Source: Stigmatella ashevillena (GTDB lineage: Bacteria; Myxococcota; Myxococcia; Myxococcales; Myxococcaceae). From it: a stretch of DNA of 64,000 bases. The translations under genes and the position numbers were made by a program. The stretch is from positions 4,768,425 to 4,832,424 of the forward strand of contig NZ_JAQNDM010000002.1 of the NCBI RefSeq assembly GCF_028368975.1, read 5' to 3'. Within the stretch, counting starts at the first letter, position 1. Each line of letters starts with the position of its first letter. A model generated the notes under the pieces. The model worked only from the letters and a program-made list of their open reading frames with translations, ran no database searches and was not told the origin of the DNA. Shown here piece after piece: positions 1 through 64,000 of the stretch.

Positions 1-65
1 AGGTAGCTAGCTCTCTGGGAAGTAAGTGAGCACCCTTCCACCAATTGAGGACGGAGGGGAGACTC

Positions 66-1349
66 ATGGGGTGGACGGGATGGTTCTCGGGAAAAGTGTT
101 GACCGTTGCACTGCTCGCACAGGCTGCGGGCTGCTCTTCAGAAGAGTCGGCTCCGGGTGAGTCCCCCCCTCGCGAGGAGCAACTGCCCACCTATCAAGAG
201 CCGCCCGAGGAGCAGGCACCTGGAGAGCCTCCCCCCGGGCAGCAACCTCCCCCGGCGCCGGAGAACCCTCCCGCCAAGCCTGAGAATCCCTGGCCATCAC
301 TTTCATGCGAGGCGATTCGGCCAGGAGAACTCGGCCCTGGCATGAGCATCGTCCTCGACGCGAATGCACCTGAGGCCAACTGTGGCCCTGGAGTGACCGA
401 TGGCGCGGGATTCCTGGCGCTCATGAATTCCGGGCCGATTGGGGCACGGGCCTGGGATGTCGTGTCCCCCATGGGAGTCTTCACGGGGAATCTGATGCTA
501 GGCGGTGATATGGCTTTCGACGTCTCGCCCCAGCCGAGCGGATTCCACGTCATTCGCATCACTCCGCCCGGCGGCCTCTCGATGACGGTCCACTCCTCCG
601 AGGGGATTTTCGTGCGGTCCGTTTCGCTGTTCGCGGACGATGACGTGCCTTCCTTCGTGACCGAGGATCCCCGAGGCGGCGAGCTGATCGCCCAGTGGGC
701 TCCGCGAACAGACGGCACCCAAGTCCTGACGTTCCAATTCCTCGACGTGGCGGGATTGCCTCGCACGCAACCCATCGAGGCCGTGTCCGCGCCCCTGAGC
801 GAGACCCGCTCCATCGTCGCGGGAGTGGACACCTGGGGCCGTGCGCTCCTGTTGTGGAAGGAGCCCAGCACCTGGAAGGGGCAGTGGTGGAACCGGCAGG
901 GAGTTCCTGTCACGCAGCCCTTCTCCGTCCCGAGTCTCGCCTCCACCCCACCGGGAGGGCTGATCCCGCTGGCCGGAGGAGGGCTCGCGGTGCAGAGCAA
1001 TGGCCAATGGGTCGCGAAGTTCCCCAGCGGGCAGGCCGTGGCACAGCCTGCCCCGGCGTGGTTGGCGAGCCATCCCAATACCCAATTGGTCCTCATCCGC
1101 GGCCAACAGGCCAACGCCCTGGTGCCCCCCCCAGTGTTCGTCGAAGACTCAGGGTGCCAGGAGACCCTCCTTCTCTTCGCCCGTGATGGCACGGCGTGTG
1201 GCGAGCTTCTCCTGCCGCCCGATGGGTCCACCTGCTTCCTCCGAAGACTCGGCATCGGCCCGGATGGAACGGTTACCCAGCAGATCGACCTGAGCGCTCA
1301 ATCCACGAATCAATGCTCCTGGCGCTGGTGGCCCGGGCTGCTTCAGTAA
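66..1349 (+). CDS. Secreted lipoprotein of unknown function
   Basis: The protein starts with a short charged and hydrophobic segment ending in a lipobox (AQAAGC), so it should be lipidated at Cys22 and exported. Residues 25-75 form a Pro/Glu-rich linker, as in many myxobacterial outer-membrane lipoproteins. The remaining 350 residues are rich in beta-strand-like segments with recurring Trp and Gly, which would fit a beta-propeller or beta-sandwich, but I recognise no named family. The ATG at 66 is preferred over the in-frame TTG at 45 because GGAGGGGA lies just upstream of it and the signal peptide begins there. A strong inverted repeat follows the stop codon, so this is probably a single transcription unit. 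Confidence 0.8.
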   Translation: MGWTGWFSGKVLTVALLAQAAGCSSEESAPGESPPREEQLPTYQEPPEEQAPGEPPPGQQPPPAPENPPAKPENPWPSLSCEAIRPGELGPGMSIVLDANAPEANCGPGVTDGAGFLALMNSGPIGARAWDVVSPMGVFTGNLMLGGDMAFDVSPQPSGFHVIRITPPGGLSMTVHSSEGIFVRSVSLFADDDVPSFVTEDPRGGELIAQWAPRTDGTQVLTFQFLDVAGLPRTQPIEAVSAPLSETRSIVAGVDTWGRALLLWKEPSTWKGQWWNRQGVPVTQPFSVPSLASTPPGGLIPLAGGGLAVQSNGQWVAKFPSGQAVAQPAPAWLASHPNTQLVLIRGQQANALVPPPVFVEDSGCQETLLLFARDGTACGELLLPPDGSTCFLRRLGIGPDGTVTQQIDLSAQSTNQCSWRWWPGLLQ

Positions 1350-1357
1350 GGATCCCC

Positions 1358-1386
1358 GCGGGCCGTTCTGGATCCGAACGGCCCGC
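1358..1386 (+). terminator. Strong hairpin downstream of the first lipoprotein gene
   Basis: Two perfect 11-bp arms (GCGGGCCGTTC / GAACGGCCCGC) flank a 7-nt loop and begin 8 bases after the stop codon. No T-tract follows, so it may act as a mRNA-end or Rho-assisted hairpin, not as a classical intrinsic terminator. Confidence 0.55.
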
Positions 1387-1553
1387 CGGTGATGTGGGTT
1401 TCCACTCAAGGCGTGGGCCAGCGGCCGAAGGCGCCTTCGTGCCGCAGCCTGTCCTTTACAAAACACACTGAACGGACGCACGATCTCCATTCCCTCTCTC
1501 TCTTTTCTTCGCTGTGGCCGTGAGTGGGGGGCCGCGCCTGGCGTGGAGGTCGC

Positions 1554-4352
1554 ATGAAAGCCAGGAACACGGTGTTGCGCCGTAACGTTTGGATCACCTT
1601 TGCCGCTGTGGGATTGCTCGTGGGTTTACTGGTGGGCCGCGATGTCTCCGCAGCCCCCTACACCCTCTTCGAAAGCGGTCAGGTCCGACCCCTCGCACTC
1701 TCTCCCAGTGGCGAATTTCTCTTCGCCGTCAACACCCCAGACAACCGCCTCGAGGTCTTTAAAAACACTCCCAGCGGCCTCACCCATCTCAGCTCGATCC
1801 CCGTAGGGCTGGAGCCCGTCGCGGTCGCGGTGCGAAGTGACACCGAGGCCTGGGTCGTCAATCACCTGTCTGACAGTGTAAGCGTTGTGCAAATTCACGC
1901 GGGGGGATTGGGGGGTGTGGTGATGCGGACCCTCCTCGTCGGCGATGAGCCGCGCGACATCGTCTTCGCCGGCACTGGCAAGAACCGAGCCTTCATCACC
2001 GCCGCCCACCGGGGTCAAAACGTCCCCTTTGATCCACAGTTCACCACGCCAGGCATCGGCCGCGCCGACGTCTGGGTTTTCAATGCCAATGCCCTGGGCT
2101 CCTCGCTGGGAGGAGATCCGGTGTCAATCCTTACCCTCTTCAGCGACACCCCGCGCGCGCTCGCGGCCACGCCCGATGGCTCGCGCGTCTATGCCGCAGC
2201 GTTCCATTCGGGCAACCGCACCACCATCATCCACGAGACCCTCGTGCCCAACGGCGGCGAGGCGGCAGGAGGCATGCCAGGACCCAACGTCAACTCCGCG
2301 GGCGTGGCGGCGCCGGAGACAGGCATCCTCGTCAAGTTCAAGGGCCAGGACTGGCTCGATTCCCTGGGACGCTCCTGGACGAGCCAAGTGAAGTTCTCCC
2401 TGCCGGACAAGGACGTGTTCGTCATCGATGCCATGGCCAACCCGCCGGCGCAGCTCGCCGGGACGGACGGCTTCTACTCCGGCGTGGGCACCATCCTGTT
2501 CAACATGGCCGTCAACCCGGTGAGCGGAAAGGTGTACGTGAGCAACACCGAGGCCCGGAACGACTTGCGGTTCGAGGGCCCCGGCACCTTGGCCGGCAGC
2601 AGCTTGCGCGGCCACCTGCACGAGAGCCGCATCAGCGTGCTGAGCACGTCCGGGGTCGCGCCCCGGCACCTCAACAAACACATCAACTATCGCGTCTGCT
2701 GCGCCGCCCTTCCCAATGCGGAGAATGAGAAGAGCCTCGCACAGCCGCTCGGCATGGCGGTGACCGCCAACGGCGCCACCCTGTACGTGGCCGCGTTCGG
2801 CTCGTCAAAGATTGGTGTCTATGCCACCGCCGAGCTCGAGGCCGACACCTTCGTGCCCAGCACGGCCCATCAGATCCCCCTGAGTGGCGGGGGCCCCACC
2901 GGCATGGTGTTGGATGAGGCGTATGGACGTTTGTATGTGCTGACGCGCTTCGACAACGCCCTCTCCGTCGTCAACACCACCACGAAGCAGGAGATCGCCC
3001 ACCTGCCGATGTACAACCCCGAGCCGGCGAGCGTGGTGGCGGGGCGCCCACTCCTTTATGACGCGCGCAAGAGCTCGAGCCACGGCGACTCGTCCTGCGC
3101 GAGCTGTCACATCTTCGGAGACTTCGACAGCCTGGACTGGAACCTCGGCAATCCGGACGCGGCCTACACGCTCAATCAGAACCCCATCGCCCCGGGGCTC
3201 CCCGAGTTCGGCAGCGATCCCACCTTCGGTCAGGATCCCAACTTCCACCCGGTGAAGGGCCCCCTGGCCACCCAGAGCCTGCGCGGCATGGCGAACCAGG
3301 GGCCCATGCACTGGCGTGGGGACCGGACCGGCGGGAACGACGCCGCGAGCGCTCAGCCGGACAGCGGCGCCTTCAACGAGGCGGCGGCGTTCTCGAAGTT
3401 CAACCCGGCGTTCATGGATCTGCTCGGGCGAAATGCGCAGCTCACCCCCTCGGAGATGCAGCAGTTCGCGGACTTCATTCTGCAGGTCGTCTACCCGCCC
3501 AACCCCATCCGGAACCTGGACAACTCGCTCACGTCTCGGCAGCAGGCGGGCAGGGATTTCTTCGTCAACACGACGAGCTTCTTCCATGGCCCGTGCGAGT
3601 CCTGCCACCGGATCGATCCCGATGCCAATCCCAGCGCGGGCCCCTTCAAGGGCTTCTTCGGAACGGATGGCCGATCGGCGTTCGTCGGCACGGCCATCTT
3701 TCCCAAGACGCCCCACCTGAGGAACCTGTACCAGAAGGTCGGGATGTTCGGCGTGAACTACCCCTTTGGATTCTTGCCCCCTGATCCGTTCCTCGGAGAT
3801 CAAGTGCGAGGCTTCGGCTTCAACAGCGACGGCTCGCTCGACACGATGCTGCGGTTCAACAGCGGCTTCGACTTCCACCCGATCTTCAACTCCGTGGGCA
3901 TCCCCAAAACCCGCGAGGGCCACCAGGCCAAGCTGGACATGGGCGAGTACCTGCTGGCCTTCGAGAGCAACCTGGCGCCCATCGTCGGACAGCAGGTGAC
4001 GCTCACCTCCCGCAACCTGCTCGTGGCGAACCCTCGAATTGATCTCCTGGTGGCGAGGGCCAACGCGGGCGAGTGTGAGCTGGTGGCCAAGGGGAACCTC
4101 TCGCAAACCGCGGTGGGTTACCTCTACGTGGGCGGTGGGAACTTCAAGCGCGACCGGCAGGCCCAGCCCCTCGTCACCGACGCGGGTCTCCGGCTTCTGG
4201 TCACCACCGGCACCGGTGCGCTGACTTATACCTGTGTGCCTCCAGGCTCGGGCCAGCGCATCGGCATCGACCGCGATCTCGATGGAATCCTCGACGGGGA
4301 TGAGCTGGCTGCGAAGCAGCCAGCAGGCAATTCCCCGCCAATGCAAGGATAG
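1554..4352 (+). CDS. Exported beta-propeller / di-heme cytochrome c peroxidase-like protein
   Basis: The 932-residue protein begins with a signal peptide (charged start, hydrophobic stretch, DVSAA cleavage region). The first half resembles YncE/YVTN-type beta-propellers, with repeats such as LSPSGEFLFAVN and TPDGSRVYAAA. The second half carries two CxxCH haem c motifs, CASCH at residues 515-519 and CESCH at 681-685, with the spacing of MauG/cytochrome c peroxidase-like di-haem proteins. The C-terminus ends in a DRDLDGILDGDEL element resembling an EF-hand/type-3 calcium loop. It is likely periplasmic or outer-membrane associated and redox active. The start at 1554 has GGAGG 6-7 bases upstream; the in-frame GTG at 1524 lacks this and would add residues before the signal peptide. 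Substrate unknown. Confidence 0.8.
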   Translation: MKARNTVLRRNVWITFAAVGLLVGLLVGRDVSAAPYTLFESGQVRPLALSPSGEFLFAVNTPDNRLEVFKNTPSGLTHLSSIPVGLEPVAVAVRSDTEAWVVNHLSDSVSVVQIHAGGLGGVVMRTLLVGDEPRDIVFAGTGKNRAFITAAHRGQNVPFDPQFTTPGIGRADVWVFNANALGSSLGGDPVSILTLFSDTPRALAATPDGSRVYAAAFHSGNRTTIIHETLVPNGGEAAGGMPGPNVNSAGVAAPETGILVKFKGQDWLDSLGRSWTSQVKFSLPDKDVFVIDAMANPPAQLAGTDGFYSGVGTILFNMAVNPVSGKVYVSNTEARNDLRFEGPGTLAGSSLRGHLHESRISVLSTSGVAPRHLNKHINYRVCCAALPNAENEKSLAQPLGMAVTANGATLYVAAFGSSKIGVYATAELEADTFVPSTAHQIPLSGGGPTGMVLDEAYGRLYVLTRFDNALSVVNTTTKQEIAHLPMYNPEPASVVAGRPLLYDARKSSSHGDSSCASCHIFGDFDSLDWNLGNPDAAYTLNQNPIAPGLPEFGSDPTFGQDPNFHPVKGPLATQSLRGMANQGPMHWRGDRTGGNDAASAQPDSGAFNEAAAFSKFNPAFMDLLGRNAQLTPSEMQQFADFILQVVYPPNPIRNLDNSLTSRQQAGRDFFVNTTSFFHGPCESCHRIDPDANPSAGPFKGFFGTDGRSAFVGTAIFPKTPHLRNLYQKVGMFGVNYPFGFLPPDPFLGDQVRGFGFNSDGSLDTMLRFNSGFDFHPIFNSVGIPKTREGHQAKLDMGEYLLAFESNLAPIVGQQVTLTSRNLLVANPRIDLLVARANAGECELVAKGNLSQTAVGYLYVGGGNFKRDRQAQPLVTDAGLRLLVTTGTGALTYTCVPPGSGQRIGIDRDLDGILDGDELAAKQPAGNSPPMQG

Positions 4353-4387
4353 AAGGTGCTACAATCGAAATTGACCCTGAGCTGAAA

Positions 4388-4891
4388 GTGAGTGCATTGA
4401 ATCCAAAACTTGCCGAAGCACTCGGTCAACACGCAGAGTGGTTGGCTTCAGGAGGGCTGCGCGGAAAGCAGCTTCTCCTGGAGGACGCCGATTTAACTGC
4501 TCTCAACTTCTCGTCCATCGACTTGTCCGAGGCGAATCTTCCTGGGGCACGCTTGGATGGATGCAATCTGAGCATGGCGAAGCTTCATGGCGCCAACCTG
4601 GCGTCCACGTCGCTTGTTCATGCCAACCTTTTCAAAGCGCAGCTCTCCAAAGCCAACTTGGATCATGCGGTACTCCGGGGCGCTGCCCTCAGCCAGGTGA
4701 TGGCGCTTCGAGCCAGTTTTTACGAGGCGGACCTTCGTGGAGTGGATTTTCAAGGTGCGGACCTACGAGGGGCCTACCTCGTCAATTCCAATCTGGAATC
4801 CGCAGTTCTGCGGGGCGCTCAGCTGGAAGGTGCTGCTCTTCATGGGGCGAGGCTCACGGGAGCCGACCTGCGCGGTGCGACAGGCATATAG
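4388..4891 (+). CDS. Pentapeptide-repeat protein
   Basis: From about residue 35 to the end the protein is a run of pentapeptide repeats of the A(D/N)Lxx type (for example ANLPG, ANLAS, ADLRG, ANLDH), which should fold into a right-handed quadrilateral beta-helix. About 25 repeats fill most of the 167 residues, with a short N-terminal helix. Proteins of this class can mimic DNA and protect gyrase, but most have no known role and nothing here points to a target. The chosen GTG start has only a weak ribosome site, and the frame stays open a little upstream without an ATG, so the N-terminus is uncertain. It lies 35 bp after the cytochrome-like gene and may be cotranscribed with it. It converges with the next gene across a 10-bp gap. 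Confidence 0.8.
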   Translation: MSALNPKLAEALGQHAEWLASGGLRGKQLLLEDADLTALNFSSIDLSEANLPGARLDGCNLSMAKLHGANLASTSLVHANLFKAQLSKANLDHAVLRGAALSQVMALRASFYEADLRGVDFQGADLRGAYLVNSNLESAVLRGAQLEGAALHGARLTGADLRGATGI

Positions 4892-4901
4892 CCCGCCCAG
4901 G

Positions 4902-7121
4902 TCAGGGCGTTTTCCCGTAGGCACGTTCCAGCAGCGCGTCATTGCGGAGGGAACTGGCCTTGGCCTCCTCCACGTCCAGCCCCTCGCCGTGGCCTCGCCC
5001 CCTGCCCTCGAAAACAAGCTCCGCGCCGTCGAAGGAGGCCGTGTGGGGGCAGGACGGGAGCTTCAGCGCCGAGCGGAGCACCTCGCACGGTCTCGACTCG
5101 GCGGTGTCGAAAGTCTCTCCTGCCTCCTGGGTGGCTCGGACGAAGAGGACTCGCCCCTTGTCGAAACGCAATGAGGCCAGCCCAGCACCGAGCAGCGCCT
5201 CCACCCGCACGCGGGCCCGGCGCTCCCGCCAGGGTTCTTCTCCCCCTTGAGAGAACGGCAGCCACTCCTTCCAGCGCAGCACGGGCAAGCCCAGTGCTTT
5301 CTCCTCCTCGGGTTTGATTCGCACCGTGCCAAGAAAGGCCTGGCAGTGCGTGGTGTCGCAGAGGGGGCGGCCTCCATGCCGACTCTGGGCATGCCGCTCG
5401 TTGTGCGCCACTACCCGCGCGAGCGCCACCCGCGCCTCACCCCGGAGCGATGCGTCCTCCGCCGCCACCACGCCCGCCGTGTACTGGAGGCGCGTGGTGC
5501 GAAAGAGGAAGTCCGAGCCCCTCCGGGCCCTGCGCTCCCGCTCGGTGGTGGGGACGTCCTGAGGGGGCCGGTAGGCTGGCGGCGGGGAGAAGGTGAAGAC
5601 GCCCGCGTAGTCTCTTCCCTCCGGTGGCAACCCGGGCGCACGCACGCGCCAGGGGCTGCCCAGGCACACCGCGGGCCCTCTCGCCACCCGCTCTCCCAGC
5701 CGAGAGAAGCCCGGCGGCACTGCGCGGGGAACTCCCTCCTCCACCGAGAACCCCGCGCCCGGACATCCCGCTTCCACCTCGGACGGCTGCACCAGCCCCA
5801 GCACCTGCACCTGGGCCGGCTCCAGCCCGCGCCTCTGGCGCACCCGCGCCAGGAGCTTCGGCACTTCGTCCGCGAAGCTTCGCGGCATCCTCCTAGGCCG
5901 CATCACCACCGCGATGGCGTCCGCGTCCACCGCGACAATCCATCCATATTGGGGCCGACTGGCTGCGTCCCTCACCGTGCCCGTCTTGGTGGCCACCCCC
6001 GCGTAGGCCGCCGAGGCCGGGAGCTCTGACAGCGTCCCGCGCGCCGCATTGTCCTTCATCGTCTCGATGAGTTCCGGACGTGCCTCGGCCAGCAACCGGT
6101 AGGCCTGCGCCAGCCCCCACGGAGACAGCGCCAGCGTCGAGCGCAAACCCGTGGCATCCGCCATGTCCGTGGGCGTGCCCGTCAGCCCCACCGCTTTCAG
6201 CACCTCGCCCCAGGGGCCGAAGTCCGCTGGAACGCCTCCCCGCGCGTACCAGTCCAGGAAGTAGCCGTTGCAGGAGCGCAGCAGCGCCGTGCGCCCATCT
6301 ACCTTCTTGGGCAGCTCATTGCCGCAGGCCCATTCCTGCACGTTCGGGCGCGGGGACAGCACGGGGGGCGGCACGGCACTCCCGGCCAGGATGAAGGGCT
6401 TGAGCGTGGAGCCGTAGGGGACAGCGCGCCGGGCATCTCCCTCCGAAAGCAGCACCTCCCCGGAATGCCGGCTCACCACCACCGTGGCCGCCTCCACGGC
6501 CTTTACCTCCACGCCCGCAAGCTCGTCGATGGACAGGGGCGTGGCCCAACGCGCCCCATCCTGGCACTGGCGCAGCCGGGCGGAGAGCGCCTTGGGAAAG
6601 CCCTGGCTCTCTCCGAGAATGCGCGCCAGGGCCCTTCGCGCCGCGGGCGTGTCCACCTGGGGCCAGCGCGTCAGTTCCGTCGCAGCGCGCGTCAGGGATT
6701 GGTAGGGCCCTTCGCGCCACTCGGCCAGTTCGCCGCTCGTCCACACCGCGAAGGCCTCGTGGAAGAGCCGGTCCTCGGAAGCCGCTGGGCAGGCCCACCA
6801 CAGGAGCTGGTGGGCCAACTCGTGCCGCAGCGCCATCCGCAGACGCGCCTCCAGCACGCCCGGTGTGCCCTGCCGTAGCTCTACGAGGCCGGGCCTCCCT
6901 TGGGCATTGCGCTCCGGCGGAAGGGCGACCCCCCGCTGGAGGCGGATGGGCGGCGGAGCCTGGGGTGGACGGCCGCCCGCCTCGGCCACATAGCGTGTCT
7001 CCAGCTCACTCCAGGACGCCGCCGCCTCGGCGCGCAGCGCGTCCTCGGGCGTCACGTCTCCCTGGGTGAGGAACCGCGGGGTGGCCGCCAGCAAGGCAAC
7101 CGTCACAGCGGCCCACCCCAT
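4902..7121 (-). CDS. Combined periplasmic wall enzyme: HExxH + PBP transpeptidase motifs + SpoIID-like domain (YfaQ position)
   Basis: The 739-aa protein has a short hydrophobic N-terminus likely to act as an export signal. Three parts are visible. Residues 90-160 hold HELAH (100-104), a gluzincin-like zinc motif. Residues 205-430 carry the ordered motifs of a penicillin-binding transpeptidase: GSTLK (catalytic Ser238, Lys241), SCN (283-285) and KTGT (379-382). Residues 545-739 resemble SpoIID amidase enhancer/lytic transglycosylases: VVAAE (Glu555), CDTTHCQ (588-594) and a C-terminal GRGRGHGEG. There is no glycosyltransferase domain. It starts 4 bp after the alpha-2-macroglobulin stop. In E. 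coli the DUF2300 gene yfaQ holds this position, so this is probably its longer counterpart. The motifs suggest it cuts or joins peptidoglycan; activity is inferred. Confidence 0.75.
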   Translation of the reverse strand: MGWAAVTVALLAATPRFLTQGDVTPEDALRAEAAASWSELETRYVAEAGGRPPQAPPPIRLQRGVALPPERNAQGRPGLVELRQGTPGVLEARLRMALRHELAHQLLWWACPAASEDRLFHEAFAVWTSGELAEWREGPYQSLTRAATELTRWPQVDTPAARRALARILGESQGFPKALSARLRQCQDGARWATPLSIDELAGVEVKAVEAATVVVSRHSGEVLLSEGDARRAVPYGSTLKPFILAGSAVPPPVLSPRPNVQEWACGNELPKKVDGRTALLRSCNGYFLDWYARGGVPADFGPWGEVLKAVGLTGTPTDMADATGLRSTLALSPWGLAQAYRLLAEARPELIETMKDNAARGTLSELPASAAYAGVATKTGTVRDAASRPQYGWIVAVDADAIAVVMRPRRMPRSFADEVPKLLARVRQRRGLEPAQVQVLGLVQPSEVEAGCPGAGFSVEEGVPRAVPPGFSRLGERVARGPAVCLGSPWRVRAPGLPPEGRDYAGVFTFSPPPAYRPPQDVPTTERERRARRGSDFLFRTTRLQYTAGVVAAEDASLRGEARVALARVVAHNERHAQSRHGGRPLCDTTHCQAFLGTVRIKPEEEKALGLPVLRWKEWLPFSQGGEEPWRERRARVRVEALLGAGLASLRFDKGRVLFVRATQEAGETFDTAESRPCEVLRSALKLPSCPHTASFDGAELVFEGRGRGHGEGLDVEEAKASSLRNDALLERAYGKTP

Positions 7122-7125
7122 CGCG

Positions 7126-10100
7126 CTACCAGTCGCCTCGCGGCTTCTCCGAGGGCTTCACCGCCAGCACATCCGCCTTCGTGCGTCCGCGAATGCTCGT
7201 GACGTACATGTCCTCGATGGTGGCGGGCGGCGCGGTGAAGGAGCCCGCGAACTGGGCCCTCATCACGTAGCCCACCGTGCGCGGGTTGTCGCTCCACCAC
7301 GCCGGCTCCTCGAAGAAGAACGTCGCCCGCTCTGGGGTGAGCACGCGCCGCTTGAGCGCCTCGGGGGCCAGTTCCAGCGCGTGCGGCGCTCCCCGGAACT
7401 CCTTGTCCTCGATGAGCGGGACGAAGCCGGCCGGCACCGCGTCCTCCACCACGTAGTACGCCGAGCGGGACTTGTTGTCCCCCCGCGCATCGATGAGCAG
7501 CTCGACGAAGACTTCTTCGCCCTGCGCCACCTGCTCACCGGCCGCCAGAGGCACCTTGCCGTCGGGGCGCAGCACCCAGTACCGGCGCTCGATGCTCATC
7601 CCCGCCTGGACAGGCTGCACGTCCGGCAGCGGCGTCTGCGCCGTGGCCCGCAGCGTGGCCACCCCCTCGAAGGCCCCCACGTTGACCGAGCGCGTGCCCG
7701 GCTCCAGCGTGGCCACCAGCCCCATGCCCCTCGGCACGAAGCTCACCGCCTTCTGCGTTCCCTTCACCTCCGGAGGCGTCAGCTTCTTGAAGCTCTTCGC
7801 ATCCCGCTCGATGAGCCACAGGGAGTGCAGCAGCGCCGTGCTCCGGTCAAAGGTGGAGAGGTCCGGCTGGCTGAGCTGCTCCAACAGCCGCCGCCGCGCC
7901 TTGTCCACGTCCAGCGCGCCGAAGGAGGCCGCATGGGCCAACACCGCCGAGAGGCCCACCCGCCGCAAGGGGTAACGGAAGAACGCCTCCTGCTCGGCCC
8001 CAGCCGCCGGGTTCGTGCTCGCCAGTTGCACGAAGCCCTCGTTGCTCGCCGTCACCAGCGTGTCGATGCGGGCCTTCAGCGCAGGCTCCTTCATCACCTC
8101 CGCCTTCTCCGCCGCCAGCACCGCGAGCGCCAGCGGGTACAGGTCTCCCGCCGTCGCCCGCTCTACCAGCGCACGCACCCGCGCCGCCTGCCGAGGCCCG
8201 TACAGCCGCGCCAGCACGTAGGCCCGGGTCGCGTCGTACTCGAAGGGCATGTCCTCCTGTGCCTCCAACCAGCGCGCCGCCTCCGTCAGCCGCGCGTCAT
8301 TGGCATCCATCAACCCCGCTTCCACCGCGTAGGCCAGCCCATCCAGGGCAATGAGCGTCATGGGCAAGTTCGGCTCGCTGTAGCCCGCGAACCAGGTGAA
8401 CCCTCCGCCCTTCACCGCCAGCGCCAGGATGCGCGCGGTGCCCTGCACGGAGCGGCTGCGCGCCTCGGCCAGCAGCGCCTGGCTGTCGGTGTCCAGCTTC
8501 GCCAGCGCGTCCACCTTCTTGAGCGTCTGGAACAGCGCCACGTTGGGCACCGTGGTGGAGACGAGCTGCTCCAGGCAGCCATACGGGTAGGTGAGCAGCT
8601 CGCGCACGTTGCTGAGCGCCGCGTCCACCACCGAGGGCTGGAGCACCAGCTCCACGTTCGCCAGCGTGGCCGAGCCCGCCGCGGGCAGCGACAGCTCTCC
8701 GCCCGACCATGCGGACACCTTCACCGGCTCCTCCAGCACCGCGGGCCGCACCGCCACCACGCGCCGGTCCTTCAGCGGCTCCTTGCCTCCCGTCACGTCC
8801 ACCGCCAGTTCGGCCGAGCCCGCGCTGTTCGCCTTGAGCGGCAAGGCAATCACCTGCTCGCCGCCTTGGGGCAGCTCCACCTGCTGCTCCTGCGTCTTGG
8901 CCTGGAGCACGCCCGCGGAGGCCAACCGCACGTTCAGCGACTGGCCGCCCTTGGCCTCCTGCCCCGCGGACAGGCGCACCGAGGCGAGCGCCTCGTCCCC
9001 CGCGCGGAGGAACTGCGGCAGCGCCGCGTACAGGTTGAGGCCGCCCCGCGTGGCGAACTCCGCGGTGCCCTCACCGAAGCGTCCCGAGGTGTCCGCCGCC
9101 ACCGCCGTCACCACCCACAACGTCTGGTTCGAAGGCAGCCGGAAGCGCACCGTGGCGCGGCCCTCCCGGTCCGTCACCACGTTCGGCTGCCAGAACGCCG
9201 TGTCGCGGTCCTGGTCCTTCGGCTTGCGGCTCGGCGGCTTGATGGAGGCAAACGCATGGTCCGGCAGCCCCGCCATCTTCCGCGCCAGCGCCTCGCCATA
9301 GCCGTAGCCCTGGAACTCGGCGGAGTAGAAGTTGGAGACGTTGTTGCGCGCCGGTGGGTAGAAGAAGTCCAGCACCTTCGGGCGGAACTCGCTCTGGATG
9401 GCGTACACCGCCTTGTCCACCACGCCCACCGAGAGCTGCGTGGCCAGGCCGTTGCCCTCATGGTCGGTGACCCGCACGTCGATGACCTGCTCCGTCAGCG
9501 GGGCCGCCTCGGCGCGCCGGGGCTCCAGCTTCACCGTGAGCGTCCGCTCGGCCGGGATGATGCGGTAGGCCACCGTGCGCTCCTCCCAGCGGCCCGTGGC
9601 CGTGGGGTACGCCACCGAGACGTATACCGCGCTGCCATAGCGCTTCTCCACCGGGAAGGCGTGCTGCAACGTGAGCCCCTTCTGCGTCAGAAGCTGCGTG
9701 CCGTACAGGCCCGCCCCCGTGAAGGTGATCCACACCTGCCCCTCGTTCCGTCCGCCCGAGCCCCATCCCTCCGGAAAGAGGCCCACGAGCTGCGCCGAAT
9801 CTCCTGGCGACAAAGCCCCCGAGAGCGAGGCCAGCGTCAGGTTGGCCACCCGGGTCACCGGCTCATCGCTGCCACCGATGACGAGCAGGGACTCCTCGCC
9901 CGACCACGTCTTTCCGCGCTTGTCCTGCACCGTCACCCGCGCCAGCACCGTGCCCACATCCGCCGTGGGGACCTTCTCCCGGTGGACGCCGTCCGCCCCC
10001 GTGGTGAAGGGGCGCTTGCCCAGGCTCTTCTCCGAGCCGTCCGCCTTGCGCAGCACGAACTCCACCTCGCCGGACGTGGCCCCGTAGGGCTTGCCCGACA

Positions 10101-11838
10101 GCGTGGTGGCCCGGATCGACAGCACCGACTCGGCCCCCTTCTTCTCCAGCTTGGAGGAGAAGCTCGCCACGCCCAGCACCTCCACCTCCGAGAGGAAGAA
10201 GGGCACCGTGGCGTTGGCGAACGTCGCCTGATCATCCCGCGCCCGCACCGTGAGCGAGTACTTGTAGGGCAGCCGCTCCTCGCCCGCCGCCAGCGGGGGG
10301 ACCTCGATTTCAATCTGCGCCTCGCCCTCCGCGCTGAACTCGGCGGCGCTCGCCCACGGGTCTTCGCCCACCTCGCGCGCGGCCACCGAGGAGAACAGGC
10401 GCTCGGGCACGCTGAGCTTGCCCTCGGTGCTGGAGGCAGTGCCGTACGTCACCGCGCTGCCCGCCCCTCCCTTGCCCGCGTCATCCACCCAGGCGGGCGC
10501 GTCCACCAGCGTGCGGTAGAGGAACACCTCGTAGCGCGCCCCCGCGGGCACGCCGCCCGCGTAGCGCCGCGCCTTCACCGTGGCCTTCAGCGCCGCGCCC
10601 GGGACGATGTTCTCCTGTTCCGGCGTCACCTCCAGATAGAAGGTGGGCTTCACGTAGTCCTGCACGCGCGCCTCGCCCTGGTGGGCATGGTCCTCCACCG
10701 AGGCCGTCACCCGCAGCACGCCCGTGCCCAGGTCATCCGGCACCTGCATCTGCCCGTAGAAGCTGCCGAACTCATCCACCGCCGTGCGCGTGGCCACCTC
10801 GCGGCCCTCGGCGGAGACCAGCTTCACCGCCACTTCCTTCTTCCGAGGCGTGAGCAGCCGCGCCAGGAAGGTGTCCGGCTGGCGGACCAGGCCGCGGAAC
10901 TTCACCGTGTCGCCCGGCTTGTAGATGGGCCGGTCGCTGTAGATGAAGACATCCGGCGCCACCGCGAGCGCGGAGTAGAAGTCCGTGTCCACCAGCGCCG
11001 TGTCCCCGTCCACCGTGGCGGTGGCCAACAGGCGCGGCTCGCTCACCGCGAGCGTCACCTCGCCCTGCTCGTCCGTCTTGCCCGAGACGCCCTGGCCAGA
11101 GGGCAGGTACACCTGCACCTGCGCCCCCGCGCGAGGCTTCTGGTCCCGGCCTGCCACGCGCACCAACACCTGCCCATCGGTCTGCTTGAGCTGCACGGTC
11201 AGGTCCGAGACGACGAGCACCACCTGGCCCTCCACCCGCCCCTGGACGAGTTGGAGGATGTAGGTGCCCGCAGGCAGCGGCGCGAGCATGACCCGGCGCT
11301 CCTGGAAGCCGCCGCCCGACCACGTGGAGAACCCGGGGACGCTGAAGTCCGTGCCCGCGCCGCCCAGGTCCAGGTTGAGCCACTGGCTGCGCGCCACGGT
11401 GAAGCCCGCGGGCACGCCCACGAGCTTGTCCGGCCCCTCCACCATCTGGTTGAGCGAGGGCGCAGTGTCGTCGGCGCCACGCGGGGGAAGCGCCGGGGCG
11501 ACGGTGTCCCGGAACTCCGGGCTGAAGGAATAGAGCAGGTAGGTGCTGGGCAGGCGCACCGCATTGAGGCCGCGGCTGAGCGCTCGCCCGGGGTTCTTCA
11601 GCACGGGCGGGGCCTGGTACGCGCGGCGCAAGTCGCCCTGCGCGCGGATGAAGGCATCCAGGTTGTCCGGCTTGAGCACCCGCAGCTCCACCGGCCCCTT
11701 GCTGGAGAACGCCACGTCCACCGCCACCGTCTCCTGGGAGCCATAGGCCCGCGGCACGGTGATGTAGAGCGGCTTGGCCGCCGCCACACCCGCCACCACC
11801 AACGCCGCCAGCACCGTCCAACGCATGGAGTTCCTCAT
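7126..11838 (-). CDS. yfaS: Bacterial alpha-2-macroglobulin with thioester motif (YfaS/YfhM-like)
   Basis: The 1570-aa protein has a signal peptide (ending near GVAAA) and no lipobox Cys, so it should be free in the periplasm. Macroglobulin domains follow, including the typical YKPGDTVKFRG strand near residue 305, and then the A2M core with the RFRLPSNQTLW signature. A thioester domain carries YPYGCLEQ, where Cys1088 and Gln1091 would form the internal thioester. Such proteins are thought to trap attacking proteases covalently and to pair with wall-repair enzymes. The start overlaps the upstream stop by ATGA, so translation is coupled. The neighbours match the E. coli yfa cluster. From memory, typical YfaS-type proteins of that cluster lack CxEQ, which makes the intact motif here notable. 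Confidence 0.93.
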   Translation of the reverse strand: MRNSMRWTVLAALVVAGVAAAKPLYITVPRAYGSQETVAVDVAFSSKGPVELRVLKPDNLDAFIRAQGDLRRAYQAPPVLKNPGRALSRGLNAVRLPSTYLLYSFSPEFRDTVAPALPPRGADDTAPSLNQMVEGPDKLVGVPAGFTVARSQWLNLDLGGAGTDFSVPGFSTWSGGGFQERRVMLAPLPAGTYILQLVQGRVEGQVVLVVSDLTVQLKQTDGQVLVRVAGRDQKPRAGAQVQVYLPSGQGVSGKTDEQGEVTLAVSEPRLLATATVDGDTALVDTDFYSALAVAPDVFIYSDRPIYKPGDTVKFRGLVRQPDTFLARLLTPRKKEVAVKLVSAEGREVATRTAVDEFGSFYGQMQVPDDLGTGVLRVTASVEDHAHQGEARVQDYVKPTFYLEVTPEQENIVPGAALKATVKARRYAGGVPAGARYEVFLYRTLVDAPAWVDDAGKGGAGSAVTYGTASSTEGKLSVPERLFSSVAAREVGEDPWASAAEFSAEGEAQIEIEVPPLAAGEERLPYKYSLTVRARDDQATFANATVPFFLSEVEVLGVASFSSKLEKKGAESVLSIRATTLSGKPYGATSGEVEFVLRKADGSEKSLGKRPFTTGADGVHREKVPTADVGTVLARVTVQDKRGKTWSGEESLLVIGGSDEPVTRVANLTLASLSGALSPGDSAQLVGLFPEGWGSGGRNEGQVWITFTGAGLYGTQLLTQKGLTLQHAFPVEKRYGSAVYVSVAYPTATGRWEERTVAYRIIPAERTLTVKLEPRRAEAAPLTEQVIDVRVTDHEGNGLATQLSVGVVDKAVYAIQSEFRPKVLDFFYPPARNNVSNFYSAEFQGYGYGEALARKMAGLPDHAFASIKPPSRKPKDQDRDTAFWQPNVVTDREGRATVRFRLPSNQTLWVVTAVAADTSGRFGEGTAEFATRGGLNLYAALPQFLRAGDEALASVRLSAGQEAKGGQSLNVRLASAGVLQAKTQEQQVELPQGGEQVIALPLKANSAGSAELAVDVTGGKEPLKDRRVVAVRPAVLEEPVKVSAWSGGELSLPAAGSATLANVELVLQPSVVDAALSNVRELLTYPYGCLEQLVSTTVPNVALFQTLKKVDALAKLDTDSQALLAEARSRSVQGTARILALAVKGGGFTWFAGYSEPNLPMTLIALDGLAYAVEAGLMDANDARLTEAARWLEAQEDMPFEYDATRAYVLARLYGPRQAARVRALVERATAGDLYPLALAVLAAEKAEVMKEPALKARIDTLVTASNEGFVQLASTNPAAGAEQEAFFRYPLRRVGLSAVLAHAASFGALDVDKARRRLLEQLSQPDLSTFDRSTALLHSLWLIERDAKSFKKLTPPEVKGTQKAVSFVPRGMGLVATLEPGTRSVNVGAFEGVATLRATAQTPLPDVQPVQAGMSIERRYWVLRPDGKVPLAAGEQVAQGEEVFVELLIDARGDNKSRSAYYVVEDAVPAGFVPLIEDKEFRGAPHALELAPEALKRRVLTPERATFFFEEPAWWSDNPRTVGYVMRAQFAGSFTAPPATIEDMYVTSIRGRTKADVLAVKPSEKPRGDW

Positions 11839-13442
11839 GAACCGAACCCTCCGGGAACCAATGAATCGCCCTTCACCGTGCCACGCAATCCCACGAACGG
11901 CAGCGTCTCGAGGTCGCGCCGGGCGGCCTCGATCTCCGGCGGCGCCGACTTCGGCACCGGCGCCTTGCGGCCGAGCCGCTGCTCCGACCAGTACCCATCC
12001 ATCGCGAGCTGCCCCAGCAACGGCCCGGTGTTCACCCCGAGCGTCAACGAGCCGGGCGCGCGCAGGCCCGCTACCACGGGGCCCGCGGCGTTGAGCAGGT
12101 TGGGGCTCTGGCCCTCACAGGCATTCTGCAAGCGCTGGAGCACCTCCAACGAGGAGGACAGCACCCGGTGGCTGCACAGCGTGGAGTGGAACAACTTGTT
12201 GCCCCCGTTGAAGATGCGCTCCAGCGCGGGCGCATCCTCCGGCCGGCCCCAGAGCAGGGCGAACTCGTGGTTCAGCGCCGAGTCTCCCCGGGGCGTCCAC
12301 ACCAGCGCCACCTGGCGCGTGACCACCGAGCCCGCATCCTCCCCCTTCCAGTACGCCTGGACCTTCGAGGCCTCCAGCTTCTCGGGCAACTTGAGTTGAA
12401 GCGCCAGCAACACGGGGGTCTCCGCGGGGATGAGCTTCAGCAGCTCATCGGACAGCGGCGCCGTGTCCAGGCGGACCTCGTCCCCGAGCGGCCCGGAGAT
12501 GCCCCGGGCCACCAGCCGGGAGCCCTCGGCGGCGAAGTGCAGCCGCGTCTCCTGCTTCAGCCCCAGCGCGTGCGAGAGCAGCGCGAGCTCACGCCCGAGC
12601 TGCTCGTGGTGAAAGCCCACCTCCAGGTCCACGCCCTCGGGCGCCTCCAGCTTGGGCACCTCCGCGCACAGGCCGCGCAGCACCATCGCGGGCTGGCGCG
12701 CCAGCACCAGCACCTTCCCGGCCCGGCCCGCATACAAGGACTGCTCGGCCACGAGCCAGCGGGAGATCTGAAAGCCGCCCTCGGGGACCGCCGTGGAGGC
12801 GGTGGCCCCGTCGGGGCACGCGCTCGCGGTGAAGCCTCCCCGGTGGGCCACCTGCTCCATGGCCTCGAAGGCGGCCACGGCGCCCGCCTGGGCGTTGGGC
12901 ACGATGAAGGCGGGGGCGGTGGCATCCTCGGGGCCCACGAACCACTGCACCCGGAAGGGCACATCCAGCAGCTTGCCCGCCACCAGGTCGAACACTTCCT
13001 CCCGGAAGGAGGCCTTGAGGTCCTCTCCCGTGGTGCCGAAGAAGGCCGCCCAGGAGCTGGCGAAGCCCTTGCCGAGTGGCTTCTTCATCTGCTCCTGGAG
13101 CCACGCGTTGGCCAGGAGCACCTGGCGCACCCGGGCCGGCGCGTACACGTCCACCCAGACGGCGGGCTGGCCCTGGCCCGAGACGTCCTCCAGGGGCTTG
13201 GGGGCAGGCGGCGCAGGCATGCCTTCCACCGTGGCCCCGGCACTGGGCGGGCCCGAGGGCCGCGCGGACGGCACCGCGAGGGGCGCGCCCTCGCGTGAGT
13301 CCGAGCCCCGACGGCCGAGGATGAAGGCGCCCACCACCAGGGCGGTCACCACGATGGTGCCCACGCCGATGAAGACCCACTTGAGGACGCCCGGCTTTGG
13401 CGGCGGTGGCGCGCCAGGAGGCGGGGGAGAGACAGCAGTCAT
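11835..13442 (-). CDS. Membrane-anchored periplasmic protein in the alpha-2-macroglobulin operon (YfaA/DUF2138 position)
   Basis: The 535-residue protein has a short Pro-rich cytoplasmic tail, one transmembrane helix at about residues 20-42, a low-complexity Pro/Ser/Ala linker and then a large periplasmic domain of about 440 residues. I do not recognise the domain from sequence; the assignment to YfaA/DUF2138 rests mainly on size and gene order. The ATG at 13442 overlaps the upstream stop as ATGA, and its own stop overlaps the macroglobulin start the same way, so three consecutive genes are translationally coupled. An upstream in-frame codon at 13505 would put 21 residues inside the previous gene and is less likely. 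Its job is presumably structural or regulatory at the inner membrane for the macroglobulin system. Confidence 0.7.
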   Translation of the reverse strand: MTAVSPPPPGAPPPPKPGVLKWVFIGVGTIVVTALVVGAFILGRRGSDSREGAPLAVPSARPSGPPSAGATVEGMPAPPAPKPLEDVSGQGQPAVWVDVYAPARVRQVLLANAWLQEQMKKPLGKGFASSWAAFFGTTGEDLKASFREEVFDLVAGKLLDVPFRVQWFVGPEDATAPAFIVPNAQAGAVAAFEAMEQVAHRGGFTASACPDGATASTAVPEGGFQISRWLVAEQSLYAGRAGKVLVLARQPAMVLRGLCAEVPKLEAPEGVDLEVGFHHEQLGRELALLSHALGLKQETRLHFAAEGSRLVARGISGPLGDEVRLDTAPLSDELLKLIPAETPVLLALQLKLPEKLEASKVQAYWKGEDAGSVVTRQVALVWTPRGDSALNHEFALLWGRPEDAPALERIFNGGNKLFHSTLCSHRVLSSSLEVLQRLQNACEGQSPNLLNAAGPVVAGLRAPGSLTLGVNTGPLLGQLAMDGYWSEQRLGRKAPVPKSAPPEIEAARRDLETLPFVGLRGTVKGDSLVPGGFGS

Positions 13443-14056
13443 GGCATCCACTCCTTGAAGCGGAAGAAGCCGAGGAAGGCGGTGTTCTGGGGGACGGGGC
13501 GCCACTCGATGGGCGCCTCCGTGACGAGCGTGTGCAACACGCCGGTGCGCACGGCGGCGCCCTTCTCGCCCGGGTGGTAGACCACGCGGGCGGGCGCGTG
13601 CGCCTTGTCCTCCGGGCGCACCACCAGCATGAGGTGAAAAGCGGGACCCGCCTCCTGCTCCTGGCGGAAGGCGACCAGGTCCCCCGTGCGCAGCGCCTCG
13701 AGGGCCGCCTCATCCCGGCCCAGGGGCAGGAAGCTGCGCGTCAGCAGCGTCTCCGCGTCCGCGAACTCCGAGGGCTGGCCGCGGACATCACTCCACAAAG
13801 GCCGCGCGAGCCGCTCGGGAAAAAAGCGCCGGTGCGCGGACCGGTAGGCAAACCGCACCAGGCCCGCGCAGTCCCGCTGCTCCGGGTGCCACGCCGGATC
13901 TTCCTTCTGGAGTTGTGCGAGCGCCACCTGGGCCAGCTCACGCCGCAGGAGCACGTCCCGGGCCTCGCGCGGGCCGGCCACGGCGGGCGCACCCGGAGTG
14001 GAGGGAGCCTGGGGCGCAGCGCCCGCGAGCACGAGGATGAGGGACAGGACACGCAT
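13439..14056 (-). CDS. yfaT: DUF1175 protein (YfaT-like), NlpC/P60-like fold predicted
   Basis: The 205-aa secreted protein has an N-terminal signal peptide (MRVLSLILVLAGAA). It contains the DUF1175 landmarks QRDCAGLVRFAYR, a GDLVAFR segment, HLMLVV, VVYHPG and a C-terminal NTAFLGFFRF. The Cys in DCAGLVRFA followed by a His about 90 residues later has the look of an NlpC/P60 cysteine hydrolase acting on peptidoglycan peptides, but this is inference; the E. coli relative YfaT (about 207 aa) is uncharacterised. It follows the DUF2135 gene by 21 bp and overlaps the next gene by 4 bp. Position and size match yfaT. Confidence 0.85.
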   Translation of the reverse strand: MRVLSLILVLAGAAPQAPSTPGAPAVAGPREARDVLLRRELAQVALAQLQKEDPAWHPEQRDCAGLVRFAYRSAHRRFFPERLARPLWSDVRGQPSEFADAETLLTRSFLPLGRDEAALEALRTGDLVAFRQEQEAGPAFHLMLVVRPEDKAHAPARVVYHPGEKGAAVRTGVLHTLVTEAPIEWRPVPQNTAFLGFFRFKEWMP

Positions 14057-14077
14057 GGAGCAAAGGCCGGAAGGCGC

Positions 14078-15022
14078 TCAGTCCCCGCCCTCGTACTCCC
14101 CGCCTTCTTCCCCGCCGCCCTCTTCCCCGCCGCCCTCGCCTCCGGTGCTGATCGCCTGGGCGGTCTCCTCCAGGTTCTTCGGCCAGGAGGGGTGCGCGGG
14201 CTTCGGGTCCTGCGAGGGCACGTACACCTCCGCCTGGTTGTTCCCGAGGATGTTGATCCACGCCAGCACGCGGGTGGTGCCCGGGGTGGCCAGGGGGATG
14301 CGCACCATGCGGCGCACCTCGCCGGGCGTGCCCTCGAAGAGGGCCAGGTTCAGCGTGGCCACCGTGTGGGCCTTGTCGCCGCTGGGCCAGTAATTGGTGG
14401 CCACCAGGTAGATGCCCTTGGGCGGCGCCCGGTGGATATAAAGGTAGGGGCCGTAGGCGGGCTGGTCGAAGTCCCCACCCTGCTCGTTCAGGAAGAACGT
14501 GCCGCCGCTGGGGCTGGCGGTGTCCGCCCAGTACACGTGCGCCATCTTGGTGCCATCGAGCCTTGGGCCCGTGTCCGGCGCGGAGGAGACGCTCTCCTTC
14601 GTGGGCTCGTAGAGGTGAAGGTCCGTGTACACCCCTTCCGTGTCACTGGTGAGGATGACCTTCAGGGGCACGGGGGGAATCTGCGCGTAGGCCGTCACCT
14701 GGGCGCGCTCGGTGCCCGCCTTGTTGGTGGCCATCACGGTGACGATGTTCTTGCCGCTGGCGGCGGGGAACTTGCGGCTGAAGCGCCCATTGTAGGTGCG
14801 CATCAGGTAGCGGTCTCCGTTGATGGAGACGACCACCGGGTCCACGGTGGTGTCGCTGATCGTCCCCTCCACGAGCATCATCCGGTCCACCGTCCAGCCG
14901 CCCGTGGGCGCGGAGAGGGTGACCTTGGCGGGCTGGGTGCCCTTGCCGATGGGAACCCCCTGCTGGCGAGGGTGCACCGGGGGCGTCTGGGTCAGCAGGA
15001 GGGCCAGGAAGGCTGTCAGCAT
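14078..15022 (-). CDS. yfaP: DUF2135 secreted protein (YfaP-like)
   Basis: The 314-aa protein has a short signal peptide (MLTAFLALLLTQT), an Ig-like beta-sandwich at about residues 30-115 (VEGTISDTTVDPVVVSING) and a DUF2135-type region with TDLHLYEP, a YGPYLYIHRAPKG-like segment and a closing run of beta-strands. It ends in a Glu/Gly-rich acidic tail of about 25 residues. DUF2135 proteins occur with YfaS-type macroglobulins and may be periplasmic adhesion or scaffold partners; no activity is known. It is the first of five packed genes and starts 48 bp after the histidine kinase stop, so the kinase and the yfa-like genes may share a transcript. Confidence 0.82.
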   Translation of the reverse strand: MLTAFLALLLTQTPPVHPRQQGVPIGKGTQPAKVTLSAPTGGWTVDRMMLVEGTISDTTVDPVVVSINGDRYLMRTYNGRFSRKFPAASGKNIVTVMATNKAGTERAQVTAYAQIPPVPLKVILTSDTEGVYTDLHLYEPTKESVSSAPDTGPRLDGTKMAHVYWADTASPSGGTFFLNEQGGDFDQPAYGPYLYIHRAPPKGIYLVATNYWPSGDKAHTVATLNLALFEGTPGEVRRMVRIPLATPGTTRVLAWINILGNNQAEVYVPSQDPKPAHPSWPKNLEETAQAISTGGEGGGEEGGGEEGGEYEGGD

Positions 15023-15070
15023 GGGAGAGCCGTCGGGGGGGAGAATGGGTCCCCTGAAGCGTTGACGGGG

Positions 15071-17839
15071 TCACAGCGTGCGGCAGTGGGGGCCCGATTT
15101 CAAGCCGCCCTCGCATGCGGGGGGGCGTGCGGGGTCTCCCTTTTGCACAGGAAGGCTGAAACAGAACGTGGAACCCTCTCCCGGGACGCTCTCCAGCCAG
15201 ATATGGCCCCCATGGGCCTCAATGATTTGCCAGCTCAGGTGCAGGCCCATGCCCACGACGCCCACATAACCAGGCGCCCCGGAGGGGAGCGGCTCGTAGA
15301 GCGGCTCGAAGACGTGGGGCTGGCGGTCCAGGGGAATGCCGGGCCCATGGTCGCTGATGCAGCACAGCGCCCGGTTGCCTTCACTCGAGAGCCGCACCTC
15401 GATGGGCCCCAGGGGGGGGGAGTACCGGATGGCGTTCTCCAGCAGGTGCGCCACCACCTCCCCCATGCGCTGGTGGTCCGCGTCCACGGCGGGGACGTCG
15501 TCGGCCTCGAGGTAGATGGGGTTCTCCGTCGTCCGCGAGAGGCTCTTGACACGCTCGGTGACGAGTGCCTTCAGGTCGAGCCTGTCCCGCTCCAGCTTCG
15601 GCAGCCCGGGCGCCATCCACACGGCGCTGAACAGGTGCTCCACCAGGCGGGCCAGCCGCCGGGTGCTGCGGGCAATCGCCGCGAGCCCCTTCTGCTGCCG
15701 CACGGAGCCTTCCTCCATCCGCGAGAGGATGTCCGCCCAGGTCTGGATGGTGGTGACGGGGGTGCGCAGCTCGTGGGCCGCCGCCGACATGAACTCCTCG
15801 CGCAACCGCAGCGCCTCGCGCACCTCCTGGAACAGGCGGGCCTTCTCGATGGCCACCGCGAACAGCTGGCCCACGGTGATGTGGAACTCCAGCTCGCGCG
15901 AGGAGAACTGGCGCGGGGTGTTGGTGAAACAGGTCATCACCCCCACCAGATGGTTCCGGGAGTGGAGGGGCACCGACACCAGGCTCCGGAAGCCTTCGCC
16001 CGTGGCCAGCGTGTGGCTGAGCGAGGGCGGCGCCTTGGCCCCCTGGATGTCTTCAATCACCTGGAGCTTCTCTTCCCGGGCCGCCTGGGCCGTGAGGAGG
16101 GGCGCCTCGAAGGGCAGCTCCCGGCAACGCTCGCGGACAGTCTTCGACAGACCATGGGAGACCAGCAGGGTGAGGTGCGGTTGGCCGGGCTGGACCAGCC
16201 ACAGCCCGACCGCATCCGCCCCGAGCGCGTGGAGGCTCTGCTCGCTGGCCACGTGGGCGATGCGCTCGAGCTCCACCTCTCGAACCAGGGCCTGGCCGAT
16301 GCGGGCCAGGGCGCGCTCCCGGTCGAGCAACCGGCTCCGCTCCTCTTCATCCTTCCTGCGCCCGGTGATGTCGTGGATGACGGTCTCCCCGAGGATGATG
16401 TTCCCCGAGGCATCCTTTACGGGGGCACCATTGGCGCTGAGCAGGCGCTCCTGCCCCCAGGGGTCCCGCAGGCGCATCTCCACATCGGTGAAGGTCTCTC
16501 CGCTCAACGCCCGGTGGAGCGGTAACTGCGCGAGCGCCATGGGGCGTCCATCGAGGTGGCGGAGGTGGTAGCGCCGCAGGAACTCGGCGAACGGCATGTT
16601 CAGCGGAACACCGCCCTCGATTCCGAGCAGCCGCAACCCCGCGAGGTTGGCGTCACACAGCACCCCCTCGGGGCTGGCCAGGAAGATGGCATCCGGCACG
16701 CTGGCGATGATGGCCCGGAGCTGGCCGGCATGGTGCTCGGTCTCCGCCCGCAGCGCGTTCACCTCCCGCTGGCGCTGGGCGATCTGCCCCGCCATCTCAT
16801 TGAAGGCCGTTCCAAGGTCCTCCAGCTCGTCGCCCGTCCGGATGCGGACGCGCTGCTCCAGCGCCCCCTTGCCCAGCGCATGGGCCAGGAGCTGAAGCCG
16901 CCGCACCGGCTTGGAATAGAGGCGGGCCAGCCCCACGGCGATGCAGCCACTGAGCAGCAGGATGCCTCCAAAGGCCAGCAGCTTCGTGCGCAGCCCCGCG
17001 TAGAGGGGCGCCAGCGCGCTGTCCCGGGAGGACGCCACGCCGACCACCCAGCGGTGCCGGGGCGTGGACACGAACGCGCCCAGGGAGAGCTCCTGGGTCA
17101 GCGGGTGGACGAACCGGTCGAGGTTCAACGAGGAGCCCAAGAGCACCTCCTGGAGCGGCTTCCAGGCGGCGAAGGCGAGGCTCTGCTCGTTCGAGAGATG
17201 GGGGTAGCCGGTGTGGAAGGCCAGCCGCCCCCGGGAGTCCATCAACATGATGTCCTGGCCGGGCTGAAGCCGCGCCATCTGGTAGCGCTGCGCCAGCCGC
17301 TCCGTCTGCATCACGACGTTGACCACCCCCACCGCCCGGCCACGGGCATCGCGCACGGGAACGGAGACCAGCATGGCGACGCTCAAGGGCCTGCGAAGCT
17401 GGAGCACCTCGGAGACGACGGGGGCGTTGGTGGCCATCACCCGCTGGAAGTAGGGACGATCGCCAATCTGGAGCCGAGGCTCGGCGGGAAGCCCCAGGAC
17501 GCCCCAGCCCCGGTTGAGGCCGCTGGCGTCATACACGCCGATGGCATCGTACCGGGGCAGGTGCCGGGCGAGCCGCTGCAGGTGCTCATCCAACTGGGGA
17601 GCGTCCAGGGTGCGCACGAGGGGATCATTGGCGAGGGCCCAGCCAAGCTCGACGGCCGCATCCAAGGAGTCGGCCACCTGCACGGCCACCGCCTGGGCGG
17701 TCAGGCCCTGTGCGTCCAGCAGGGTCTGCTGGGTCCGTTGCAGGTTGAGGACGAAGTCCGCGCACAAGAGCACCAACACCGGCAAAAGGACGGCGGCGAA
17801 GGCGAGCAAGAGCTTTCGGTGGAAGGGCAGGCGAGGCAT
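15071..17839 (-). CDS. Sensor histidine kinase (Cache-HAMP-PAS-GAF-HisKA-HATPase)
   Basis: A hydrophobic helix near residues 8-30 and a second near 285-310 flank a periplasmic sensor domain of about 250 residues with a Cache-like look. HAMP, PAS, GAF, HisKA (AAAHELRTPV, phospho-acceptor His near residue 690) and HATPase modules follow. The N-box is HLLENAIRYS, G1 is DHGPGIP and G2 contains GVVGMGLHLS. No receiver domain is fused and no response regulator lies next to it. Translation probably starts at the ATG at 17839, just before the first helix; an upstream frame to 17917 adds 26 non-hydrophobic residues. Lying 48 bp upstream of the macroglobulin operon, it may sense envelope damage and regulate those genes; this is inferred from position only. 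Confidence 0.88.
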   Translation of the reverse strand: MPRLPFHRKLLLAFAAVLLPVLVLLCADFVLNLQRTQQTLLDAQGLTAQAVAVQVADSLDAAVELGWALANDPLVRTLDAPQLDEHLQRLARHLPRYDAIGVYDASGLNRGWGVLGLPAEPRLQIGDRPYFQRVMATNAPVVSEVLQLRRPLSVAMLVSVPVRDARGRAVGVVNVVMQTERLAQRYQMARLQPGQDIMLMDSRGRLAFHTGYPHLSNEQSLAFAAWKPLQEVLLGSSLNLDRFVHPLTQELSLGAFVSTPRHRWVVGVASSRDSALAPLYAGLRTKLLAFGGILLLSGCIAVGLARLYSKPVRRLQLLAHALGKGALEQRVRIRTGDELEDLGTAFNEMAGQIAQRQREVNALRAETEHHAGQLRAIIASVPDAIFLASPEGVLCDANLAGLRLLGIEGGVPLNMPFAEFLRRYHLRHLDGRPMALAQLPLHRALSGETFTDVEMRLRDPWGQERLLSANGAPVKDASGNIILGETVIHDITGRRKDEEERSRLLDRERALARIGQALVREVELERIAHVASEQSLHALGADAVGLWLVQPGQPHLTLLVSHGLSKTVRERCRELPFEAPLLTAQAAREEKLQVIEDIQGAKAPPSLSHTLATGEGFRSLVSVPLHSRNHLVGVMTCFTNTPRQFSSRELEFHITVGQLFAVAIEKARLFQEVREALRLREEFMSAAAHELRTPVTTIQTWADILSRMEEGSVRQQKGLAAIARSTRRLARLVEHLFSAVWMAPGLPKLERDRLDLKALVTERVKSLSRTTENPIYLEADDVPAVDADHQRMGEVVAHLLENAIRYSPPLGPIEVRLSSEGNRALCCISDHGPGIPLDRQPHVFEPLYEPLPSGAPGYVGVVGMGLHLSWQIIEAHGGHIWLESVPGEGSTFCFSLPVQKGDPARPPACEGGLKSGPHCRTL

Positions 17840-17969
17840 GGCCGTGCTGACAGTGTGAACATCCTCCTCAGACGGGCGTGTTCCACGCCTCCAGCCGGGC
17901 CCTGTCTGGCATGGCACGGGGGCGACCAGTCATCCGAGCCCTCGTTGCGCTTTTCCGAGGTCGCCCGCG

Positions 17970-18554
17970 CTACGGCGCCAGGGTGTTGGCCTGTCCTGCG
18001 CCTGCCTTGGGAGGCGCCTCGGGACGCAGCGGCTCGAACACCCGCAGCGTCCAAAGCGAGCCGGTGTTGAAGCCCGGGAGCCTCTGAGGGTTGAAGACGC
18101 TCGCGCTCGTCGCGAAGCCTCCCACGTAGGCGGCGGGGAACTCCGTCAGCCTCAGGCCACAGTGGGCGAGCACCACCCCCGTGCGCGGCACCGTGTTGCT
18201 CACCATGGTGCACCGCCCGAGCGCGGTGAAGCGCCCCTCGGGCAAATCAAAGCGCACGTAGAACTCCGCCTGGGAGCCCTCGGCGAAGGTGGGGTCCTCG
18301 ATGCGCACGCACGCCAGCGCCGTGCCCACCCGCGCCGTGTCCTCACGGACGAGCCGGGCATTGTCCGCCTCCGTCCGCACCGCGTACAGACTCGCCGGCA
18401 GCCGCACATTCGCCCGGAACGGCGCGCGGTCGCATCCCTTGGCATCCACGGCCTGGGGATCCTCCTGCGAACGGAATTGATACACCACCTCTCCGGCGAG
18501 CACGGGAACAGGCAGGGCAAACACCATCACGACGAAGCAGGGAATCCAGCGCAT
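17970..18554 (-). CDS. Secreted protein of unknown function
   Basis: The 194-aa protein begins with a clear signal peptide (MRWIPCFVVMVFALPVPVLAG). The mature part holds four cysteines and beta-rich sequence with no family I can name. The ATG at 18554 was chosen because the signal peptide starts there; the frame is open further upstream but would overlap the preceding gene. It follows the DUF2378 gene by 19 bp and precedes the histidine kinase by 130 bp on the same strand. Confidence 0.7.
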   Translation of the reverse strand: MRWIPCFVVMVFALPVPVLAGEVVYQFRSQEDPQAVDAKGCDRAPFRANVRLPASLYAVRTEADNARLVREDTARVGTALACVRIEDPTFAEGSQAEFYVRFDLPEGRFTALGRCTMVSNTVPRTGVVLAHCGLRLTEFPAAYVGGFATSASVFNPQRLPGFNTGSLWTLRVFEPLRPEAPPKAGAGQANTLAP

Positions 18555-18573
18555 GGCGGCACACATTCCAGGG

Positions 18574-19206
18574 CTACTGCCAGGAGAAGTCATACACACT
18601 GTCGAGCGGGCCCGTGGCCTGACCCTGGATCTGAAAGGTCCGGGCGCCCGCCTCCAGCAAGAGGCCTCGCAGGATGCCCTCGTGGTAGGCATGGGGCAGG
18701 AAGTCGTTCTTGATGACGAAGCGGCCCGTGCCCCCTCCCGTGGGCTCCTGGGTGCACGTCAGGGTCCGCTCCCCATAGCTCACCGCCGCGCGGTAGCTGG
18801 AGGGCAACTGGCTGAGGATGCGCTTCATGTTGCCCCCCGCGAGCAGCAACATCGTCTTGCCGGCCATGGACGACAGGAAGTCGCGCGAGGACTGCTCGCC
18901 AATCCACCGCAACGTCTGCTCGCAGCCTCCGAGCCGCGGCCCCACGTTCTCCACCACGGCCAGGCACAGCCGCAGGAAGCTGGCCACCGGATAGCTGAAG
19001 AAGTCCACGTGCTTGCGCTCTCCCGTGGCCTCTCGGCACCGGCGCGCCACATCGTCTCCGGCCATCCTCCGCACCGCCTCCAGCGTGCCGTTGAAGAACA
19101 TGCCCCGGGCCGTGTTCTCGGGTGTGGAGAGGGCGATGTTGTGCGCGAGGTGCCGCTCCGTGTTGAGTTCCATTCCAGTCCGCACGTCCTGAGCCTGAAC
19201 CACCAT
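18574..19206 (-). CDS. DUF2378 / TIGR02265 family protein
   Basis: The 210-residue protein belongs to the Myxococcus xanthus paralogous family (TIGR02265, DUF2378), which occurs in many copies in myxobacterial genomes. Supporting features are an N-terminal TPENTARGMFFNG segment, the central HVDFFSYPVASFLRL core and a C-terminal G-rich strand region. The biochemical role is unknown; members are soluble with no catalytic motif. It sits 34 bp downstream of the KAS III-like gene on the same strand and probably shares its transcript. Confidence 0.85.
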   Translation of the reverse strand: MVVQAQDVRTGMELNTERHLAHNIALSTPENTARGMFFNGTLEAVRRMAGDDVARRCREATGERKHVDFFSYPVASFLRLCLAVVENVGPRLGGCEQTLRWIGEQSSRDFLSSMAGKTMLLLAGGNMKRILSQLPSSYRAAVSYGERTLTCTQEPTGGGTGRFVIKNDFLPHAYHEGILRGLLLEAGARTFQIQGQATGPLDSVYDFSWQ

Positions 19207-19240
19207 GGGATACTGCCTCCGGCAACCCGCCCGCTCCCGA

Positions 19241-20353
19241 TTACAGACGTATCAGTTGCGCTCCGTAATGAACGTTGGCTCCCACCGCGGCCACCAGCAC
19301 CAGGTCACCACTGCCCAGGCGCACCCGGCCTGATTCCAGATCCTCGGCCAAGAGGATGAGCATCCCGGCCGCGGACGTGTTGCCGTAGCGGTCCACATTG
19401 AGAGCGACCGCGTCCCCAGGCAAGCCGTACTCCTGGATGAAGCGATCCATCAGCCGCTTGTTGGGCTGATGAAAGTAATAGCGCCGCACCTCCGCGCGCA
19501 ACTCCGGCCGCTGCGAGAGCACCCCCTCGATGCACTGGCCCATGTAGCGCGGATAGCTCGCGGCCACCTTGGGCCCATCCACCACGAAGGCCAGGTCCGC
19601 CGGGCGCGTCCGGCCCTGGTGGGGCATCCGCATCATCCCGCCCCCCCGGCGCAGCACCAGCGTGTCATGGGCATTGCCAGACATGCTCGCCAGAATGCCC
19701 GTCCCCTCCTCGCCATCCGCGCGCAGCACCACCGCGCCCGCCCCATCTCCAAAGACATACGCGGACAGGTAGGCATTGAGCAGCTTGCGTCCCGGCCCTG
19801 GGCTCACCGCGTCCGTATAGACGTCTGGGTTCAACTGGGGCGACAGGAGCGTGGAGGCCACCACCGCCACCGTCCGGAAGCGCCCCCCTTCCATCATCTT
19901 CCGCACCAGATCCATGACGTAGGGAGTGCCGCCGCACCCATCGTCCACCACCAGCGCAAAGGCATCCGTGCGGCACCCCAGGCGCTGGTGCAGCCCCATG
20001 GCGTCGTGGCTGAAGTTCAGCTCGTCCGGCGTGCAGGTGACGAGAAACAGCGCATCCAGCGCCTGTGCCTCCAGCCCCGCCTGCGCCAGCGCGCGGCGCA
20101 GCGCCACCTCGCACATGTCCGTGTTGGAGGCCGGGTAGACGGGCAGATCATCCTCGGGCGGAGGCACCGCCCGGCCCTCCTCGCTGAGCTCCCAGAGGTA
20201 GCGCCGCTCGACAATCCCTGTCTTCTCCAGAATGCGCTCGGCGGACCAGCCCGGAAACGCCTGGGCGATGCGCTCGTTGCTGATGATCCGGGACGGTACG
20301 AACGCCCCCGCCCCTGCGATGCGAACAGCCCCTGTGTTCGTTTCTCGCTTCAT
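19241..20353 (-). CDS. 3-oxoacyl-ACP synthase III-like condensing enzyme
   Basis: The 370-aa protein has the KAS III thiolase fold signatures: DDGCGGTPY with the nucleophile Cys140, HQPNKRL with His295 and GNTSAAG with Asn325, giving the usual Cys-His-Asn triad. These enzymes condense an acyl-CoA with malonyl-ACP in fatty-acid initiation or secondary metabolism. No fab or polyketide genes lie nearby, so a dedicated role, for example in a signal lipid or small metabolite, is possible but unproven. The ATG at 20353 is chosen over 20407 because a GGGAG site precedes it and a sigma54-type promoter (20384-20399) lies between the two candidates. DUF2378 and secreted-protein genes follow on the same strand. 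Confidence 0.88.
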   Translation of the reverse strand: MKRETNTGAVRIAGAGAFVPSRIISNERIAQAFPGWSAERILEKTGIVERRYLWELSEEGRAVPPPEDDLPVYPASNTDMCEVALRRALAQAGLEAQALDALFLVTCTPDELNFSHDAMGLHQRLGCRTDAFALVVDDGCGGTPYVMDLVRKMMEGGRFRTVAVVASTLLSPQLNPDVYTDAVSPGPGRKLLNAYLSAYVFGDGAGAVVLRADGEEGTGILASMSGNAHDTLVLRRGGGMMRMPHQGRTRPADLAFVVDGPKVAASYPRYMGQCIEGVLSQRPELRAEVRRYYFHQPNKRLMDRFIQEYGLPGDAVALNVDRYGNTSAAGMLILLAEDLESGRVRLGSGDLVLVAAVGANVHYGAQLIRL

Positions 20354-20366
20354 GGTCTGTGTCTCC

Positions 20367-20431
20367 CGCCAAGTACTTTGAACAGCAGGGACCGTGCCAT
20401 TCGCCAAGTACCTGAAACTCCAAGGACCGAG
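20367..20431. repeat. Imperfect 30-bp direct repeat upstream of the KAS III gene
   Basis: Copies start at 20367 and 20402 (period 35 bp); each opens with CGCCAAGTAC and closes around GGACCG, with 23 of 30 positions equal. The first copy overlaps the candidate sigma54 element. The repeats could be activator sites or a local duplication. Confidence 0.45.
20384..20399 (-). promoter_or_regulatory. Candidate sigma54 promoter of the KAS III operon
   Basis: On the minus strand the sequence reads TGGCAC-GGTCC-CTGCT: GG and GC with exact 10-bp spacing and one mismatch to TGGCAC-N5-TTGCW. Transcription would start near 20373, about 20 bases before the ATG at 20353. Sigma54 promoters are frequent in myxobacteria. 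Confidence 0.5.
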
Positions 20432-20668
20432 TGTCCGGGGAACTTCAATCCTGAATCCTCACTCTCCCTGATTTCCGGGTGGAGCCTTCTGGATCAAACC
20501 GGTTTTCCAGAGCGTTCAATTCTGGCACATGAAGCCTCAAGAATGAAACATCGCGGGGTATCCCCCGTGCGGTACTCATCCGGCAGAGCGCCCCCCTTAT
20601 GGGAACGCGACGGCGCTCCGCCGCGAGGCGCGCGAACGCGGCCAGGGCAGGCCAGGAGGGGAGGGACG

Positions 20669-21934
20669 GTGTCCGGGAAGGGGCAGGAAGACGGGGGGCT
20701 GCGGGCGCAGCGGGACTTGTGGGCGCACGCGGGCTGGCGCCGCTGGGTGCTGGCCTCGCTCTTCCCGCGGCTGGGCGGGGCGATGATGCCCTTCGCGCTG
20801 CTGCTGGTGGGCGAAGCGGCCCTGGGCTCATTCGCCTCGGGGGCGTGGATGACGAGCGCCTACGCGATGGGAGCGGCCGTGGCCTCGCCCTTCCGGGGGC
20901 GGCAGATGGACCGCAGCCCGCTGCCGGGCGCCCTGCGCACACCGCTGCTCTTGCAGGCCCTCCTCTGCGGGGCCATGGCCCTGGCCGGCGCCGTGCGGGC
21001 CCCCCTGTCCGTACTGCTGGTGATCTCCCTGTTACTGGGCGTGGTGCCCGCGGGCGTCGCGGGCGCCTACCGCGCGCTGCTGCCCTCGCTGCTGCCTCCG
21101 GCCCACATGGCGACGGCCTTCGCCATCGATGCGGTGCTCATCGAGGTGGCGTGGATCGGCGGGCCGCCCCTCGTGGGAGCCCTGGCCCTCGTGCACCCGG
21201 GGTTCTCCCTGGCGGCCATCGGCGCCGGGGCCCTGGTGACGCTGGGCGCCAACCGCTGGCTGCCCGCCCGCGAGCCCCCCGCCTCCTCCACCCTGCCCGG
21301 ACACCGGGTGTCGCTGCGGCCGCTGCTGCGGGGGATGCCCCTGCTCGTCTACGTGAGCGTGGTGGCCTGCGGCGTGAGCTGGGGCGCGGTGGACACGGCC
21401 CTGCCGCCCCGGCTGGTGGAGATGGGCTCGCGCGCGGAGCTGTGGGGTGGCCTCTCCGCCCTGCTGTCCGTCACGAGCGCGGTGGGGGGACTGATTCACG
21501 CAAGCCTCTTGCGGCCCGCTTCCGCCTCGCGAGCCCTCTGGAGGGCCTTGCTCTTCCAGGCGCTCTGGGGCGGACTGCTGCTGCCCACCGTGTGGATGGA
21601 CACTCCCTGGGGACTGGGGGCGTGGCTGGCGGCCGCGGGGCTCTTCCTCGCCCCGCTGGTGGGACTGCTCACCTATCTGCTTCAGCAGTCGCTGCCCGCG
21701 GACCGGCAAGCCGAGGGTTTCGCGCTGTATGGGGCCTGCTGGGCCCTCGGCATCGGCGCGGGCGGCGCGCTCACCGCCTTGTTCCTGCAACAGGCCGGCG
21801 CCCGGATGGCGCTGGCCCCCGCGGGGAGCATTCCCCTGCTTACCGTCTTGGCCGTGGCGCTGATGGCGCTCGTCCTGCCACGCCCTCCCTCTCCACCGCC
21901 GTCTCCTGCGCCGGGCGTCCCGCCAGGGCCCTGA
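20669..21934 (+). CDS. Major facilitator superfamily (MFS) permease
   Basis: The 421-aa protein has about 12 hydrophobic helices, with short basic loops (RGRQMDRS after helix 2, as in the MFS inter-helix motif) and a Pro-rich C-terminal tail. No substrate signature is visible; a drug or small-molecule exporter is most likely. The GTG start follows a strong GGAGGGGAGGG site by a few bases, and the first helix begins near residue 30. The open frame extends far upstream without coding character, so that part is rejected. It is divergent from the KAS III-like gene, which would suit export of that enzyme's product, though this is inference. Confidence 0.85.
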   Translation: MSGKGQEDGGLRAQRDLWAHAGWRRWVLASLFPRLGGAMMPFALLLVGEAALGSFASGAWMTSAYAMGAAVASPFRGRQMDRSPLPGALRTPLLLQALLCGAMALAGAVRAPLSVLLVISLLLGVVPAGVAGAYRALLPSLLPPAHMATAFAIDAVLIEVAWIGGPPLVGALALVHPGFSLAAIGAGALVTLGANRWLPAREPPASSTLPGHRVSLRPLLRGMPLLVYVSVVACGVSWGAVDTALPPRLVEMGSRAELWGGLSALLSVTSAVGGLIHASLLRPASASRALWRALLFQALWGGLLLPTVWMDTPWGLGAWLAAAGLFLAPLVGLLTYLLQQSLPADRQAEGFALYGACWALGIGAGGALTALFLQQAGARMALAPAGSIPLLTVLAVALMALVLPRPPSPPPSPAPGVPPGP

Positions 21935-21947
21935 GGCCTCCAGCGAT

Positions 21948-22142
21948 TCAGACGCGCGAGGCCGGCGTTCCGCCTTGGCTCAACAGCTCCTCGGCGATCT
22001 GCTCCACCGCCGTGGCCCGCGCGGACACCGCTTGCAGCCGCTGCCAAGCCTCCTGGCTTCCATCCAGCGCTTCACGGGCTCGAAGCAGTTCGAACTGGGT
22101 CACCATGAGCAATGTCGACAGCCGCAAAGACTCCAGTTGCAT
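21948..22142 (-). CDS. Small hypothetical helical protein (64 aa)
   Basis: The 64-residue protein is mostly amphipathic helix with many Leu, Glu and Gln residues and no signal peptide. The start is well supported by GGGGAGGAGG 3 bases upstream of the ATG at 22142. I know no family for it. It converges tail to tail with the MFS gene, 13 bp apart, and is divergent from the esterase gene. Confidence 0.6.
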   Translation of the reverse strand: MQLESLRLSTLLMVTQFELLRAREALDGSQEAWQRLQAVSARATAVEQIAEELLSQGGTPASRV

Positions 22143-22227
22143 CGCCTCCTCCCCTTGAGCGCGCTGAAACAATTTCTAGCACTCCCCCAGGCCCGAGGGA
22201 AGGGACATCCCCGTCAAATCTGCAATA

Positions 22228-22241
22228 CCTGTTAAAACAGG
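22228..22241. promoter_or_regulatory. Short palindrome between divergent small-protein and esterase genes
   Basis: CCTGTT-AA-AACAGG has perfect 6-bp arms. It lies between divergent starts at 22142 and 22344 and could be a repressor site. It is the only clear symmetry in this gap. Confidence 0.25.
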
Positions 22242-22343
22242 ACAGACACACTGCCCGCTGGCCGCACGGGGCGGGGCCATCTATCTTGTGTTCTTCCACC
22301 GCGCCCGGGCTCCCTCCCCCCCGGCCTGGCGGTGATCGGTGCC

Positions 22344-23117
22344 ATGGGCTACGTCCACATCCTTCGCGACTTCTCCTCTCCCCAGGAAGGCTTCACGCGC
22401 ACGGTGCGCATCTACACCCCCGAGGGCTACGACGCGCAGGGCGAGCACCTGTACCCGGTGCTCTACATGCACGATGGGCAGAACGTCTTCGCCCACCCGG
22501 AGTCCGCGCTGTTCGACACGTGGTGTGCCAACCACGCGCTGGAGTCGCTGGTGTACGGGGGGTATGTGGAGCCGTGGCTCATCGTCGCGGTGGACTCGGG
22601 CGCGGGCCGGATGCAGGAGTACTCGCCCTGGGGTGAGCCCCACCGCAACGGGCAGACGCGGGGCGAGCTGTACGGGCGCTTCCTGGTGGAGCAGCTCAAG
22701 CCCTACGTGGACCGCGTCTACCGCACGCGGCCTGGCCCGGAGTGGACGGGCACGGCGGGCTCCTCGCTGGGAGGGCTCATCTCGCTGTACCTCGGGTGGA
22801 AGTACCCGGAGGTGTTCGGGCGCATCGGCGCGTTCTCCCCTTCGGTGATGTGGAACCGGGGCCGACTCTTCGAGCAGTGGAATGCCCACCCGCGCCGCTG
22901 GACGCGCATCTACCTGGATGCGGGCAGCACCGAGAGCATCGTCCCGGGCGGCGAAGTGCTCGACTACGGCAACTCGGCGCTCCACTTCTACGAGCACCTC
23001 AAGCGGCTGGGCTACGCGGACCACGAGTTGGCGCTCGTGCTGGAGCCGGGCGGCGAGCACCACGAGAGCGCTTGGCAACGGCGGCTGCCCGCCGCGCTGC
23101 ACTGGCTCTTGAGCTGA
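22344..23117 (+). CDS. Alpha/beta-hydrolase esterase (PF00756, enterochelin esterase/esterase D-like)
   Basis: The 257-aa cytoplasmic protein shows the putative-esterase pattern: YPVLYMHDGQNVF, a WLIVAVD strand, the nucleophile elbow GSSLGG (Ser near residue 139), a D-containing strand (IYLDAGS) and a late HHESAW supplying the His. Members cleave carboxylic esters such as S-formylglutathione, siderophore esters or acyl sugars; the substrate here is unknown. The ATG at 22344 is preferred; a GTG 12 bases upstream is possible and neither has a strong ribosome site. It converges with the ATP-grasp gene with only 3 bp between stops. Confidence 0.85.
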   Translation: MGYVHILRDFSSPQEGFTRTVRIYTPEGYDAQGEHLYPVLYMHDGQNVFAHPESALFDTWCANHALESLVYGGYVEPWLIVAVDSGAGRMQEYSPWGEPHRNGQTRGELYGRFLVEQLKPYVDRVYRTRPGPEWTGTAGSSLGGLISLYLGWKYPEVFGRIGAFSPSVMWNRGRLFEQWNAHPRRWTRIYLDAGSTESIVPGGEVLDYGNSALHFYEHLKRLGYADHELALVLEPGGEHHESAWQRRLPAALHWLLS

Positions 23118-23120
23118 GGC

Positions 23121-24287
23121 TCAGGCCGGGGTCTGGATGAAGCGGATGTCCTCGCGCAGCGCCTCGAGATCCACGTGGCGCGTGAGGTACATCTCGCTGC
23201 CCATGGCGGCGTGGTAAACGGAGGGCAGCGCCGGGTTGTGGAGCACCAGCGAGGGCCCGAGCCGCTTCACCACCTCGTCGTGGGAGTGGCGGTACGCGCG
23301 GCCCGCCCGCCGGGCGATGTGGCTCACGTGGAACTTCGGGGTGTAGCGGAAGTCCCCCACCGGATCTCCCGTGACGATGCGTGCCCAGAGCCGGTACACG
23401 TCAATCTCACAGGCGTAGTTCATCATGTCCGTCATGAAACCGCCGGGAGGCCTCAGGTTGGCCTCCAGCGCGATGAAGCGGCCGTCCGGCAACCGGAAGA
23501 ACTCCAGGTGGAACCAGCGTCCGCGCAGGCCGAGCGCGGCCACCGCCTTGCGGCCCAGCCCGTCGAGCGCGGGCGGAATCTCCTTGAGGCTCCAGAAGGA
23601 GATGTCGCGCTTCTCCGTCACCACCTCCATCACCCCGTCGCTGTACTCGTGGCTCAGGGAGAAGAGGATGCGGCCCTCGTGGTCCACCAAGCCGTCGTAG
23701 GTGACGATGGTGCCTTTGACGAACGCCTGCGCCACATAGGCCGTGGGCAGGGGAATGGAGAGCGCCTGCTCCACCTCGGCATCGCTGCTGACCTTGAAGG
23801 TGTGGGCCGCCCCCACGCCCACGTCGGGCTTGAGCACCAGCGGGTAGCCCACGCGCTGGGCCAGCGCCTTTACCTGGGCCGCGTCCTTCACGAGCTCCAG
23901 CTCCGGGTGGGGCACGCCCGCCTGCCGGAAGACCTCGGCCATGCCGGACTTGGTGCGCAGGCGCTGGATGTCCGAGGGCAGCAGGCCCGGCACCTGGAAG
24001 TCCTCGCGCAGCCGGGCCTCCACCTCCAGCCAGGACTCGTTGAGCGACTCGATGCGGTGCATGCGCCCGTGGCGCCACGTCAGGTAGCCGGTGGCGCGCA
24101 GCAGGGCGTCATAATTGTGCAGGCTGGGGGTGAAGAAGTACTCGCGGATGGACTCGCGCAGCTCCTGGCGGAGCGCATCGAAGGGCGCGTCTCCCACCGC
24201 CACGACGTTGACCCCCCGCTCGCGAAGGGCCGTGATGAAGTGGAAGTACTGGGGCGGGAAGTGGGGCGAGATGAAGACGAAGTTCAT
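23121..24287 (-). CDS. ATP-grasp domain ligase
   Basis: The 388-aa protein has an N-terminal Rossmann-like region (NFVFISPHFPP, VVAVGDAP) and an ATP-grasp core with LVLKPDVGVGA for nucleotide binding, plus the metal-binding EANLRPPGG. It resembles carboxylate-amine/thiol ligases of the biotin carboxylase-like type, which make acyl-phosphate intermediates to form amide bonds, but the substrates cannot be told. The start at 24287 follows the family N-terminus; the frame is open 84 bases upstream without coding character. It lies 129 bp downstream of ettA with a strong hairpin between, so it is probably a separate transcript. Confidence 0.85.
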   Translation of the reverse strand: MNFVFISPHFPPQYFHFITALRERGVNVVAVGDAPFDALRQELRESIREYFFTPSLHNYDALLRATGYLTWRHGRMHRIESLNESWLEVEARLREDFQVPGLLPSDIQRLRTKSGMAEVFRQAGVPHPELELVKDAAQVKALAQRVGYPLVLKPDVGVGAAHTFKVSSDAEVEQALSIPLPTAYVAQAFVKGTIVTYDGLVDHEGRILFSLSHEYSDGVMEVVTEKRDISFWSLKEIPPALDGLGRKAVAALGLRGRWFHLEFFRLPDGRFIALEANLRPPGGFMTDMMNYACEIDVYRLWARIVTGDPVGDFRYTPKFHVSHIARRAGRAYRHSHDEVVKRLGPSLVLHNPALPSVYHAAMGSEMYLTRHVDLEALREDIRFIQTPA

Positions 24288-24350
24288 GGCTGCCAGGGAG
24301 GCGACTCCCGGAGCCACCGACCATAGCGCGGGATGGGATGCTTCCCACTT

Positions 24351-24373
24351 CCTTGCGCAAGGTGTGCGCAAGG
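24351..24373 (-). terminator. Hairpin after ettA
   Basis: Perfect 9-bp arms CCTTGCGCA / TGCGCAAGG surround a 5-nt loop, 44 bases beyond the ettA stop on the minus strand. No U-tract follows. It is a likely transcript-end structure separating ettA from the ATP-grasp gene. Confidence 0.5.
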
Positions 24374-24416
24374 GTAGGACTCCTGCCCGCCCCCGGGGCT
24401 CCGGACGGACGGGGGG

Positions 24417-26096
24417 TCAGCTCTTGGTGAGCGGCCGGTAGCGGATGCGGTGCGGCTCCAGTGCCTCGGGGCCCAGGCGCTTCTTCTTGTCCGCCTCGTA
24501 GTCCTCGAAGTTGCCCTCGAAGAAGAACGCCTTGCTGTCTCCCTCGAACGCCAGGATGTGCGTGGCGATGCGGTCCAGGAACCAGCGGTCGTGGCTGATC
24601 ACCACCGCGCACCCGGCGAAGCTCAAGAGCGCGTCCTCCAAGCTGCGCAGCGTCTCCACGTCCAGGTCGTTCGTCGGCTCGTCCAAGAGCAGCAGGTTGC
24701 CGCCGCTCTTGAGCATCTTCGCCAGGTGTACCCGGTTGCGCTCGCCGCCCGACAGATCCTTCACCCGCTTCTGCTGGTCCTGCCCCTTGAAGGCAAACCC
24801 CGCCAGGTACGCGCGGCTCGGAATCTGCCCCGCCCGTCCCAGGTCGATGTGGTCCAACCCGCCGCTCACCTCGTCGAACACCGACTTGTCGCCCGCCAGC
24901 GCGTCGCGGCTCTGGTCCACGTAGGCCAGCTTCACCGTCTCGCCCACGCGCAGCTCGCCCGAGTCGGGCTTCTCCACGCCGGTGATCATCCGGAACAGCG
25001 TCGTCTTGCCCGCGCCGTTGGGGCCAATGACGCCGACGATGCCACCGGGTGGCAGCTTGAAGTTCAGGTCCTCGATGAGCAGCCGGTCCCCGAACGACTT
25101 GCGCAGCCCCTTGGCCTCCACCACCAGCCCGCCCAGCCGCGGCCCGGGCGGAATCGTGACTTCCCCCGTCGGCTCGCGCTTCTCCTGCGTCTGGTTGAGC
25201 AGGTCCTCGTACGCGGCGATGCGCGCCTTGCTCTTGGCCTGGCGCGCCTTGGGGCTCGCGCGCACCCACTCCAGCTCGCGCTTGAGCGTCTTCTGCCGGT
25301 GGCTCTCGGACTTCTCCTCCAGCTCCAGCCGCTTCTGCTTCTGCTCCAGCCACGAGGAGTAGTTGCCCTTCCAGGGCACGCCCTCGCCACGGTCCAGCTC
25401 GAGGATCCACTCCGCCGCGTTGTCCAGGAAGTACCGGTCGTGGGTGATGCAGACGATGGTGCCCGTGTACTGCTTGAGCGCCTGCTCCAGCCACGCGACG
25501 CTCTCGGCATCCAGGTGGTTGGTGGGCTCGTCCAAGAGCAGCAGGTCCGGCTTCTCCAGGAGGATGCGGCACAGCGCCACGCGGCGCTTCTCACCGCCGG
25601 ACAGCTTCGTCACGTCCGCGTCCCCGGGGGGCAGCCGCAGCGCGTCCATCGCCATCTCGATGGTCCGGTCCAGCTCCCAGCCGTTCGCCGCGTCGATGGC
25701 GTCCTGGAGCTTGCCTTGCTCGGCCAGGAGCTTCTCCATCTCCGCGTCGCTCAGGGGCTCGGAGAACTTCGCCGACACCTCGTTGAAGCGGTCCATCAGG
25801 CCGCGGATCTGCTTGAGCCCCAGCTCCACGTTGCCCTTCACGTCCAGGGTGGTGTCGAGCTGCGGCTCCTGCGGCAGATAGCCCACCCGGGCGCCCGGGT
25901 CCGGCTTGGCCACACCGAAGAACTCCGTGTCCACCCCAGCCATGATGCGCAGGAGCGTGGACTTACCGGAGCCGTTGGGGCCGATGACGCCAATCTTCGC
26001 GCCCGGGAAGAAGGACAGGTAGATGCCCTTGAGGATCTCCTTCCCGCCCTTGACCTTGCGCAGGTCCTGCATGGTGAAGATGAAGTTCTGGGCCAT
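24417..26096 (-). CDS. ettA: Energy-dependent translational throttle protein EttA (ABC-F ATPase)
   Basis: The 559-aa soluble protein has two ABC domains: Walker [10 protein letters not shown] and GPNGAGKTT, signatures LSGGEKRR and LSGGERNR, and Walker [13 protein letters not shown] and [12 protein letters not shown]. They are joined by a charged linker with [20 protein letters not shown], typical of EttA. Length is close to E. coli EttA (555 aa). EttA binds the ribosomal E site and gates the first elongation steps according to ATP/ADP. The start at 26096 (MAQNFIFTM) matches the family; the upstream extension is non-coding. A GGAGG lies about 13 bases upstream. It is divergent from the ABC exporter genes. 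Confidence 0.95.
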
Positions 26097-26277
26097 CGCG
26101 GCTCTGATGCCTCCGGCAAAGGAATGTCGTAGAAGCACGCGGATACTAAGGTGGGGTCCGCCGCGCAAGGAACTCCGCTGCCCGGGGCCTTCCCCCAGCG
26201 GCCACTTGTCCACATTCCAAGCTCTCCACGGCGTCCCTGGGCACCCCGCCCGGGAAGTGCTAGAGCCCCGCCTTGCC

Positions 26278-27210
26278 ATGTCCTCGCCCGTTCTCGACCT
26301 CCAGGGGCTCACCAAGACGTATGGGTCGTTCACCGCCCTCTCCGACGTGAGCCTCGCCATCCGCCCGGGCGAGATCTTCGCCCTGCTGGGCCCCAACGGC
26401 GCCGGGAAGACGACGCTCATTGGCTCCGTGTGCGGGCTGGTGAAGAAGACGCGGGGCCGCATCCTCCTGTTCGGCAAGGACCTCGACCAGGACCCCGTGA
26501 GCCCGCGCTACGACGTGGGCCTGGTCCCCCAGGAGATCAACTTCGACCCGTTCTTCTCCGTGGCCGAGTCGCTCCACATCCAGATGGGCTTCTACGGCCG
26601 CCCCCGGGACGAGGCCCGCGTGGACGAAGTGCTCACCGCGCTCAACCTCCAGGCCAAGAAGGATGCCCTCACGCGCGCCCTGTCCGGCGGCATGAAGCGC
26701 AGGCTCCTCATCGCCAAGGCGCTGGTGCACCGGCCCAAGCTCGTCTTCCTGGACGAGCCCACCGCCGGGGTGGACGTGGAGCTGCGCCGCGACCTGTGGA
26801 CGTACGTGCGCAAGCTGGCCTCCGAGGGCACCACCATCGTCCTGACCACCCACTACCTGGAAGAGGCCGAGGAGCTGGCCGACCGGGTGGGCGTCATCAA
26901 CGAGGGGCGCCTGCTGCTGGTGGAGGACAAGGCGTCGGTGCTGCGCCGCTTCGGCGAGAAGCGCCTGGTGGTCACCTTCGAGCAGCCCGTGGGGGAGATG
27001 CCTGAGCCCGGCCGCCGCTTCAACGCCGTGCTCTCCGAGGACCGGCGCACCCTCACCTACGTGGAGCGCGAGGGCAACGCCCCCGCCGGCGCGCTGCTGA
27101 CGTCCTTGTATGGCCAGGGCCTGCCCATCTCCGATGTGGAGACCCGCCGCTCCCGGATGGAAGACGTGCTCATCGAAATCCTCCGGGGCCGTCCCCAGAA
27201 GTCCGCCTGA
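26278..27210 (+). CDS. ABC transporter ATP-binding protein (YadG-like)
   Basis: The 310-aa protein contains Walker [10 protein letters not shown], a Q-loop in VGLVPQE, the signature LSGGMKRR, Walker [13 protein letters not shown] and a switch His in TTHYLEE. About 80 residues follow the ABC core, as in YadG/DrrA-type exporters. With the permease that follows it should form an ABC-2 exporter for lipid, polysaccharide or drug. The ATG at 26278 was chosen at the family N-terminus; the ribosome site is weak. It is separated by 32 bp from the permease gene. Confidence 0.92.
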
Positions 27211-27242
27211 GTTCCTCTCCTTCCCCGCCCTGCCCCGACACC

Positions 27243-28004
27243 ATGAACACCCTTGGGATGAAGACGCTGTTCGCGAAGGAGGTCCGCCGCTTCATGCGCG
27301 TGCCGGGCCAGACCGTCCTCTCGCCCCTCATCAGCACCACGCTGTACTTCATCGTCTTCGGCTACTCGCTGTCCAACCGCGTCCACGAGGTGGAGGGGAT
27401 GCCCTACCTGCCCTTCATCGTGCCCGGGCTCGTCTTCCTGGGCATCGCCAACAACGCGTTCCTCAACTCCAGCTCCTCGCTGTTCATCACCAAGATTCAG
27501 GGCACGGTGGTGGACCTGCTGGTGGCGCCCCTGGGGCCTGGGGAGCTGATGGCCGGCTTCATTGGCGGCGCCATCGTGCGCGGCCTCGTGGTGGGCGGGC
27601 TCACCTGGGCCGTGGCCGCGCTCTTCACCGGCTTCAGCCTCGAGCACGCCCTGGTGGCCGTCTACTTCCTCTTCATCTCCTCTTATGTCTTCAGCGTGCT
27701 GGGGCTGCTGGCGGCGGTGTGGGCCGAGAAGTTCGAGCAGATCAACTTCTTCCCCACCTTCGTGATGATGCCGCTGACGTTCCTGGGCGGCGTCTTCTAC
27801 TCGGTGCGCGAGCTGCCCTCACCCTGGGACCGCGTCAGCCTCTTCAACCCCATGGTCTACATGGTGGAGGGGCTGCGCTACGGCATGCTGGGGCGGAGCA
27901 TCTTCTCGCCCGCCCTGGGAGGCGCCATCCTCCTGGTGCTGGCCGGCGTGGCCACGGCCCTGGCCTACGGCGCCCTGCGCTCTGGCTATAAGATGAAGGC
28001 CTGA
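27243..28004 (+). CDS. ABC-2 type permease (YadH-like)
   Basis: The 253-aa protein has six hydrophobic helices and the ABC-2 layout, including FIVPGL, a long amphipathic helix around KIQGTVVDLLVAPL and FLGGVFYS before the last helices. Overall resemblance to E. coli YadH is strong. It should pair with the preceding ATPase. The substrate is unknown. A 117-bp gap separates it from the kinase gene downstream on the same strand. Confidence 0.9.
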   Translation: MNTLGMKTLFAKEVRRFMRVPGQTVLSPLISTTLYFIVFGYSLSNRVHEVEGMPYLPFIVPGLVFLGIANNAFLNSSSSLFITKIQGTVVDLLVAPLGPGELMAGFIGGAIVRGLVVGGLTWAVAALFTGFSLEHALVAVYFLFISSYVFSVLGLLAAVWAEKFEQINFFPTFVMMPLTFLGGVFYSVRELPSPWDRVSLFNPMVYMVEGLRYGMLGRSIFSPALGGAILLVLAGVATALAYGALRSGYKMKA

Positions 28005-28121
28005 GTCCGGGTTCGTTGACGCACACCGGTAATCCCACTTTGTCCGCTTCCTGGCTCGGAGAGCAGGCTGGCAAGCAGTGCGTTCGCCGGGAAACGGTGG
28101 CCGGGGTATCCTGCGCCCGCA

Positions 28122-29771
28122 ATGGCTGTGTCCTTCGGCAAGTACGACCTTCTGCGGAAGATCGCCTCGGGCGGTATGGGCCAGGTTTTCCTGGCGCGTG
28201 AGCGAGGAGGCGTGGAGCGTCTCGTCGTCCTCAAGCTCATCCTGCCGCACCTGGCCGAGGACGATGAGTTCCTCACCATGTTCCTGGAAGAGGCCCGGCT
28301 CGTGGGCCGGCTCCGGCACCCCAACCTCGTCACCATTCTGGATCTCTCGGAGATCGAGGGCCGCCACTGCCTGGCCATGGAGTTCGTGCAGGGGGACGAC
28401 TTGCGGCGCCTGGACAAGCAGGCGCGGCTCAAGGGCCAACTGCTGCCCCCCGGCGTGGTGCTGCGCATCATCTCCGAGGCGGCCGCGGGGCTGGACTACG
28501 CCCACCAAGCGCGCGATGCCCAGGGCCAACCGCTCAAGCTGGTGCACCGGGACGTGTCCCCGCAGAACATCCTCGTCGGCTTCGACGGGGGCGTGAAGAT
28601 CATCGACTTCGGCGTGGCCAAGGCGGCCGGCAGCAGCCAGCAGACGGCCACTGGCGTGCTCAAGGGCAAGTATCCTTATATGTCGCCCGAACAGGCCTCG
28701 GGACAGGCCATCGATGGGCGCAGCGATCAGTTCGCCCTGGGCGTGGTGATGTGGGAGCTGCTCACGGGCAAGCGGCTCTTCAAGGGCGAGTCGGACCTGA
28801 TGACGCTGCGGCTGGTGAAGGACTGCCAGGTGCCGTACCCCTCCCAGCTCAACCCCAAGCTGCCGCCGGGGCTGGACGAGGTGGTGATGCGGGCGCTGGA
28901 GGCCACCCCTCAGAAGCGCTTCCCCGACTGCGGCGCCTTCCGGCTGGCGCTGGAGGACTACATCATCCAGATGCGGCTGTCGGCCAGCAGCGCGCACCTG
29001 GCCGCCTACCTGCGCGGGCTGTACGCGGAGCGCATCTCCACCGAGTCCGACCCGTCGAAGCTGGACCAGCTCGCCGAGGACTCGGACCTGGACTCGAAGG
29101 CCGACTCCTCGCGCAGCAGCCTCCGCTCGGGCGTGCAGCCTGCCCCGGGTACCCCGTCCCGCTCCCCGGTGAAATCCGAGACGCGCTCACGGCGCGCGGT
29201 GGATGCCCTGATCGGCCCGGCGCCCGCGCCCCGCCACGAGACCACCCGGGGCACCGTCTCGCTGGAAGCGGCCCCGGTCCCCGTGGGCCGCGGTGTCCCC
29301 CGGGTGGCCCTCGCCATTGGGGGCGCGGTGGCGCTGCTGCTCGCGGGGACCGCCGTCGTCTTCCTGCGCCCGCAGGCCTCCGAGACGCCCCCACCGCGGC
29401 TGGCGGTGAACACGCCGCCCTCGCCCCCCGTGGGCGTGCCCGAGCCGCCCCCGCCCACGCCTCCGGTCGCCGAGCCCCTGAAGGTGAACCTGGTCCTTGC
29501 CTCCGAGCCGGAGGGCGCCCAGGTCCACGTGGGCGGAGAGCCCCTCGGCAAGACGCCGCGCCCCTTGACGCTGGAGCCAGGGGCACCGCCGATTCTGGTG
29601 ACGATGACGATGGAGGGCTACGAGCCGGTGACGCGGAGCGTGTCGGCCTCGGACGGCCCCACCGTGCAGGTGGCCCTGGAGCGTCGGCCCACCGGCACCG
29701 CGAAGCCGCCGCCCACCCAGGGCAAGAAGCCGAGCCCGGCCCCTTCGCTGGGCATCAAGACGGGCCGCTGA
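28122..29771 (+). CDS. Ser/Thr protein kinase with TM helix and PEGA domain
   Basis: The 549-aa protein has an N-terminal Hanks-type kinase (residues 7-280): glycine loop IASGGMGQVF, VVLKLI with the ATP Lys, the catalytic loop HRDVSPQNIL, DFGVAK and YMSPEQ. A Ser/Pro-rich juxtamembrane region leads to one TM helix near residues 398-418, then a Pro-rich stalk and a PEGA domain at about 450-520 (SEPEGAQVHVGG, GYEPVTRSV). The HRDVSPQN variant of the catalytic loop is common among myxobacterial kinases. The kinase should be cytoplasmic with PEGA in the periplasm. It converges with the hybrid histidine kinase gene 7 bp away. Substrate unknown. Confidence 0.92.
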   Translation: MAVSFGKYDLLRKIASGGMGQVFLARERGGVERLVVLKLILPHLAEDDEFLTMFLEEARLVGRLRHPNLVTILDLSEIEGRHCLAMEFVQGDDLRRLDKQARLKGQLLPPGVVLRIISEAAAGLDYAHQARDAQGQPLKLVHRDVSPQNILVGFDGGVKIIDFGVAKAAGSSQQTATGVLKGKYPYMSPEQASGQAIDGRSDQFALGVVMWELLTGKRLFKGESDLMTLRLVKDCQVPYPSQLNPKLPPGLDEVVMRALEATPQKRFPDCGAFRLALEDYIIQMRLSASSAHLAAYLRGLYAERISTESDPSKLDQLAEDSDLDSKADSSRSSLRSGVQPAPGTPSRSPVKSETRSRRAVDALIGPAPAPRHETTRGTVSLEAAPVPVGRGVPRVALAIGGAVALLLAGTAVVFLRPQASETPPPRLAVNTPPSPPVGVPEPPPPTPPVAEPLKVNLVLASEPEGAQVHVGGEPLGKTPRPLTLEPGAPPILVTMTMEGYEPVTRSVSASDGPTVQVALERRPTGTAKPPPTQGKKPSPAPSLGIKTGR

Positions 29772-29778
29772 GCCCCCG

Positions 29779-31806
29779 TTAGAGGCGCGGCGGAGACTGG
29801 GCCACCAGCCGCCGGATGAGCTCGGGCTCGAAGGGCTTGTCGATGCGCGGGTGGGAGAAACGCTGGAGAAAGAGCCGGGCGCGCTCGGTGAAGCCTCCGC
29901 CCGTCATGAAGACGAGCCGGGACAGACACTCGGGGTGGGATTTCGCCAGCGCGGCGTGCACGTCCATGCCCGTCAGGTCCAGCATCATCAAGTCACAGAA
30001 GATGAGATCGAACTCCGTGTCCCGCTCCAGCAGCGAGAGCGCCTCGCGCCCGCTGCGCGCCACCACCACCTCGTTGCCCCGACCGATGATGCGCCGCATG
30101 ACCGAGGCGATGCCGGGCTCATCATCGATGACGAGCACCCGCTTGCCCTGAACCCCGGCCTGCTCCATTGGCGCCGCCAAGAGGGGCAGCAGCGCCTCGG
30201 CCTCCTCACCGCGGGTGGGCAGCACCACGCGGAAGGTGCTGCCCTTGCCCGGCGTGCTCGCCGCGGACATCTCCCCGCGCAGCGCCTTGATGATGCCGTG
30301 GCAGATGGACAACCCCAGCCCCGTGCCCTCGCCCTGGGACTTGGTGGTGAAGAAGGGCTCGAAGGCGCGCGCCAGCACCTCCGGCGACATGCCCACGCCC
30401 GTGTCCGTCACATCCACCACCACCCGCTCCTCCTGGACATACGTGGTGAGGAAGATGCGGTGGCGGGCCACGTCCCCCTCGGGGATGGCCTGGGCCGCGT
30501 TGATGAGCAGGTTGAGGAACACCTGCCCCAGCCGGGCCTCGTTGGCCCAAACCATGGGCACCGTTCCGTAGCAGCGCACCACCTGCGCGCGGTAGCGCAC
30601 GTGGTTCATCGCCATGGAGAGGCTGAACTCCAGCGCCGCGTGCACATCCACCTGCCGCAACTGCGCGTCGTCCCCGCGGGCGAAGGTCTTCAAGTCCCGG
30701 ACGATGCGGCGGATGCGCTCGGCGCCCTCGCGCGCTTCCTCCAGGGCCTCCTCCGTCTCCTGAATGACTTCGGACGAGGCCACCCCGGCGAGCGTGGCGA
30801 GCTGCTCCACCGCGAAGTGGATGTTGCCCATCACGAACGACAGCGGGTTGTTGATTTCGTGGCCCACGCCGGCCGCGAGTTGCCCCGCCACGGCCAACTT
30901 CTCCGACTGGATGAGCTTCTCGCGCGCCGCCAGCAGCTCCCGGGCGCGCTGCCGCGCCAGCGCCTCCGCCTCCAGGCGCCCGGAGTGCTCGCGCTCCAGC
31001 AGCGCGTCGCGCTCCTGCTCCACCTGCTTCTTGCTGGTGATGTCCCGGAAGAGCACGGCAATGCCGCTGCCCGAGGGGTAGGCATGCATCTCGAACCAGC
31101 GGTTGAAGGGGGGCAAGAGGACCTCGAAGTACGAGGCCACCCGATCGGCCATCACCTTGCGGTACTCCCGCTCCACGATGGTGCCCCGGAGCTCCGGGCT
31201 CGTGTCCCACAGACTGCGCCCGAAGAGCTTCTCCCGCGGCTTGCCCTTGAGCGTCAGGGCGTTGCGGTTGACGTAGGTGTAGCGCCAGTGCGCATCCACC
31301 GACAGGAAGCAGTCCGGCGTGCCCTCGAGGAGCTCCACCATGCGGTCCCGCGTGTCGCGCAGCCCTGTCTCCGCGCGGTGAGAGGAGGTGACGTCGCGCA
31401 GCCGCACGAGCACCCCATCCCGGAAACGGGACACGGTGGCCTGAAGCCACCCGTCGAACCCATCGCTCGCGTGGGAGAACACCTGCTGGCAGGACTCCCC
31501 CGTCTCCACCACCTGATGAAAGGCCTCGAACTGCCCGGCCAGCCCCAGCTCGGGCGGCACCTCGTGGAGGCGCCGCCCCTGGAGCCCCTCCACCCGCCAG
31601 CCCAGCAACCGATGCGCCGCCGGGTTGGCATAGCTCCACTCGAAGTCGCTGAGGGCCCCCTCCTCGTCCCGCACGGCCTTCATCACCATGCTGCCCTCGG
31701 GGTGCCCGTGCTCCACCTCGGCCAGAACCCGCAGCACCTCATCCCCGTCACTGGCCCGGGCGCTCTTCAGGTGCTTCAGCGGTTCTTGGAAAGCGGGCTT
31801 GAGCAT
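29779..31806 (-). CDS. Hybrid histidine kinase with PAS domains and C-terminal receiver
   Basis: The 675-aa soluble protein has two or three PAS-like modules in the first 280 residues (FEWSYANPAAHRLLGW, CFLSVDAHWRYTYVN), then a coiled coil. HisKA (GVGHEINNPL, His near residue 317), HATPase (N-box LNLLINAAQ, G1 DTGVGMS, G2 GTGLGLS) and a receiver domain follow; the phospho-acceptor Asp is near 605 in FCDLMM and the conserved Lys is in RIDKPFEP. No TM helix, so it senses a cytoplasmic cue. The ATG at 31806 has GGGGA upstream; a frame to 31839 is possible. The C-terminal receiver suggests a phosphorelay or internal regulation. Confidence 0.9.
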   Translation of the reverse strand: MLKPAFQEPLKHLKSARASDGDEVLRVLAEVEHGHPEGSMVMKAVRDEEGALSDFEWSYANPAAHRLLGWRVEGLQGRRLHEVPPELGLAGQFEAFHQVVETGESCQQVFSHASDGFDGWLQATVSRFRDGVLVRLRDVTSSHRAETGLRDTRDRMVELLEGTPDCFLSVDAHWRYTYVNRNALTLKGKPREKLFGRSLWDTSPELRGTIVEREYRKVMADRVASYFEVLLPPFNRWFEMHAYPSGSGIAVLFRDITSKKQVEQERDALLEREHSGRLEAEALARQRARELLAAREKLIQSEKLAVAGQLAAGVGHEINNPLSFVMGNIHFAVEQLATLAGVASSEVIQETEEALEEAREGAERIRRIVRDLKTFARGDDAQLRQVDVHAALEFSLSMAMNHVRYRAQVVRCYGTVPMVWANEARLGQVFLNLLINAAQAIPEGDVARHRIFLTTYVQEERVVVDVTDTGVGMSPEVLARAFEPFFTTKSQGEGTGLGLSICHGIIKALRGEMSAASTPGKGSTFRVVLPTRGEEAEALLPLLAAPMEQAGVQGKRVLVIDDEPGIASVMRRIIGRGNEVVVARSGREALSLLERDTEFDLIFCDLMMLDLTGMDVHAALAKSHPECLSRLVFMTGGGFTERARLFLQRFSHPRIDKPFEPELIRRLVAQSPPRL

Positions 31807-31913
31807 GCTTCGGGTCCCCGGGAAACAGCGACTGAACAACGGGCCTGTCAGCCCCTTCCGGAATAGACCCTTACCCCGCCGCTGACAACCGCCGCCGATG
31901 TAGAGAAAGAGGC

Positions 31914-31936
31914 GCGGGGTTGGCCAGGGTCCCCGC
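31914..31936 (-). terminator. Weak terminator-like hairpin
   Basis: Arms of 6 bp (GCGGGG / CCCCGC) with an 11-nt loop are followed on the minus strand by a pyrimidine-rich stretch (TCTTTCTC). It lies about 40 bases past the stop of the secreted protein gene at 31978. Confidence 0.35.
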
Positions 31937-31977
31937 TTCTGTGTCCCAAGGATACAGCGACACCGGGGGCGAGGGCA

Positions 31978-32892
31978 CTAGGGCCAGATTTCACGCACAC
32001 TCAGCCACTTGAAGTCCACGTCGGGCGCGTTGTCCCACCGGAAGACGGCGATGGGGCCGCCCCAGGTGATGGGCATCTTCGCGGAGGAGCCCGGGCACGG
32101 CATGGAGTCCTCGCCCCAGTCGCCCTGGTCGTAGATGTCCTCCACCTCCCGCCACCTCAGCTTGTTGGCATCCTCGTCGACCCACAGTTGCAGGCGCACC
32201 CGTCCGTCCGAGGTGTTGCGCATGATGGCCTTGAAGCCCACCCACTCGCCCCGCTTGAGTTCCGCGAGCTGGGAGAACCGAGACTGGGCGTAGCGCACAT
32301 GCCACATCTCCTTCTGCCAGCGCACACGCCCGTCATAGTGCAGCGCGCCCTTGTACGCCGAGCCCTCACACCCCTCACCGCCGGTGTGCTGGCCGCCGCG
32401 CGCATACCAGGAGAAGTTGTCGTCCGGGCTCGCGGCCTGGTTGAGCCGGACGTAGCCGGTCATCTCCACGTTCTTCCAGTCGTTGGGCGCCTGCATGTAG
32501 CCCTGGCGTGCCAGGACATCCCGGTTATAGGAGGCAATGCGGCTCTGGCTGTAACCGGTGGAGGTGAAGACAGACAGCCGCACCTCGTTGTGCCGGATCT
32601 TCCAGGAACCATCCGGGTTGCGAGTAATGGGATGCTGGGGCTCGAAGCGCGGGTCTCCCAGGGGATTGCTGGACAGGAACCACGTCTCGCCCCCCAGCCG
32701 GGTGGGATGGAGCATCGCCACCCCGAACGGATCCACGATGACCAGGATGGGCGGCAAGATGCCCGTGCTTCCAAGACCGTCCTGAGGCTGCGCGGGCGCG
32801 GGCGGGGCCAGCGCGAGACACAGCACCGCGGACCACGCCGCACACCACCGCCGATGCAGACGGCTGCCAACACCACGCTTCTGTCGTTCCAT
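31978..32892 (-). CDS. Secreted protein, possibly a concanavalin A-like beta-sandwich
   Basis: The 304-aa protein has a basic N-terminus, a hydrophobic stretch and a PAPAQ signal cleavage region, so it is exported. The mature part shows alternating strands with many Trp, Tyr and Gly residues (FSWYARGGQHTG, GALHYDGRVRWQKEMWH, VGFKAIMRNTSDGRVRLQLWVDE), a pattern typical of jelly-roll carbohydrate-binding or polysaccharide-lyase folds. I do not recognise a specific family. The ATG at 32892 is preceded by GGGGGGAG. It follows treZ by 31 bp on the same strand. Confidence 0.7.
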   Translation of the reverse strand: MERQKRGVGSRLHRRWCAAWSAVLCLALAPPAPAQPQDGLGSTGILPPILVIVDPFGVAMLHPTRLGGETWFLSSNPLGDPRFEPQHPITRNPDGSWKIRHNEVRLSVFTSTGYSQSRIASYNRDVLARQGYMQAPNDWKNVEMTGYVRLNQAASPDDNFSWYARGGQHTGGEGCEGSAYKGALHYDGRVRWQKEMWHVRYAQSRFSQLAELKRGEWVGFKAIMRNTSDGRVRLQLWVDEDANKLRWREVEDIYDQGDWGEDSMPCPGSSAKMPITWGGPIAVFRWDNAPDVDFKWLSVREIWP

Positions 32893-32923
32893 GGCTCCCC
32901 CCGAGCAATGGGTATGGGTCAAA

Positions 32924-34774
32924 TCAATCCCGGCGTCGCACCACGGCGGCCGAGGGCCCTTCCAACCGCAGGACCCCCTCGCGCAGGGGCGGAGCCTCCA
33001 CCGCTCCGCCAAACCGGGAGGCCTCGCTCCACAACAGCAGCTCGGCCTGAGCCCCCGGAGGCAGCCGGTGCTCCAGCGTCCCTCGGAGGTTGAGCAGGAC
33101 GAGGAGCGACTGCCCCGCGGCCTTGAATTCGAGGGCGAGCGCGTCCGCGCCCAGTGTCTGGAGCGCGTAGCCACCCCGGCGGCGCCCCTTCAGGGCGGGC
33201 TCGGTGGCGCGCAGCCGCAACAGCTCCCGGTAGAGCTCGCGCACGGGCGCATGGGGCGGCTTCTCCGCCTCGCTCCAGTCCAGGCGAGAGCCTTCGAAGG
33301 TCTCCTTCGCCTGCGGATCCGGAACGGTGTCCCCCTCGAAGCGCGAGAAGCCGGCGAACTCCTTGCGCCGACCCTCGGTGACGAGCTTGCCCAGCTCTGC
33401 GTGGTGGTCCGTGAAGTAGAGGAACGGGGTGCTCGCGTTCCACTCCTGGCCCATGAAGAGCAGCGGTGTGTACGGGGAGAGCAGCAGGAGCGTGCTCATG
33501 GCGCGGTAGGCGGCCGGAGAGACGTCCTGGCCCAGCCGCTCCCCGTGGGCGCGGTTGCCCACCTGGTCGTGGTTCTGGATGCAGTGGACGAAGCCGCGCG
33601 GGGGCAGGTTGCCCGCAGGGGTGCCCCGCGCATGGCCCTGGTTCTTGGAGACCTGACCCTCGTAGAACCAGCCCTGGCGAAGCGTCCGCGCGATGTCCTC
33701 CGCGCTGCCCGTGTAGTCCTGGTAGTAGCCCTCGCTGTCCCCCGCGAAGGCGCGCCGCAACTGGTGGTGCAGATCATCGGCCCAGACGCCATCCAGCCCC
33801 ACACCGCCCTCGGCCTCCGGGCGGAGCAGCCGGGCCTCGTTGCGCTCGTCCTCAGCGATGACGAGCACCCGCCGACCGGGCGCGGCGGCCCGGGCACGGC
33901 GGCAGATCTCCGTCAGCAGGTGGGGCGAGCCGTCATCCACGATGGCGTGCGCGGCATCCAGCCGCAGACCATCCGCGTGGTAGTCGCGGATCCACATGTC
34001 CACGTTGGAGAGCACCATCTCCCGGACAGGAGCGGAGTCCTTGCCGTCATAGTTGACGGCATCCCCCCAGGGGGTGTGGTGGCGGCCCGTGAAGTAATGG
34101 GACGAGTAGCAGCTCAGGTAGTTCCCGTCCGGCCCGAAGTGGTTGTAGACGGCATCGATGAAGACCGCGAGCCCCTGGGCGTGCGCCGCGTCGATGAGCC
34201 GCCGCAGGCTCTCGGGGCGGCCATAGGTGTGATGGGGCGCGAAGAGATCCACCCCGTCGTAGCCCCAGTTGCGCGTGCCCGGGAAGCTGGCCAGCGGCAT
34301 GAGTTCCAGGGCGGTGACGCCCAGCTCGCGAATCGCCTTCAGCCGGGGAATGAGCGCCTCGAAGGTGCCCTCGGGCGTGGCCGTTCCGACATGCACCTCA
34401 TAGAGGACAAGCGCCTCGGGATCCGGCCCCTTCCAGTCGGCGTCCGTCCAGGCGAAGTCCGACACGACAACCTCGGAGGGACCATGAACGCCCTGAGGCT
34501 GGGAGCGAGACCACGGGTCCGGGAAGGGCCCTTGGCCGTCCACGCGGAGCTTGTAGCGCACGCCGACGCCCGCACCCTCCAGCACGGCATGGAAGTATCC
34601 CTGGGGCTCTGACGCCATGGGGAGCACGCGCCCGGGCTTGCCCTCCGCATCATGGAGGACCACTTCCACCTGGTGGTGTTCCGGGGCCCAGACCCGCCAG
34701 TGGACCTTCGGTCCTGGCTCGACCCATGCTCCCATCTTCGGTACGGCGGCTCGCGTTGGCTCAACTGGCGTCAT
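32924..34774 (-). CDS. treZ: Malto-oligosyltrehalose trehalohydrolase
   Basis: The 616-aa protein begins with a CBM48/early-set domain (HWRVWAPEHHQVEVVL) and continues into a GH13 barrel. TreZ traits are YEVHVGTATPEGTF, NWGYDGVDLFAPHHTYG, VYNHFGPDGNYL and the catalytic residues in DGLRLDAAHAI (nucleophile Asp near 273), VIAEDE (acid Glu near 305) and NHDQVGN. It releases trehalose from maltooligosyl-trehalose, the second step of the TreY-TreZ route from glycogen. treY is not in the window. The start is the ATG at 34774; a small palindrome lies immediately upstream. Trehalose is an osmoprotectant and spore sugar in myxobacteria (general knowledge). Confidence 0.93.
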   Translation of the reverse strand: MTPVEPTRAAVPKMGAWVEPGPKVHWRVWAPEHHQVEVVLHDAEGKPGRVLPMASEPQGYFHAVLEGAGVGVRYKLRVDGQGPFPDPWSRSQPQGVHGPSEVVVSDFAWTDADWKGPDPEALVLYEVHVGTATPEGTFEALIPRLKAIRELGVTALELMPLASFPGTRNWGYDGVDLFAPHHTYGRPESLRRLIDAAHAQGLAVFIDAVYNHFGPDGNYLSCYSSHYFTGRHHTPWGDAVNYDGKDSAPVREMVLSNVDMWIRDYHADGLRLDAAHAIVDDGSPHLLTEICRRARAAAPGRRVLVIAEDERNEARLLRPEAEGGVGLDGVWADDLHHQLRRAFAGDSEGYYQDYTGSAEDIARTLRQGWFYEGQVSKNQGHARGTPAGNLPPRGFVHCIQNHDQVGNRAHGERLGQDVSPAAYRAMSTLLLLSPYTPLLFMGQEWNASTPFLYFTDHHAELGKLVTEGRRKEFAGFSRFEGDTVPDPQAKETFEGSRLDWSEAEKPPHAPVRELYRELLRLRATEPALKGRRRGGYALQTLGADALALEFKAAGQSLLVLLNLRGTLEHRLPPGAQAELLLWSEASRFGGAVEAPPLREGVLRLEGPSAAVVRRRD

Positions 34775-34778
34775 GGCC

Positions 34779-34794
34779 CGGCTTACTTAAGCCG
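34779..34794. promoter_or_regulatory. Palindrome overlapping the treZ leader
   Basis: CGGCTTA-CT-TAAGCCG has perfect 7-bp arms and ends 5 bases before the treZ start codon. It could be an operator or a ribosome-site-blocking hairpin. Confidence 0.35.
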
Positions 34795-34843
34795 CCTGTG
34801 GCCTCGATGGGGAGCGCGCCCGTCCACGCCACACACTTCAGGA

Positions 34844-34867
34844 GGGCAGATGTTCACTTGTCTGCCC
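34844..34867 (-). terminator. Hairpin after the kinase gene, before treZ
   Basis: Arms of 7 bp (GGGCAGA / TCTGCCC) with a 10-nt loop lie about 40 bases past the kinase stop at 34908. No T-run follows. Confidence 0.35.
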
Positions 34868-34907
34868 CATGACTGGAGAGCGTCGGACAGAACCTGGGGA
34901 GGCCCGC

Positions 34908-36464
34908 TCAACGCGCCGAGAGGAACTTCTGCTCCCACTCGTCCAAGGCCTTCAGGAGGCTCATGCACCTCTCCTCCGTGCCGACATCATCCGCCCACCG
35001 GTGAATCTCCATCAGCCGGACCATGGCCGGTGAAGTCAATGCATGGACATCCCTCTGCCGGAGACGCACGGTGACATCCGCGAGCCGCGTCTGCAGCACC
35101 TCCCGGCGGAAGCAGTCCTCCTCGGCCATGGCCTGGACGACCTGTCCTGTGCGGGGAGCCCTTGCCTTGCGGACACCCAGGCGGCCCCGGGTGCCTGCCA
35201 GCAGGGGAGCCTTCCGCACGCCAGGACGCGGAGGGAGCAGGGACTGAACTCCGAGAGGAGCCTCCGCCACGGGTTCCTGTTCAGCGGTCACTCCGGAAGT
35301 CGGCGCCGCACGGGGTCTCTCCACGGCCACCTGTTCCTCGGCCACGGCCTCCCGCGTGTCCTCAGTGGCGAACGCCGGCAAGGCATCCAGCGCGGAAGGA
35401 GAGAACTCCAGAACGTGCGCTTCCGGGTCCTGAGGCGCTGCGTCAGCCCTCACGGCATGCGGCTTCAACACCGTGAGCCTCACGGCGGCCACGGACGCGC
35501 TCAAGGCCAGGACACCCGCGGCCACGGGCCACCACTTCTTCGCGGACCGGGAGGGCACGGGCGCCGCGGGCCGACCGACCCTGGGGCGACTGGAGACAGC
35601 CTTCCGTGACAAGACGGCCTTGAGTTCTTGCCGCACGGCCCCGGCGGACTGAAACCGCTGCGAAGGCTCTTTCGCCAACAACCGCAAGACCAGCCGTTCG
35701 AGCGCCGGAGGAATCCCGGGCACCAGGCTGGACAAGGCCGGGGGGGCCTCTTCCACCTGGGCGAACAGCACACGCACCTGCTCTCCCCCGAAAGGCAATC
35801 GGCCCGTGAGCATCTGAAACGCAATCACCCCCACCGCATAGAGGTCCGAGGTGGCCGCCACCTCTCCACCGCGGACCTGCTCGGGAGACATATACTCCGG
35901 GGTGCCCAGCAGCAGGCCTTGGACCGTCAGCGCATCCGCCGTCTGGGAGGAAGGCACCTTCGCAATCCCAAAATCGAGAAGCTTGACGGAGCGTGCGCCG
36001 CTCGCCCCTTCCAGCAGGAAGACATTGCCTGGCTTGAGGTCCCGGTGCACCACACCCCGCCGATGCGCCGTCCCCAGTGCATCCAGCACCTCATCGAGGA
36101 TCTTCACCGTCTCCTCAACGCCGAGCCGACCCTTGCGCCGGAGGAACCGCTCGAGCGACAGGCCTTGGAGCAGCTCCATCACCACATACGGCCGCCCGTC
36201 CTCCAGCCGTCCAAACCCGAAGATATCGATGATCCCCGGGTGCTGGATGGAATTGACCACGCGCGCTTCGACGAGCATCCGCTGAACCAGTTCGTGCACC
36301 TGCGCGAACTGCGCCTTCAGGACCTTGATCGCGACCTTCTTTCCAATGAGCGGCTGGGTGGCGAGATAGACAATGCCCATCCCCCCTGTGCCGATGCGCT
36401 CCTGGATGACGTATTCGCTGACGCGTGTCCCGATCAGCGAGTCCCGCAGCGTGGCGCTTTTCAC
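34908..36464 (-). CDS. Membrane Ser/Thr protein kinase with conserved C-terminal tail
   Basis: The 518-aa protein carries a Hanks kinase (residues 15-280): IGTGGMGIVY, VAIKVLK, HRDLKPGNVF, LDFGIAK, GTPEYMSPEQ. A basic linker, one TM helix near 311-332 and a long extracytoplasmic region follow, ending in a helical tail with TEERCMSLLKALDEWEQKF. Its kinase domain and tail closely match the kinase at 44473-46629, so the two are paralogs, but this copy lacks the zinc ribbon. No ATG suits the start; a GTG at 36464 just before the conserved N-terminus is preferred. Upstream in-frame sequence to 36668 overlaps the ClpX-like gene and looks non-coding. Confidence 0.88.
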   Translation of the reverse strand: MKSATLRDSLIGTRVSEYVIQERIGTGGMGIVYLATQPLIGKKVAIKVLKAQFAQVHELVQRMLVEARVVNSIQHPGIIDIFGFGRLEDGRPYVVMELLQGLSLERFLRRKGRLGVEETVKILDEVLDALGTAHRRGVVHRDLKPGNVFLLEGASGARSVKLLDFGIAKVPSSQTADALTVQGLLLGTPEYMSPEQVRGGEVAATSDLYAVGVIAFQMLTGRLPFGGEQVRVLFAQVEEAPPALSSLVPGIPPALERLVLRLLAKEPSQRFQSAGAVRQELKAVLSRKAVSSRPRVGRPAAPVPSRSAKKWWPVAAGVLALSASVAAVRLTVLKPHAVRADAAPQDPEAHVLEFSPSALDALPAFATEDTREAVAEEQVAVERPRAAPTSGVTAEQEPVAEAPLGVQSLLPPRPGVRKAPLLAGTRGRLGVRKARAPRTGQVVQAMAEEDCFRREVLQTRLADVTVRLRQRDVHALTSPAMVRLMEIHRWADDVGTEERCMSLLKALDEWEQKFLSAR

Positions 36465-36622
36465 GAAAGCAAGATACCCCTGCAAGCTTCTAAAACCACT
36501 CGACGCCGGGGGCAGGCAGCCGTGCCCACAGGCAGCTCCCCTGGAGAGCCAGCGTCCTGGCGCCAGGGAAGACGCCGCGCGCCAGGGCTCTCTTCTTGCC
36601 GGGGTCCGCCCTGTCCGGGAAG

Positions 36623-37813
36623 ATGCCGAGGCCCACACCCATCCAGTGCGGCACTGCCCAGGCGCCACGGATGCCCCATCGCGCAGGACCGGAACCCCGC
36701 TCTCCTTCTCTCCAAGACGATGACGTGCGCCAGCGCGTGGAGGCCCTGGAAGTCCTCTCGCCCAAGGAGATCGACAGCCGCTTGACCCAACTGGGCTATC
36801 GCGGCCAGGAGGAGGCCCGGCGGGCCGCGGCGGTGCTCGCCTACCGCCACGTGCGCCGGGTGCGGAGGCTGTACTTGGAGGGCATTCCTCCCGAGGGGGC
36901 TGCCCGCGAGAACTGCCTCTTCCTAGGCCCCACCGGCAGCGGAAAGACGTACTTGGTGGAGCTGCTGTTCCGGGAGATCCTCGCCGTGCCCACGGTGATG
37001 GCGGACGCCACCCAGTTCTCCGAGACGGGTTACGTGGGGGACGACGTCAACACGCTCGTCTCCCGCCTCTACGAGGCCGCCGAGGGCGATGTGGCCTGGG
37101 CGGGGTGCGGCGTCATCTGTATGGATGAATTCGACAAGCTCGCCACGAACCGTTCCGACAGCCGCTTCGCCGGCCAGCAAACCACCAAGGACGTGAGTGG
37201 CTTCGGCGTTCAGCGGAGCTTGCTGCACCTGCTGTCCGCCTCGGAAGTCGATTTCCCGCCCGACTTCGGCTTCACCAGCCGGACGCGGCCGCTGTCCATT
37301 GAAATGGCGGGCATCACCTTCATCGCCTGTGGGGCCTTCAGCGGACTGAGGAGCACCGCGGAGGGAATGAACCGCACCGAGCGCCTGGGCTTCGGGCGTG
37401 AGCCCCAGCGCAGAGAGCAGGAGGCCATCGCCGAGCGCGTGACGGACGCCCAGCTCGAGCAGACCACCGCCTTTGCCCGCTATGGCTTCATCCCGGAGCT
37501 CATCGGCCGCTTCAACCGCCTCGTCTCCTTTGCCCCGCTGGATGCCGCCACCCTGAAGGACATTCTCCAGGCCAACGTGCTGCGGCTCTACGAGCAGGAG
37601 TTCGAGTTGGAGGGACTCCAACTCGTGGTGGAACCCCCGGTACGCGAGTGGGTGGTGGCACGAGCCCTCAAGCGGGAGACGGGAGCCCGAGGGCTGCGCG
37701 CCGCCCTGGCCCCAGTGCTCGAACAGGCTGCCTATGAGCACTTTGGCCAAGCCCAGGCGTCCACCCTCCGCCTGGTGCTGAAGGGTGATCAGGTCTACGT
37801 CACCCCGGAGTGA
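36623..37813 (+). CDS. ClpX-like AAA+ ATPase lacking the N-terminal zinc domain
   Basis: The roughly 396-aa protein matches the ClpX core: SPKEIDSRLTQLGYRGQEEA (start of the AAA module), Walker A GPTGSGKT near residue 102, the pore-1 loop GYVG near 136, Walker B CMDEFDKL near 165, IPELIGRF (box VII region) and a sensor-2 Arg in GARGLRA. An LGFG element near 255 lies where ClpX has its IGF ClpP-binding loop, so ClpP docking may be kept. The Cys4 zinc-binding domain of canonical ClpX is replaced by a short Pro-rich tail. It probably unfolds substrates with a different adaptor set. The start is uncertain (ATG 36623 or 36671). Divergent from the kinase gene. Confidence 0.85.
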   Translation: MPRPTPIQCGTAQAPRMPHRAGPEPRSPSLQDDDVRQRVEALEVLSPKEIDSRLTQLGYRGQEEARRAAAVLAYRHVRRVRRLYLEGIPPEGAARENCLFLGPTGSGKTYLVELLFREILAVPTVMADATQFSETGYVGDDVNTLVSRLYEAAEGDVAWAGCGVICMDEFDKLATNRSDSRFAGQQTTKDVSGFGVQRSLLHLLSASEVDFPPDFGFTSRTRPLSIEMAGITFIACGAFSGLRSTAEGMNRTERLGFGREPQRREQEAIAERVTDAQLEQTTAFARYGFIPELIGRFNRLVSFAPLDAATLKDILQANVLRLYEQEFELEGLQLVVEPPVREWVVARALKRETGARGLRAALAPVLEQAAYEHFGQAQASTLRLVLKGDQVYVTPE

Positions 37814-37822
37814 GGCGGAGTC

Positions 37823-37842
37823 TACCCACCCCAACGTGGGTA
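37823..37842 (+). terminator. Hairpin after the ClpX-like gene
   Basis: Perfect arms TACCCAC / GTGGGTA with a 6-nt loop begin 10 bases past the stop codon. No T-tract follows. Confidence 0.4.
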
Positions 37843-38012
37843 CACTTCGTGCACTGCCGGGGCGCCGCGAGCGGCCCCGAAAAAAGAACTCCACCCCCAA
37901 AGATTTTCCGCATCATTTTCCTGCCCGCCGGCTCATTGCCTTTCGAGAGGGGGACCTGCTCGACCTCACGAAAGTGAATTCGGGATGGGCCGGTCATCCG
38001 CTCATGTGGCAC

Positions 38013-38039
38013 CGGGGAGCCCTACGGCCGCGCTCCCCG
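38013..38039 (+). promoter_or_regulatory. Leader hairpin before the Cys-rich lipoprotein gene
   Basis: CGGGGAGC / GCTCCCCG arms (8 bp) with an 11-nt loop end 34 bases before the start codon at 38074. It is either part of the mRNA leader or a terminator of upstream transcription. Confidence 0.3.
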
Positions 38040-38073
38040 TGAACGAACTCAACGCAAAACCTGGGGGTTATCA

Positions 38074-38703
38074 ATGAACGGCAAGAACGTATGGGGGATG
38101 TTTTCCGTGGTCATGGGCGTGGCAGTCCTGTCGGGCTGCGGGGCCAGTGGACCGCAGGCGGCGGACAAGCTTCAGGTCCAGCCCGCCAAGGCAGAGGTGA
38201 AGGTGGTCGAAGCGCCGGCTTCTCGGATGCCTGATTTCAAGCTGGAGCAGATGTCCGTGCTGCTCGATGGCAAGGTCCACTCGATGGGCTCGCTGTCCGA
38301 AGCCCATGGCCCCCTCTCCGTCATCGTCGATGAGGAGAGCCTCAAGACGGGCATGGCCAGGGCCTACCGGACCACGGAAGAGTTTGACGCCTATATGGCG
38401 AAGCAGAACAAGGACTGCACCGCCTCTGACGTGTCCGCGATGGACACCACGTCGCAGTGCGTTTTCTATGACACCCTCAGCTGCACCGGTTGGAACCTCC
38501 GGCTGGCAATCAACTGCGGCTACGCGGTCACCGGTGTCTCGGGCCTGTTGACGGTCCAGTCCTTCGGTCTGGGATGTGGCACGACCTTCGTCTGCCCCAC
38601 CGCGGATTGTTCCGGCACCTGCATTGCCGCGACCGGTCCTGCGGGCACGTGCGTCGACATCACGAGCGGCCTGGTGCAGTGCGCGGGCTGCGCCAACTTC
38701 TAA
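38074..38703 (+). CDS. Cys-rich lipoprotein of unknown function
   Basis: The 209-aa protein has a type II signal peptide with lipobox VLSGC. Residues 25-115 are charged and partly helical. The C-terminal 95 residues contain 11 further cysteines in a Gly/Ala/Thr-rich hydrophobic context (LSCTGW, INCGYAV, LGCGTT, VCPTADCSGTC, QCAGC), suggesting several disulfides. The pattern recalls Cys-rich secreted peptides of the halocin C8 kind, but I cannot confirm homology. The ATG is preceded by GGGGG about 8 bases upstream. It is flanked by a leader hairpin and a strong 3' hairpin, so it is likely monocistronic. Confidence 0.75.
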   Translation: MNGKNVWGMFSVVMGVAVLSGCGASGPQAADKLQVQPAKAEVKVVEAPASRMPDFKLEQMSVLLDGKVHSMGSLSEAHGPLSVIVDEESLKTGMARAYRTTEEFDAYMAKQNKDCTASDVSAMDTTSQCVFYDTLSCTGWNLRLAINCGYAVTGVSGLLTVQSFGLGCGTTFVCPTADCSGTCIAATGPAGTCVDITSGLVQCAGCANF

Positions 38704-38731
38704 TCCAAGACGCAGCATCTGCAGCATCCAC

Positions 38732-38786
38732 GAGAGGGCAATGGGCTGGCTCGACCCTTTGGGGTTTGGCCTCCCGTTGCCCTCTC
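38732..38786 (+). terminator. Strong 3' hairpin after the Cys-rich lipoprotein gene
   Basis: The 14-nt arms GAGAGGGCAATGGG / CCCGTTGCCCTCTC pair fully in RNA with one G-U wobble and a 27-nt loop, 28 bases past the stop. No U-tract follows. Confidence 0.5.
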
Positions 38787-38824
38787 ATCGCGTTGTCCAT
38801 CCAGCCTGCTGAGCAATGAAGCAG

Positions 38825-38907
38825 TTCACACCCTAAGCGACCCACGCTGTGAAACATTTCACAGCACCGCAAAACACTTCACACCCAGCGCTGTGAAAGG
38901 CTTCACA
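38825..38907. promoter_or_regulatory. Array of CRP-like operators (two TGTGA-N6-TCACA palindromes)
   Basis: Two perfect CRP/FNR-type palindromes lie at 38848-38863 and 38892-38907 with centres 44 bp apart. Two extra TTCACACCC half-sites lie at 38825-38833 and 38878-38886. Six exact TTCACA/TGTGAA units occur within 83 bp. The array sits upstream of the YhhN-like gene and downstream of the Cys-rich lipoprotein gene. Confidence 0.6.
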
Positions 38908-38909
38908 TC

Positions 38910-38939
38910 TAGACAAAAAGCAATTCACTGGAATATATG
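38910..38939 (+). promoter_or_regulatory. Possible sigma70-type promoter of the YhhN-like gene
   Basis: TAGACA and TATATG are spaced 18 bp apart and follow the CRP-like array. Each hexamer matches consensus at four of six positions or better. The proximal palindrome centre would lie about 46 bases before the predicted start site. Confidence 0.3.
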
Positions 38940-39052
38940 ACCTCTCCGACGTTTCCTTGATTAAGAACAAGGCAGTGAACACAAAGAGGGACGCATACGT
39001 CGACGTGAATCACAAAAGGCAGCCACCCTCTCCATCAAAGTCAAGGAACACC

Positions 39053-39952
39053 ATGAGCCACGCCAGCACTGCATACAAGACACATCGCGAGCGGGTCATC
39101 AGCTTCATGATTATCGTCGCCCTGATGGTTTTTCTGACGGGCGGGTACCAGGGCATGGGATGGATGGTTTACTATCTCACCCACCTCGGGGAGGGCTGCA
39201 AGGATCCGATCTGCACGAGCTTAAGTGAGTACGCGGCCTCTACCGCCCAACATGCCGGATTCGCACGCACGATTCTGGCCTTGCTGATGGTCCTGCTCAT
39301 TGGACAGAGCTGGATCTCTCGCTCGGACTACCGATTCCTCGCGGTGGCCTTCGGACTGACCGTCGTCGCCGACTATTTCCTGGTGTACCGGAACGACAAC
39401 TTCCTGGCCGGGCTCGGGGTGTTCACGGTGGTCCACATGCTCTACACCCTCCGCCACGCCCGAGGCTTCGCTGAGTCTCTGCTGCCCCCCAAGCGGACTC
39501 GCACGTTGACCCTGCTCTCGCTCTCTGCCGCAGGAGTGCTGCTCATGAGTACCGCCGTGCTCTGGTGGATCCACATGAAAACGCGTGAGATGTCCCTGCC
39601 GCCTCCTGGCGTCGCGGTGATCATCTACCTCACCGTGTTGTCGCTCTCGTTGTGGATGGCCTGGGGAACCTTGATCCGCCAAGGCTTCACGCGCTTCAGC
39701 GCTTGGCTCATCGCGGCCGGAATGACGAGCTTCTATTTGTGCGATGTCTGCGTCGGGATGTCCTTCCTCCTCCAAGGCGCTGACACGAAGCCGGGCAGCT
39801 TCTTCGACAACTGCGTCGGCTTCTTCTACTCACCCGCTCTGGCATTGCTGGCGATCAGTGGCTACCGCTGGCTCCCTGCCCCATTCTTCAGGCTCGAACC
39901 CGGCATTGACGGGGGTCAGGACTCCACGCTCTCGTTGAACCCTGGAACGTAG
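39053..39952 (+). CDS. YhhN-like integral membrane protein
   Basis: The 299-aa protein has about eight TM helices. The segment TVVADYFLVYRNDNFLAGLG followed by FTVVHMLYTL resembles the YhhN/TMEM86 (lysoplasmalogenase) core, where GDxxL and a HxxY pair line the active site; here the Asp and His-x3-Tyr are kept but the preceding Gly is Ala. A late LCDVCVG may be the second conserved Asp. Lysoplasmalogenases cleave the vinyl-ether bond of lysoplasmalogens, and myxobacteria are known to make ether lipids, so the role is plausible but not certain. ATG 39053 has AAGGA upstream. Its 3' end overlaps the convergent kinase gene by 37 bp. Confidence 0.65.
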   Translation: MSHASTAYKTHRERVISFMIIVALMVFLTGGYQGMGWMVYYLTHLGEGCKDPICTSLSEYAASTAQHAGFARTILALLMVLLIGQSWISRSDYRFLAVAFGLTVVADYFLVYRNDNFLAGLGVFTVVHMLYTLRHARGFAESLLPPKRTRTLTLLSLSAAGVLLMSTAVLWWIHMKTREMSLPPPGVAVIIYLTVLSLSLWMAWGTLIRQGFTRFSAWLIAAGMTSFYLCDVCVGMSFLLQGADTKPGSFFDNCVGFFYSPALALLAISGYRWLPAPFFRLEPGIDGGQDSTLSLNPGT

Positions 39953-42900
39953 AGCGCCGTCCAGCGCGCAGGATTCCGGATGCTCTGCTCGCCCATGACT
40001 GCGTCGGCGGCCTCGATCAGCGCACGGCCCTCGTCGCCTCCCACGCACTGCCCCATGCGCCTGCGCGCGCACGCCGCGTGGAGCACCATGTCCGCCGCGT
40101 CGAAGCCTCCGGCAGCGGCCTTGAGAGGCGCCAAGGCCTTGTGAGGGTGTCCCTGAGCCGCGAGGATGCAGGCACGCAGCAAGGAGGCGGACGCATCCGC
40201 CACGCCGGTCCGCTCCTTATCGAGGCGCACGGCGTCCTTCTCGGCGGCTGCGAACAGGGCCTTGCGTTCATCCGCCGGGCGCGCGCGGGCTGCGGCGACG
40301 GCGGTGCTGCCGCGCAGCAGCGTCATCGGAATGCGGTGGAATTGGATGCGCAGGAGGTTGGACTGTTCCAGGGTCGGCCACGTCTGGTTCAGCCGCTCCC
40401 ATGCCCCCTCGGCGTCCCCCGCGTAGAGCGCATACTGCGTCTCGCCATAGAGCGCCCAGAAGTGCATGACGTGAAAGCCCCGGTGGGACCACCGGCCGAT
40501 GGTGTCACGCATGGATTGGCTGGCGTGGGTCACGTCGTCCGCGGCCAGGGGCGTGTACCAGGTGTGCATCCGAGCGTACGTGGCCGCAAAGAGATCCCCG
40601 CGCTCCAGCGCGGTCCGGACATGCACGTCCACGAAGCGGGCCAGTTCGTGAAGCTTTCCCATCCAGAGCAGTGAGACCTCGGAGAAGACGACGCCGGCCT
40701 CGATCTCGAAGGGGGCGCCGCTGCTGTGCTTGCGGAGCAGAGCGCTGGCCGCGGTGGCGTGCTCGACCGTGAGACGCCAGTGGCTCAGGCACATCTCCAC
40801 GGCCGCCCGGCAGATGCCCACCGTGCCGAGAACCAGCGGATCATCGAGCCGCTCGCCGAGTTCCTGGGATTGCTCAAGCATCTGCCTCGCCCTGGGGTAG
40901 CCCGCCAAGCCCTGAAGCGCCACAATGGTGGCGTAGTTGCTCAAACTGAGCGCTACCCGACGGGGCTCACCGCTTTCGAGCGCGCGCAGCAGTCCGGTGG
41001 CGAAGAACCCCCCACCGCGGAGGGTGTCCACCAGGGCCAGTCCCCTGCCCGCAGAGTGACAAATGTCGATGGGGAGGAGTTCTCCAGCGGAGAGCGTTCC
41101 GGCGGGACGCTCTCGGAACTCCGTGCCCCGGAGTTGAATCTGAGCGAAGCGGGCAGCGAGGGTGAGGGAGGCTCGGAAAGCCGTCTCTGGGTAAGGCACC
41201 CGCGCCCAGGCGAGCACTTCGCGCAGCACTTCGATCCCGTCGTCGATGTGGCCACTCACCAGGAACTGCTCTGCCGCGCGGCGTCGCAGATCCACAGCTT
41301 CGGCGTCCGAACGGCCGCGGGCAGCCTCAAGCAACAGCGGCGCCGCCTCCGCGCCCCGACCCGCGTTGACGAGCGCGCTCGCCAAGCGCAGTTGGAGCCG
41401 CTCCGTGTCATCGGTTCCCGTCCAGGAGAGCGCCCGCTGGTAGAGCCGAGCGGCATGATCGAACGCGAGTGTGGCCTCGGCCCGCTCCGCAGCGAGGAGG
41501 ACATAGGTCCGGGCGCGCAGGAGGTCGCCAGCCCCTTCCAGGTGGACGGCGAGCACCTCGGGATCCGCGCCGTTTGCTTCGAGGGCGTCGGCAAGGCGCT
41601 GGTGGCACTCGCGCAGCAAGGCCTCGCCGAGCGCGCCTGCCACGGCTTCGCGGACACGATCGTGGTAGGGCTCGACCAGATCGCGCGCCCTCGCTCCATG
41701 AGTGCGAACAAGGTGCGAGGCGCGAAGCACGCCCAGCGTGGTGGCTGCATCCGAGGTCAGTGATGCCGCAGCCACCGCCACGTTCTGTTCCAGCGGCCGC
41801 GACGCGACGGAGAGCACATTCAACAGCCGCCGAGCGTCCTCCGGCAGGAGGCGCACATACTCGAGGAGCACGCCCTCCATCGAGAGGCCCCGGAGCACCA
41901 CCTCGCCGATCTCCTCCCGGGTGAGCACGTGCCGCGCGAGCAGATCAATGAAGAACGGGCTCCCTTCTGCCTCCTGCGAGATGACCTCGGGGAGATCCCC
42001 AGCGGCCGCGCCGCGGGGACCGAGGAGCGCACGGGCCAACAGGATCCCCGCCTCGGGGGAGAGCCGCCCCAGTTCCAGGCGGCGCTGCTCGCCGAGATCG
42101 ATCGACCGGCTGTCAATGAATTCCCTGAGCGTTTGGAAGAACCCGCTCCGCTGCTCCTCCTCGCTGCGAAAGCTGCACAGCAACAACATCTGAGGGGGGG
42201 AAGGCTGGGAGAGCAGGCTCGCCATCAGCCGTGCGCTGTCGACATCCCCCCATTGGAGGTCGTCGAGACACAACACCAGCGGGCGTTGCCGCGTCAGCTC
42301 ACACAGAATCTTCTTGAGCGCACGGAACGAGCGCAGGCGCGACTCCGCCTGGTTTTCAATCTCTGGCGCGCGCGTCTCTGGGAATGCGCCGAGGCCCTCG
42401 AAGCGGCGGAGCGTCGGGAAGACGCGTGCCAGCGCGTGCACGTCCGTCCCGAGCAGAGACTTCGTTTGCTCGGGCGGCAGGCCTTCGAGGTGCTCGGCCA
42501 GGGCGTCAATGAGGCTGTCCCATGCCTTGTAGGGAACGCTCTCGCGCTCGTAGCAGCGCCCGGAGAGGACCAGCGCCTCGCCGCGGTGGCGAAGCGCGTC
42601 GGCGAAGTGCTGGATGAGCGCCGACTTCCCCATGCCCGAACGCCCGCTGACATAGACGGTCACCGCGCGGCCTTGGCGCGACACCTCGAAAGCCTGGTGA
42701 AGCTGGGCGAGCAGCCCCTCTCGGCCGAGCAACACCAGCGCGTCCCTCGTGGGAACGGCCCGGTTGCCGCCGCCGTCCAGCCACCGGAGGAAGTCCTGGC
42801 CCGCGGGACGTTGCGCGGGCGACACGCTGAGACAGGCGAGACAAAGCCGCTCCAACTCCTCCGGAATGCCCTGAACCCGCAAGGAAGGCGGCGGAGGGAG

Positions 42901-43770
42901 CCGTAAGCATTTGTCCTTCAGGATGTCCGAGAGGGCCCCCTGAAAGGGGAGCTGGCCGGTGAGGGCTTCGTAAATCATGGTCCCCACCGCATACCAATCG
43001 CTGGCAGGCGTCACCGCGTTGGGCGAGAGCTGCTCTGGCGCCATATACGCAGGCGTCCCAGCCACCGCGGGCGAGCCGGAGAGGCCCTGCGCAAGCGCCA
43101 GGCCGAAGTCCAGAATGACCAGACGCCCGGAAGGGGTGACCAGAACATTGCTTGGCTTCAAGTCCCGGTGAAGCTTGCCTGCCGCGTGAATCGCCGAGAC
43201 TCCCTCGACCAACTGCCGGAGCGCGCTGCGCAGCCGGTCGAGGTCGCACCAAGGCGTCGGCCTCGATCCAGGCGCCGACAAGGGCGGAGCGGCGGTCAAT
43301 CGGCCCTCCCCGAGCGCCGCCATGAGGCCAGCGCTTTTCATGGTACGGGTGGCAGTGAGAGACGGCTTGGCAAAAGTCTCCGTGGACAGGTGCTCGGCCT
43401 TGCCGTTCGGAAGCCTCCTGGTGTCCGGCGCCGCCATCTCCTGAGCGCCTCGCACCCAGGCCAAGAAGTTCACCCCTTCCACCACCTCCATCGTCAGAAA
43501 CCAATGGCCGTCCTCCGAGACAAGCTCGTGGAGCGAGACCAAGTTGGGATGGAGCAGATCCGAGATCGAACGGAACTCGTTCTTGATGCACGCGAGCCCA
43601 TCAGCGTCCAGACGGCTCAACGCCTTGAGCGCCACCTTCGTGCCACGCTCCACATCCTGCGCGAGGTAGACAACGCCCATGGCGCCCCTGCCCAAGCAGC
43701 GCTCCAGGACGAAGCGGGACGTTCCACGGAACTCCAGAATAGGATTCAATGGACTCTTGGGAACGGGCAT
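39916..43770 (-). CDS. Large Ser/Thr kinase - AAA ATPase - TPR-like signalling protein (PknK-type)
   Basis: The 1284-aa protein starts with a Hanks kinase (glycine loop LGRGAMGVVY, VALKAL, HRDLKPSNVL near residue 200, LDFGLAL, GTPAYMAPEQ). About 70 Pro/Ala/Thr-rich residues are inserted between the N- and C-lobe landmarks. A STAND/AAA_16-type ATPase follows (Walker A SGRSGMGKS near 377, Walker B LVLCLDDLQW), then about 600 residues of TPR-like helical repeats. This layout is typical of myxobacterial kinases related to PknK and would act as a nucleotide-controlled signalling switch. No TM helix. The last 37 bases overlap the convergent YhhN-like gene. Confidence 0.9.
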   Translation of the reverse strand: MPVPKSPLNPILEFRGTSRFVLERCLGRGAMGVVYLAQDVERGTKVALKALSRLDADGLACIKNEFRSISDLLHPNLVSLHELVSEDGHWFLTMEVVEGVNFLAWVRGAQEMAAPDTRRLPNGKAEHLSTETFAKPSLTATRTMKSAGLMAALGEGRLTAAPPLSAPGSRPTPWCDLDRLRSALRQLVEGVSAIHAAGKLHRDLKPSNVLVTPSGRLVILDFGLALAQGLSGSPAVAGTPAYMAPEQLSPNAVTPASDWYAVGTMIYEALTGQLPFQGALSDILKDKCLRLPPPPSLRVQGIPEELERLCLACLSVSPAQRPAGQDFLRWLDGGGNRAVPTRDALVLLGREGLLAQLHQAFEVSRQGRAVTVYVSGRSGMGKSALIQHFADALRHRGEALVLSGRCYERESVPYKAWDSLIDALAEHLEGLPPEQTKSLLGTDVHALARVFPTLRRFEGLGAFPETRAPEIENQAESRLRSFRALKKILCELTRQRPLVLCLDDLQWGDVDSARLMASLLSQPSPPQMLLLCSFRSEEEQRSGFFQTLREFIDSRSIDLGEQRRLELGRLSPEAGILLARALLGPRGAAAGDLPEVISQEAEGSPFFIDLLARHVLTREEIGEVVLRGLSMEGVLLEYVRLLPEDARRLLNVLSVASRPLEQNVAVAAASLTSDAATTLGVLRASHLVRTHGARARDLVEPYHDRVREAVAGALGEALLRECHQRLADALEANGADPEVLAVHLEGAGDLLRARTYVLLAAERAEATLAFDHAARLYQRALSWTGTDDTERLQLRLASALVNAGRGAEAAPLLLEAARGRSDAEAVDLRRRAAEQFLVSGHIDDGIEVLREVLAWARVPYPETAFRASLTLAARFAQIQLRGTEFRERPAGTLSAGELLPIDICHSAGRGLALVDTLRGGGFFATGLLRALESGEPRRVALSLSNYATIVALQGLAGYPRARQMLEQSQELGERLDDPLVLGTVGICRAAVEMCLSHWRLTVEHATAASALLRKHSSGAPFEIEAGVVFSEVSLLWMGKLHELARFVDVHVRTALERGDLFAATYARMHTWYTPLAADDVTHASQSMRDTIGRWSHRGFHVMHFWALYGETQYALYAGDAEGAWERLNQTWPTLEQSNLLRIQFHRIPMTLLRGSTAVAAARARPADERKALFAAAEKDAVRLDKERTGVADASASLLRACILAAQGHPHKALAPLKAAAGGFDAADMVLHAACARRRMGQCVGGDEGRALIEAADAVMGEQSIRNPARWTALYVPGFNESVES

Positions 43771-44035
43771 GGCTCCACGTCCACTTTACACGGCCTCATC
43801 ACGTCTGATCAGGGTGTGGACGGCGTTCATCCGGACAACGCCGGATACTGGGCATTGCAAAACCAGCACAGCCGTCGGAACGGTGCCCTTGGCCATCGCC
43901 CCCTGGGGCAAGTTGGCAGCCAGGTCTTTTCGAGCGCTCGTCTGGCAGCACGGCTTCCAGCCAGGGAAGAAACCCCTGTGGCCATTCTGGCCCGGACGTT
44001 CTTAAGGTGATGGGAAGGGCCGGAGGCCAAACGCC

Positions 44036-44422
44036 ATGCACTACTCTCGGGAAATTCCTCGTGAAGGCTGGGCCGATTACCTGGCCTTGCTGAGCAGCCT
44101 CTCGCGCGCCCGCCGAGTCCGAATTGACGCGGGCAGCGCGGAGTTCGATGAGCAGCCCCTGTCCCAGAGCCTGCCCCTGGTGGACATCGGCTTTGCCGAG
44201 GAGGACAGCGCTGAGGGCTTCATTCACGTGACGGTGGGGCGCCCCGGAGAAGAAATCACCCACCGCATTCTCAACCCCGCGTGCATTCGCGCCGATGAGA
44301 ACGAGAGCGGGGACCTGGAGTGCCTCGCTTTTCAGGACGCGGAGCAGACTCGGACACTCCTCTTCTTCGAGCCCTCCGAGGTCTTCCTGGAGTGCGTCTC
44401 TTCTCCGGCGGACTCCTTGTAA
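44036..44422 (+). CDS. DUF5335 family protein
   Basis: The 128-aa protein shows the DUF5335 pattern: an N-terminal REIPREGWADYL, a central LPLVDIGFAEED, a Gly-Arg-Pro strand with THRI and a C-terminal DAEQTRTLLFFEP. Such proteins are small, soluble and uncharacterised. The ATG has CGGAGG about 10 bases upstream. It is divergent from the large kinase gene (265-bp gap with no clear promoter motif) and converges with the zinc-ribbon kinase. Confidence 0.75.
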   Translation: MHYSREIPREGWADYLALLSSLSRARRVRIDAGSAEFDEQPLSQSLPLVDIGFAEEDSAEGFIHVTVGRPGEEITHRILNPACIRADENESGDLECLAFQDAEQTRTLLFFEPSEVFLECVSSPADSL

Positions 44423-44472
44423 CAACTGCTGAAGAAAGAGCCTCCTCCCGCGCTGAGAATCCTCGGTCCAGC

Positions 44473-46629
44473 TCAGCGCTTTGAAAGGAACTTTCGCTCC
44501 CACTCATCCAGTTGGATGGAGACGGCCATGCGCTCACTGGCCGTCGCGGCGCTTGCAGCCTGCTGTTTCAACTCCATCAAGGGGCCCTGGGCCTGACCCG
44601 CGACCACCTGGCCTTTGGCTTCGCGCAGCCATGCCTCATTCCGGGCGATCCGCTGCAAGAGTACCTGACGGTCAATGCGGCTTCTTGGATTGGCGGAGGC
44701 CGCTGGGGCCTCGGCCACAACGGCAGCGGGAGCCTCGGAGGGTGATGTTGCTGGCGCAGGCAGTGCCGCAGCCTGGGGAGTCGGGGCTTCTGTCAGGACG
44801 GACAACACCAGCGGGCCATGCTCCCGATCGTAACGCGCCTTCAACGCATCCACGGATTGAGTCACTTCCATTCGCTCGCTGGCAGTCCGGACGGTCTTCG
44901 CCGCATGACGCAAGCGTGAGATTTCACTCAGGAGTGCATAGGAGTTTCGGTTTCCGCCGTCATCCACCTGGACACGGGCCTCCAGGCAGTTGATCCGCGC
45001 CAGGAGGATCTCCGCTTGTTGCGTCCGGCGATCGAACCCGCCGACCCTGCATGCCGCAAGCCCCGCGCGCGGCGACGGGGACGGTGCCTGAATGATCGCC
45101 GCCGATGGAAGAACCGGGGGGGACGGAACGACAGCGGGGGCTGTGCCTGCCTCCATGGCCTTGGGAGAAACAGAGACGCTCGGAGCATTCACCCCACTCG
45201 GTGGGCTGGGGGCCACGAATGCGGTCAGGCTGGGCGGAGGTTCCGTGGGCTCGGAGGTTGACCGCTTGCGCCTGAGATGCTTCGACCGTCTCTTGGGCTG
45301 CTGCGAGGGGGATTCGGAATCCAGCACCTCTTCAAGCTCAACCTCTTCCCATTCCTCCTCCGTGGCACCCGGCGCAGCTTGAACTCCTGCCTGCTCTTCC
45401 TCTGACGCTTTCTGAAGCGCAGCAGGAAGATTGGGTGCTGCGGCGGCTGCGCGATTCTGCCCCGGAGCGGCCTTGCGCAGGACCTGGAAGGCCCCTCCCG
45501 CCGCGATGAGCCCCAGCGCCGTCAGCCCCGCTCCGATGAACCACCGGGCCCTCCCGGGCTTCGAGGATCTCGCGTCGGCTGTCCCGCCAAGCTTCACCGT
45601 GACGGCCCCCGTCGACGGCGAAGAGACCGGCTGGGCGGCCTTGGCACTCTCGCGAAGCTCTCGCAGAGAAGCAGTGCGTCTTCCGTGGCCCCCCAGGGCA
45701 CCATTGAGTTCTTGCCGCACCGCTTCCGCAGTCTGAAACCGCTCGGCCGGATTCTTGGCCAGCAACCGCAAAACAATCCGTTCGAGTTCCAGAGGAATCC
45801 CGGACACCAGACTGGAAGGAGAAACCGGCGCCTCTTCCACCTGCGCAAAGAGCACGCTCATCTGCTCGCCCGAAAACGGGCGCGCGCCTGTCAGCATCTG
45901 AAAGGCGATCACTCCCACGGCATAGAGGTCCGTGGTGGCCTCGACCTTGTTTCCCCGGATCTGCTCAGGCGCCATGTACTCCGGCGTCCCCAGCAGCATC
46001 CCCTGCATCGTCATGGGGCTTGCCATCTCAGACACGGCCACCTTCGCAATTCCAAAATCGAGAATCTTGACAGCCCGGGCGCCCTCGGAGCCTTCCACCA
46101 AAAAGATGTTGCCTGGCTTCAAGTCGCGGTGAATAACCCCCGCGCGGTGCGCTGCCCCCAAGGCGGACAGGACCTCGTCCAGGATCGCCACGGTCTCATC
46201 GGCGGCCACCCGCCCCCGCCGCTTGATGAACTGATCGAGCGAGAGTCCTTGGAGCAGCTCCATCACCACATACGGCCGTCCATCGGGCAGCTGCCCAAAT
46301 CCAAAGATATCGATGATGCCACGGTGCTGGATGGCATTGACCACACGGGCTTCCACCAACAGGCGCTGGACCAGTTCCTGGGCACCGGCAAATTCCGCCT
46401 TCAGCACCTTGATGGCCACCTGCTTGCCAATGAGCGGCTGGAGGGCCCGATAGACGATTCCCATCCCCCCTGCGCCAATGCGCTCCTGGATGATGTAATC
46501 GCTGACTTGCGCGTCCAGCAGCGAGTCTACCTGAGACAGGGGCGCCCGCATGGACTCCAGCGGGCTTCCATCCCACGGGCAGAACACCGTTCCCTTGGGA
46601 AGCTGCTTGCGACAGGATGGACACCTCAT
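44473..46629 (-). CDS. Zinc-ribbon Ser/Thr kinase with TM helix and duplicated C-terminal helical tail
   Basis: The 718-aa protein opens with a zinc-ribbon-like CPSC-x10-CPWDG (Cys3, Cys6, Cys17). A Hanks kinase follows: IGAGGMGIVY, VAIKVLK, HRDLKPGNIF, LDFGIAK, GTPEYMAPEQ. After a linker comes one TM helix near 363-384, then a Ser/Pro/Glu-rich stretch. Two similar helical segments close the protein, one with ASERMEVTQSVDALKARYD and one with ASERMAVSIQLDEWERKFL. The last matches the tail of the kinase at 34908-36464. The ATG at 46629 is preferred to a TTG at 46656. It may act on T6SS or development targets; no direct evidence. Two gene remnants lie just upstream. Confidence 0.9.
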   Translation of the reverse strand: MRCPSCRKQLPKGTVFCPWDGSPLESMRAPLSQVDSLLDAQVSDYIIQERIGAGGMGIVYRALQPLIGKQVAIKVLKAEFAGAQELVQRLLVEARVVNAIQHRGIIDIFGFGQLPDGRPYVVMELLQGLSLDQFIKRRGRVAADETVAILDEVLSALGAAHRAGVIHRDLKPGNIFLVEGSEGARAVKILDFGIAKVAVSEMASPMTMQGMLLGTPEYMAPEQIRGNKVEATTDLYAVGVIAFQMLTGARPFSGEQMSVLFAQVEEAPVSPSSLVSGIPLELERIVLRLLAKNPAERFQTAEAVRQELNGALGGHGRRTASLRELRESAKAAQPVSSPSTGAVTVKLGGTADARSSKPGRARWFIGAGLTALGLIAAGGAFQVLRKAAPGQNRAAAAAPNLPAALQKASEEEQAGVQAAPGATEEEWEEVELEEVLDSESPSQQPKRRSKHLRRKRSTSEPTEPPPSLTAFVAPSPPSGVNAPSVSVSPKAMEAGTAPAVVPSPPVLPSAAIIQAPSPSPRAGLAACRVGGFDRRTQQAEILLARINCLEARVQVDDGGNRNSYALLSEISRLRHAAKTVRTASERMEVTQSVDALKARYDREHGPLVLSVLTEAPTPQAAALPAPATSPSEAPAAVVAEAPAASANPRSRIDRQVLLQRIARNEAWLREAKGQVVAGQAQGPLMELKQQAASAATASERMAVSIQLDEWERKFLSKR

Positions 46630-46758
46630 GGTGGCCTGCGGCGCGACGGTCTCCAAGAGTTGGCTCTCCCCGGTCGTGTCTTTTCCTGATGCGCCTCTTG
46701 CATCAAGACCCGGTGGATATCAGCACATTCCCTCTCTTCCTGCCAATCTCCTCTCCGC

Positions 46759-47013
46759 TCACGGAGCGCCGATCGCCACCAACCCCTTGGAAAAGCGGGG
46801 AAAGACAATCCGGGCCTTGCCACTGGGCACCTGGACGAGGGAGAACTGCGCCGCACTCCACTCCCTGGGTCCGGAGCTATCTGGGACACTGAACCGCACT
46901 TGGGGCGGAGCCGAATGGAGACCGATACCACGAAGAGCTGAATAGGCCCTCTTGCGAGGGGACGTTATAAGCCCTGCCCGGCATGCTTTGGCTTGATGCG
47001 CTCGCGGTCGTGC
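46759..47013 (-). pseudogene. 3' gene remnant lacking a start codon
   Basis: This minus-strand frame is bounded by stops and has no usable start, yet its last 60 codons look coding: GC-rich third positions and a protein-like sequence that includes QVRFSVPDSSGPREWS and ARIVFPRFSKGLVAIGAP before the stop at 46759-46761. The first 20-25 codons look less convincing. I read it as the surviving 3' part of a gene. No family recognised. It sits between the zinc-ribbon kinase and the remnant at 47033-47337. Confidence 0.45.
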
Positions 47014-47032
47014 TCACCAACTCATGTATGAA

Positions 47033-47337
47033 TCAAATCGCTACTTTTCCGAGATACATCTTCCCGTCAATCCCCTTGTACCGAAAGGGTTTTATGACAA
47101 CTTCCTCTTGCGGGACATCTGCGAAGTAGTTGTTCCCGTCTCCTGCGCCAAACTCGCATTTGGGTAACCAGCCCAGGCCATTGAGCCCTGGTCATTGACA
47201 ATGTTCGTGGCTCCTTCGTTGTCCAGACCGGACAAATCGCCGCCAAGATGTTCATCAACGCGAAAGATTCGCCTGCATTGAACAGCGTTCAGGATCTCGC
47301 AGAAGATTGGCAAGAATCCCCTATGGACGCAGTACAT
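47033..47337 (-). pseudogene. Frameshifted gene remnant at the end of the T6SS cargo region
   Basis: Two minus-strand frames look coding in succession. One frame from 47337 includes HLGGDLSGLDNEGATNIV. A second frame, open from 47191, includes LPKCEFGAGDGNNYFADVP and ends with GIDGKMYLGKVAI at the stop 47033-47035. A frameshift around 47180-47195 would join them. The region has lower GC than the neighbours. It lies directly downstream of the FHA-DUF4123 gene, so it may be a decayed cargo or immunity gene, but I recognise no family. Confidence 0.45.
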
Positions 47338-47355
47338 GAAAGAAAATGGGAGCTT

Positions 47356-48204
47356 TCACGAAGCGAGTTGAACTCTCAGACTCTCGACCACGCTCCCATC
47401 AGACGTCTCAAGAACAAAGCGGTCGATGGCTCCAAAGAACTCTTTCCGTTGCTCCTCTGTATACAGCGGAAGCATCGGACCGAGGACCCTGGGATCATAG
47501 AACCGGAAGTAGAACCGGGCGTCATTGTCCTCCAGTTGTACCATCAGAAACTTGCGCAGGTGGCGCCGCACCTCTCCAAAAGGCAAGGGGCACGTCAAAA
47601 ACAATCCCCAATTCTTTCCCCAACCTTCGCGAACAAGCGCCTCCAAAAGCCTCGATTCTTTCGGCAAGCTCACCAGATACGGCGCTACCTCCGCCAAGGC
47701 CAGCCCTTGAGGCCCCTCGTAAAGAGAGTGACATTGCTCCACGGACTCCCGAAGCAGCACGAGGATGCGTGGATCCCGCGCGACATCCACCACCGCGAAC
47801 AAGGGCGCCTCCTGCTTTCGCAGCTCCCCAAGAACCCGCGCATGGAGGGCGGCTTCTTCAGCGGCCTCCTGTTCAGCGGCCGGGGTGAACCCCTCGAAAT
47901 GCAGGAGAAAGTCCGTCGTTCCTGCCCGAAGCCAGGACGCATTACGGACCTCTCCCGAATGGACCGCCTGTCCATCCAGCAGAATCCCCTTTGCGCTTTT
48001 CAAATCCGTCACCCGGCACGCCATTCCATCCCAAGCCAGCTCGAAGTGTGAGGGAGACATCCACTCATCGTGCGGCACCACCAATCCATTCGACGCCGCC
48101 CGCCCTACCAGAAGCGTCTCCCCAGGGCCCACGAGGGTCTTGTGGAACGCGAGCGGTCCCCATTGAACCTGTACGATCAACCTTCTGCCTGTTTGTGGAG
48201 TCAT
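47356..48204 (-). CDS. FHA-DUF4123 fusion, predicted T6SS effector adaptor
   Basis: The 282-aa soluble protein has an FHA domain at about residues 10-105 (LLVGRAASN, MSPSHFEL, SAKGILLDG; the usual Asn of the SxxNG turn is Lys). A DUF4123 domain follows at about 135-260 (LFAVVDVA, RHLRKFLMVQ, RFYDPRVLGPMLP). DUF4123 proteins (Tap/TEC) load effectors onto VgrG; FHA domains bind phosphothreonine. The fusion suggests that loading could depend on a kinase, which is inference. The ATG at 48204 has GGAGG 11 bases upstream; an in-frame ATG at 48234 is possible. It is the last intact gene of the vgrG cargo module. Confidence 0.85.
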   Translation of the reverse strand: MTPQTGRRLIVQVQWGPLAFHKTLVGPGETLLVGRAASNGLVVPHDEWMSPSHFELAWDGMACRVTDLKSAKGILLDGQAVHSGEVRNASWLRAGTTDFLLHFEGFTPAAEQEAAEEAALHARVLGELRKQEAPLFAVVDVARDPRILVLLRESVEQCHSLYEGPQGLALAEVAPYLVSLPKESRLLEALVREGWGKNWGLFLTCPLPFGEVRRHLRKFLMVQLEDNDARFYFRFYDPRVLGPMLPLYTEEQRKEFFGAIDRFVLETSDGSVVESLRVQLAS

Positions 48205-48243
48205 GTTTCCCGCGTCCTCCGAGGCCTGACGCATTGTCTTCAA

Positions 48244-48615
48244 CTACCAGCAAGGCCAGTCGCACTCGTGCCAACTGACCAGCCCCTCTTCATCCAAGGT
48301 GATGTCCAAGCGATGACGTGCATGCAGGATGGGCCCGGTCCAACCCCCATTGTCCTCACCGTTCCAGAACCCCACCTCCAAGGGAGCTCCCACCTGGGGC
48401 GTGAAAACGAAATGTTCGACGTCTCCTCCCTTCAAGCCCTCGGCGCGCAGTTTGGTACCCCCCACCGTCAAAAAGAGATAATCCAAGACCTTCTCCTTCT
48501 GCTGGGGCACAAACCGGACCGTCACTCCGGCCATCCAGAAACGATGCGCCACCGCACCTACCAGCATCAACACCAGTCCCAGCGCAGCGAGACGCAATCC
48601 CTTTCTCAGACCCAT
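48244..48615 (-). CDS. Small membrane-anchored protein, candidate immunity protein
   Basis: The 123-aa protein has an N-terminal TM anchor (residues 8-24) and about 95 residues predicted to be periplasmic, mostly beta-strand with a C-terminal CDWPCW. I recognise no family. It begins 14 bp after the predicted toxin gene, the usual place for a T6SS immunity gene, and periplasmic display would guard against a toxin delivered from outside. The function is inferred from position. Confidence 0.65.
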   Translation of the reverse strand: MGLRKGLRLAALGLVLMLVGAVAHRFWMAGVTVRFVPQQKEKVLDYLFLTVGGTKLRAEGLKGGDVEHFVFTPQVGAPLEVGFWNGEDNGGWTGPILHARHRLDITLDEEGLVSWHECDWPCW

Positions 48616-48629
48616 GTGGTATTGGGAAC

Positions 48630-49322
48630 TCAGGGGTTCAACTTCTTGCGTGTCAGCCCTGGCGTACTCTGAACGAGCCGAATGAGCTCCGGAACAGACG
48701 GCGGGTGCGGATACATTCTGGCGCCCGCCTCAACGGACTGTCTGTCCGAAGAATCATCGAAACGCCTCAGCCCCTGAACGCCGGGGCTGGCGCGAGGCCA
48801 CCTCCCATGGCGAACGTCCGATCCGATCTGCTCCAGCCCCGCCCCGTCCAGCAACTCCGGGCTGGAAAAACCACACGCCCTACCGACATAGCCGTAATGA
48901 ATGTTCGACCAGATGTCGTAGAAGAACAACCACCCGTCGTAATGATGATAGACCTGCTCGCCCCCCTTCGAGACAGCAGGGGTAAAGGTCCTGCGGATAT
49001 AGGGCTTATGATCCCAGGGGCCATTTTCTCTCACCAGCATGGCCCACCCCAGGATGGCACTCATCTTCGAGGAAACCAGGGTGTCTTGACATGCCTGAAG
49101 TGTGCTTCCTCCAATCAGGAATTTCTGCCACCCCGGCATTCGCTGGTACTCCGCGAAGCAATCCTGCCTCGACAGGTCATTCAGCCGATGGATGCTCTGC
49201 GCGTCGCGGGAATGCGCGTTCGTCACCATCTCGCCAAGGATGTAGCGAGCAATGGGCGTGACCTCATCCCCGCGGATGGGAGGCGCCTCGACCTGTTCTC
49301 CTGCAAGAGCAGCGTTCGACAT
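48630..49322 (-). CDS. Predicted T6SS effector with toxin-44-like domain
   Basis: The 230-aa protein has a central domain resembling polymorphic toxin type 44 (Ntox44, PF15607): ENGPWDHKPYI, then FFYDIWSNIHYGYVG, ACGFSSPELL and DGAG. Asp/His/Lys in WDHK and the SNIHYG segment are likely active-site residues. Members are predicted nucleases or hydrolases of contact-dependent systems; the target is not settled. No signal peptide, which suits T6SS delivery. ATG 49322 has CGGAGAAGG just upstream; an alternative start at 49409 would overlap the previous gene. Lies in a vgrG-PAAR-DUF4123 module. Confidence 0.7.
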   Translation of the reverse strand: MSNAALAGEQVEAPPIRGDEVTPIARYILGEMVTNAHSRDAQSIHRLNDLSRQDCFAEYQRMPGWQKFLIGGSTLQACQDTLVSSKMSAILGWAMLVRENGPWDHKPYIRRTFTPAVSKGGEQVYHHYDGWLFFYDIWSNIHYGYVGRACGFSSPELLDGAGLEQIGSDVRHGRWPRASPGVQGLRRFDDSSDRQSVEAGARMYPHPPSVPELIRLVQSTPGLTRKKLNP

Positions 49323-49350
49323 GGCCTTCTCCGGACCTGCACTGAGAATC

Positions 49351-49872
49351 TCAAAGGACGACCACTTGGCCCGAGCTGAGCGTGCCGCAAGGCCAGAATC
49401 CCTCTTCATAGAGGGAGATGAGCGAGCACCAAAACCCCTCCTTCCCGGCGAGGATCTCCGTGACGGACATCCTCACCGCGAACAAAGCCGCCCCTTTGGC
49501 TGCTTCTGAAAAGTCATGAGGGCCCACGACGAACAAAGGCGAGGGGGTCATCTGCTTGCCCAGTGAGTCGAGCGCGGCCTTGAAGAACTCGACTCGCGCC
49601 TTCTTGAGCCGGTCCTCGACCCCGAGCTTCTTGGCCAGCTGCGCGAGGCTGTTCCCATGAACCGGATCCTCCTGGGACTGGCTGCTCGGCAGCCAGTCCA
49701 TCTCATCCGCGATGGGATCTTCTCCGGCTGCTTCCTCGGTAAGACCGGGCACGGCATCCGCCCACGCCTGAAGATCGCGAATGGGGACGAAGCCCTCACG
49801 AGGGGGAAACGTTCCAAGCGAGGAGAACCATCGCACGGTTTCGATCCGTTGCTTGAGTTCTTCCAACCTCAT
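49351..49872 (-). CDS. Hypothetical protein in the T6SS cargo module
   Basis: The 173-aa soluble protein opens with helices (RLEELKQRIETVRWFSSLG), has a central helix-rich segment with DEMDWLPSSQ and ends in a beta-rich part (FAVRMSVTEIL, GFWCSLISLYEEG, FWPCGTL). No signal peptide and no family I recognise. It lies between the PAAR and toxin genes with 39-bp and 28-bp spacers, so it could be a chaperone or a second immunity candidate. Confidence 0.6.
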   Translation of the reverse strand: MRLEELKQRIETVRWFSSLGTFPPREGFVPIRDLQAWADAVPGLTEEAAGEDPIADEMDWLPSSQSQEDPVHGNSLAQLAKKLGVEDRLKKARVEFFKAALDSLGKQMTPSPLFVVGPHDFSEAAKGAALFAVRMSVTEILAGKEGFWCSLISLYEEGFWPCGTLSSGQVVVL

Positions 49873-49911
49873 GGAAACGGCTCCCTCCGAACTCTGTAGA
49901 GAAGCATGACG

Positions 49912-50316
49912 TTATACCCCTTGTCCGGCGGCGGCGGCAGCCGCTGCGGCCTTCCTCTTCTCGCACTCCTCGCAGAAGGGAGTCCCTGTCGTCGCGGCCA
50001 CGACGATGGTCTGCGCCTGCGTGGACGAGCCGATGAGCACCGTGGGACACCCCGCCACGATGACACCGCCATGAGAGGTCGGATCCGCCAGCCGGGCCGC
50101 ATGCTTCCCACCGATGATGACAGTCGGCTCTCCCTGCGAGATGGAGTCTGGAGGCCCGCCGAAGCAGATCAGGCTGTCCCCCACCCGTGCCGCCAGTTGG
50201 CCTCCGATGATGACCGTGGCTTCTCCCGCCGAGACAGGGCCGCCCACGTGGGGAACCGGTCCCGGCTCCACCTTCGGACACACATGCATGTCGGTGATGC
50301 GCGCGGCAGGAGGCAT
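49912..50316 (-). CDS. PAAR-domain T6SS spike-tip protein
   Basis: The 134-aa protein contains the PAAR pattern: an N-terminal PPAARITDMHVCP, repeated VIIGGQLAARVGD and VIIGGKHAARLAD strands, GCPTVLIGS and an Ala-rich C-terminal tail with CEEC. PAAR proteins cap the VgrG trimer as a zinc-bound cone. The gene follows vgrG by 8 bp. No toxin domain is fused, so the cargo is more likely carried by VgrG, PAAR and an adaptor. Confidence 0.92.
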   Translation of the reverse strand: MPPAARITDMHVCPKVEPGPVPHVGGPVSAGEATVIIGGQLAARVGDSLICFGGPPDSISQGEPTVIIGGKHAARLADPTSHGGVIVAGCPTVLIGSSTQAQTIVVAATTGTPFCEECEKRKAAAAAAAAGQGV

Positions 50317-50324
50317 GTTCGCCC

Positions 50325-52472
50325 TCAGGGTTTGGAGCCGTCGTCCGCCAACGTGGGAACGGTCGGTACTGCCTCGACGGCATCCGTAGGAGCCGTCGGG
50401 CTTGAGCCAGAGCCCGAGTGAGCGGTCCCTCCTGTGTTGATCTGCACCAGCGTGCCCTTGATGGCGATGCCCGAGCCATCAATCGTGATGAAGCCTCCCG
50501 GTCCTTTGAGGGTGATGGCGCTCGCGGCCTCAATGACGATCTTCGTGGACTTGAGGTGGATCTCCTGGCCCGCCTCCATGGCGTGCTTCTGCCCCACCTT
50601 CACCTGCAAGTCCTTCCCCACCGAGAGGGACTGCGTCACGTCCACCAACTCATTCAAGTTCGACGTCACATGCAGGTGGCTGTTCTTGAGGATGAGTTCC
50701 TTCTTGTTCGACCGGATGACGATGTCCTGGTTTCCTTCCCCATCAATACCGCCCACCAGCAGCTTCATGTCACCGCCGACGTGCTCCTGGCTGTGCCGAT
50801 GAACCGCGAGGTTCTTGTCCCGGAAGACCAGCTCGTTCTGATCTCCCACCTTCCCCTTCTCTCCCTCGGTCCCGATGGTCTGGTGCCGATCGTGCCGGAT
50901 GTTCTCGAATGAGTCGTTCTTCACATGCACGTCCATGTTGCGCTGGGCGTGCATGAAGATCTGCTCCTTGCCCTTCTCGTCCTCGAAGCGCAGCTCGTTG
51001 TAGCCATTGCCCCCAGGAGAGGTGTTCGACTTGATGGTGCTCTTGGTCTTCTCCCCTGGAAGCGAATAGGGAACCGGATTCGCCCCGTTGTACACGCGCC
51101 CGGTGATGATGGGCCGGTCCGGGTCTCCCTCGATGAAGTCGACGATGACTTCCTGACCGATACGGGGAATGAACATCGCGCCCCACGTTTCCCCCGCCCA
51201 GAGCTGACTGACACGGATCCAGCATGAGCTGCGCTCGTCCCGGCTTCCCTCGCGGTCCCAGTGAAACTGCACCTTCACGCGTCCGTACTCGTCCGTGTAG
51301 ATCTCCTCGCCCTTCGGACCCACCACGATGGCGGTCTGAATCCCACGCATCTGCGGCCGGGGCGTCAACCGGGGGGGCCGGAAGGGCGTCTTCTCCGCCA
51401 TGCAGGCAAAGCTGTTGGAGTAGGCGAACTCCCCGCCTGAGGACTCTTCATCGAGTACCTGGGGCTGGTGTCCGTAGTGGCTGACGCCCAGGAGCATGTA
51501 GCGGGCGTTGTAGTCTCCACGGGCGTGATCCGTCAGGGTGAACATCTGCCCGGGACACAGCCGCTCACAATCGCTCTCGCCCCGGGCGACCCGGCGTCCC
51601 GCCTGCCAGCCCTCGAGCCGCAGTTTGGCCAGGGTCGCGCCCTTCGCGGAGGAACCGCGGCCGGGGTCCTGGTACTCGCCCGGATAGTCGTAGACCTCGA
51701 GATCCGAATCCACGGAGGTCTTGTCCTGCGCGTGCATGGACAGGTCCGGCTTCTTGAAGTTGAAGTCTCGCAGGCTTGACTGGCCGGACTGAATCTCCTC
51801 GGCGAAGTGGAAGTGCTGGACGTGCTCTTCGTCGTTGACAAGCCCGCTGGGGCGGCGAAAGGGAAGCGCTTCCAGGCCGCCGATGGGCTTGTGGGCCTGG
51901 GGGCCATCCCCCATCACGAGGATGTGTTTGTCCACCTGGTGCTCGAAGAAGTAGAAGATGCCGTCCTCTTCCATGAGCCTGCTGATGAAGTCCCAGTCCG
52001 ACTCCCGGTACTGCACGCAATAGTTACGGGGCTCGTAGGTATTGCTCAGCTTGAGCTGGAATAAATCCCCCGCGATGCCCCCGGACTCGAGGACCTTCTG
52101 GATGATGGCCGGCGTGGGCATGTCCTGGAAGATCCGGCAGTCCTGGCGGTACACGAGCCGCCGGACCTTCGGAACCAAGACCGCATGATAGATGGCGTAG
52201 TGGGGCAACTCGGTAATCTGCTCGAAGCGCGCCACAATGCCATGAACGAAGCGCGGCTCCGTCTCGCCTTGCAGGCTCAACACTGCGGATTTGCCGACAA
52301 CCTGGGAGAAGTCGAGCGCTGGGTTCTCGCAGGCCAGCTTGAGCTGAAAGGAGAACTGCTTCGAGACACCCTCCTCCCCGGAGAACTGGATGACCCGCAT
52401 GGCATCGGGACTGCCCGCGACCTCGAACCGGAAGACCGAGGTACTTCCCAGCAATGAGACCCGTGCGACCAT
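50325..52472 (-). CDS. vgrG: VgrG (TssI) spike protein
   Basis: The 715-aa protein shows the VgrG layout: a gp27-like N-terminus (FRFEVAGSPDAMRV, WDFISRLMEEDGIFYFFEH), a gp5/OB-fold region (RVKVQFHWDREG, SCWIRVSQLWAG, FIPRIGQEVIVDFIEGDP) and a long beta-helix with repeats, including a DUF2345-like end (GGFITIDGSGIAIKG). No catalytic C-terminal extension is fused; a short Ser/Thr/Pro-rich tail follows. The trimer punctures target membranes and carries cargo. The downstream DUF4123 and PAAR genes fit an adaptor-mediated effector. Confidence 0.95.
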   Translation of the reverse strand: MVARVSLLGSTSVFRFEVAGSPDAMRVIQFSGEEGVSKQFSFQLKLACENPALDFSQVVGKSAVLSLQGETEPRFVHGIVARFEQITELPHYAIYHAVLVPKVRRLVYRQDCRIFQDMPTPAIIQKVLESGGIAGDLFQLKLSNTYEPRNYCVQYRESDWDFISRLMEEDGIFYFFEHQVDKHILVMGDGPQAHKPIGGLEALPFRRPSGLVNDEEHVQHFHFAEEIQSGQSSLRDFNFKKPDLSMHAQDKTSVDSDLEVYDYPGEYQDPGRGSSAKGATLAKLRLEGWQAGRRVARGESDCERLCPGQMFTLTDHARGDYNARYMLLGVSHYGHQPQVLDEESSGGEFAYSNSFACMAEKTPFRPPRLTPRPQMRGIQTAIVVGPKGEEIYTDEYGRVKVQFHWDREGSRDERSSCWIRVSQLWAGETWGAMFIPRIGQEVIVDFIEGDPDRPIITGRVYNGANPVPYSLPGEKTKSTIKSNTSPGGNGYNELRFEDEKGKEQIFMHAQRNMDVHVKNDSFENIRHDRHQTIGTEGEKGKVGDQNELVFRDKNLAVHRHSQEHVGGDMKLLVGGIDGEGNQDIVIRSNKKELILKNSHLHVTSNLNELVDVTQSLSVGKDLQVKVGQKHAMEAGQEIHLKSTKIVIEAASAITLKGPGGFITIDGSGIAIKGTLVQINTGGTAHSGSGSSPTAPTDAVEAVPTVPTLADDGSKP

Positions 52473-52502
52473 GATGTCTTCCTCGTTTCTGTGCGCGGCA
52501 CT

Positions 52503-53228
52503 TCAGCCGCCGATGACAGGCGACTTGCGGACGAACCGCGGGGAGCGGAGCTGCTCGAGCATGAAGTCGGCCACGTCGGCCCGGGAGATGCGGAGCGGCA
52601 CCTTGGATTGATCAATGGAAACTTGGTACTGCTTCCCAGCGGGACCATCCGTGAGCCGCGTGGGCCGGACGATGACCCACTCGAGTGGGCTCTCCCGGAT
52701 CACCGCGACCCGGTGCTGCCAGCCCTCTGGAGTCTTCCGGGCGCGCAACGTCCCCATGAGCTTCTCGAAGAGCGCCGAGGGACCCCAGCCGTTCCCCTGC
52801 TCATGAAAGGGCATGTAGATGAGCCGTCGGACATGGTGCTCCCGCATCGCCGTGACGATGTTCTGCGTGCCCTGGGCAATGGCCTCACGGTCCTTCCTCC
52901 CCGTAGGGCCCAGCGCGCAGAGAACGACGGTTTGATCCTTCATGGCCGCGGCCACCGCGTCTGCGTCCTCGACACTTCCCTGCATGAGCCGCAGCCGTGC
53001 ATGGGGCGCAGGAAGGTTCTTCAAGTCACGCGCGAAGGCGGTGACCCGGTGTCCCAGGCCGACCGCCTGGTCCACCAAAATCCGCCCTGTCCGGCCCGCG
53101 GCGCCAAAGATGAGCACGGGCAGTTCCGCCTCCTGGGGAGGAACCACGGGCCTGCTGGGGCCATAGGTCACCTCGTTCCCACGCCCTGTCACCGAGATGC
53201 GGATCTCCTCTGGCAGAGGCCGCCTCAT
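52503..53228 (-). CDS. NAD(P)-binding NmrA-like / atypical SDR protein in the T6SS operon
   Basis: The 241-aa protein has a 35-residue N-terminal extension and then a Rossmann fold with VLIFGAAGRTGRIL (dinucleotide motif), an AFARD strand, CALGPTGR and a YMPFHEQG region in place of the classical YxxxK. This resembles atypical SDR/NmrA-like proteins that bind NADP and may lack catalysis. It overlaps the lipoprotein gene by ATGA and precedes vgrG by 30 bp, so it is a genuine member of the T6SS operon. Its role there is unknown. Confidence 0.8.
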   Translation of the reverse strand: MRRPLPEEIRISVTGRGNEVTYGPSRPVVPPQEAELPVLIFGAAGRTGRILVDQAVGLGHRVTAFARDLKNLPAPHARLRLMQGSVEDADAVAAAMKDQTVVLCALGPTGRKDREAIAQGTQNIVTAMREHHVRRLIYMPFHEQGNGWGPSALFEKLMGTLRARKTPEGWQHRVAVIRESPLEWVIVRPTRLTDGPAGKQYQVSIDQSKVPLRISRADVADFMLEQLRSPRFVRKSPVIGG

Positions 53229-54223
53229 GGAGAATCCTTCGCCTGGACACCCGCGGGAAGGGTCTTGGAAGGGCGCGGTGTGGCGATGAGCACGGGCTCG
53301 ACGGGCGTGGCGCCCCCCCTCAACTCCTGACCCATCAATTGGATCCAGAGCGAGGATTCTGTTCCCACCAGCCGGTTGCCCTCCACCCGGAGCACTCGCT
53401 CGGCCTGCGCACGCCGGTAGGCCCGGGGCGGCATCGAGGGACGCTTGGGATCGATGTCATGCATGGACACCATCTCATTGAGGAGGATGCCCTCGGAGGT
53501 GAACTTGAGGGTGGAGCTCTGTTCCATCTTGCGCTGCAAACCTCCGGACACCTCCATCAACTGCTCACGTCCCAGGGGAAACCACGCAGGGCCCAGGCAC
53601 CTGCCTGCCTCGCTCGTCACGGCCTCGGCGAAGAACCGGCCGTTGCGCATCGGTAGGAGACGGGCGAAGCGGTGACAGACAATGGGCTCTTCCTCAGTAC
53701 ATTGATCACCTTCCGCGACGAGCACGTCCACCTCGCCACTGCGCTCCAAGCGGAGCTTCGCCTGCTGCGGGAATGAACGCAGACTTCCCAGGGCCCTCAC
53801 GATGATGCCCTTGTCGGTACGCTCCACCAGACCGATAGGGCCCAGGGCCTCTCCGTTGGAGAAACGGCGCGCGATAACCCAGACGAGGCGCACGTCCGCC
53901 TGGATGGTCTCCATCACGAGGTCCTCTTCCGTCAGCCGCTCGGCGGGCGGCAGTGGAATCACTTCAGGTCCTGCCTCGGAGCACTCATCCGCCGCAGGCT
54001 CGTTCCACACCACGGGAGAACCTGAACAGTCGAGCGTGGGCCGGGCGGCGGTGCCCTGCTTGCGATCGAAGCCGTGCAAGATCAGCGCGAACCAGTCATC
54101 GGGCGAGAGCACGGGCCGCTCCTCCCGGGTGACATCCACGAAGCACATGCCGGGCTTCCGCCGGGACGCACATCCAGACAGGAGTAGAAGGCTCGCGCAG
54201 ACAACCATCAACACTCGGCTCAT
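53225..54223 (-). CDS. T6SS-operon lipoprotein
   Basis: The 332-aa protein has a signal peptide with lipobox LLSGC and a GGGGGAA site before the ATG at 54223. The mature part has seven Cys residues and no recognisable domain. It is much longer than a TssJ lipoprotein (about 150 aa), so it is probably not TssJ. It is translationally coupled to the NmrA-like gene and follows clpV by 27 bp, which points to an accessory envelope role in this T6SS. Confidence 0.75.
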   Translation of the reverse strand: MSRVLMVVCASLLLLSGCASRRKPGMCFVDVTREERPVLSPDDWFALILHGFDRKQGTAARPTLDCSGSPVVWNEPAADECSEAGPEVIPLPPAERLTEEDLVMETIQADVRLVWVIARRFSNGEALGPIGLVERTDKGIIVRALGSLRSFPQQAKLRLERSGEVDVLVAEGDQCTEEEPIVCHRFARLLPMRNGRFFAEAVTSEAGRCLGPAWFPLGREQLMEVSGGLQRKMEQSSTLKFTSEGILLNEMVSMHDIDPKRPSMPPRAYRRAQAERVLRVEGNRLVGTESSLWIQLMGQELRGGATPVEPVLIATPRPSKTLPAGVQAKDSP

Positions 54224-54250
54224 GATTCCCCCAGCCTCTCGACGCATGGG

Positions 54251-56884
54251 CTACGCCTGGGCTCCCGTGAAGTGTATCTGCCATTGCCCATCGGGGGCCA
54301 GCCCTACGCTCAGGCGCGGCGGCACGTCCCCGCCCACCAACCGCTGAAGCAGCTCGCGTGAGATTTCTGGCATCAAGGAATTCCGCAAGAGGTGCTCCAC
54401 GTTGCGCGCCCCGGTCTCCGACTCGGTGCACCGGCGCGCCAGTTCGTCCACAAGCTCTGGGACAAAGACCGTCTCGATGCGGTGGGCCGCACGGAGCCGA
54501 CCCGCGAGCGCGGCCAGCTTCATCCGGGTGATTTCCTTCATCACATCAGTGCCCACCGGCGTGAAGGGGACCAGGGTCATCCGGGCGAGCAAGGCGGGCT
54601 TGAAGTGCTGGCTCAACGTCGGCCGCACCGCCGCGATCACCTCCTCCGTGGAGGGTTTGGCGCCGCGCTCGTACATTCCCATCATGAGGTCCGTCCCCAG
54701 GTTGCTGGTGAGGATGATGACCGTGTTGCGGAAGTCGACGGCACGCCCCTCGCCATCGGTGAGCACCCCCTTGTCGAACACCTGGTAGAAGAGGTTCATC
54801 ACCTCCAGCTCGGCCTTCTCGCACTCGTCCAGCAGCACCACCGAATAGGGGCGCTGGCGAACCGCCTCCGTCAGCAGCCCGCCCTCGCCATACCCGACGT
54901 AGCCTGGGGGGGAGCCGATGAGCCGAGAGACGGTGTGCTTCTCCTGGAACTCGGACATGTTGAGCGTGGTCATGAAACGCTCACCGCCATAGAGGGCATC
55001 CGCCAGCGCGAGCGCCGTCTCCGTCTTCCCCACGCCGCTGGGCCCCACGAAGAGCAGCACGCCGATGGGCGTGTCTGGGTTGCGGATACCGGCCTGAGCG
55101 ATGCGGAGCGTCTCCGCGACCTTTTGGAGCGCCGCGTTCTGTCCGCGCACCCGGGTCCCGAGCCGCTCTTCCAGGCTCAGCACGGCCTCCAGCGCGTCGC
55201 TGCGCATCTTGCCCACCGGGATGCCCGTCCAGCTCGCGACCACCCGGGCCACCACGTCCGCGTCCACGTCCGCGTGCACCAGCGGGTCCTCCCCCTGTGA
55301 CCGGGAGACCGCCGCGGCAGCCTCTCCCACCGCGGTCCGGAGACCCGAGGTGTCCTGTCCAGGCTGCGGGCCCATCAGGTTCTTTCGCGCCGATTGCAGC
55401 GACGTCACCAGGGACCGCTCGGTCTCCCAGCGCCCCTTCAACGCCGCCAGGGAGTCCCGAAGCGCGCGCAACTTCGCCTCCAGCGCCTCCAGCGCCTCCT
55501 CGGAACCCGAGTGGGCCTCCGCCAGGTCTCTCCGGAGCGCATCCCGCTCCCGCTCCACGCCGGCAATCTGGGCCTCCAGCGAGGAGACCTTGTCCGGGCG
55601 GGTGGACTGCTCGATGCGTACCCGTGCGGCCGCCGTGTCCAGCAGATCCACCGCCTTGTCGGGCAACTGTCGGCTCGCGATGTACCGGTGGGAGAGTCGA
55701 ACCGCAGCGGTGATGGCCTCGTCCCGGATGGTGACCCCGTGGGCCGACTCATAAATGGGCCGCAACCCCCGGAGCATCAGGATGGCATCCTCTTCGCCTG
55801 GCTCGTCCACCTTGACCGGTTGAAAGCGTCGCTCCAGCGCGGCGTCCTTCTCGAAATACTTCTTGTACTCGGACCATGTGGTCGCCGCGATGGTCCGCAG
55901 CTCACCCCGGGCCAACGCGGGCTTGAGCAAGTTGGCGGCATCGCTGCCCCCTGCGGCCCCTCCCGCTCCAATGAGCGTATGCGCCTCATCGATGAAGAGG
56001 ACGATCGGGGTGGCGGACGCCTTCACCTCGGCGATGACGGCCTTGAGCCGGTTCTCGAACTCGCCCCTCACGCCTGCCCCTGCCTGCAGCAACCCGATGT
56101 CCAAGCCCATCAGCTCTACGTTTCGCAGCGCTTCTGGCACATCGCCCTTCACGATGGCCCATGCCAGTCCCTCGACCAGGGCCGTCTTGCCCACGCCAGG
56201 CTCTCCCACCAGGATGGGGTTGTTCTTCCGGCGCCGGGAGAGAATGTCCACGAGCTGGCGGATCTCTCGGTGGCGCCCAAAGACGGGGTCGATCTTCCCC
56301 TCCCGCACCCTCCCGGTGAACGAGAGCGCGAAGCGCTTCAGCGCGCCCGCATCCGCCCCCTCCGGAGCGCCTCCCTGGGAAGCGGCCCGCCCGGCAGGTG
56401 GAGCGGCTTCCTGGCTTTCGGCCGACGCGCGCAACACCTCCGGCAACGACCGCTTCAGCTCATCGAGCGGGACGGCATCCAGTTCCGGAAAGTGCTCGGC
56501 GGTGTAGCGGCTCCGCCGAAGGATGAACTGGGCGACGAGAAGCCCCGAACGAAGCCGGGAGTCCCCCAGCTCGACGGACGCCAGCAGCCAGGCATCCTCC
56601 AACCACTGGAAGACGGACTCGGAGAAAACGGGCCGCCCCGCACTTCCCGTCCGCAGATCCTGGAGCACCCGCTCCACACGACCCGCCAGTTGCTTGGGAT
56701 CCACCTCGAAGCGCCGCAACAACACCACCACCTCGGAGTCCTCCAGCGCCAGCAACTGCGCGAGCAGGTGCTCGACGACGATTTCATGGCAGTGGCTGCC
56801 ACTGGCCCGGCCGACCGCCGCCTCGAGATGGCGGGTCGCGGTGGGGGTCAAGCGCTTCACGAGGGCTTGGGGATCGACGCGCAT
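54251..56884 (-). CDS. tssH: ClpV (TssH) sheath-disassembly ATPase
   Basis: The 877-aa protein has an N-terminal Clp_N-like repeat domain, a first AAA module (GEPGVGKTALVEG, Walker B IVLFIDEAH), a coiled-coil middle domain near residues 410-510 and a second AAA module (GPSGVGKTETALAL, VVLLDECEKAE), plus a C-terminal ClpB-D2-small region. ClpV unfolds contracted TssBC sheaths for recycling. It starts 20 bp after the tssG stop. All key ATPase motifs are present. Confidence 0.95.
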   Translation of the reverse strand: MRVDPQALVKRLTPTATRHLEAAVGRASGSHCHEIVVEHLLAQLLALEDSEVVVLLRRFEVDPKQLAGRVERVLQDLRTGSAGRPVFSESVFQWLEDAWLLASVELGDSRLRSGLLVAQFILRRSRYTAEHFPELDAVPLDELKRSLPEVLRASAESQEAAPPAGRAASQGGAPEGADAGALKRFALSFTGRVREGKIDPVFGRHREIRQLVDILSRRRKNNPILVGEPGVGKTALVEGLAWAIVKGDVPEALRNVELMGLDIGLLQAGAGVRGEFENRLKAVIAEVKASATPIVLFIDEAHTLIGAGGAAGGSDAANLLKPALARGELRTIAATTWSEYKKYFEKDAALERRFQPVKVDEPGEEDAILMLRGLRPIYESAHGVTIRDEAITAAVRLSHRYIASRQLPDKAVDLLDTAAARVRIEQSTRPDKVSSLEAQIAGVERERDALRRDLAEAHSGSEEALEALEAKLRALRDSLAALKGRWETERSLVTSLQSARKNLMGPQPGQDTSGLRTAVGEAAAAVSRSQGEDPLVHADVDADVVARVVASWTGIPVGKMRSDALEAVLSLEERLGTRVRGQNAALQKVAETLRIAQAGIRNPDTPIGVLLFVGPSGVGKTETALALADALYGGERFMTTLNMSEFQEKHTVSRLIGSPPGYVGYGEGGLLTEAVRQRPYSVVLLDECEKAELEVMNLFYQVFDKGVLTDGEGRAVDFRNTVIILTSNLGTDLMMGMYERGAKPSTEEVIAAVRPTLSQHFKPALLARMTLVPFTPVGTDVMKEITRMKLAALAGRLRAAHRIETVFVPELVDELARRCTESETGARNVEHLLRNSLMPEISRELLQRLVGGDVPPRLSVGLAPDGQWQIHFTGAQA

Positions 56885-56904
56885 GGGCTGTCTCCAGAGG
56901 GCTG

Positions 56905-57954
56905 TCAGGCTTGGGCGGAGCCCTGCACGGTGATCCGGTTCTGCCGGTTCGTGCCAAGCCAGGTGTCCCGTCCGAGCCGTGAGGGCTCGTTCCGGTTGAG
57001 GTGGAACGTCTGGTTGACGCTCTCGCTCAGGAAGAGCTCGAAGGTGTATTCGAGCGGATCGCGGACGCAGAGGTTCACCACCTCCCGTGCCATGGGATAG
57101 AGATCTCCTTCGGGCATGAGCCGCCGCCAGGTCTGAGGGGCCAGCGGGCCGATCTCGACCTGGAACTTGCCTGTCCTGTCGAAGGCCTTGCCTCCCAGCA
57201 GGGTGTTGCGCCCCAACTGGTGGTTGGCGCGGCCCAACTGCATCTTCGCGTCGATGTCCACCCAGCGCCCCATGAACTGCCGCACGGACACGCGGGCCTC
57301 TCCCAGCGCGTCGCCCAGCACATCCTGGAGCGCCATCTCCAGCTTCTCGGCCGTGCGAACATAGCTGGCCAGAATGGGGGCGATCCGCAGCATCCTCCAG
57401 GCGGGCAACTTGCCCGTCTTCGCATGCACAAAGGTGTCAAAGCCCGCCAGGGCCAGGATGCGTTTGGACCACTGGTCGTCACAGGAGGAAGTCAGCTCAC
57501 TGGTGACCCGGTACCGGGACTCGATGCGGAAGAACAGGGAGAGCAGCCGGTGGTGAAACAGATCCAGGAACTCTCGGCGAACAGGCCTGTCCGGGTCCTC
57601 CTGGGCGATCTCCTCTGCCACGTACATGGGCAAAGGTGACGAGGAGCCGGTGAGCCCCAGAAAGGTGGTGACCACCTCGAAGAGCGGACGCCGAGCCAGG
57701 TCGTCCTCTTCCTGGGAAGCCACCTGCCGGAGCGACACATCGCTGACGTCTCCCGAGGAGAACCCCAAGGACGGGTCGTGCCGGAAACGAATCTGCTCCT
57801 CCAGCACGGGGCCCAGCTCGCCCACGCGCACCGCCTTCGCGGTGAGCCTCTCGAGGTAGGCCACCAACTGGAAGAAGTTGAGCCGCCGGGCCACGGGGCT
57901 CAGGAACTCGGCTGCGGCTACAAGATTCTCTGAGTGCCGTTCCTCGGAAGCCAC
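56905..57954 (-). CDS. tssG: T6SS baseplate protein TssG
   Basis: The 349-aa protein carries the TssG family pattern: NFFQLVAYLERL near the start, IRFRHDPSLGF, PLPMYVAEEI with a DLFHHRLLSLFFR element and a late FELFLSESV. TssG wedges with TssF in the baseplate. The start lies 37 bp inside the tssF gene, a normal overlap in this operon type. Confidence 0.93.
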   Translation of the reverse strand: MASEERHSENLVAAAEFLSPVARRLNFFQLVAYLERLTAKAVRVGELGPVLEEQIRFRHDPSLGFSSGDVSDVSLRQVASQEEDDLARRPLFEVVTTFLGLTGSSSPLPMYVAEEIAQEDPDRPVRREFLDLFHHRLLSLFFRIESRYRVTSELTSSCDDQWSKRILALAGFDTFVHAKTGKLPAWRMLRIAPILASYVRTAEKLEMALQDVLGDALGEARVSVRQFMGRWVDIDAKMQLGRANHQLGRNTLLGGKAFDRTGKFQVEIGPLAPQTWRRLMPEGDLYPMAREVVNLCVRDPLEYTFELFLSESVNQTFHLNRNEPSRLGRDTWLGTNRQNRITVQGSAQA

Positions 57955-59657
57955 GAGTACTCCATCTGCGAAGGTTGGAGCCGGAGCACCAGCTCGTTGA
58001 AGGCGTTGAGGGTGACATTCGAAGCGAGCAGCTCATCGAGGATGCACCCGAAGAGAAACGAATCCCCGGTTCCCATGAAGCCCGACTCCTCCAACTCCAC
58101 GGCGGTCCGGTTGCCTCGCACCGGCACCCCCTCCAGGAAACGGGTGCAGGAGCGCACCTCCACCGCGCGCACCGCATTGGTGCGCAGCCGGTTGGCCCGT
58201 CCTGTCAGGTCGTCCGTGATGGCGTGGAAGTTGTAGAGCTCGAGCAGTCGACGCATGGCGGCGGCATCCGCCAGGGAATGCTGGTTGATGGCCAGGTGAG
58301 AAAGAAGCCGCCAGTGCAGCTCGGTGCCCAAAGGCGCGCGCGCGGGTCGGCTCACCGGCGTGATGTTTCGAAAGCGCGCCTGAGGCGGTGAGGTGAAGGT
58401 GGCCAGACAGACGTCACCCACCTGCAAGCGGGTGGGCAACGAGCGGTTCGTGCACGTCAGATCGACGGACAGGGTCTCCTCGGACAACGAGGGCACCACA
58501 TCGCGCGCCGTCTCCAGCGAGAGATAGGTGTCAATGCCATCATCGATGGGAGAAGGCACCCTGCGCAGCCGGTAGAAGGCCGGCTCCATCCCCTCCCCCG
58601 CCCCGTAGGCAAAGTCGAAGAAGGGCCGGTAGACACGCCGATCATTGCGGCCCGCCATCAAGCCCGTCACGCTGTCCACCGAATACACCTCCGAGTGCTT
58701 CGGCTCCATGTCGGAGGCACGCAGCAGGTGTTCCCGGTCCAGCGTGTGGTGACGCAGCGGGTGGGCCGAGGCGGAGAAGAGGTTGATGGCAGGAGCGCAG
58801 TGGAGCCGGAACATGTCCCGGCCCACGCGAGCCTCCAGCGGAGGCGGACGCTCCAGGTGGAAGGCCAGCTCGAAGCGATCCTCCGCCGGAGCGACGTTCT
58901 CCAGTTGGTGCACCTCGAAGAAGAGGAACTTCTCCGGGAGCGTGAAGTACTCCTGGAGCTGCCGGTACCCCTCGGAAGCCCTGAGCCAGGGGAGCATCTG
59001 AAACTTCCGGTCGAAGCCGATGGGATGGATGGCCGTCGCGGGGAGCCACACCTTGCGGCCCGAGCCGAGCCTCACCTCCACGCCCCGGCAGTACCTCAGC
59101 AACCACAGGAGAATCAGGGAGCTGGTGGCAAGCTCCGCATGAATGAACAGCCGCAGCCCTCCGGGCTTGAAGACCTCGGCGCGGCCCGTCTCATTCGTCT
59201 GAAACGAGAGGCGGAGCACGGGCGCGATGGCGGAGGACTTGTCGAGCTGCGCATCCTCCAGCGTCAGGGGCAGCAGGTCCACGTCCGCCGTGGTCCGGAA
59301 GAGACAGGACGTCCCATCCAGCGGCTGGGCCGCGATCTCCACGCCCGCGGAAACGCGAGAACGACCTCGCAAAGCGCGCGTCTGGGGGGTGAACTCGATG
59401 ATGGTCGAAGCCGGAAGGGGACGCAGATAGTGCGGCAGCAGCAGGTCCGTCAGGACATGCACCATCTCAGGAATGTCGTCCTCGACCCGCTCCCGGATGC
59501 GGGCCGTCAGGAAGGCAAAGCCCTCCAGGAGCCGCTCGACATCGGGATCCGCGCCGCGCTCCACCAAGAGCCCGGCCACGGTGGGATTGGCCAAGCCAAA
59601 GGCCCTCCCCATCTCTCTCAGGTATGTGAGCTCACTCAGGTAATACTTACTGAACAT
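57918..59657 (-). CDS. tssF: T6SS baseplate protein TssF
   Basis: The 579-aa protein begins with the TssF signature YYLSELTYLREMGRAF, followed by NPTVAGLL, PDVERLLEGFAFLTARI and LLPHYLRPLPASTIIEF. It forms the main part of the baseplate wedge with TssG and TssE. Length agrees with the family. It starts 16 bp downstream of the tssE stop. Confidence 0.95.
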   Translation of the reverse strand: MFSKYYLSELTYLREMGRAFGLANPTVAGLLVERGADPDVERLLEGFAFLTARIRERVEDDIPEMVHVLTDLLLPHYLRPLPASTIIEFTPQTRALRGRSRVSAGVEIAAQPLDGTSCLFRTTADVDLLPLTLEDAQLDKSSAIAPVLRLSFQTNETGRAEVFKPGGLRLFIHAELATSSLILLWLLRYCRGVEVRLGSGRKVWLPATAIHPIGFDRKFQMLPWLRASEGYRQLQEYFTLPEKFLFFEVHQLENVAPAEDRFELAFHLERPPPLEARVGRDMFRLHCAPAINLFSASAHPLRHHTLDREHLLRASDMEPKHSEVYSVDSVTGLMAGRNDRRVYRPFFDFAYGAGEGMEPAFYRLRRVPSPIDDGIDTYLSLETARDVVPSLSEETLSVDLTCTNRSLPTRLQVGDVCLATFTSPPQARFRNITPVSRPARAPLGTELHWRLLSHLAINQHSLADAAAMRRLLELYNFHAITDDLTGRANRLRTNAVRAVEVRSCTRFLEGVPVRGNRTAVELEESGFMGTGDSFLFGCILDELLASNVTLNAFNELVLRLQPSQMEYSWLPRNGTQRIL

Positions 59658-59673
59658 TCGCTGGCCTCATGGC

Positions 59674-60072
59674 TCACCACAAATCGATCTGACCTCCAGC
59701 GCCCACCCGTGTCCGGAAGCGGAGGAGGCCTTGGCTTCCCTTCTGGGCCAGCTGCGCGGTGATTTCGAACTTCAGGGCCGAAGGCTCTCCCACATCGGGC
59801 GTGTGCACGACGGTGACATTCTTCAAACGCGGCTCGTACTCCTGAATGGCCATCCGGATGGATGACTGCATCTTCTGGATGGCCGACGGAAACGCATGGA
59901 CGACATCGTTGAAGTCCAGGATGCCGTAAGCAGGCGAGGAAACGGACTCGCCCTTGCGGGTGTTGAGCAGCACCCGCAGGTGCGCGGTAATCGACTCCGT
60001 GGGATGCTCCCGCTGAGAAGACAGATGTCCGCCGCCCTTCTCGAGACGGGATAGGAGCCCACGGGTAGACAT
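59674..60072 (-). CDS. tssE: T6SS baseplate protein TssE (gp25-like)
   Basis: The 132-aa protein has the gp25-like lysozyme-related baseplate pattern: LRVLLNTRKGE, YGILDFND and a C-terminal RFRTRVGAGGQIDLW. ATG 60072 has GGAGG about 8 bases upstream. An intrinsic-terminator-like hairpin sits between hcp and this start (60093-60113), so tssE may be expressed at a lower level than hcp. Confidence 0.93.
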   Translation of the reverse strand: MSTRGLLSRLEKGGGHLSSQREHPTESITAHLRVLLNTRKGESVSSPAYGILDFNDVVHAFPSAIQKMQSSIRMAIQEYEPRLKNVTVVHTPDVGEPSALKFEITAQLAQKGSQGLLRFRTRVGAGGQIDLW

Positions 60073-60092
60073 CGCGTCGAACCTCCAAAAGA

Positions 60093-60113
60093 GCACCCGC
60101 GGTGCGCGGGTGC
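60093..60113 (-). terminator. Intrinsic-terminator-like hairpin between hcp and tssE
   Basis: Perfect 8-bp arms GCACCCGC / GCGGGTGC with a 5-nt loop are followed on the minus strand by TCTTTT, then the tssE ribosome site. It is well placed to reduce transcription past hcp. Confidence 0.6.
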
Positions 60114-60135
60114 CCCATGGTTGGAAAACCGTGCG

Positions 60136-60627
60136 TCAGCGCTGATCGGACCAGGTGTCCTCGTGCTGCACGCCCCCGTTCGTGAAGGTCCACGAGATGG
60201 TGTGGAACACGAAGGAGATCTCCTCCAGGGGCGGCTCGAAGGAGGTGGCGGGAACGATGGTGCTGGGCACGTACTGCTTCAAGTGGTTGATGCGGCCCGA
60301 CTTGAAGGCGACGGTGTAGAACTGCTCCGTCGTTCCGTCTCCCGTGGGATGAGGACGGAAGAACTTCAGGGTTCCCTCGACGACCGCGTTCTCCACCAGG
60401 GCCTTCATCAGGAGCGGCGAGCTCTTGTCGATGCGCTTGCGAATGAGCAGGGGCGCGTACTGGCGCCGACCCGTCGCCAGGCCCGAGCCGCGCTCACGCG
60501 CGGTGACAACTTCCTGCTCGTAATAGACGCACTCGATGGAGTTCTCGCGCCCCAGGCTCTTCTGGGTGCTCTCCCCTTGGATGTCCTGCCCATTCGCCTT
60601 CAGATAGAGGTGTACTGTCTCGGCCAT
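60136..60627 (-). CDS. hcp: Hcp (TssD) tube protein
   Basis: The 163-aa protein has Hcp features: METVHLYLKA-type N-terminus, KANGQDIQGES, an IDKSSPLL-like central segment and a C-terminal FVFHTISWTFTNGG. Hcp hexamers stack into the inner tube and may carry cargo. ATG 60627 has GGAGGGG about 5 bases upstream. It stands between two hairpins, one upstream of its ribosome site (60659-60680) and one downstream (60093-60113), which may raise its level over the neighbouring baseplate genes. Confidence 0.95.
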   Translation of the reverse strand: MAETVHLYLKANGQDIQGESTQKSLGRENSIECVYYEQEVVTARERGSGLATGRRQYAPLLIRKRIDKSSPLLMKALVENAVVEGTLKFFRPHPTGDGTTEQFYTVAFKSGRINHLKQYVPSTIVPATSFEPPLEEISFVFHTISWTFTNGGVQHEDTWSDQR

Positions 60628-60658
60628 GATCCCCTCCAACATCTGTGTGTGATTGGAA

Positions 60659-60680
60659 CCAGAGCCGTTTCCGGCTCCGG
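60659..60680 (-). promoter_or_regulatory. 9-bp GNRA-loop hairpin upstream of hcp
   Basis: On the minus strand CCGGAGCCG-GAAA-CGGCTCTGG pairs over 9 bp with one G-U, closed by a GAAA (GNRA) tetraloop. It lies between the tssC stop (60753) and the hcp ribosome site. It probably serves as a stabilising or processing structure for the hcp message. Confidence 0.5.
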
Positions 60681-60752
60681 GCACGGTAAAGACATCCCCA
60701 GCCCCCCCCCGCGCGCTGGCGGCTGGTCTTGGACTTCACCTCGTACGGAGGC

Positions 60753-62246
60753 CTACTCCTTGTCGAGCTTGCCCACCAACGACAGCGTGAAGGCCGCTCC
60801 CATGTACTTGAAGTGCGGACGCACCTGGATGCCGCACCGGTACCAGCCCGGCTGGCCATCGACGTCCTCCACCGTGACCCGGGCCGTGCGCAGCGGCCGG
60901 CGCGAGCGGACCACCGGTGCAGGGTCGTCCATGTCGGCCACGTACTGGCTGATCCAGTGGTTGAGCTCGCGCTCCAGGTCCGCGCGCTCCTTCCAACTGC
61001 CAATCTGCTCGCGCTGCAGCACTTTGATGTAGTGCGCCAGGCGGCTCATGATGAACATGTAGGGCAGCTGGGTGCTGAGCCGGTAGTTGGTCTCCGCCTG
61101 CTTCCCCTCGGGCGTACTGCCAAAGAACTTGGCGCGCTGGGTGGAGTTGGCCGAGAAGAAGGCCGCATTGTCGGCGGACTTGCGGAACACCAGGCCGATG
61201 AAGCCCTCCTCGGACAGCTCGTACTCCCGGCGCTCGGTCAGGAGGATTTCGGTGGGAATCTTGGTCTGGATTTCTCCCAGCGCCTCGTACTGGTGAAGCG
61301 GGAGGTTCTCCACCGCGCCACCGGACTGGGGACCAATGATGTTGGGGCTCCACCGGTACTTGGCGAAGGAGTCCGCCACGCGGGTGGCGAGCGCGATGGA
61401 GGCATGCCCCCACAGGTAGCGCTCATGGCTGCCCACCACGTCCTCCTGGAAGTTGAAGGCCTTCACCGGGATGGTCTTCTCGCCGTAAGGCAGGCGCAGC
61501 AGGAAGCGCGGCAGGCACAGGCCCACGTAGCGCGAGTCCTCACTGTCGCGGAACGAATGCCAGCGGGCGTACTGAGGCCCCTCGAAGAGCGACTTGAGGT
61601 CCTTCAGGTTGGGCAAGTCGAGGACATTGCTCTCCCCGAAGAACTCCGGGCCCGCGTTGGCGATGAAGGGCGCGTGGGCCATGGATGCCACCGCCGCGCA
61701 CTTGCGGAGCAGCTCGACGTCCTGCGGACCCGGACCGAAGTCGAAGTTCCCGCACATCATGCCGTAGGGCTTGCCGCCAAAGACGCCGTACTCATTCGAG
61801 TAGATGAGGCGGTACAGCCCGCTCTTCACCACCTCCGGCGCGTCCTCGAAGTCCTTGAGCAGGTCCTCCTTGGAGACGTTGAGCATCTCCACGCGAACGT
61901 TTTCCCGGAAGTCCACCTTGTCGATGAGGAACTTCAAGGAGCGCCACGTGGACTCCATCGCCTGGAAGTCCGGATGGTGGAGCACCTCGTTGACCTGCGT
62001 GCTGAGGCGACGGTCGATCTCCGCGATCATCGCGTCAACGAGCGCCTTGTCCACACGCTCTTCGGCCCGATTCGGCGCCAACATCTCGGTGATGAAGGCT
62101 TGCACGCCGCGCAGGGCGACATCATAGCCTTCGTCCTTGGGCTTGAGGCGGGCCTCGGACAGGATGGAGCTGAGCAGGGAGGTGTCGCTCTCCGCCACGA
62201 CCCCCTCAGGAGTGCCACTCTTCTGGACATTCGTCTCGGTCTTCAT
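60753..62246 (-). CDS. tssC: T6SS sheath protein TssC (VipB)
   Basis: The 497-aa protein carries the TssC landmarks: HHPDFQAMESTWRSLKFL, DPLL-type helices, MCGNFDFGP, APFIANAGPEFF, RYVGLCLPRFLLRLPYG and a late LNHWISQYV. With TssB it forms the contractile sheath. It starts 19 bp after the tssB stop. Confidence 0.96.
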   Translation of the reverse strand: MKTETNVQKSGTPEGVVAESDTSLLSSILSEARLKPKDEGYDVALRGVQAFITEMLAPNRAEERVDKALVDAMIAEIDRRLSTQVNEVLHHPDFQAMESTWRSLKFLIDKVDFRENVRVEMLNVSKEDLLKDFEDAPEVVKSGLYRLIYSNEYGVFGGKPYGMMCGNFDFGPGPQDVELLRKCAAVASMAHAPFIANAGPEFFGESNVLDLPNLKDLKSLFEGPQYARWHSFRDSEDSRYVGLCLPRFLLRLPYGEKTIPVKAFNFQEDVVGSHERYLWGHASIALATRVADSFAKYRWSPNIIGPQSGGAVENLPLHQYEALGEIQTKIPTEILLTERREYELSEEGFIGLVFRKSADNAAFFSANSTQRAKFFGSTPEGKQAETNYRLSTQLPYMFIMSRLAHYIKVLQREQIGSWKERADLERELNHWISQYVADMDDPAPVVRSRRPLRTARVTVEDVDGQPGWYRCGIQVRPHFKYMGAAFTLSLVGKLDKE

Positions 62247-62265
62247 GGAGTCCCCTCTCTGGCGA

Positions 62266-62769
62266 TTACGACTTCGCGCCGCTGTCGTCCTTCATGCCCA
62301 ACTCCTGCATCAGCTTCTGCCGGGTGTCGGGATCACTGAGCAGAGCCTGGAGCTTCCGGCGGAACGCCGGGAGATTCCCCAGAGGCCCCTTGAGCGCATG
62401 CAGCGCCGCGCGCAACTCCAGCAACTTCTTCAATTCGGGAACCTGATTGACGACGTTCTCAGGCGTGAAGTCCGCCAGGGAGCGGAACTGCAACGTCATG
62501 GCCAGGCTGGCGCCGGACTCGTTGGAAAGCTTGTCAGGCACCGACAGAGACACCTGCAATTGCTGCTGCGCCATCACCTCGTTGAAGTTGTCTTTGTCGA
62601 CGTTGATGGGCGCCCGCTCCTCCAGCGCCCGCGTGTCCTCTTGATGGGTGAAATCGCCCATCATCAGGATCTTGAGCGGCAGTTCGACCTGCTCTTGAGC
62701 GTTTCCAGTGGCGGGCTTGTAGACGATGTTCACGCGCTCAGTGGGCGCAACGGAACTTTCCTTACTCAT
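62266..62769 (-). CDS. tssB: T6SS sheath protein TssB (VipA)
   Basis: The 167-aa protein includes RVNIVYKPATG, the ELPLKILMMGDFT strand, NVDKDNFNEVM and ADFTPENVVNQVPELKKLLELR, as in TssB. It pairs with TssC in the sheath. Start ATG 62769; the gap to tssA is 114 bp, enough for a promoter, although I see no clear one. Confidence 0.95.
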   Translation of the reverse strand: MSKESSVAPTERVNIVYKPATGNAQEQVELPLKILMMGDFTHQEDTRALEERAPINVDKDNFNEVMAQQQLQVSLSVPDKLSNESGASLAMTLQFRSLADFTPENVVNQVPELKKLLELRAALHALKGPLGNLPAFRRKLQALLSDPDTRQKLMQELGMKDDSGAKS

Positions 62770-62883
62770 GAGCAGGGATTCCCCGGGTAATGGGTGAGCG
62801 AGGACTGCACAACAGGGGTGGGAGAGACAAACAGGCGGACGAGCTATGAACGACCGAGCAGTCTAGAAACGCACTGTCTACAC

Positions 62884-64000
62884 TTACAGTATTAAACGCA
62901 AAGATGCGGACGGGTCAAGCTGCACCAACCTTTTAAAGTGTAACCAGTTTTCGGAAGATGGGCTGACGGTATTTTTTTGGCTGATCCGGGCCACGATGAG
63001 CAGGCCCTCGAGGCACTCCGCCGACAAAGCGGGTTCCCACTCGTCCAGCCCTCGGCTGGCGCTCTCCGCGACGAGGGGTTCGTACAGCGCTTGGGACAAA
63101 GCCGGTTGTCCTGAAATGACACAAAATCTCGCCAGACTTAGACGCGCTTTGAACCGGGCACGTCCGTTGGGAGCCGCAGCGGCCTGCTGGTGAAGTTTCG
63201 CCAGGGCTTCTGAAACCCTCCCAGATGCAAGCAATTCCCGTAACTCGGGATGCAATGGATTGATTTCCTCTTCTGGCACCGCTGCGCGGGGGAGGGGAAT
63301 CGCAGGCGCTGGGTGCTCAACGACCTCGGCTTCCAGCCACTTCTGGGTGCGCTCATCCGCGAGAGGCGTTCCGTCCACCGAGAGAAGGTTCTCCAATCCA
63401 GGCATCCGCTTCAGCAGCGCGGCCACTTCCTGGCGCACCGTCTCACGTGCAGGCGCGTGGCTGGCCCCAAGGCCCGCCAGCGCGACCGCGCTGTAGCGCT
63501 GGAGTTCCAGCACGAACCGGTATTGCCCCAACGCTCCTTCGGACTCTTCCAGCAATTCCGCCCAGCGCGCATGGCTCTCCAGTCGATCCAATTGGGCCCG
63601 CAGCGAAGAGGGAATCGAAGCCACCTGCGTCCGGCCGGCAGCGCCCACCGCGGGGGGCTGCGTGAGGTGCAACCAGAGCCCCGCGCGGAGAACCCGGTAG
63701 GCGAGCGGATCCGAGGACTGCGCTTGCCGGAGCACCCGGGCGGTTTCCACCAGCGAACCTCCGATGTTCCTGAGGAACTCATGGGCTGAGTCCGCACTCC
63801 CGGGCGGCGCTCCGGGACTCCCTCCGGGCACCATGGCCGGGGGGAGGGGCTGCTCGGACTTGGCGGGCACTTGCGCGGGAGAAACTGGCGCGGCCGCAGG
63901 CACCTCGGGCTTGGACTCAATGGCCGAGACAGGCACGGAAGCGGGAGCCGGAGAGGACGACGCTGGGTGGGGAATCCGGCTCCGGAGCCGAATCACCCCC
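62884..64000 (-). CDS. tssA: TssA baseplate/cap protein, cut by the window edge
   Basis: The frame runs open to the right edge of the window, so the start codon is probably outside. The visible 372 codons begin with a Pro/Ala/Ser-rich linker, then a helical region resembling the TssA/VasJ middle and C-terminal domain (LAYRVLRAGLWLHL, RSVALAGLG-like segment, a closing helical block ending in SLRLIL). TssA guides sheath assembly and tail-tube priming. It is followed by tssB after 114 bp. The ImpA-like N-terminal domain is presumably beyond the edge. Confidence 0.8.
   Translation of the reverse strand, partial: GVIRLRSRIPHPASSSPAPASVPVSAIESKPEVPAAAPVSPAQVPAKSEQPLPPAMVPGGSPGAPPGSADSAHEFLRNIGGSLVETARVLRQAQSSDPLAYRVLRAGLWLHLTQPPAVGAAGRTQVASIPSSLRAQLDRLESHARWAELLEESEGALGQYRFVLELQRYSAVALAGLGASHAPARETVRQEVAALLKRMPGLENLLSVDGTPLADERTQKWLEAEVVEHPAPAIPLPRAAVPEEEINPLHPELRELLASGRVSEALAKLHQQAAAAPNGRARFKARLSLARFCVISGQPALSQALYEPLVAESASRGLDEWEPALSAECLEGLLIVARISQKNTVSPSSENWLHFKRLVQLDPSASLRLIL

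Follow-up and report, generated by a model that had tools for sequence, protein, structure and literature searches.

On its minus strand, the window, a 64,000-nucleotide stretch of the Stigmatella ashevillena genome, carries the genes of a type VI secretion cluster in the order tssA, tssB, tssC, hcp, tssE, tssF, tssG and clpV. Judging from this gene order, the run from tssA to clpV would be transcribed as one message. Type VI machines require hundreds of copies of Hcp and few of TssE, and the two proteins are often encoded in one operon. The genes and features relevant to the hcp-tssE junction are as follows.

60753 to 62246, minus strand: tssC, sheath large subunit, the upstream gene of the putative operon
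60659 to 60680, minus strand: GAAA-loop hairpin, candidate 5′ flank of a protected segment, separated from the hcp start by 31 nt
60136 to 60627, minus strand: hcp (tssD), tail tube protein (Pfam PF05638)
60082 to 60127, minus strand: predicted extended fold, comprising a 12-pair stem (60116-60090) and a UUUCCAA/UUGGAGG pairing
60093 to 60113, minus strand: core hairpin after hcp, with arms at 60113-60106 and 60100-60093 and the loop at 60105-60101
60087 to 60092, minus strand: TCTTTT run 3′ of the stem, partly within the extended stem and not conserved among the relatives examined
59674 to 60072, minus strand: tssE, gp25-like baseplate protein (Pfam PF04965)
57918 to 59657, minus strand: tssF, the next gene 3′ of tssE

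The hcp stop codon ends at 60136, which leaves a gap of 63 nt before tssE. Read on the minus strand, this gap holds a hairpin with the arms GCACCCGC (60113-60106) and GCGGGTGC (60100-60093) and the loop GCACC (60105-60101); the stem amounts to 9 bp of perfect Watson-Crick pairing if the loop is taken as 3 nt. The stem is followed by TCTTTT (60092-60087), GGAGG (60086-60082), nine bases and the tssE ATG at 60072. The minus-strand sequence agrees with the first-pass annotation of this DNA, which had described an 8-bp GC-rich stem with a TCTTTT tail in a 63-nt gap, close to the tssE ribosome site. In the predicted fold, the stem is extended to 12 pairs, and UUUCCAA (60127-60121) is paired with UUGGAGG (60088-60082), inside which lies the tssE Shine-Dalgarno sequence.

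Among 5,000 dinucleotide shuffles of the hcp-tssE gap, 35 contained a perfectly paired stem of 8 bp or longer that closed a loop of 3-8 nt. The fold of the gap has a z-score of -4.5 relative to 200 dinucleotide shuffles (-4.2 in a second run), and the gap ranks second among 68 co-directional gaps sampled in the same genome (gaps of 25-150 nt in 464 kb, made up of the window and 20 further stretches of 20 kb, with crude gene calls). Of these 68 gaps, 34 hold some hairpin below -20 kcal/mol. In GC-rich DNA the energy of a hairpin says little by itself, and we therefore relied on z-scores, covariation and control gaps. A 111-nt segment around the hairpin folds no better than its shuffles (z -0.83, with 34 of 200 shuffles equally stable).

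We searched 96 genomes of the host's family for hcp and obtained 54 matches in 51 genomes; 40 of the 54 hcp regions, from 37 genomes and with the window included, make up the family set. Of these 40 loci, 36 have in the hcp-tssE gap a hairpin whose energy is -28.5 kcal/mol or lower, and a stable hairpin between the two genes is kept in 35 of the 39 relatives. In a similar scan, hairpins of -30 kcal/mol or stronger were seen in 35/40 family hcp-tssE gaps versus 8/68 co-directional genome gaps, the window's own among them. The hairpin is absent from the gaps of G035, G032, G033 and G045. The first three carry the Hcp proteins closest to that of the window (89-90% identity), and their gaps measure 27-30 nt. 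It follows from these four loci that the hairpin is dispensable.

Excess folding is concentrated in the gaps that adjoin hcp, with little in operon gaps further off. A z-score below -2 was obtained for 27/40 hcp-tssE gaps and 17/39 tssC-hcp gaps, as opposed to 0/35 tssA-tssB, 0/40 tssB-tssC, 3/39 tssE-tssF, 0/4 tssF-tssG and 1/36 tssG-clpV control gaps. The sequences of the hairpin arms vary between subgroups of the family loci, and compensatory pairs occur in five of six subgroups (none in subgroup F). In seven Archangium-like loci, seven pairs are altered on both sides (17/500 shuffles reach as many) and covariation amounts to 0.284 (a value reached by 0/500 shuffles, with slid controls lower), although kinship among the sequences can inflate both covariation and compensatory-pair counts. 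The hairpin is real, it co-varies, and in most of the family loci examined its place and fold are conserved while its sequence is not.

Several loci of the comparison have features of their own. Three genomes of the family (G041, G042 and G039) each carry two hcp-tssE clusters (L085/L086, L087/L088 and L089/L090), which differ in gap lengths and identity; the hairpin is present in all six. In one MAG (L004:4568-4759 and L102:4560-4751), the match covers only the first part of tssE, which may reflect a frameshift, a truncation or an assembly error. Two hcp matches (G129:C39:3011-3493 and G131:C156:5882-6361) contain one internal TGA or TAG and could be pseudogenes or sequence errors. A record titled Comamonas sp. 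KCTC 72670 (L030) has a Myxococcus-like type VI secretion cluster and hcp-tssE gap, and its label may be wrong.

We also considered loci beyond the family set. Nine further loci have hcp before tssE, with a hairpin of -20 kcal/mol or stronger in six and none in three. Another 19 loci have hcp with no tssE match nearby, and all have, no more than 110 nt from the stop codon of hcp, a hairpin of -24 kcal/mol or stronger, followed by a canonical T run in one (L045). Since hairpins at this threshold are not rare in GC-rich DNA, these 19 loci lend weak support to the idea that the hairpin goes with hcp. From 15 matches chosen among 60 listed of 437 records, we obtained eight Pseudomonadota plasmid loci in which hcp precedes tssE or tagJ (the tssE start of the Paraburkholderia locus being approximate); in the other seven matches, hcp lies elsewhere, is cut off or was not found. 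Six of the eight have a hairpin of -18 kcal/mol or stronger, which is missing in the Skermanella and Eleftheria loci, and z falls below -2 in 4/8. Two annotated plasmids have tssE directly after tssC, with a gap of 13 or 6 nt. T-rich stretches close 3′ of the hairpin can be found outside the family set in L033, L035, Sagittula and Leisingera. In L033, a Myxococcales MAG, the sequence between hcp and tssE (L033:4490-4620) has a 13-pair stem followed by eight T, which makes a far better intrinsic terminator than that of the window.

The first-pass annotation had also placed a GNRA hairpin upstream of hcp, and such a hairpin is present, with a GAAA loop, at 60680-60659. Across the family set, the segment lying 75 to 22 nt upstream of hcp has a best hairpin of -13.5 kcal/mol or stronger in 36/39 loci and a weak one in L085, L088 and L092. 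A GNRA loop upstream of hcp was seen in 4/39 loci. The z-score lies below -2 for 13/39 of the segments adjoining the hcp start versus 8/38 of the remainders of the same tssC-hcp gap, so the evidence for a second, 5′ hairpin is modest. The tssC-hcp gap of the window also contains nine consecutive C on the plus strand (60702-60710; nine G in the transcript), a possible slippage site.

Other identities were considered for the hairpin and its surroundings. An Rfam search returned one match, on the plus strand at 60158-60218, which was below the gathering score (18.8 bits, where 67 are required; E 2.7). A REP-like interspersed palindromic repeat was rejected, as a search of 10.95 Mb located the exact palindrome at a single site; with up to two mismatches it occurs at 43 scattered places versus 24 for the reversed control. 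A DNA-binding palindrome is disfavoured because the arm sequences change between relatives while pairing is kept. We likewise rejected an internal hcp promoter, having found in the tssC-hcp gap no sigma-70-like site and no sigma-54-like match with up to two mismatches.

The mechanism first proposed for this hairpin was partial intrinsic termination, in which polymerase would stop at the U-run in some passes and leave fewer transcripts of tssE and the later genes than of hcp. Several properties of the window are consistent with this. The GC-rich stem is followed by TCTTTT, and a perfect stem of the same dimensions with at least five T in the next 8 nt arose in one of 5,000 dinucleotide shuffles of the gap. 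By a terminator score known from the literature, the window ranks best of the 40 family loci (d 38.4, with a T-tract score of 4.14, compared with 3.0 for the next highest family locus and 7.15 for a perfect run); d is above 0 in 15/40. The hcp-tssE site is one of only two among the 68 co-directional gaps that passed a terminator-like scan of the sampled genome, as did 2/20 convergent gaps, and the hairpin 3′ of hcp3 in EHEC is described as a terminator (PMC13141884). However, a count over all 8-nt stretches 3′ of the loop finds one with at least five T in a single locus of the 40, the window, which has five, and 35 of the 39 loci that lack it retain the hairpin. Seven further family loci have four T of eight, and of these L101, L107 and L109 contain TTTT. 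(The perfect-stem finder reported no stem in 10/40 loci, although six of these have a strong bulged or long-looped hairpin, and elsewhere picked an inner stem.) The TCTTTT run of the window is itself short, interrupted by a C, followed by the GG of the Shine-Dalgarno sequence and partly consumed by the predicted extended stem, and the Yersinia hairpin at the equivalent place did not act as a terminator (PMC12503267). The absence of the T run in relatives thus weakens the terminator reading by comparison, but the site is still among the better terminator candidates of its genome. Given that its score is the best of the 40, partial termination remains the main rival here, albeit an unlikely one.

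The remaining alternatives place the effect in translation or deny an effect altogether. A translational brake, whereby the base of the hairpin would sequester the tssE Shine-Dalgarno sequence and lower TssE synthesis with mRNA levels unaffected, is suggested by predicted mean unpaired probabilities for that sequence of 0.18 in the window, 0.01 in L086, 0.05 in L087 and 0.03 in L089, and of less than 0.3 in 9 of the 19 loci having one. Yet the hcp Shine-Dalgarno sequence of the window is predicted to be equally paired (0.20), and values below 0.3 are also predicted for two hairpin-less loci (L082, 0.27; L083, 0.25). Moreover, a Shine-Dalgarno match precedes hcp in 40/40 loci versus 19/40 for tssE, with a match of at least 4 nt absent before tssE in the other 21, and in L085 and L088 the tssE site sits just 3′ of the hairpin. 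We rejected masking as a function shared across the loci, because in the window the hcp site is as paired as the tssE site and hairpin-less loci are also paired; the brake appears to us the least probable of the readings. As a second layer, masking of the tssE Shine-Dalgarno sequence is possible according to the folding predictions. It could also be supposed that the hairpin has no regulatory role and is a stem that arose by chance or is neutral, the intergenic DNA being rich in GC. Half of the co-directional genome gaps contain a hairpin below -20 kcal/mol, terminator-like sites are not in excess in a general scan of 10 kb (5 sites versus 6.0 expected, sd 2.9) and four family loci do without the hairpin. 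A conserved place with a sequence that has turned over, the compensatory pairs and the near-confinement to gaps adjoining hcp all speak against such a stem, and we regard it as very improbable.

We favour, with moderate confidence and on the basis of sequence comparison and analogy, the interpretation that the hairpin, lying between two cistrons, forms the 3′ boundary of the hcp segment and acts as a barrier to mRNA decay, which we consider more likely than a terminator. A hairpin that is conserved together with a T-rich run that is not is the signature of a decay barrier rather than of an intrinsic terminator. The locus has the arrangement expected of such a barrier, namely a stable hairpin that follows a gene in high demand and precedes one in low demand within a putative operon. 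The interpretation also draws on the protective stems without a U-tract described by Dar and Sorek (PMC5927463), on the precedent of Yersinia T6SS4 and on EHEC hcp3. Endonucleolytic cuts would fall downstream, and probably also upstream, of hcp. The stem would then halt 3′-5′ exonucleases so that a short hcp piece outlives the rest of the message, and the hairpin before hcp would shield the 5′ side of this piece. The outcome would be a shift of the balance towards Hcp and away from TssE and the baseplate genes. Folding predictions for this lineage also pair the hairpin's base with the tssE Shine-Dalgarno sequence, and in this genome the short U-run may add some termination. The broader claim of the first-pass annotation, that the two hairpins provide stoichiometry control, is sustained by a conserved, hcp-tied hairpin and a weaker but recurrent upstream one, whereas partial intrinsic termination fits less well as the mechanism. 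We tentatively raise the further idea, which may well prove wrong, that a hairpin pair bracketing hcp is a general stoichiometry device of type VI secretion operons, tied to hcp and not to the neighbouring genes, in which the fold is kept and the sequence turns over, and to which lineages add a U-run or the masking of the tssE ribosome site, or from which they drop the tssE Shine-Dalgarno sequence.

Known systems offer several points of comparison. Intercistronic stabilising stem-loops are found in malE-malF and puf, and together with the differentially decaying E. coli operons of Dar and Sorek, they resemble the myxobacterial arrangement in having a stable hairpin 3′ of the more abundant upstream gene with no U-tract. 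The puf stem-loop is mentioned in the Yersinia T6SS4 paper (PMC12503267), and the protective structures in the E. coli operons are described as lacking a U-tract after the hairpin (PMC5927463). These systems differ from ours in that other genes are involved and in that decay was measured there. As in Rho-independent (intrinsic) terminators, the hairpin in this genome consists of a GC-rich stem followed by a T-rich run; unlike in those, the run is weak in the window and five T in eight are absent from the other 39 family loci. The EHEC hcp3 3′ UTR (h3R region I) is similar in that a hairpin comes directly 3′ of the hcp stop codon; hcp3 mRNA fell when the hairpin region was deleted, and the region is described as both terminator and stabiliser (PMC13141884). 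It differs in that the next gene is vgrG3, which has its own promoter, and termination there is said to separate two operons (PMC13141884).

The closest counterpart is the T6SS4 of Y. pseudotuberculosis (PMC12503267). There, transcripts of tssA4, vipA4, vipB4 and hcp4 are more abundant than those of tssE4, tssF4, clpV4 and tssK4, and several hcp4 bands are seen on Northern blots. Mutation of the hcp4-tssE4 stem lowered hcp4 mRNA, with no change in the other transcripts tested. Another stem is predicted in the vipB4-hcp4 gap, and in the authors' proposal hcp4 is flanked on both sides by a protective stem-loop (PMC12503267). The S. ashevillena locus shares with this system, as described there, the gene pair, a GC-rich stem just 3′ of hcp, the stoichiometry argument and a further predicted stem in the interval from tssC (vipB4) to hcp. 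In contrast to the myxobacterial hairpin, that of Yersinia was tested by mutation; it belongs to another phylum, and the likeness is one of place and description.

Among the titles listed in our literature searches, none concerned a myxobacterial hairpin between hcp and tssE or the way in which it is kept while its sequence changes. Myxococcus xanthus, whose locus (L029) shows an identical gene order and for which Hcp protein levels are reported (PMC5801462), is a non-pathogenic laboratory organism in which the hcp hairpin idea could be tested. Elements of this kind have been described before, and the same gene pair has been put to the test in a different phylum; new here are the comparisons across Myxococcota, among them the finding that 39/40 loci lack the 5-of-8 T run. 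A conserved myxobacterial hairpin next to hcp, similar to that of Yersinia T6SS4, suggests that mRNA stability within the operon is a solution to the Hcp/TssE ratio that recurs.
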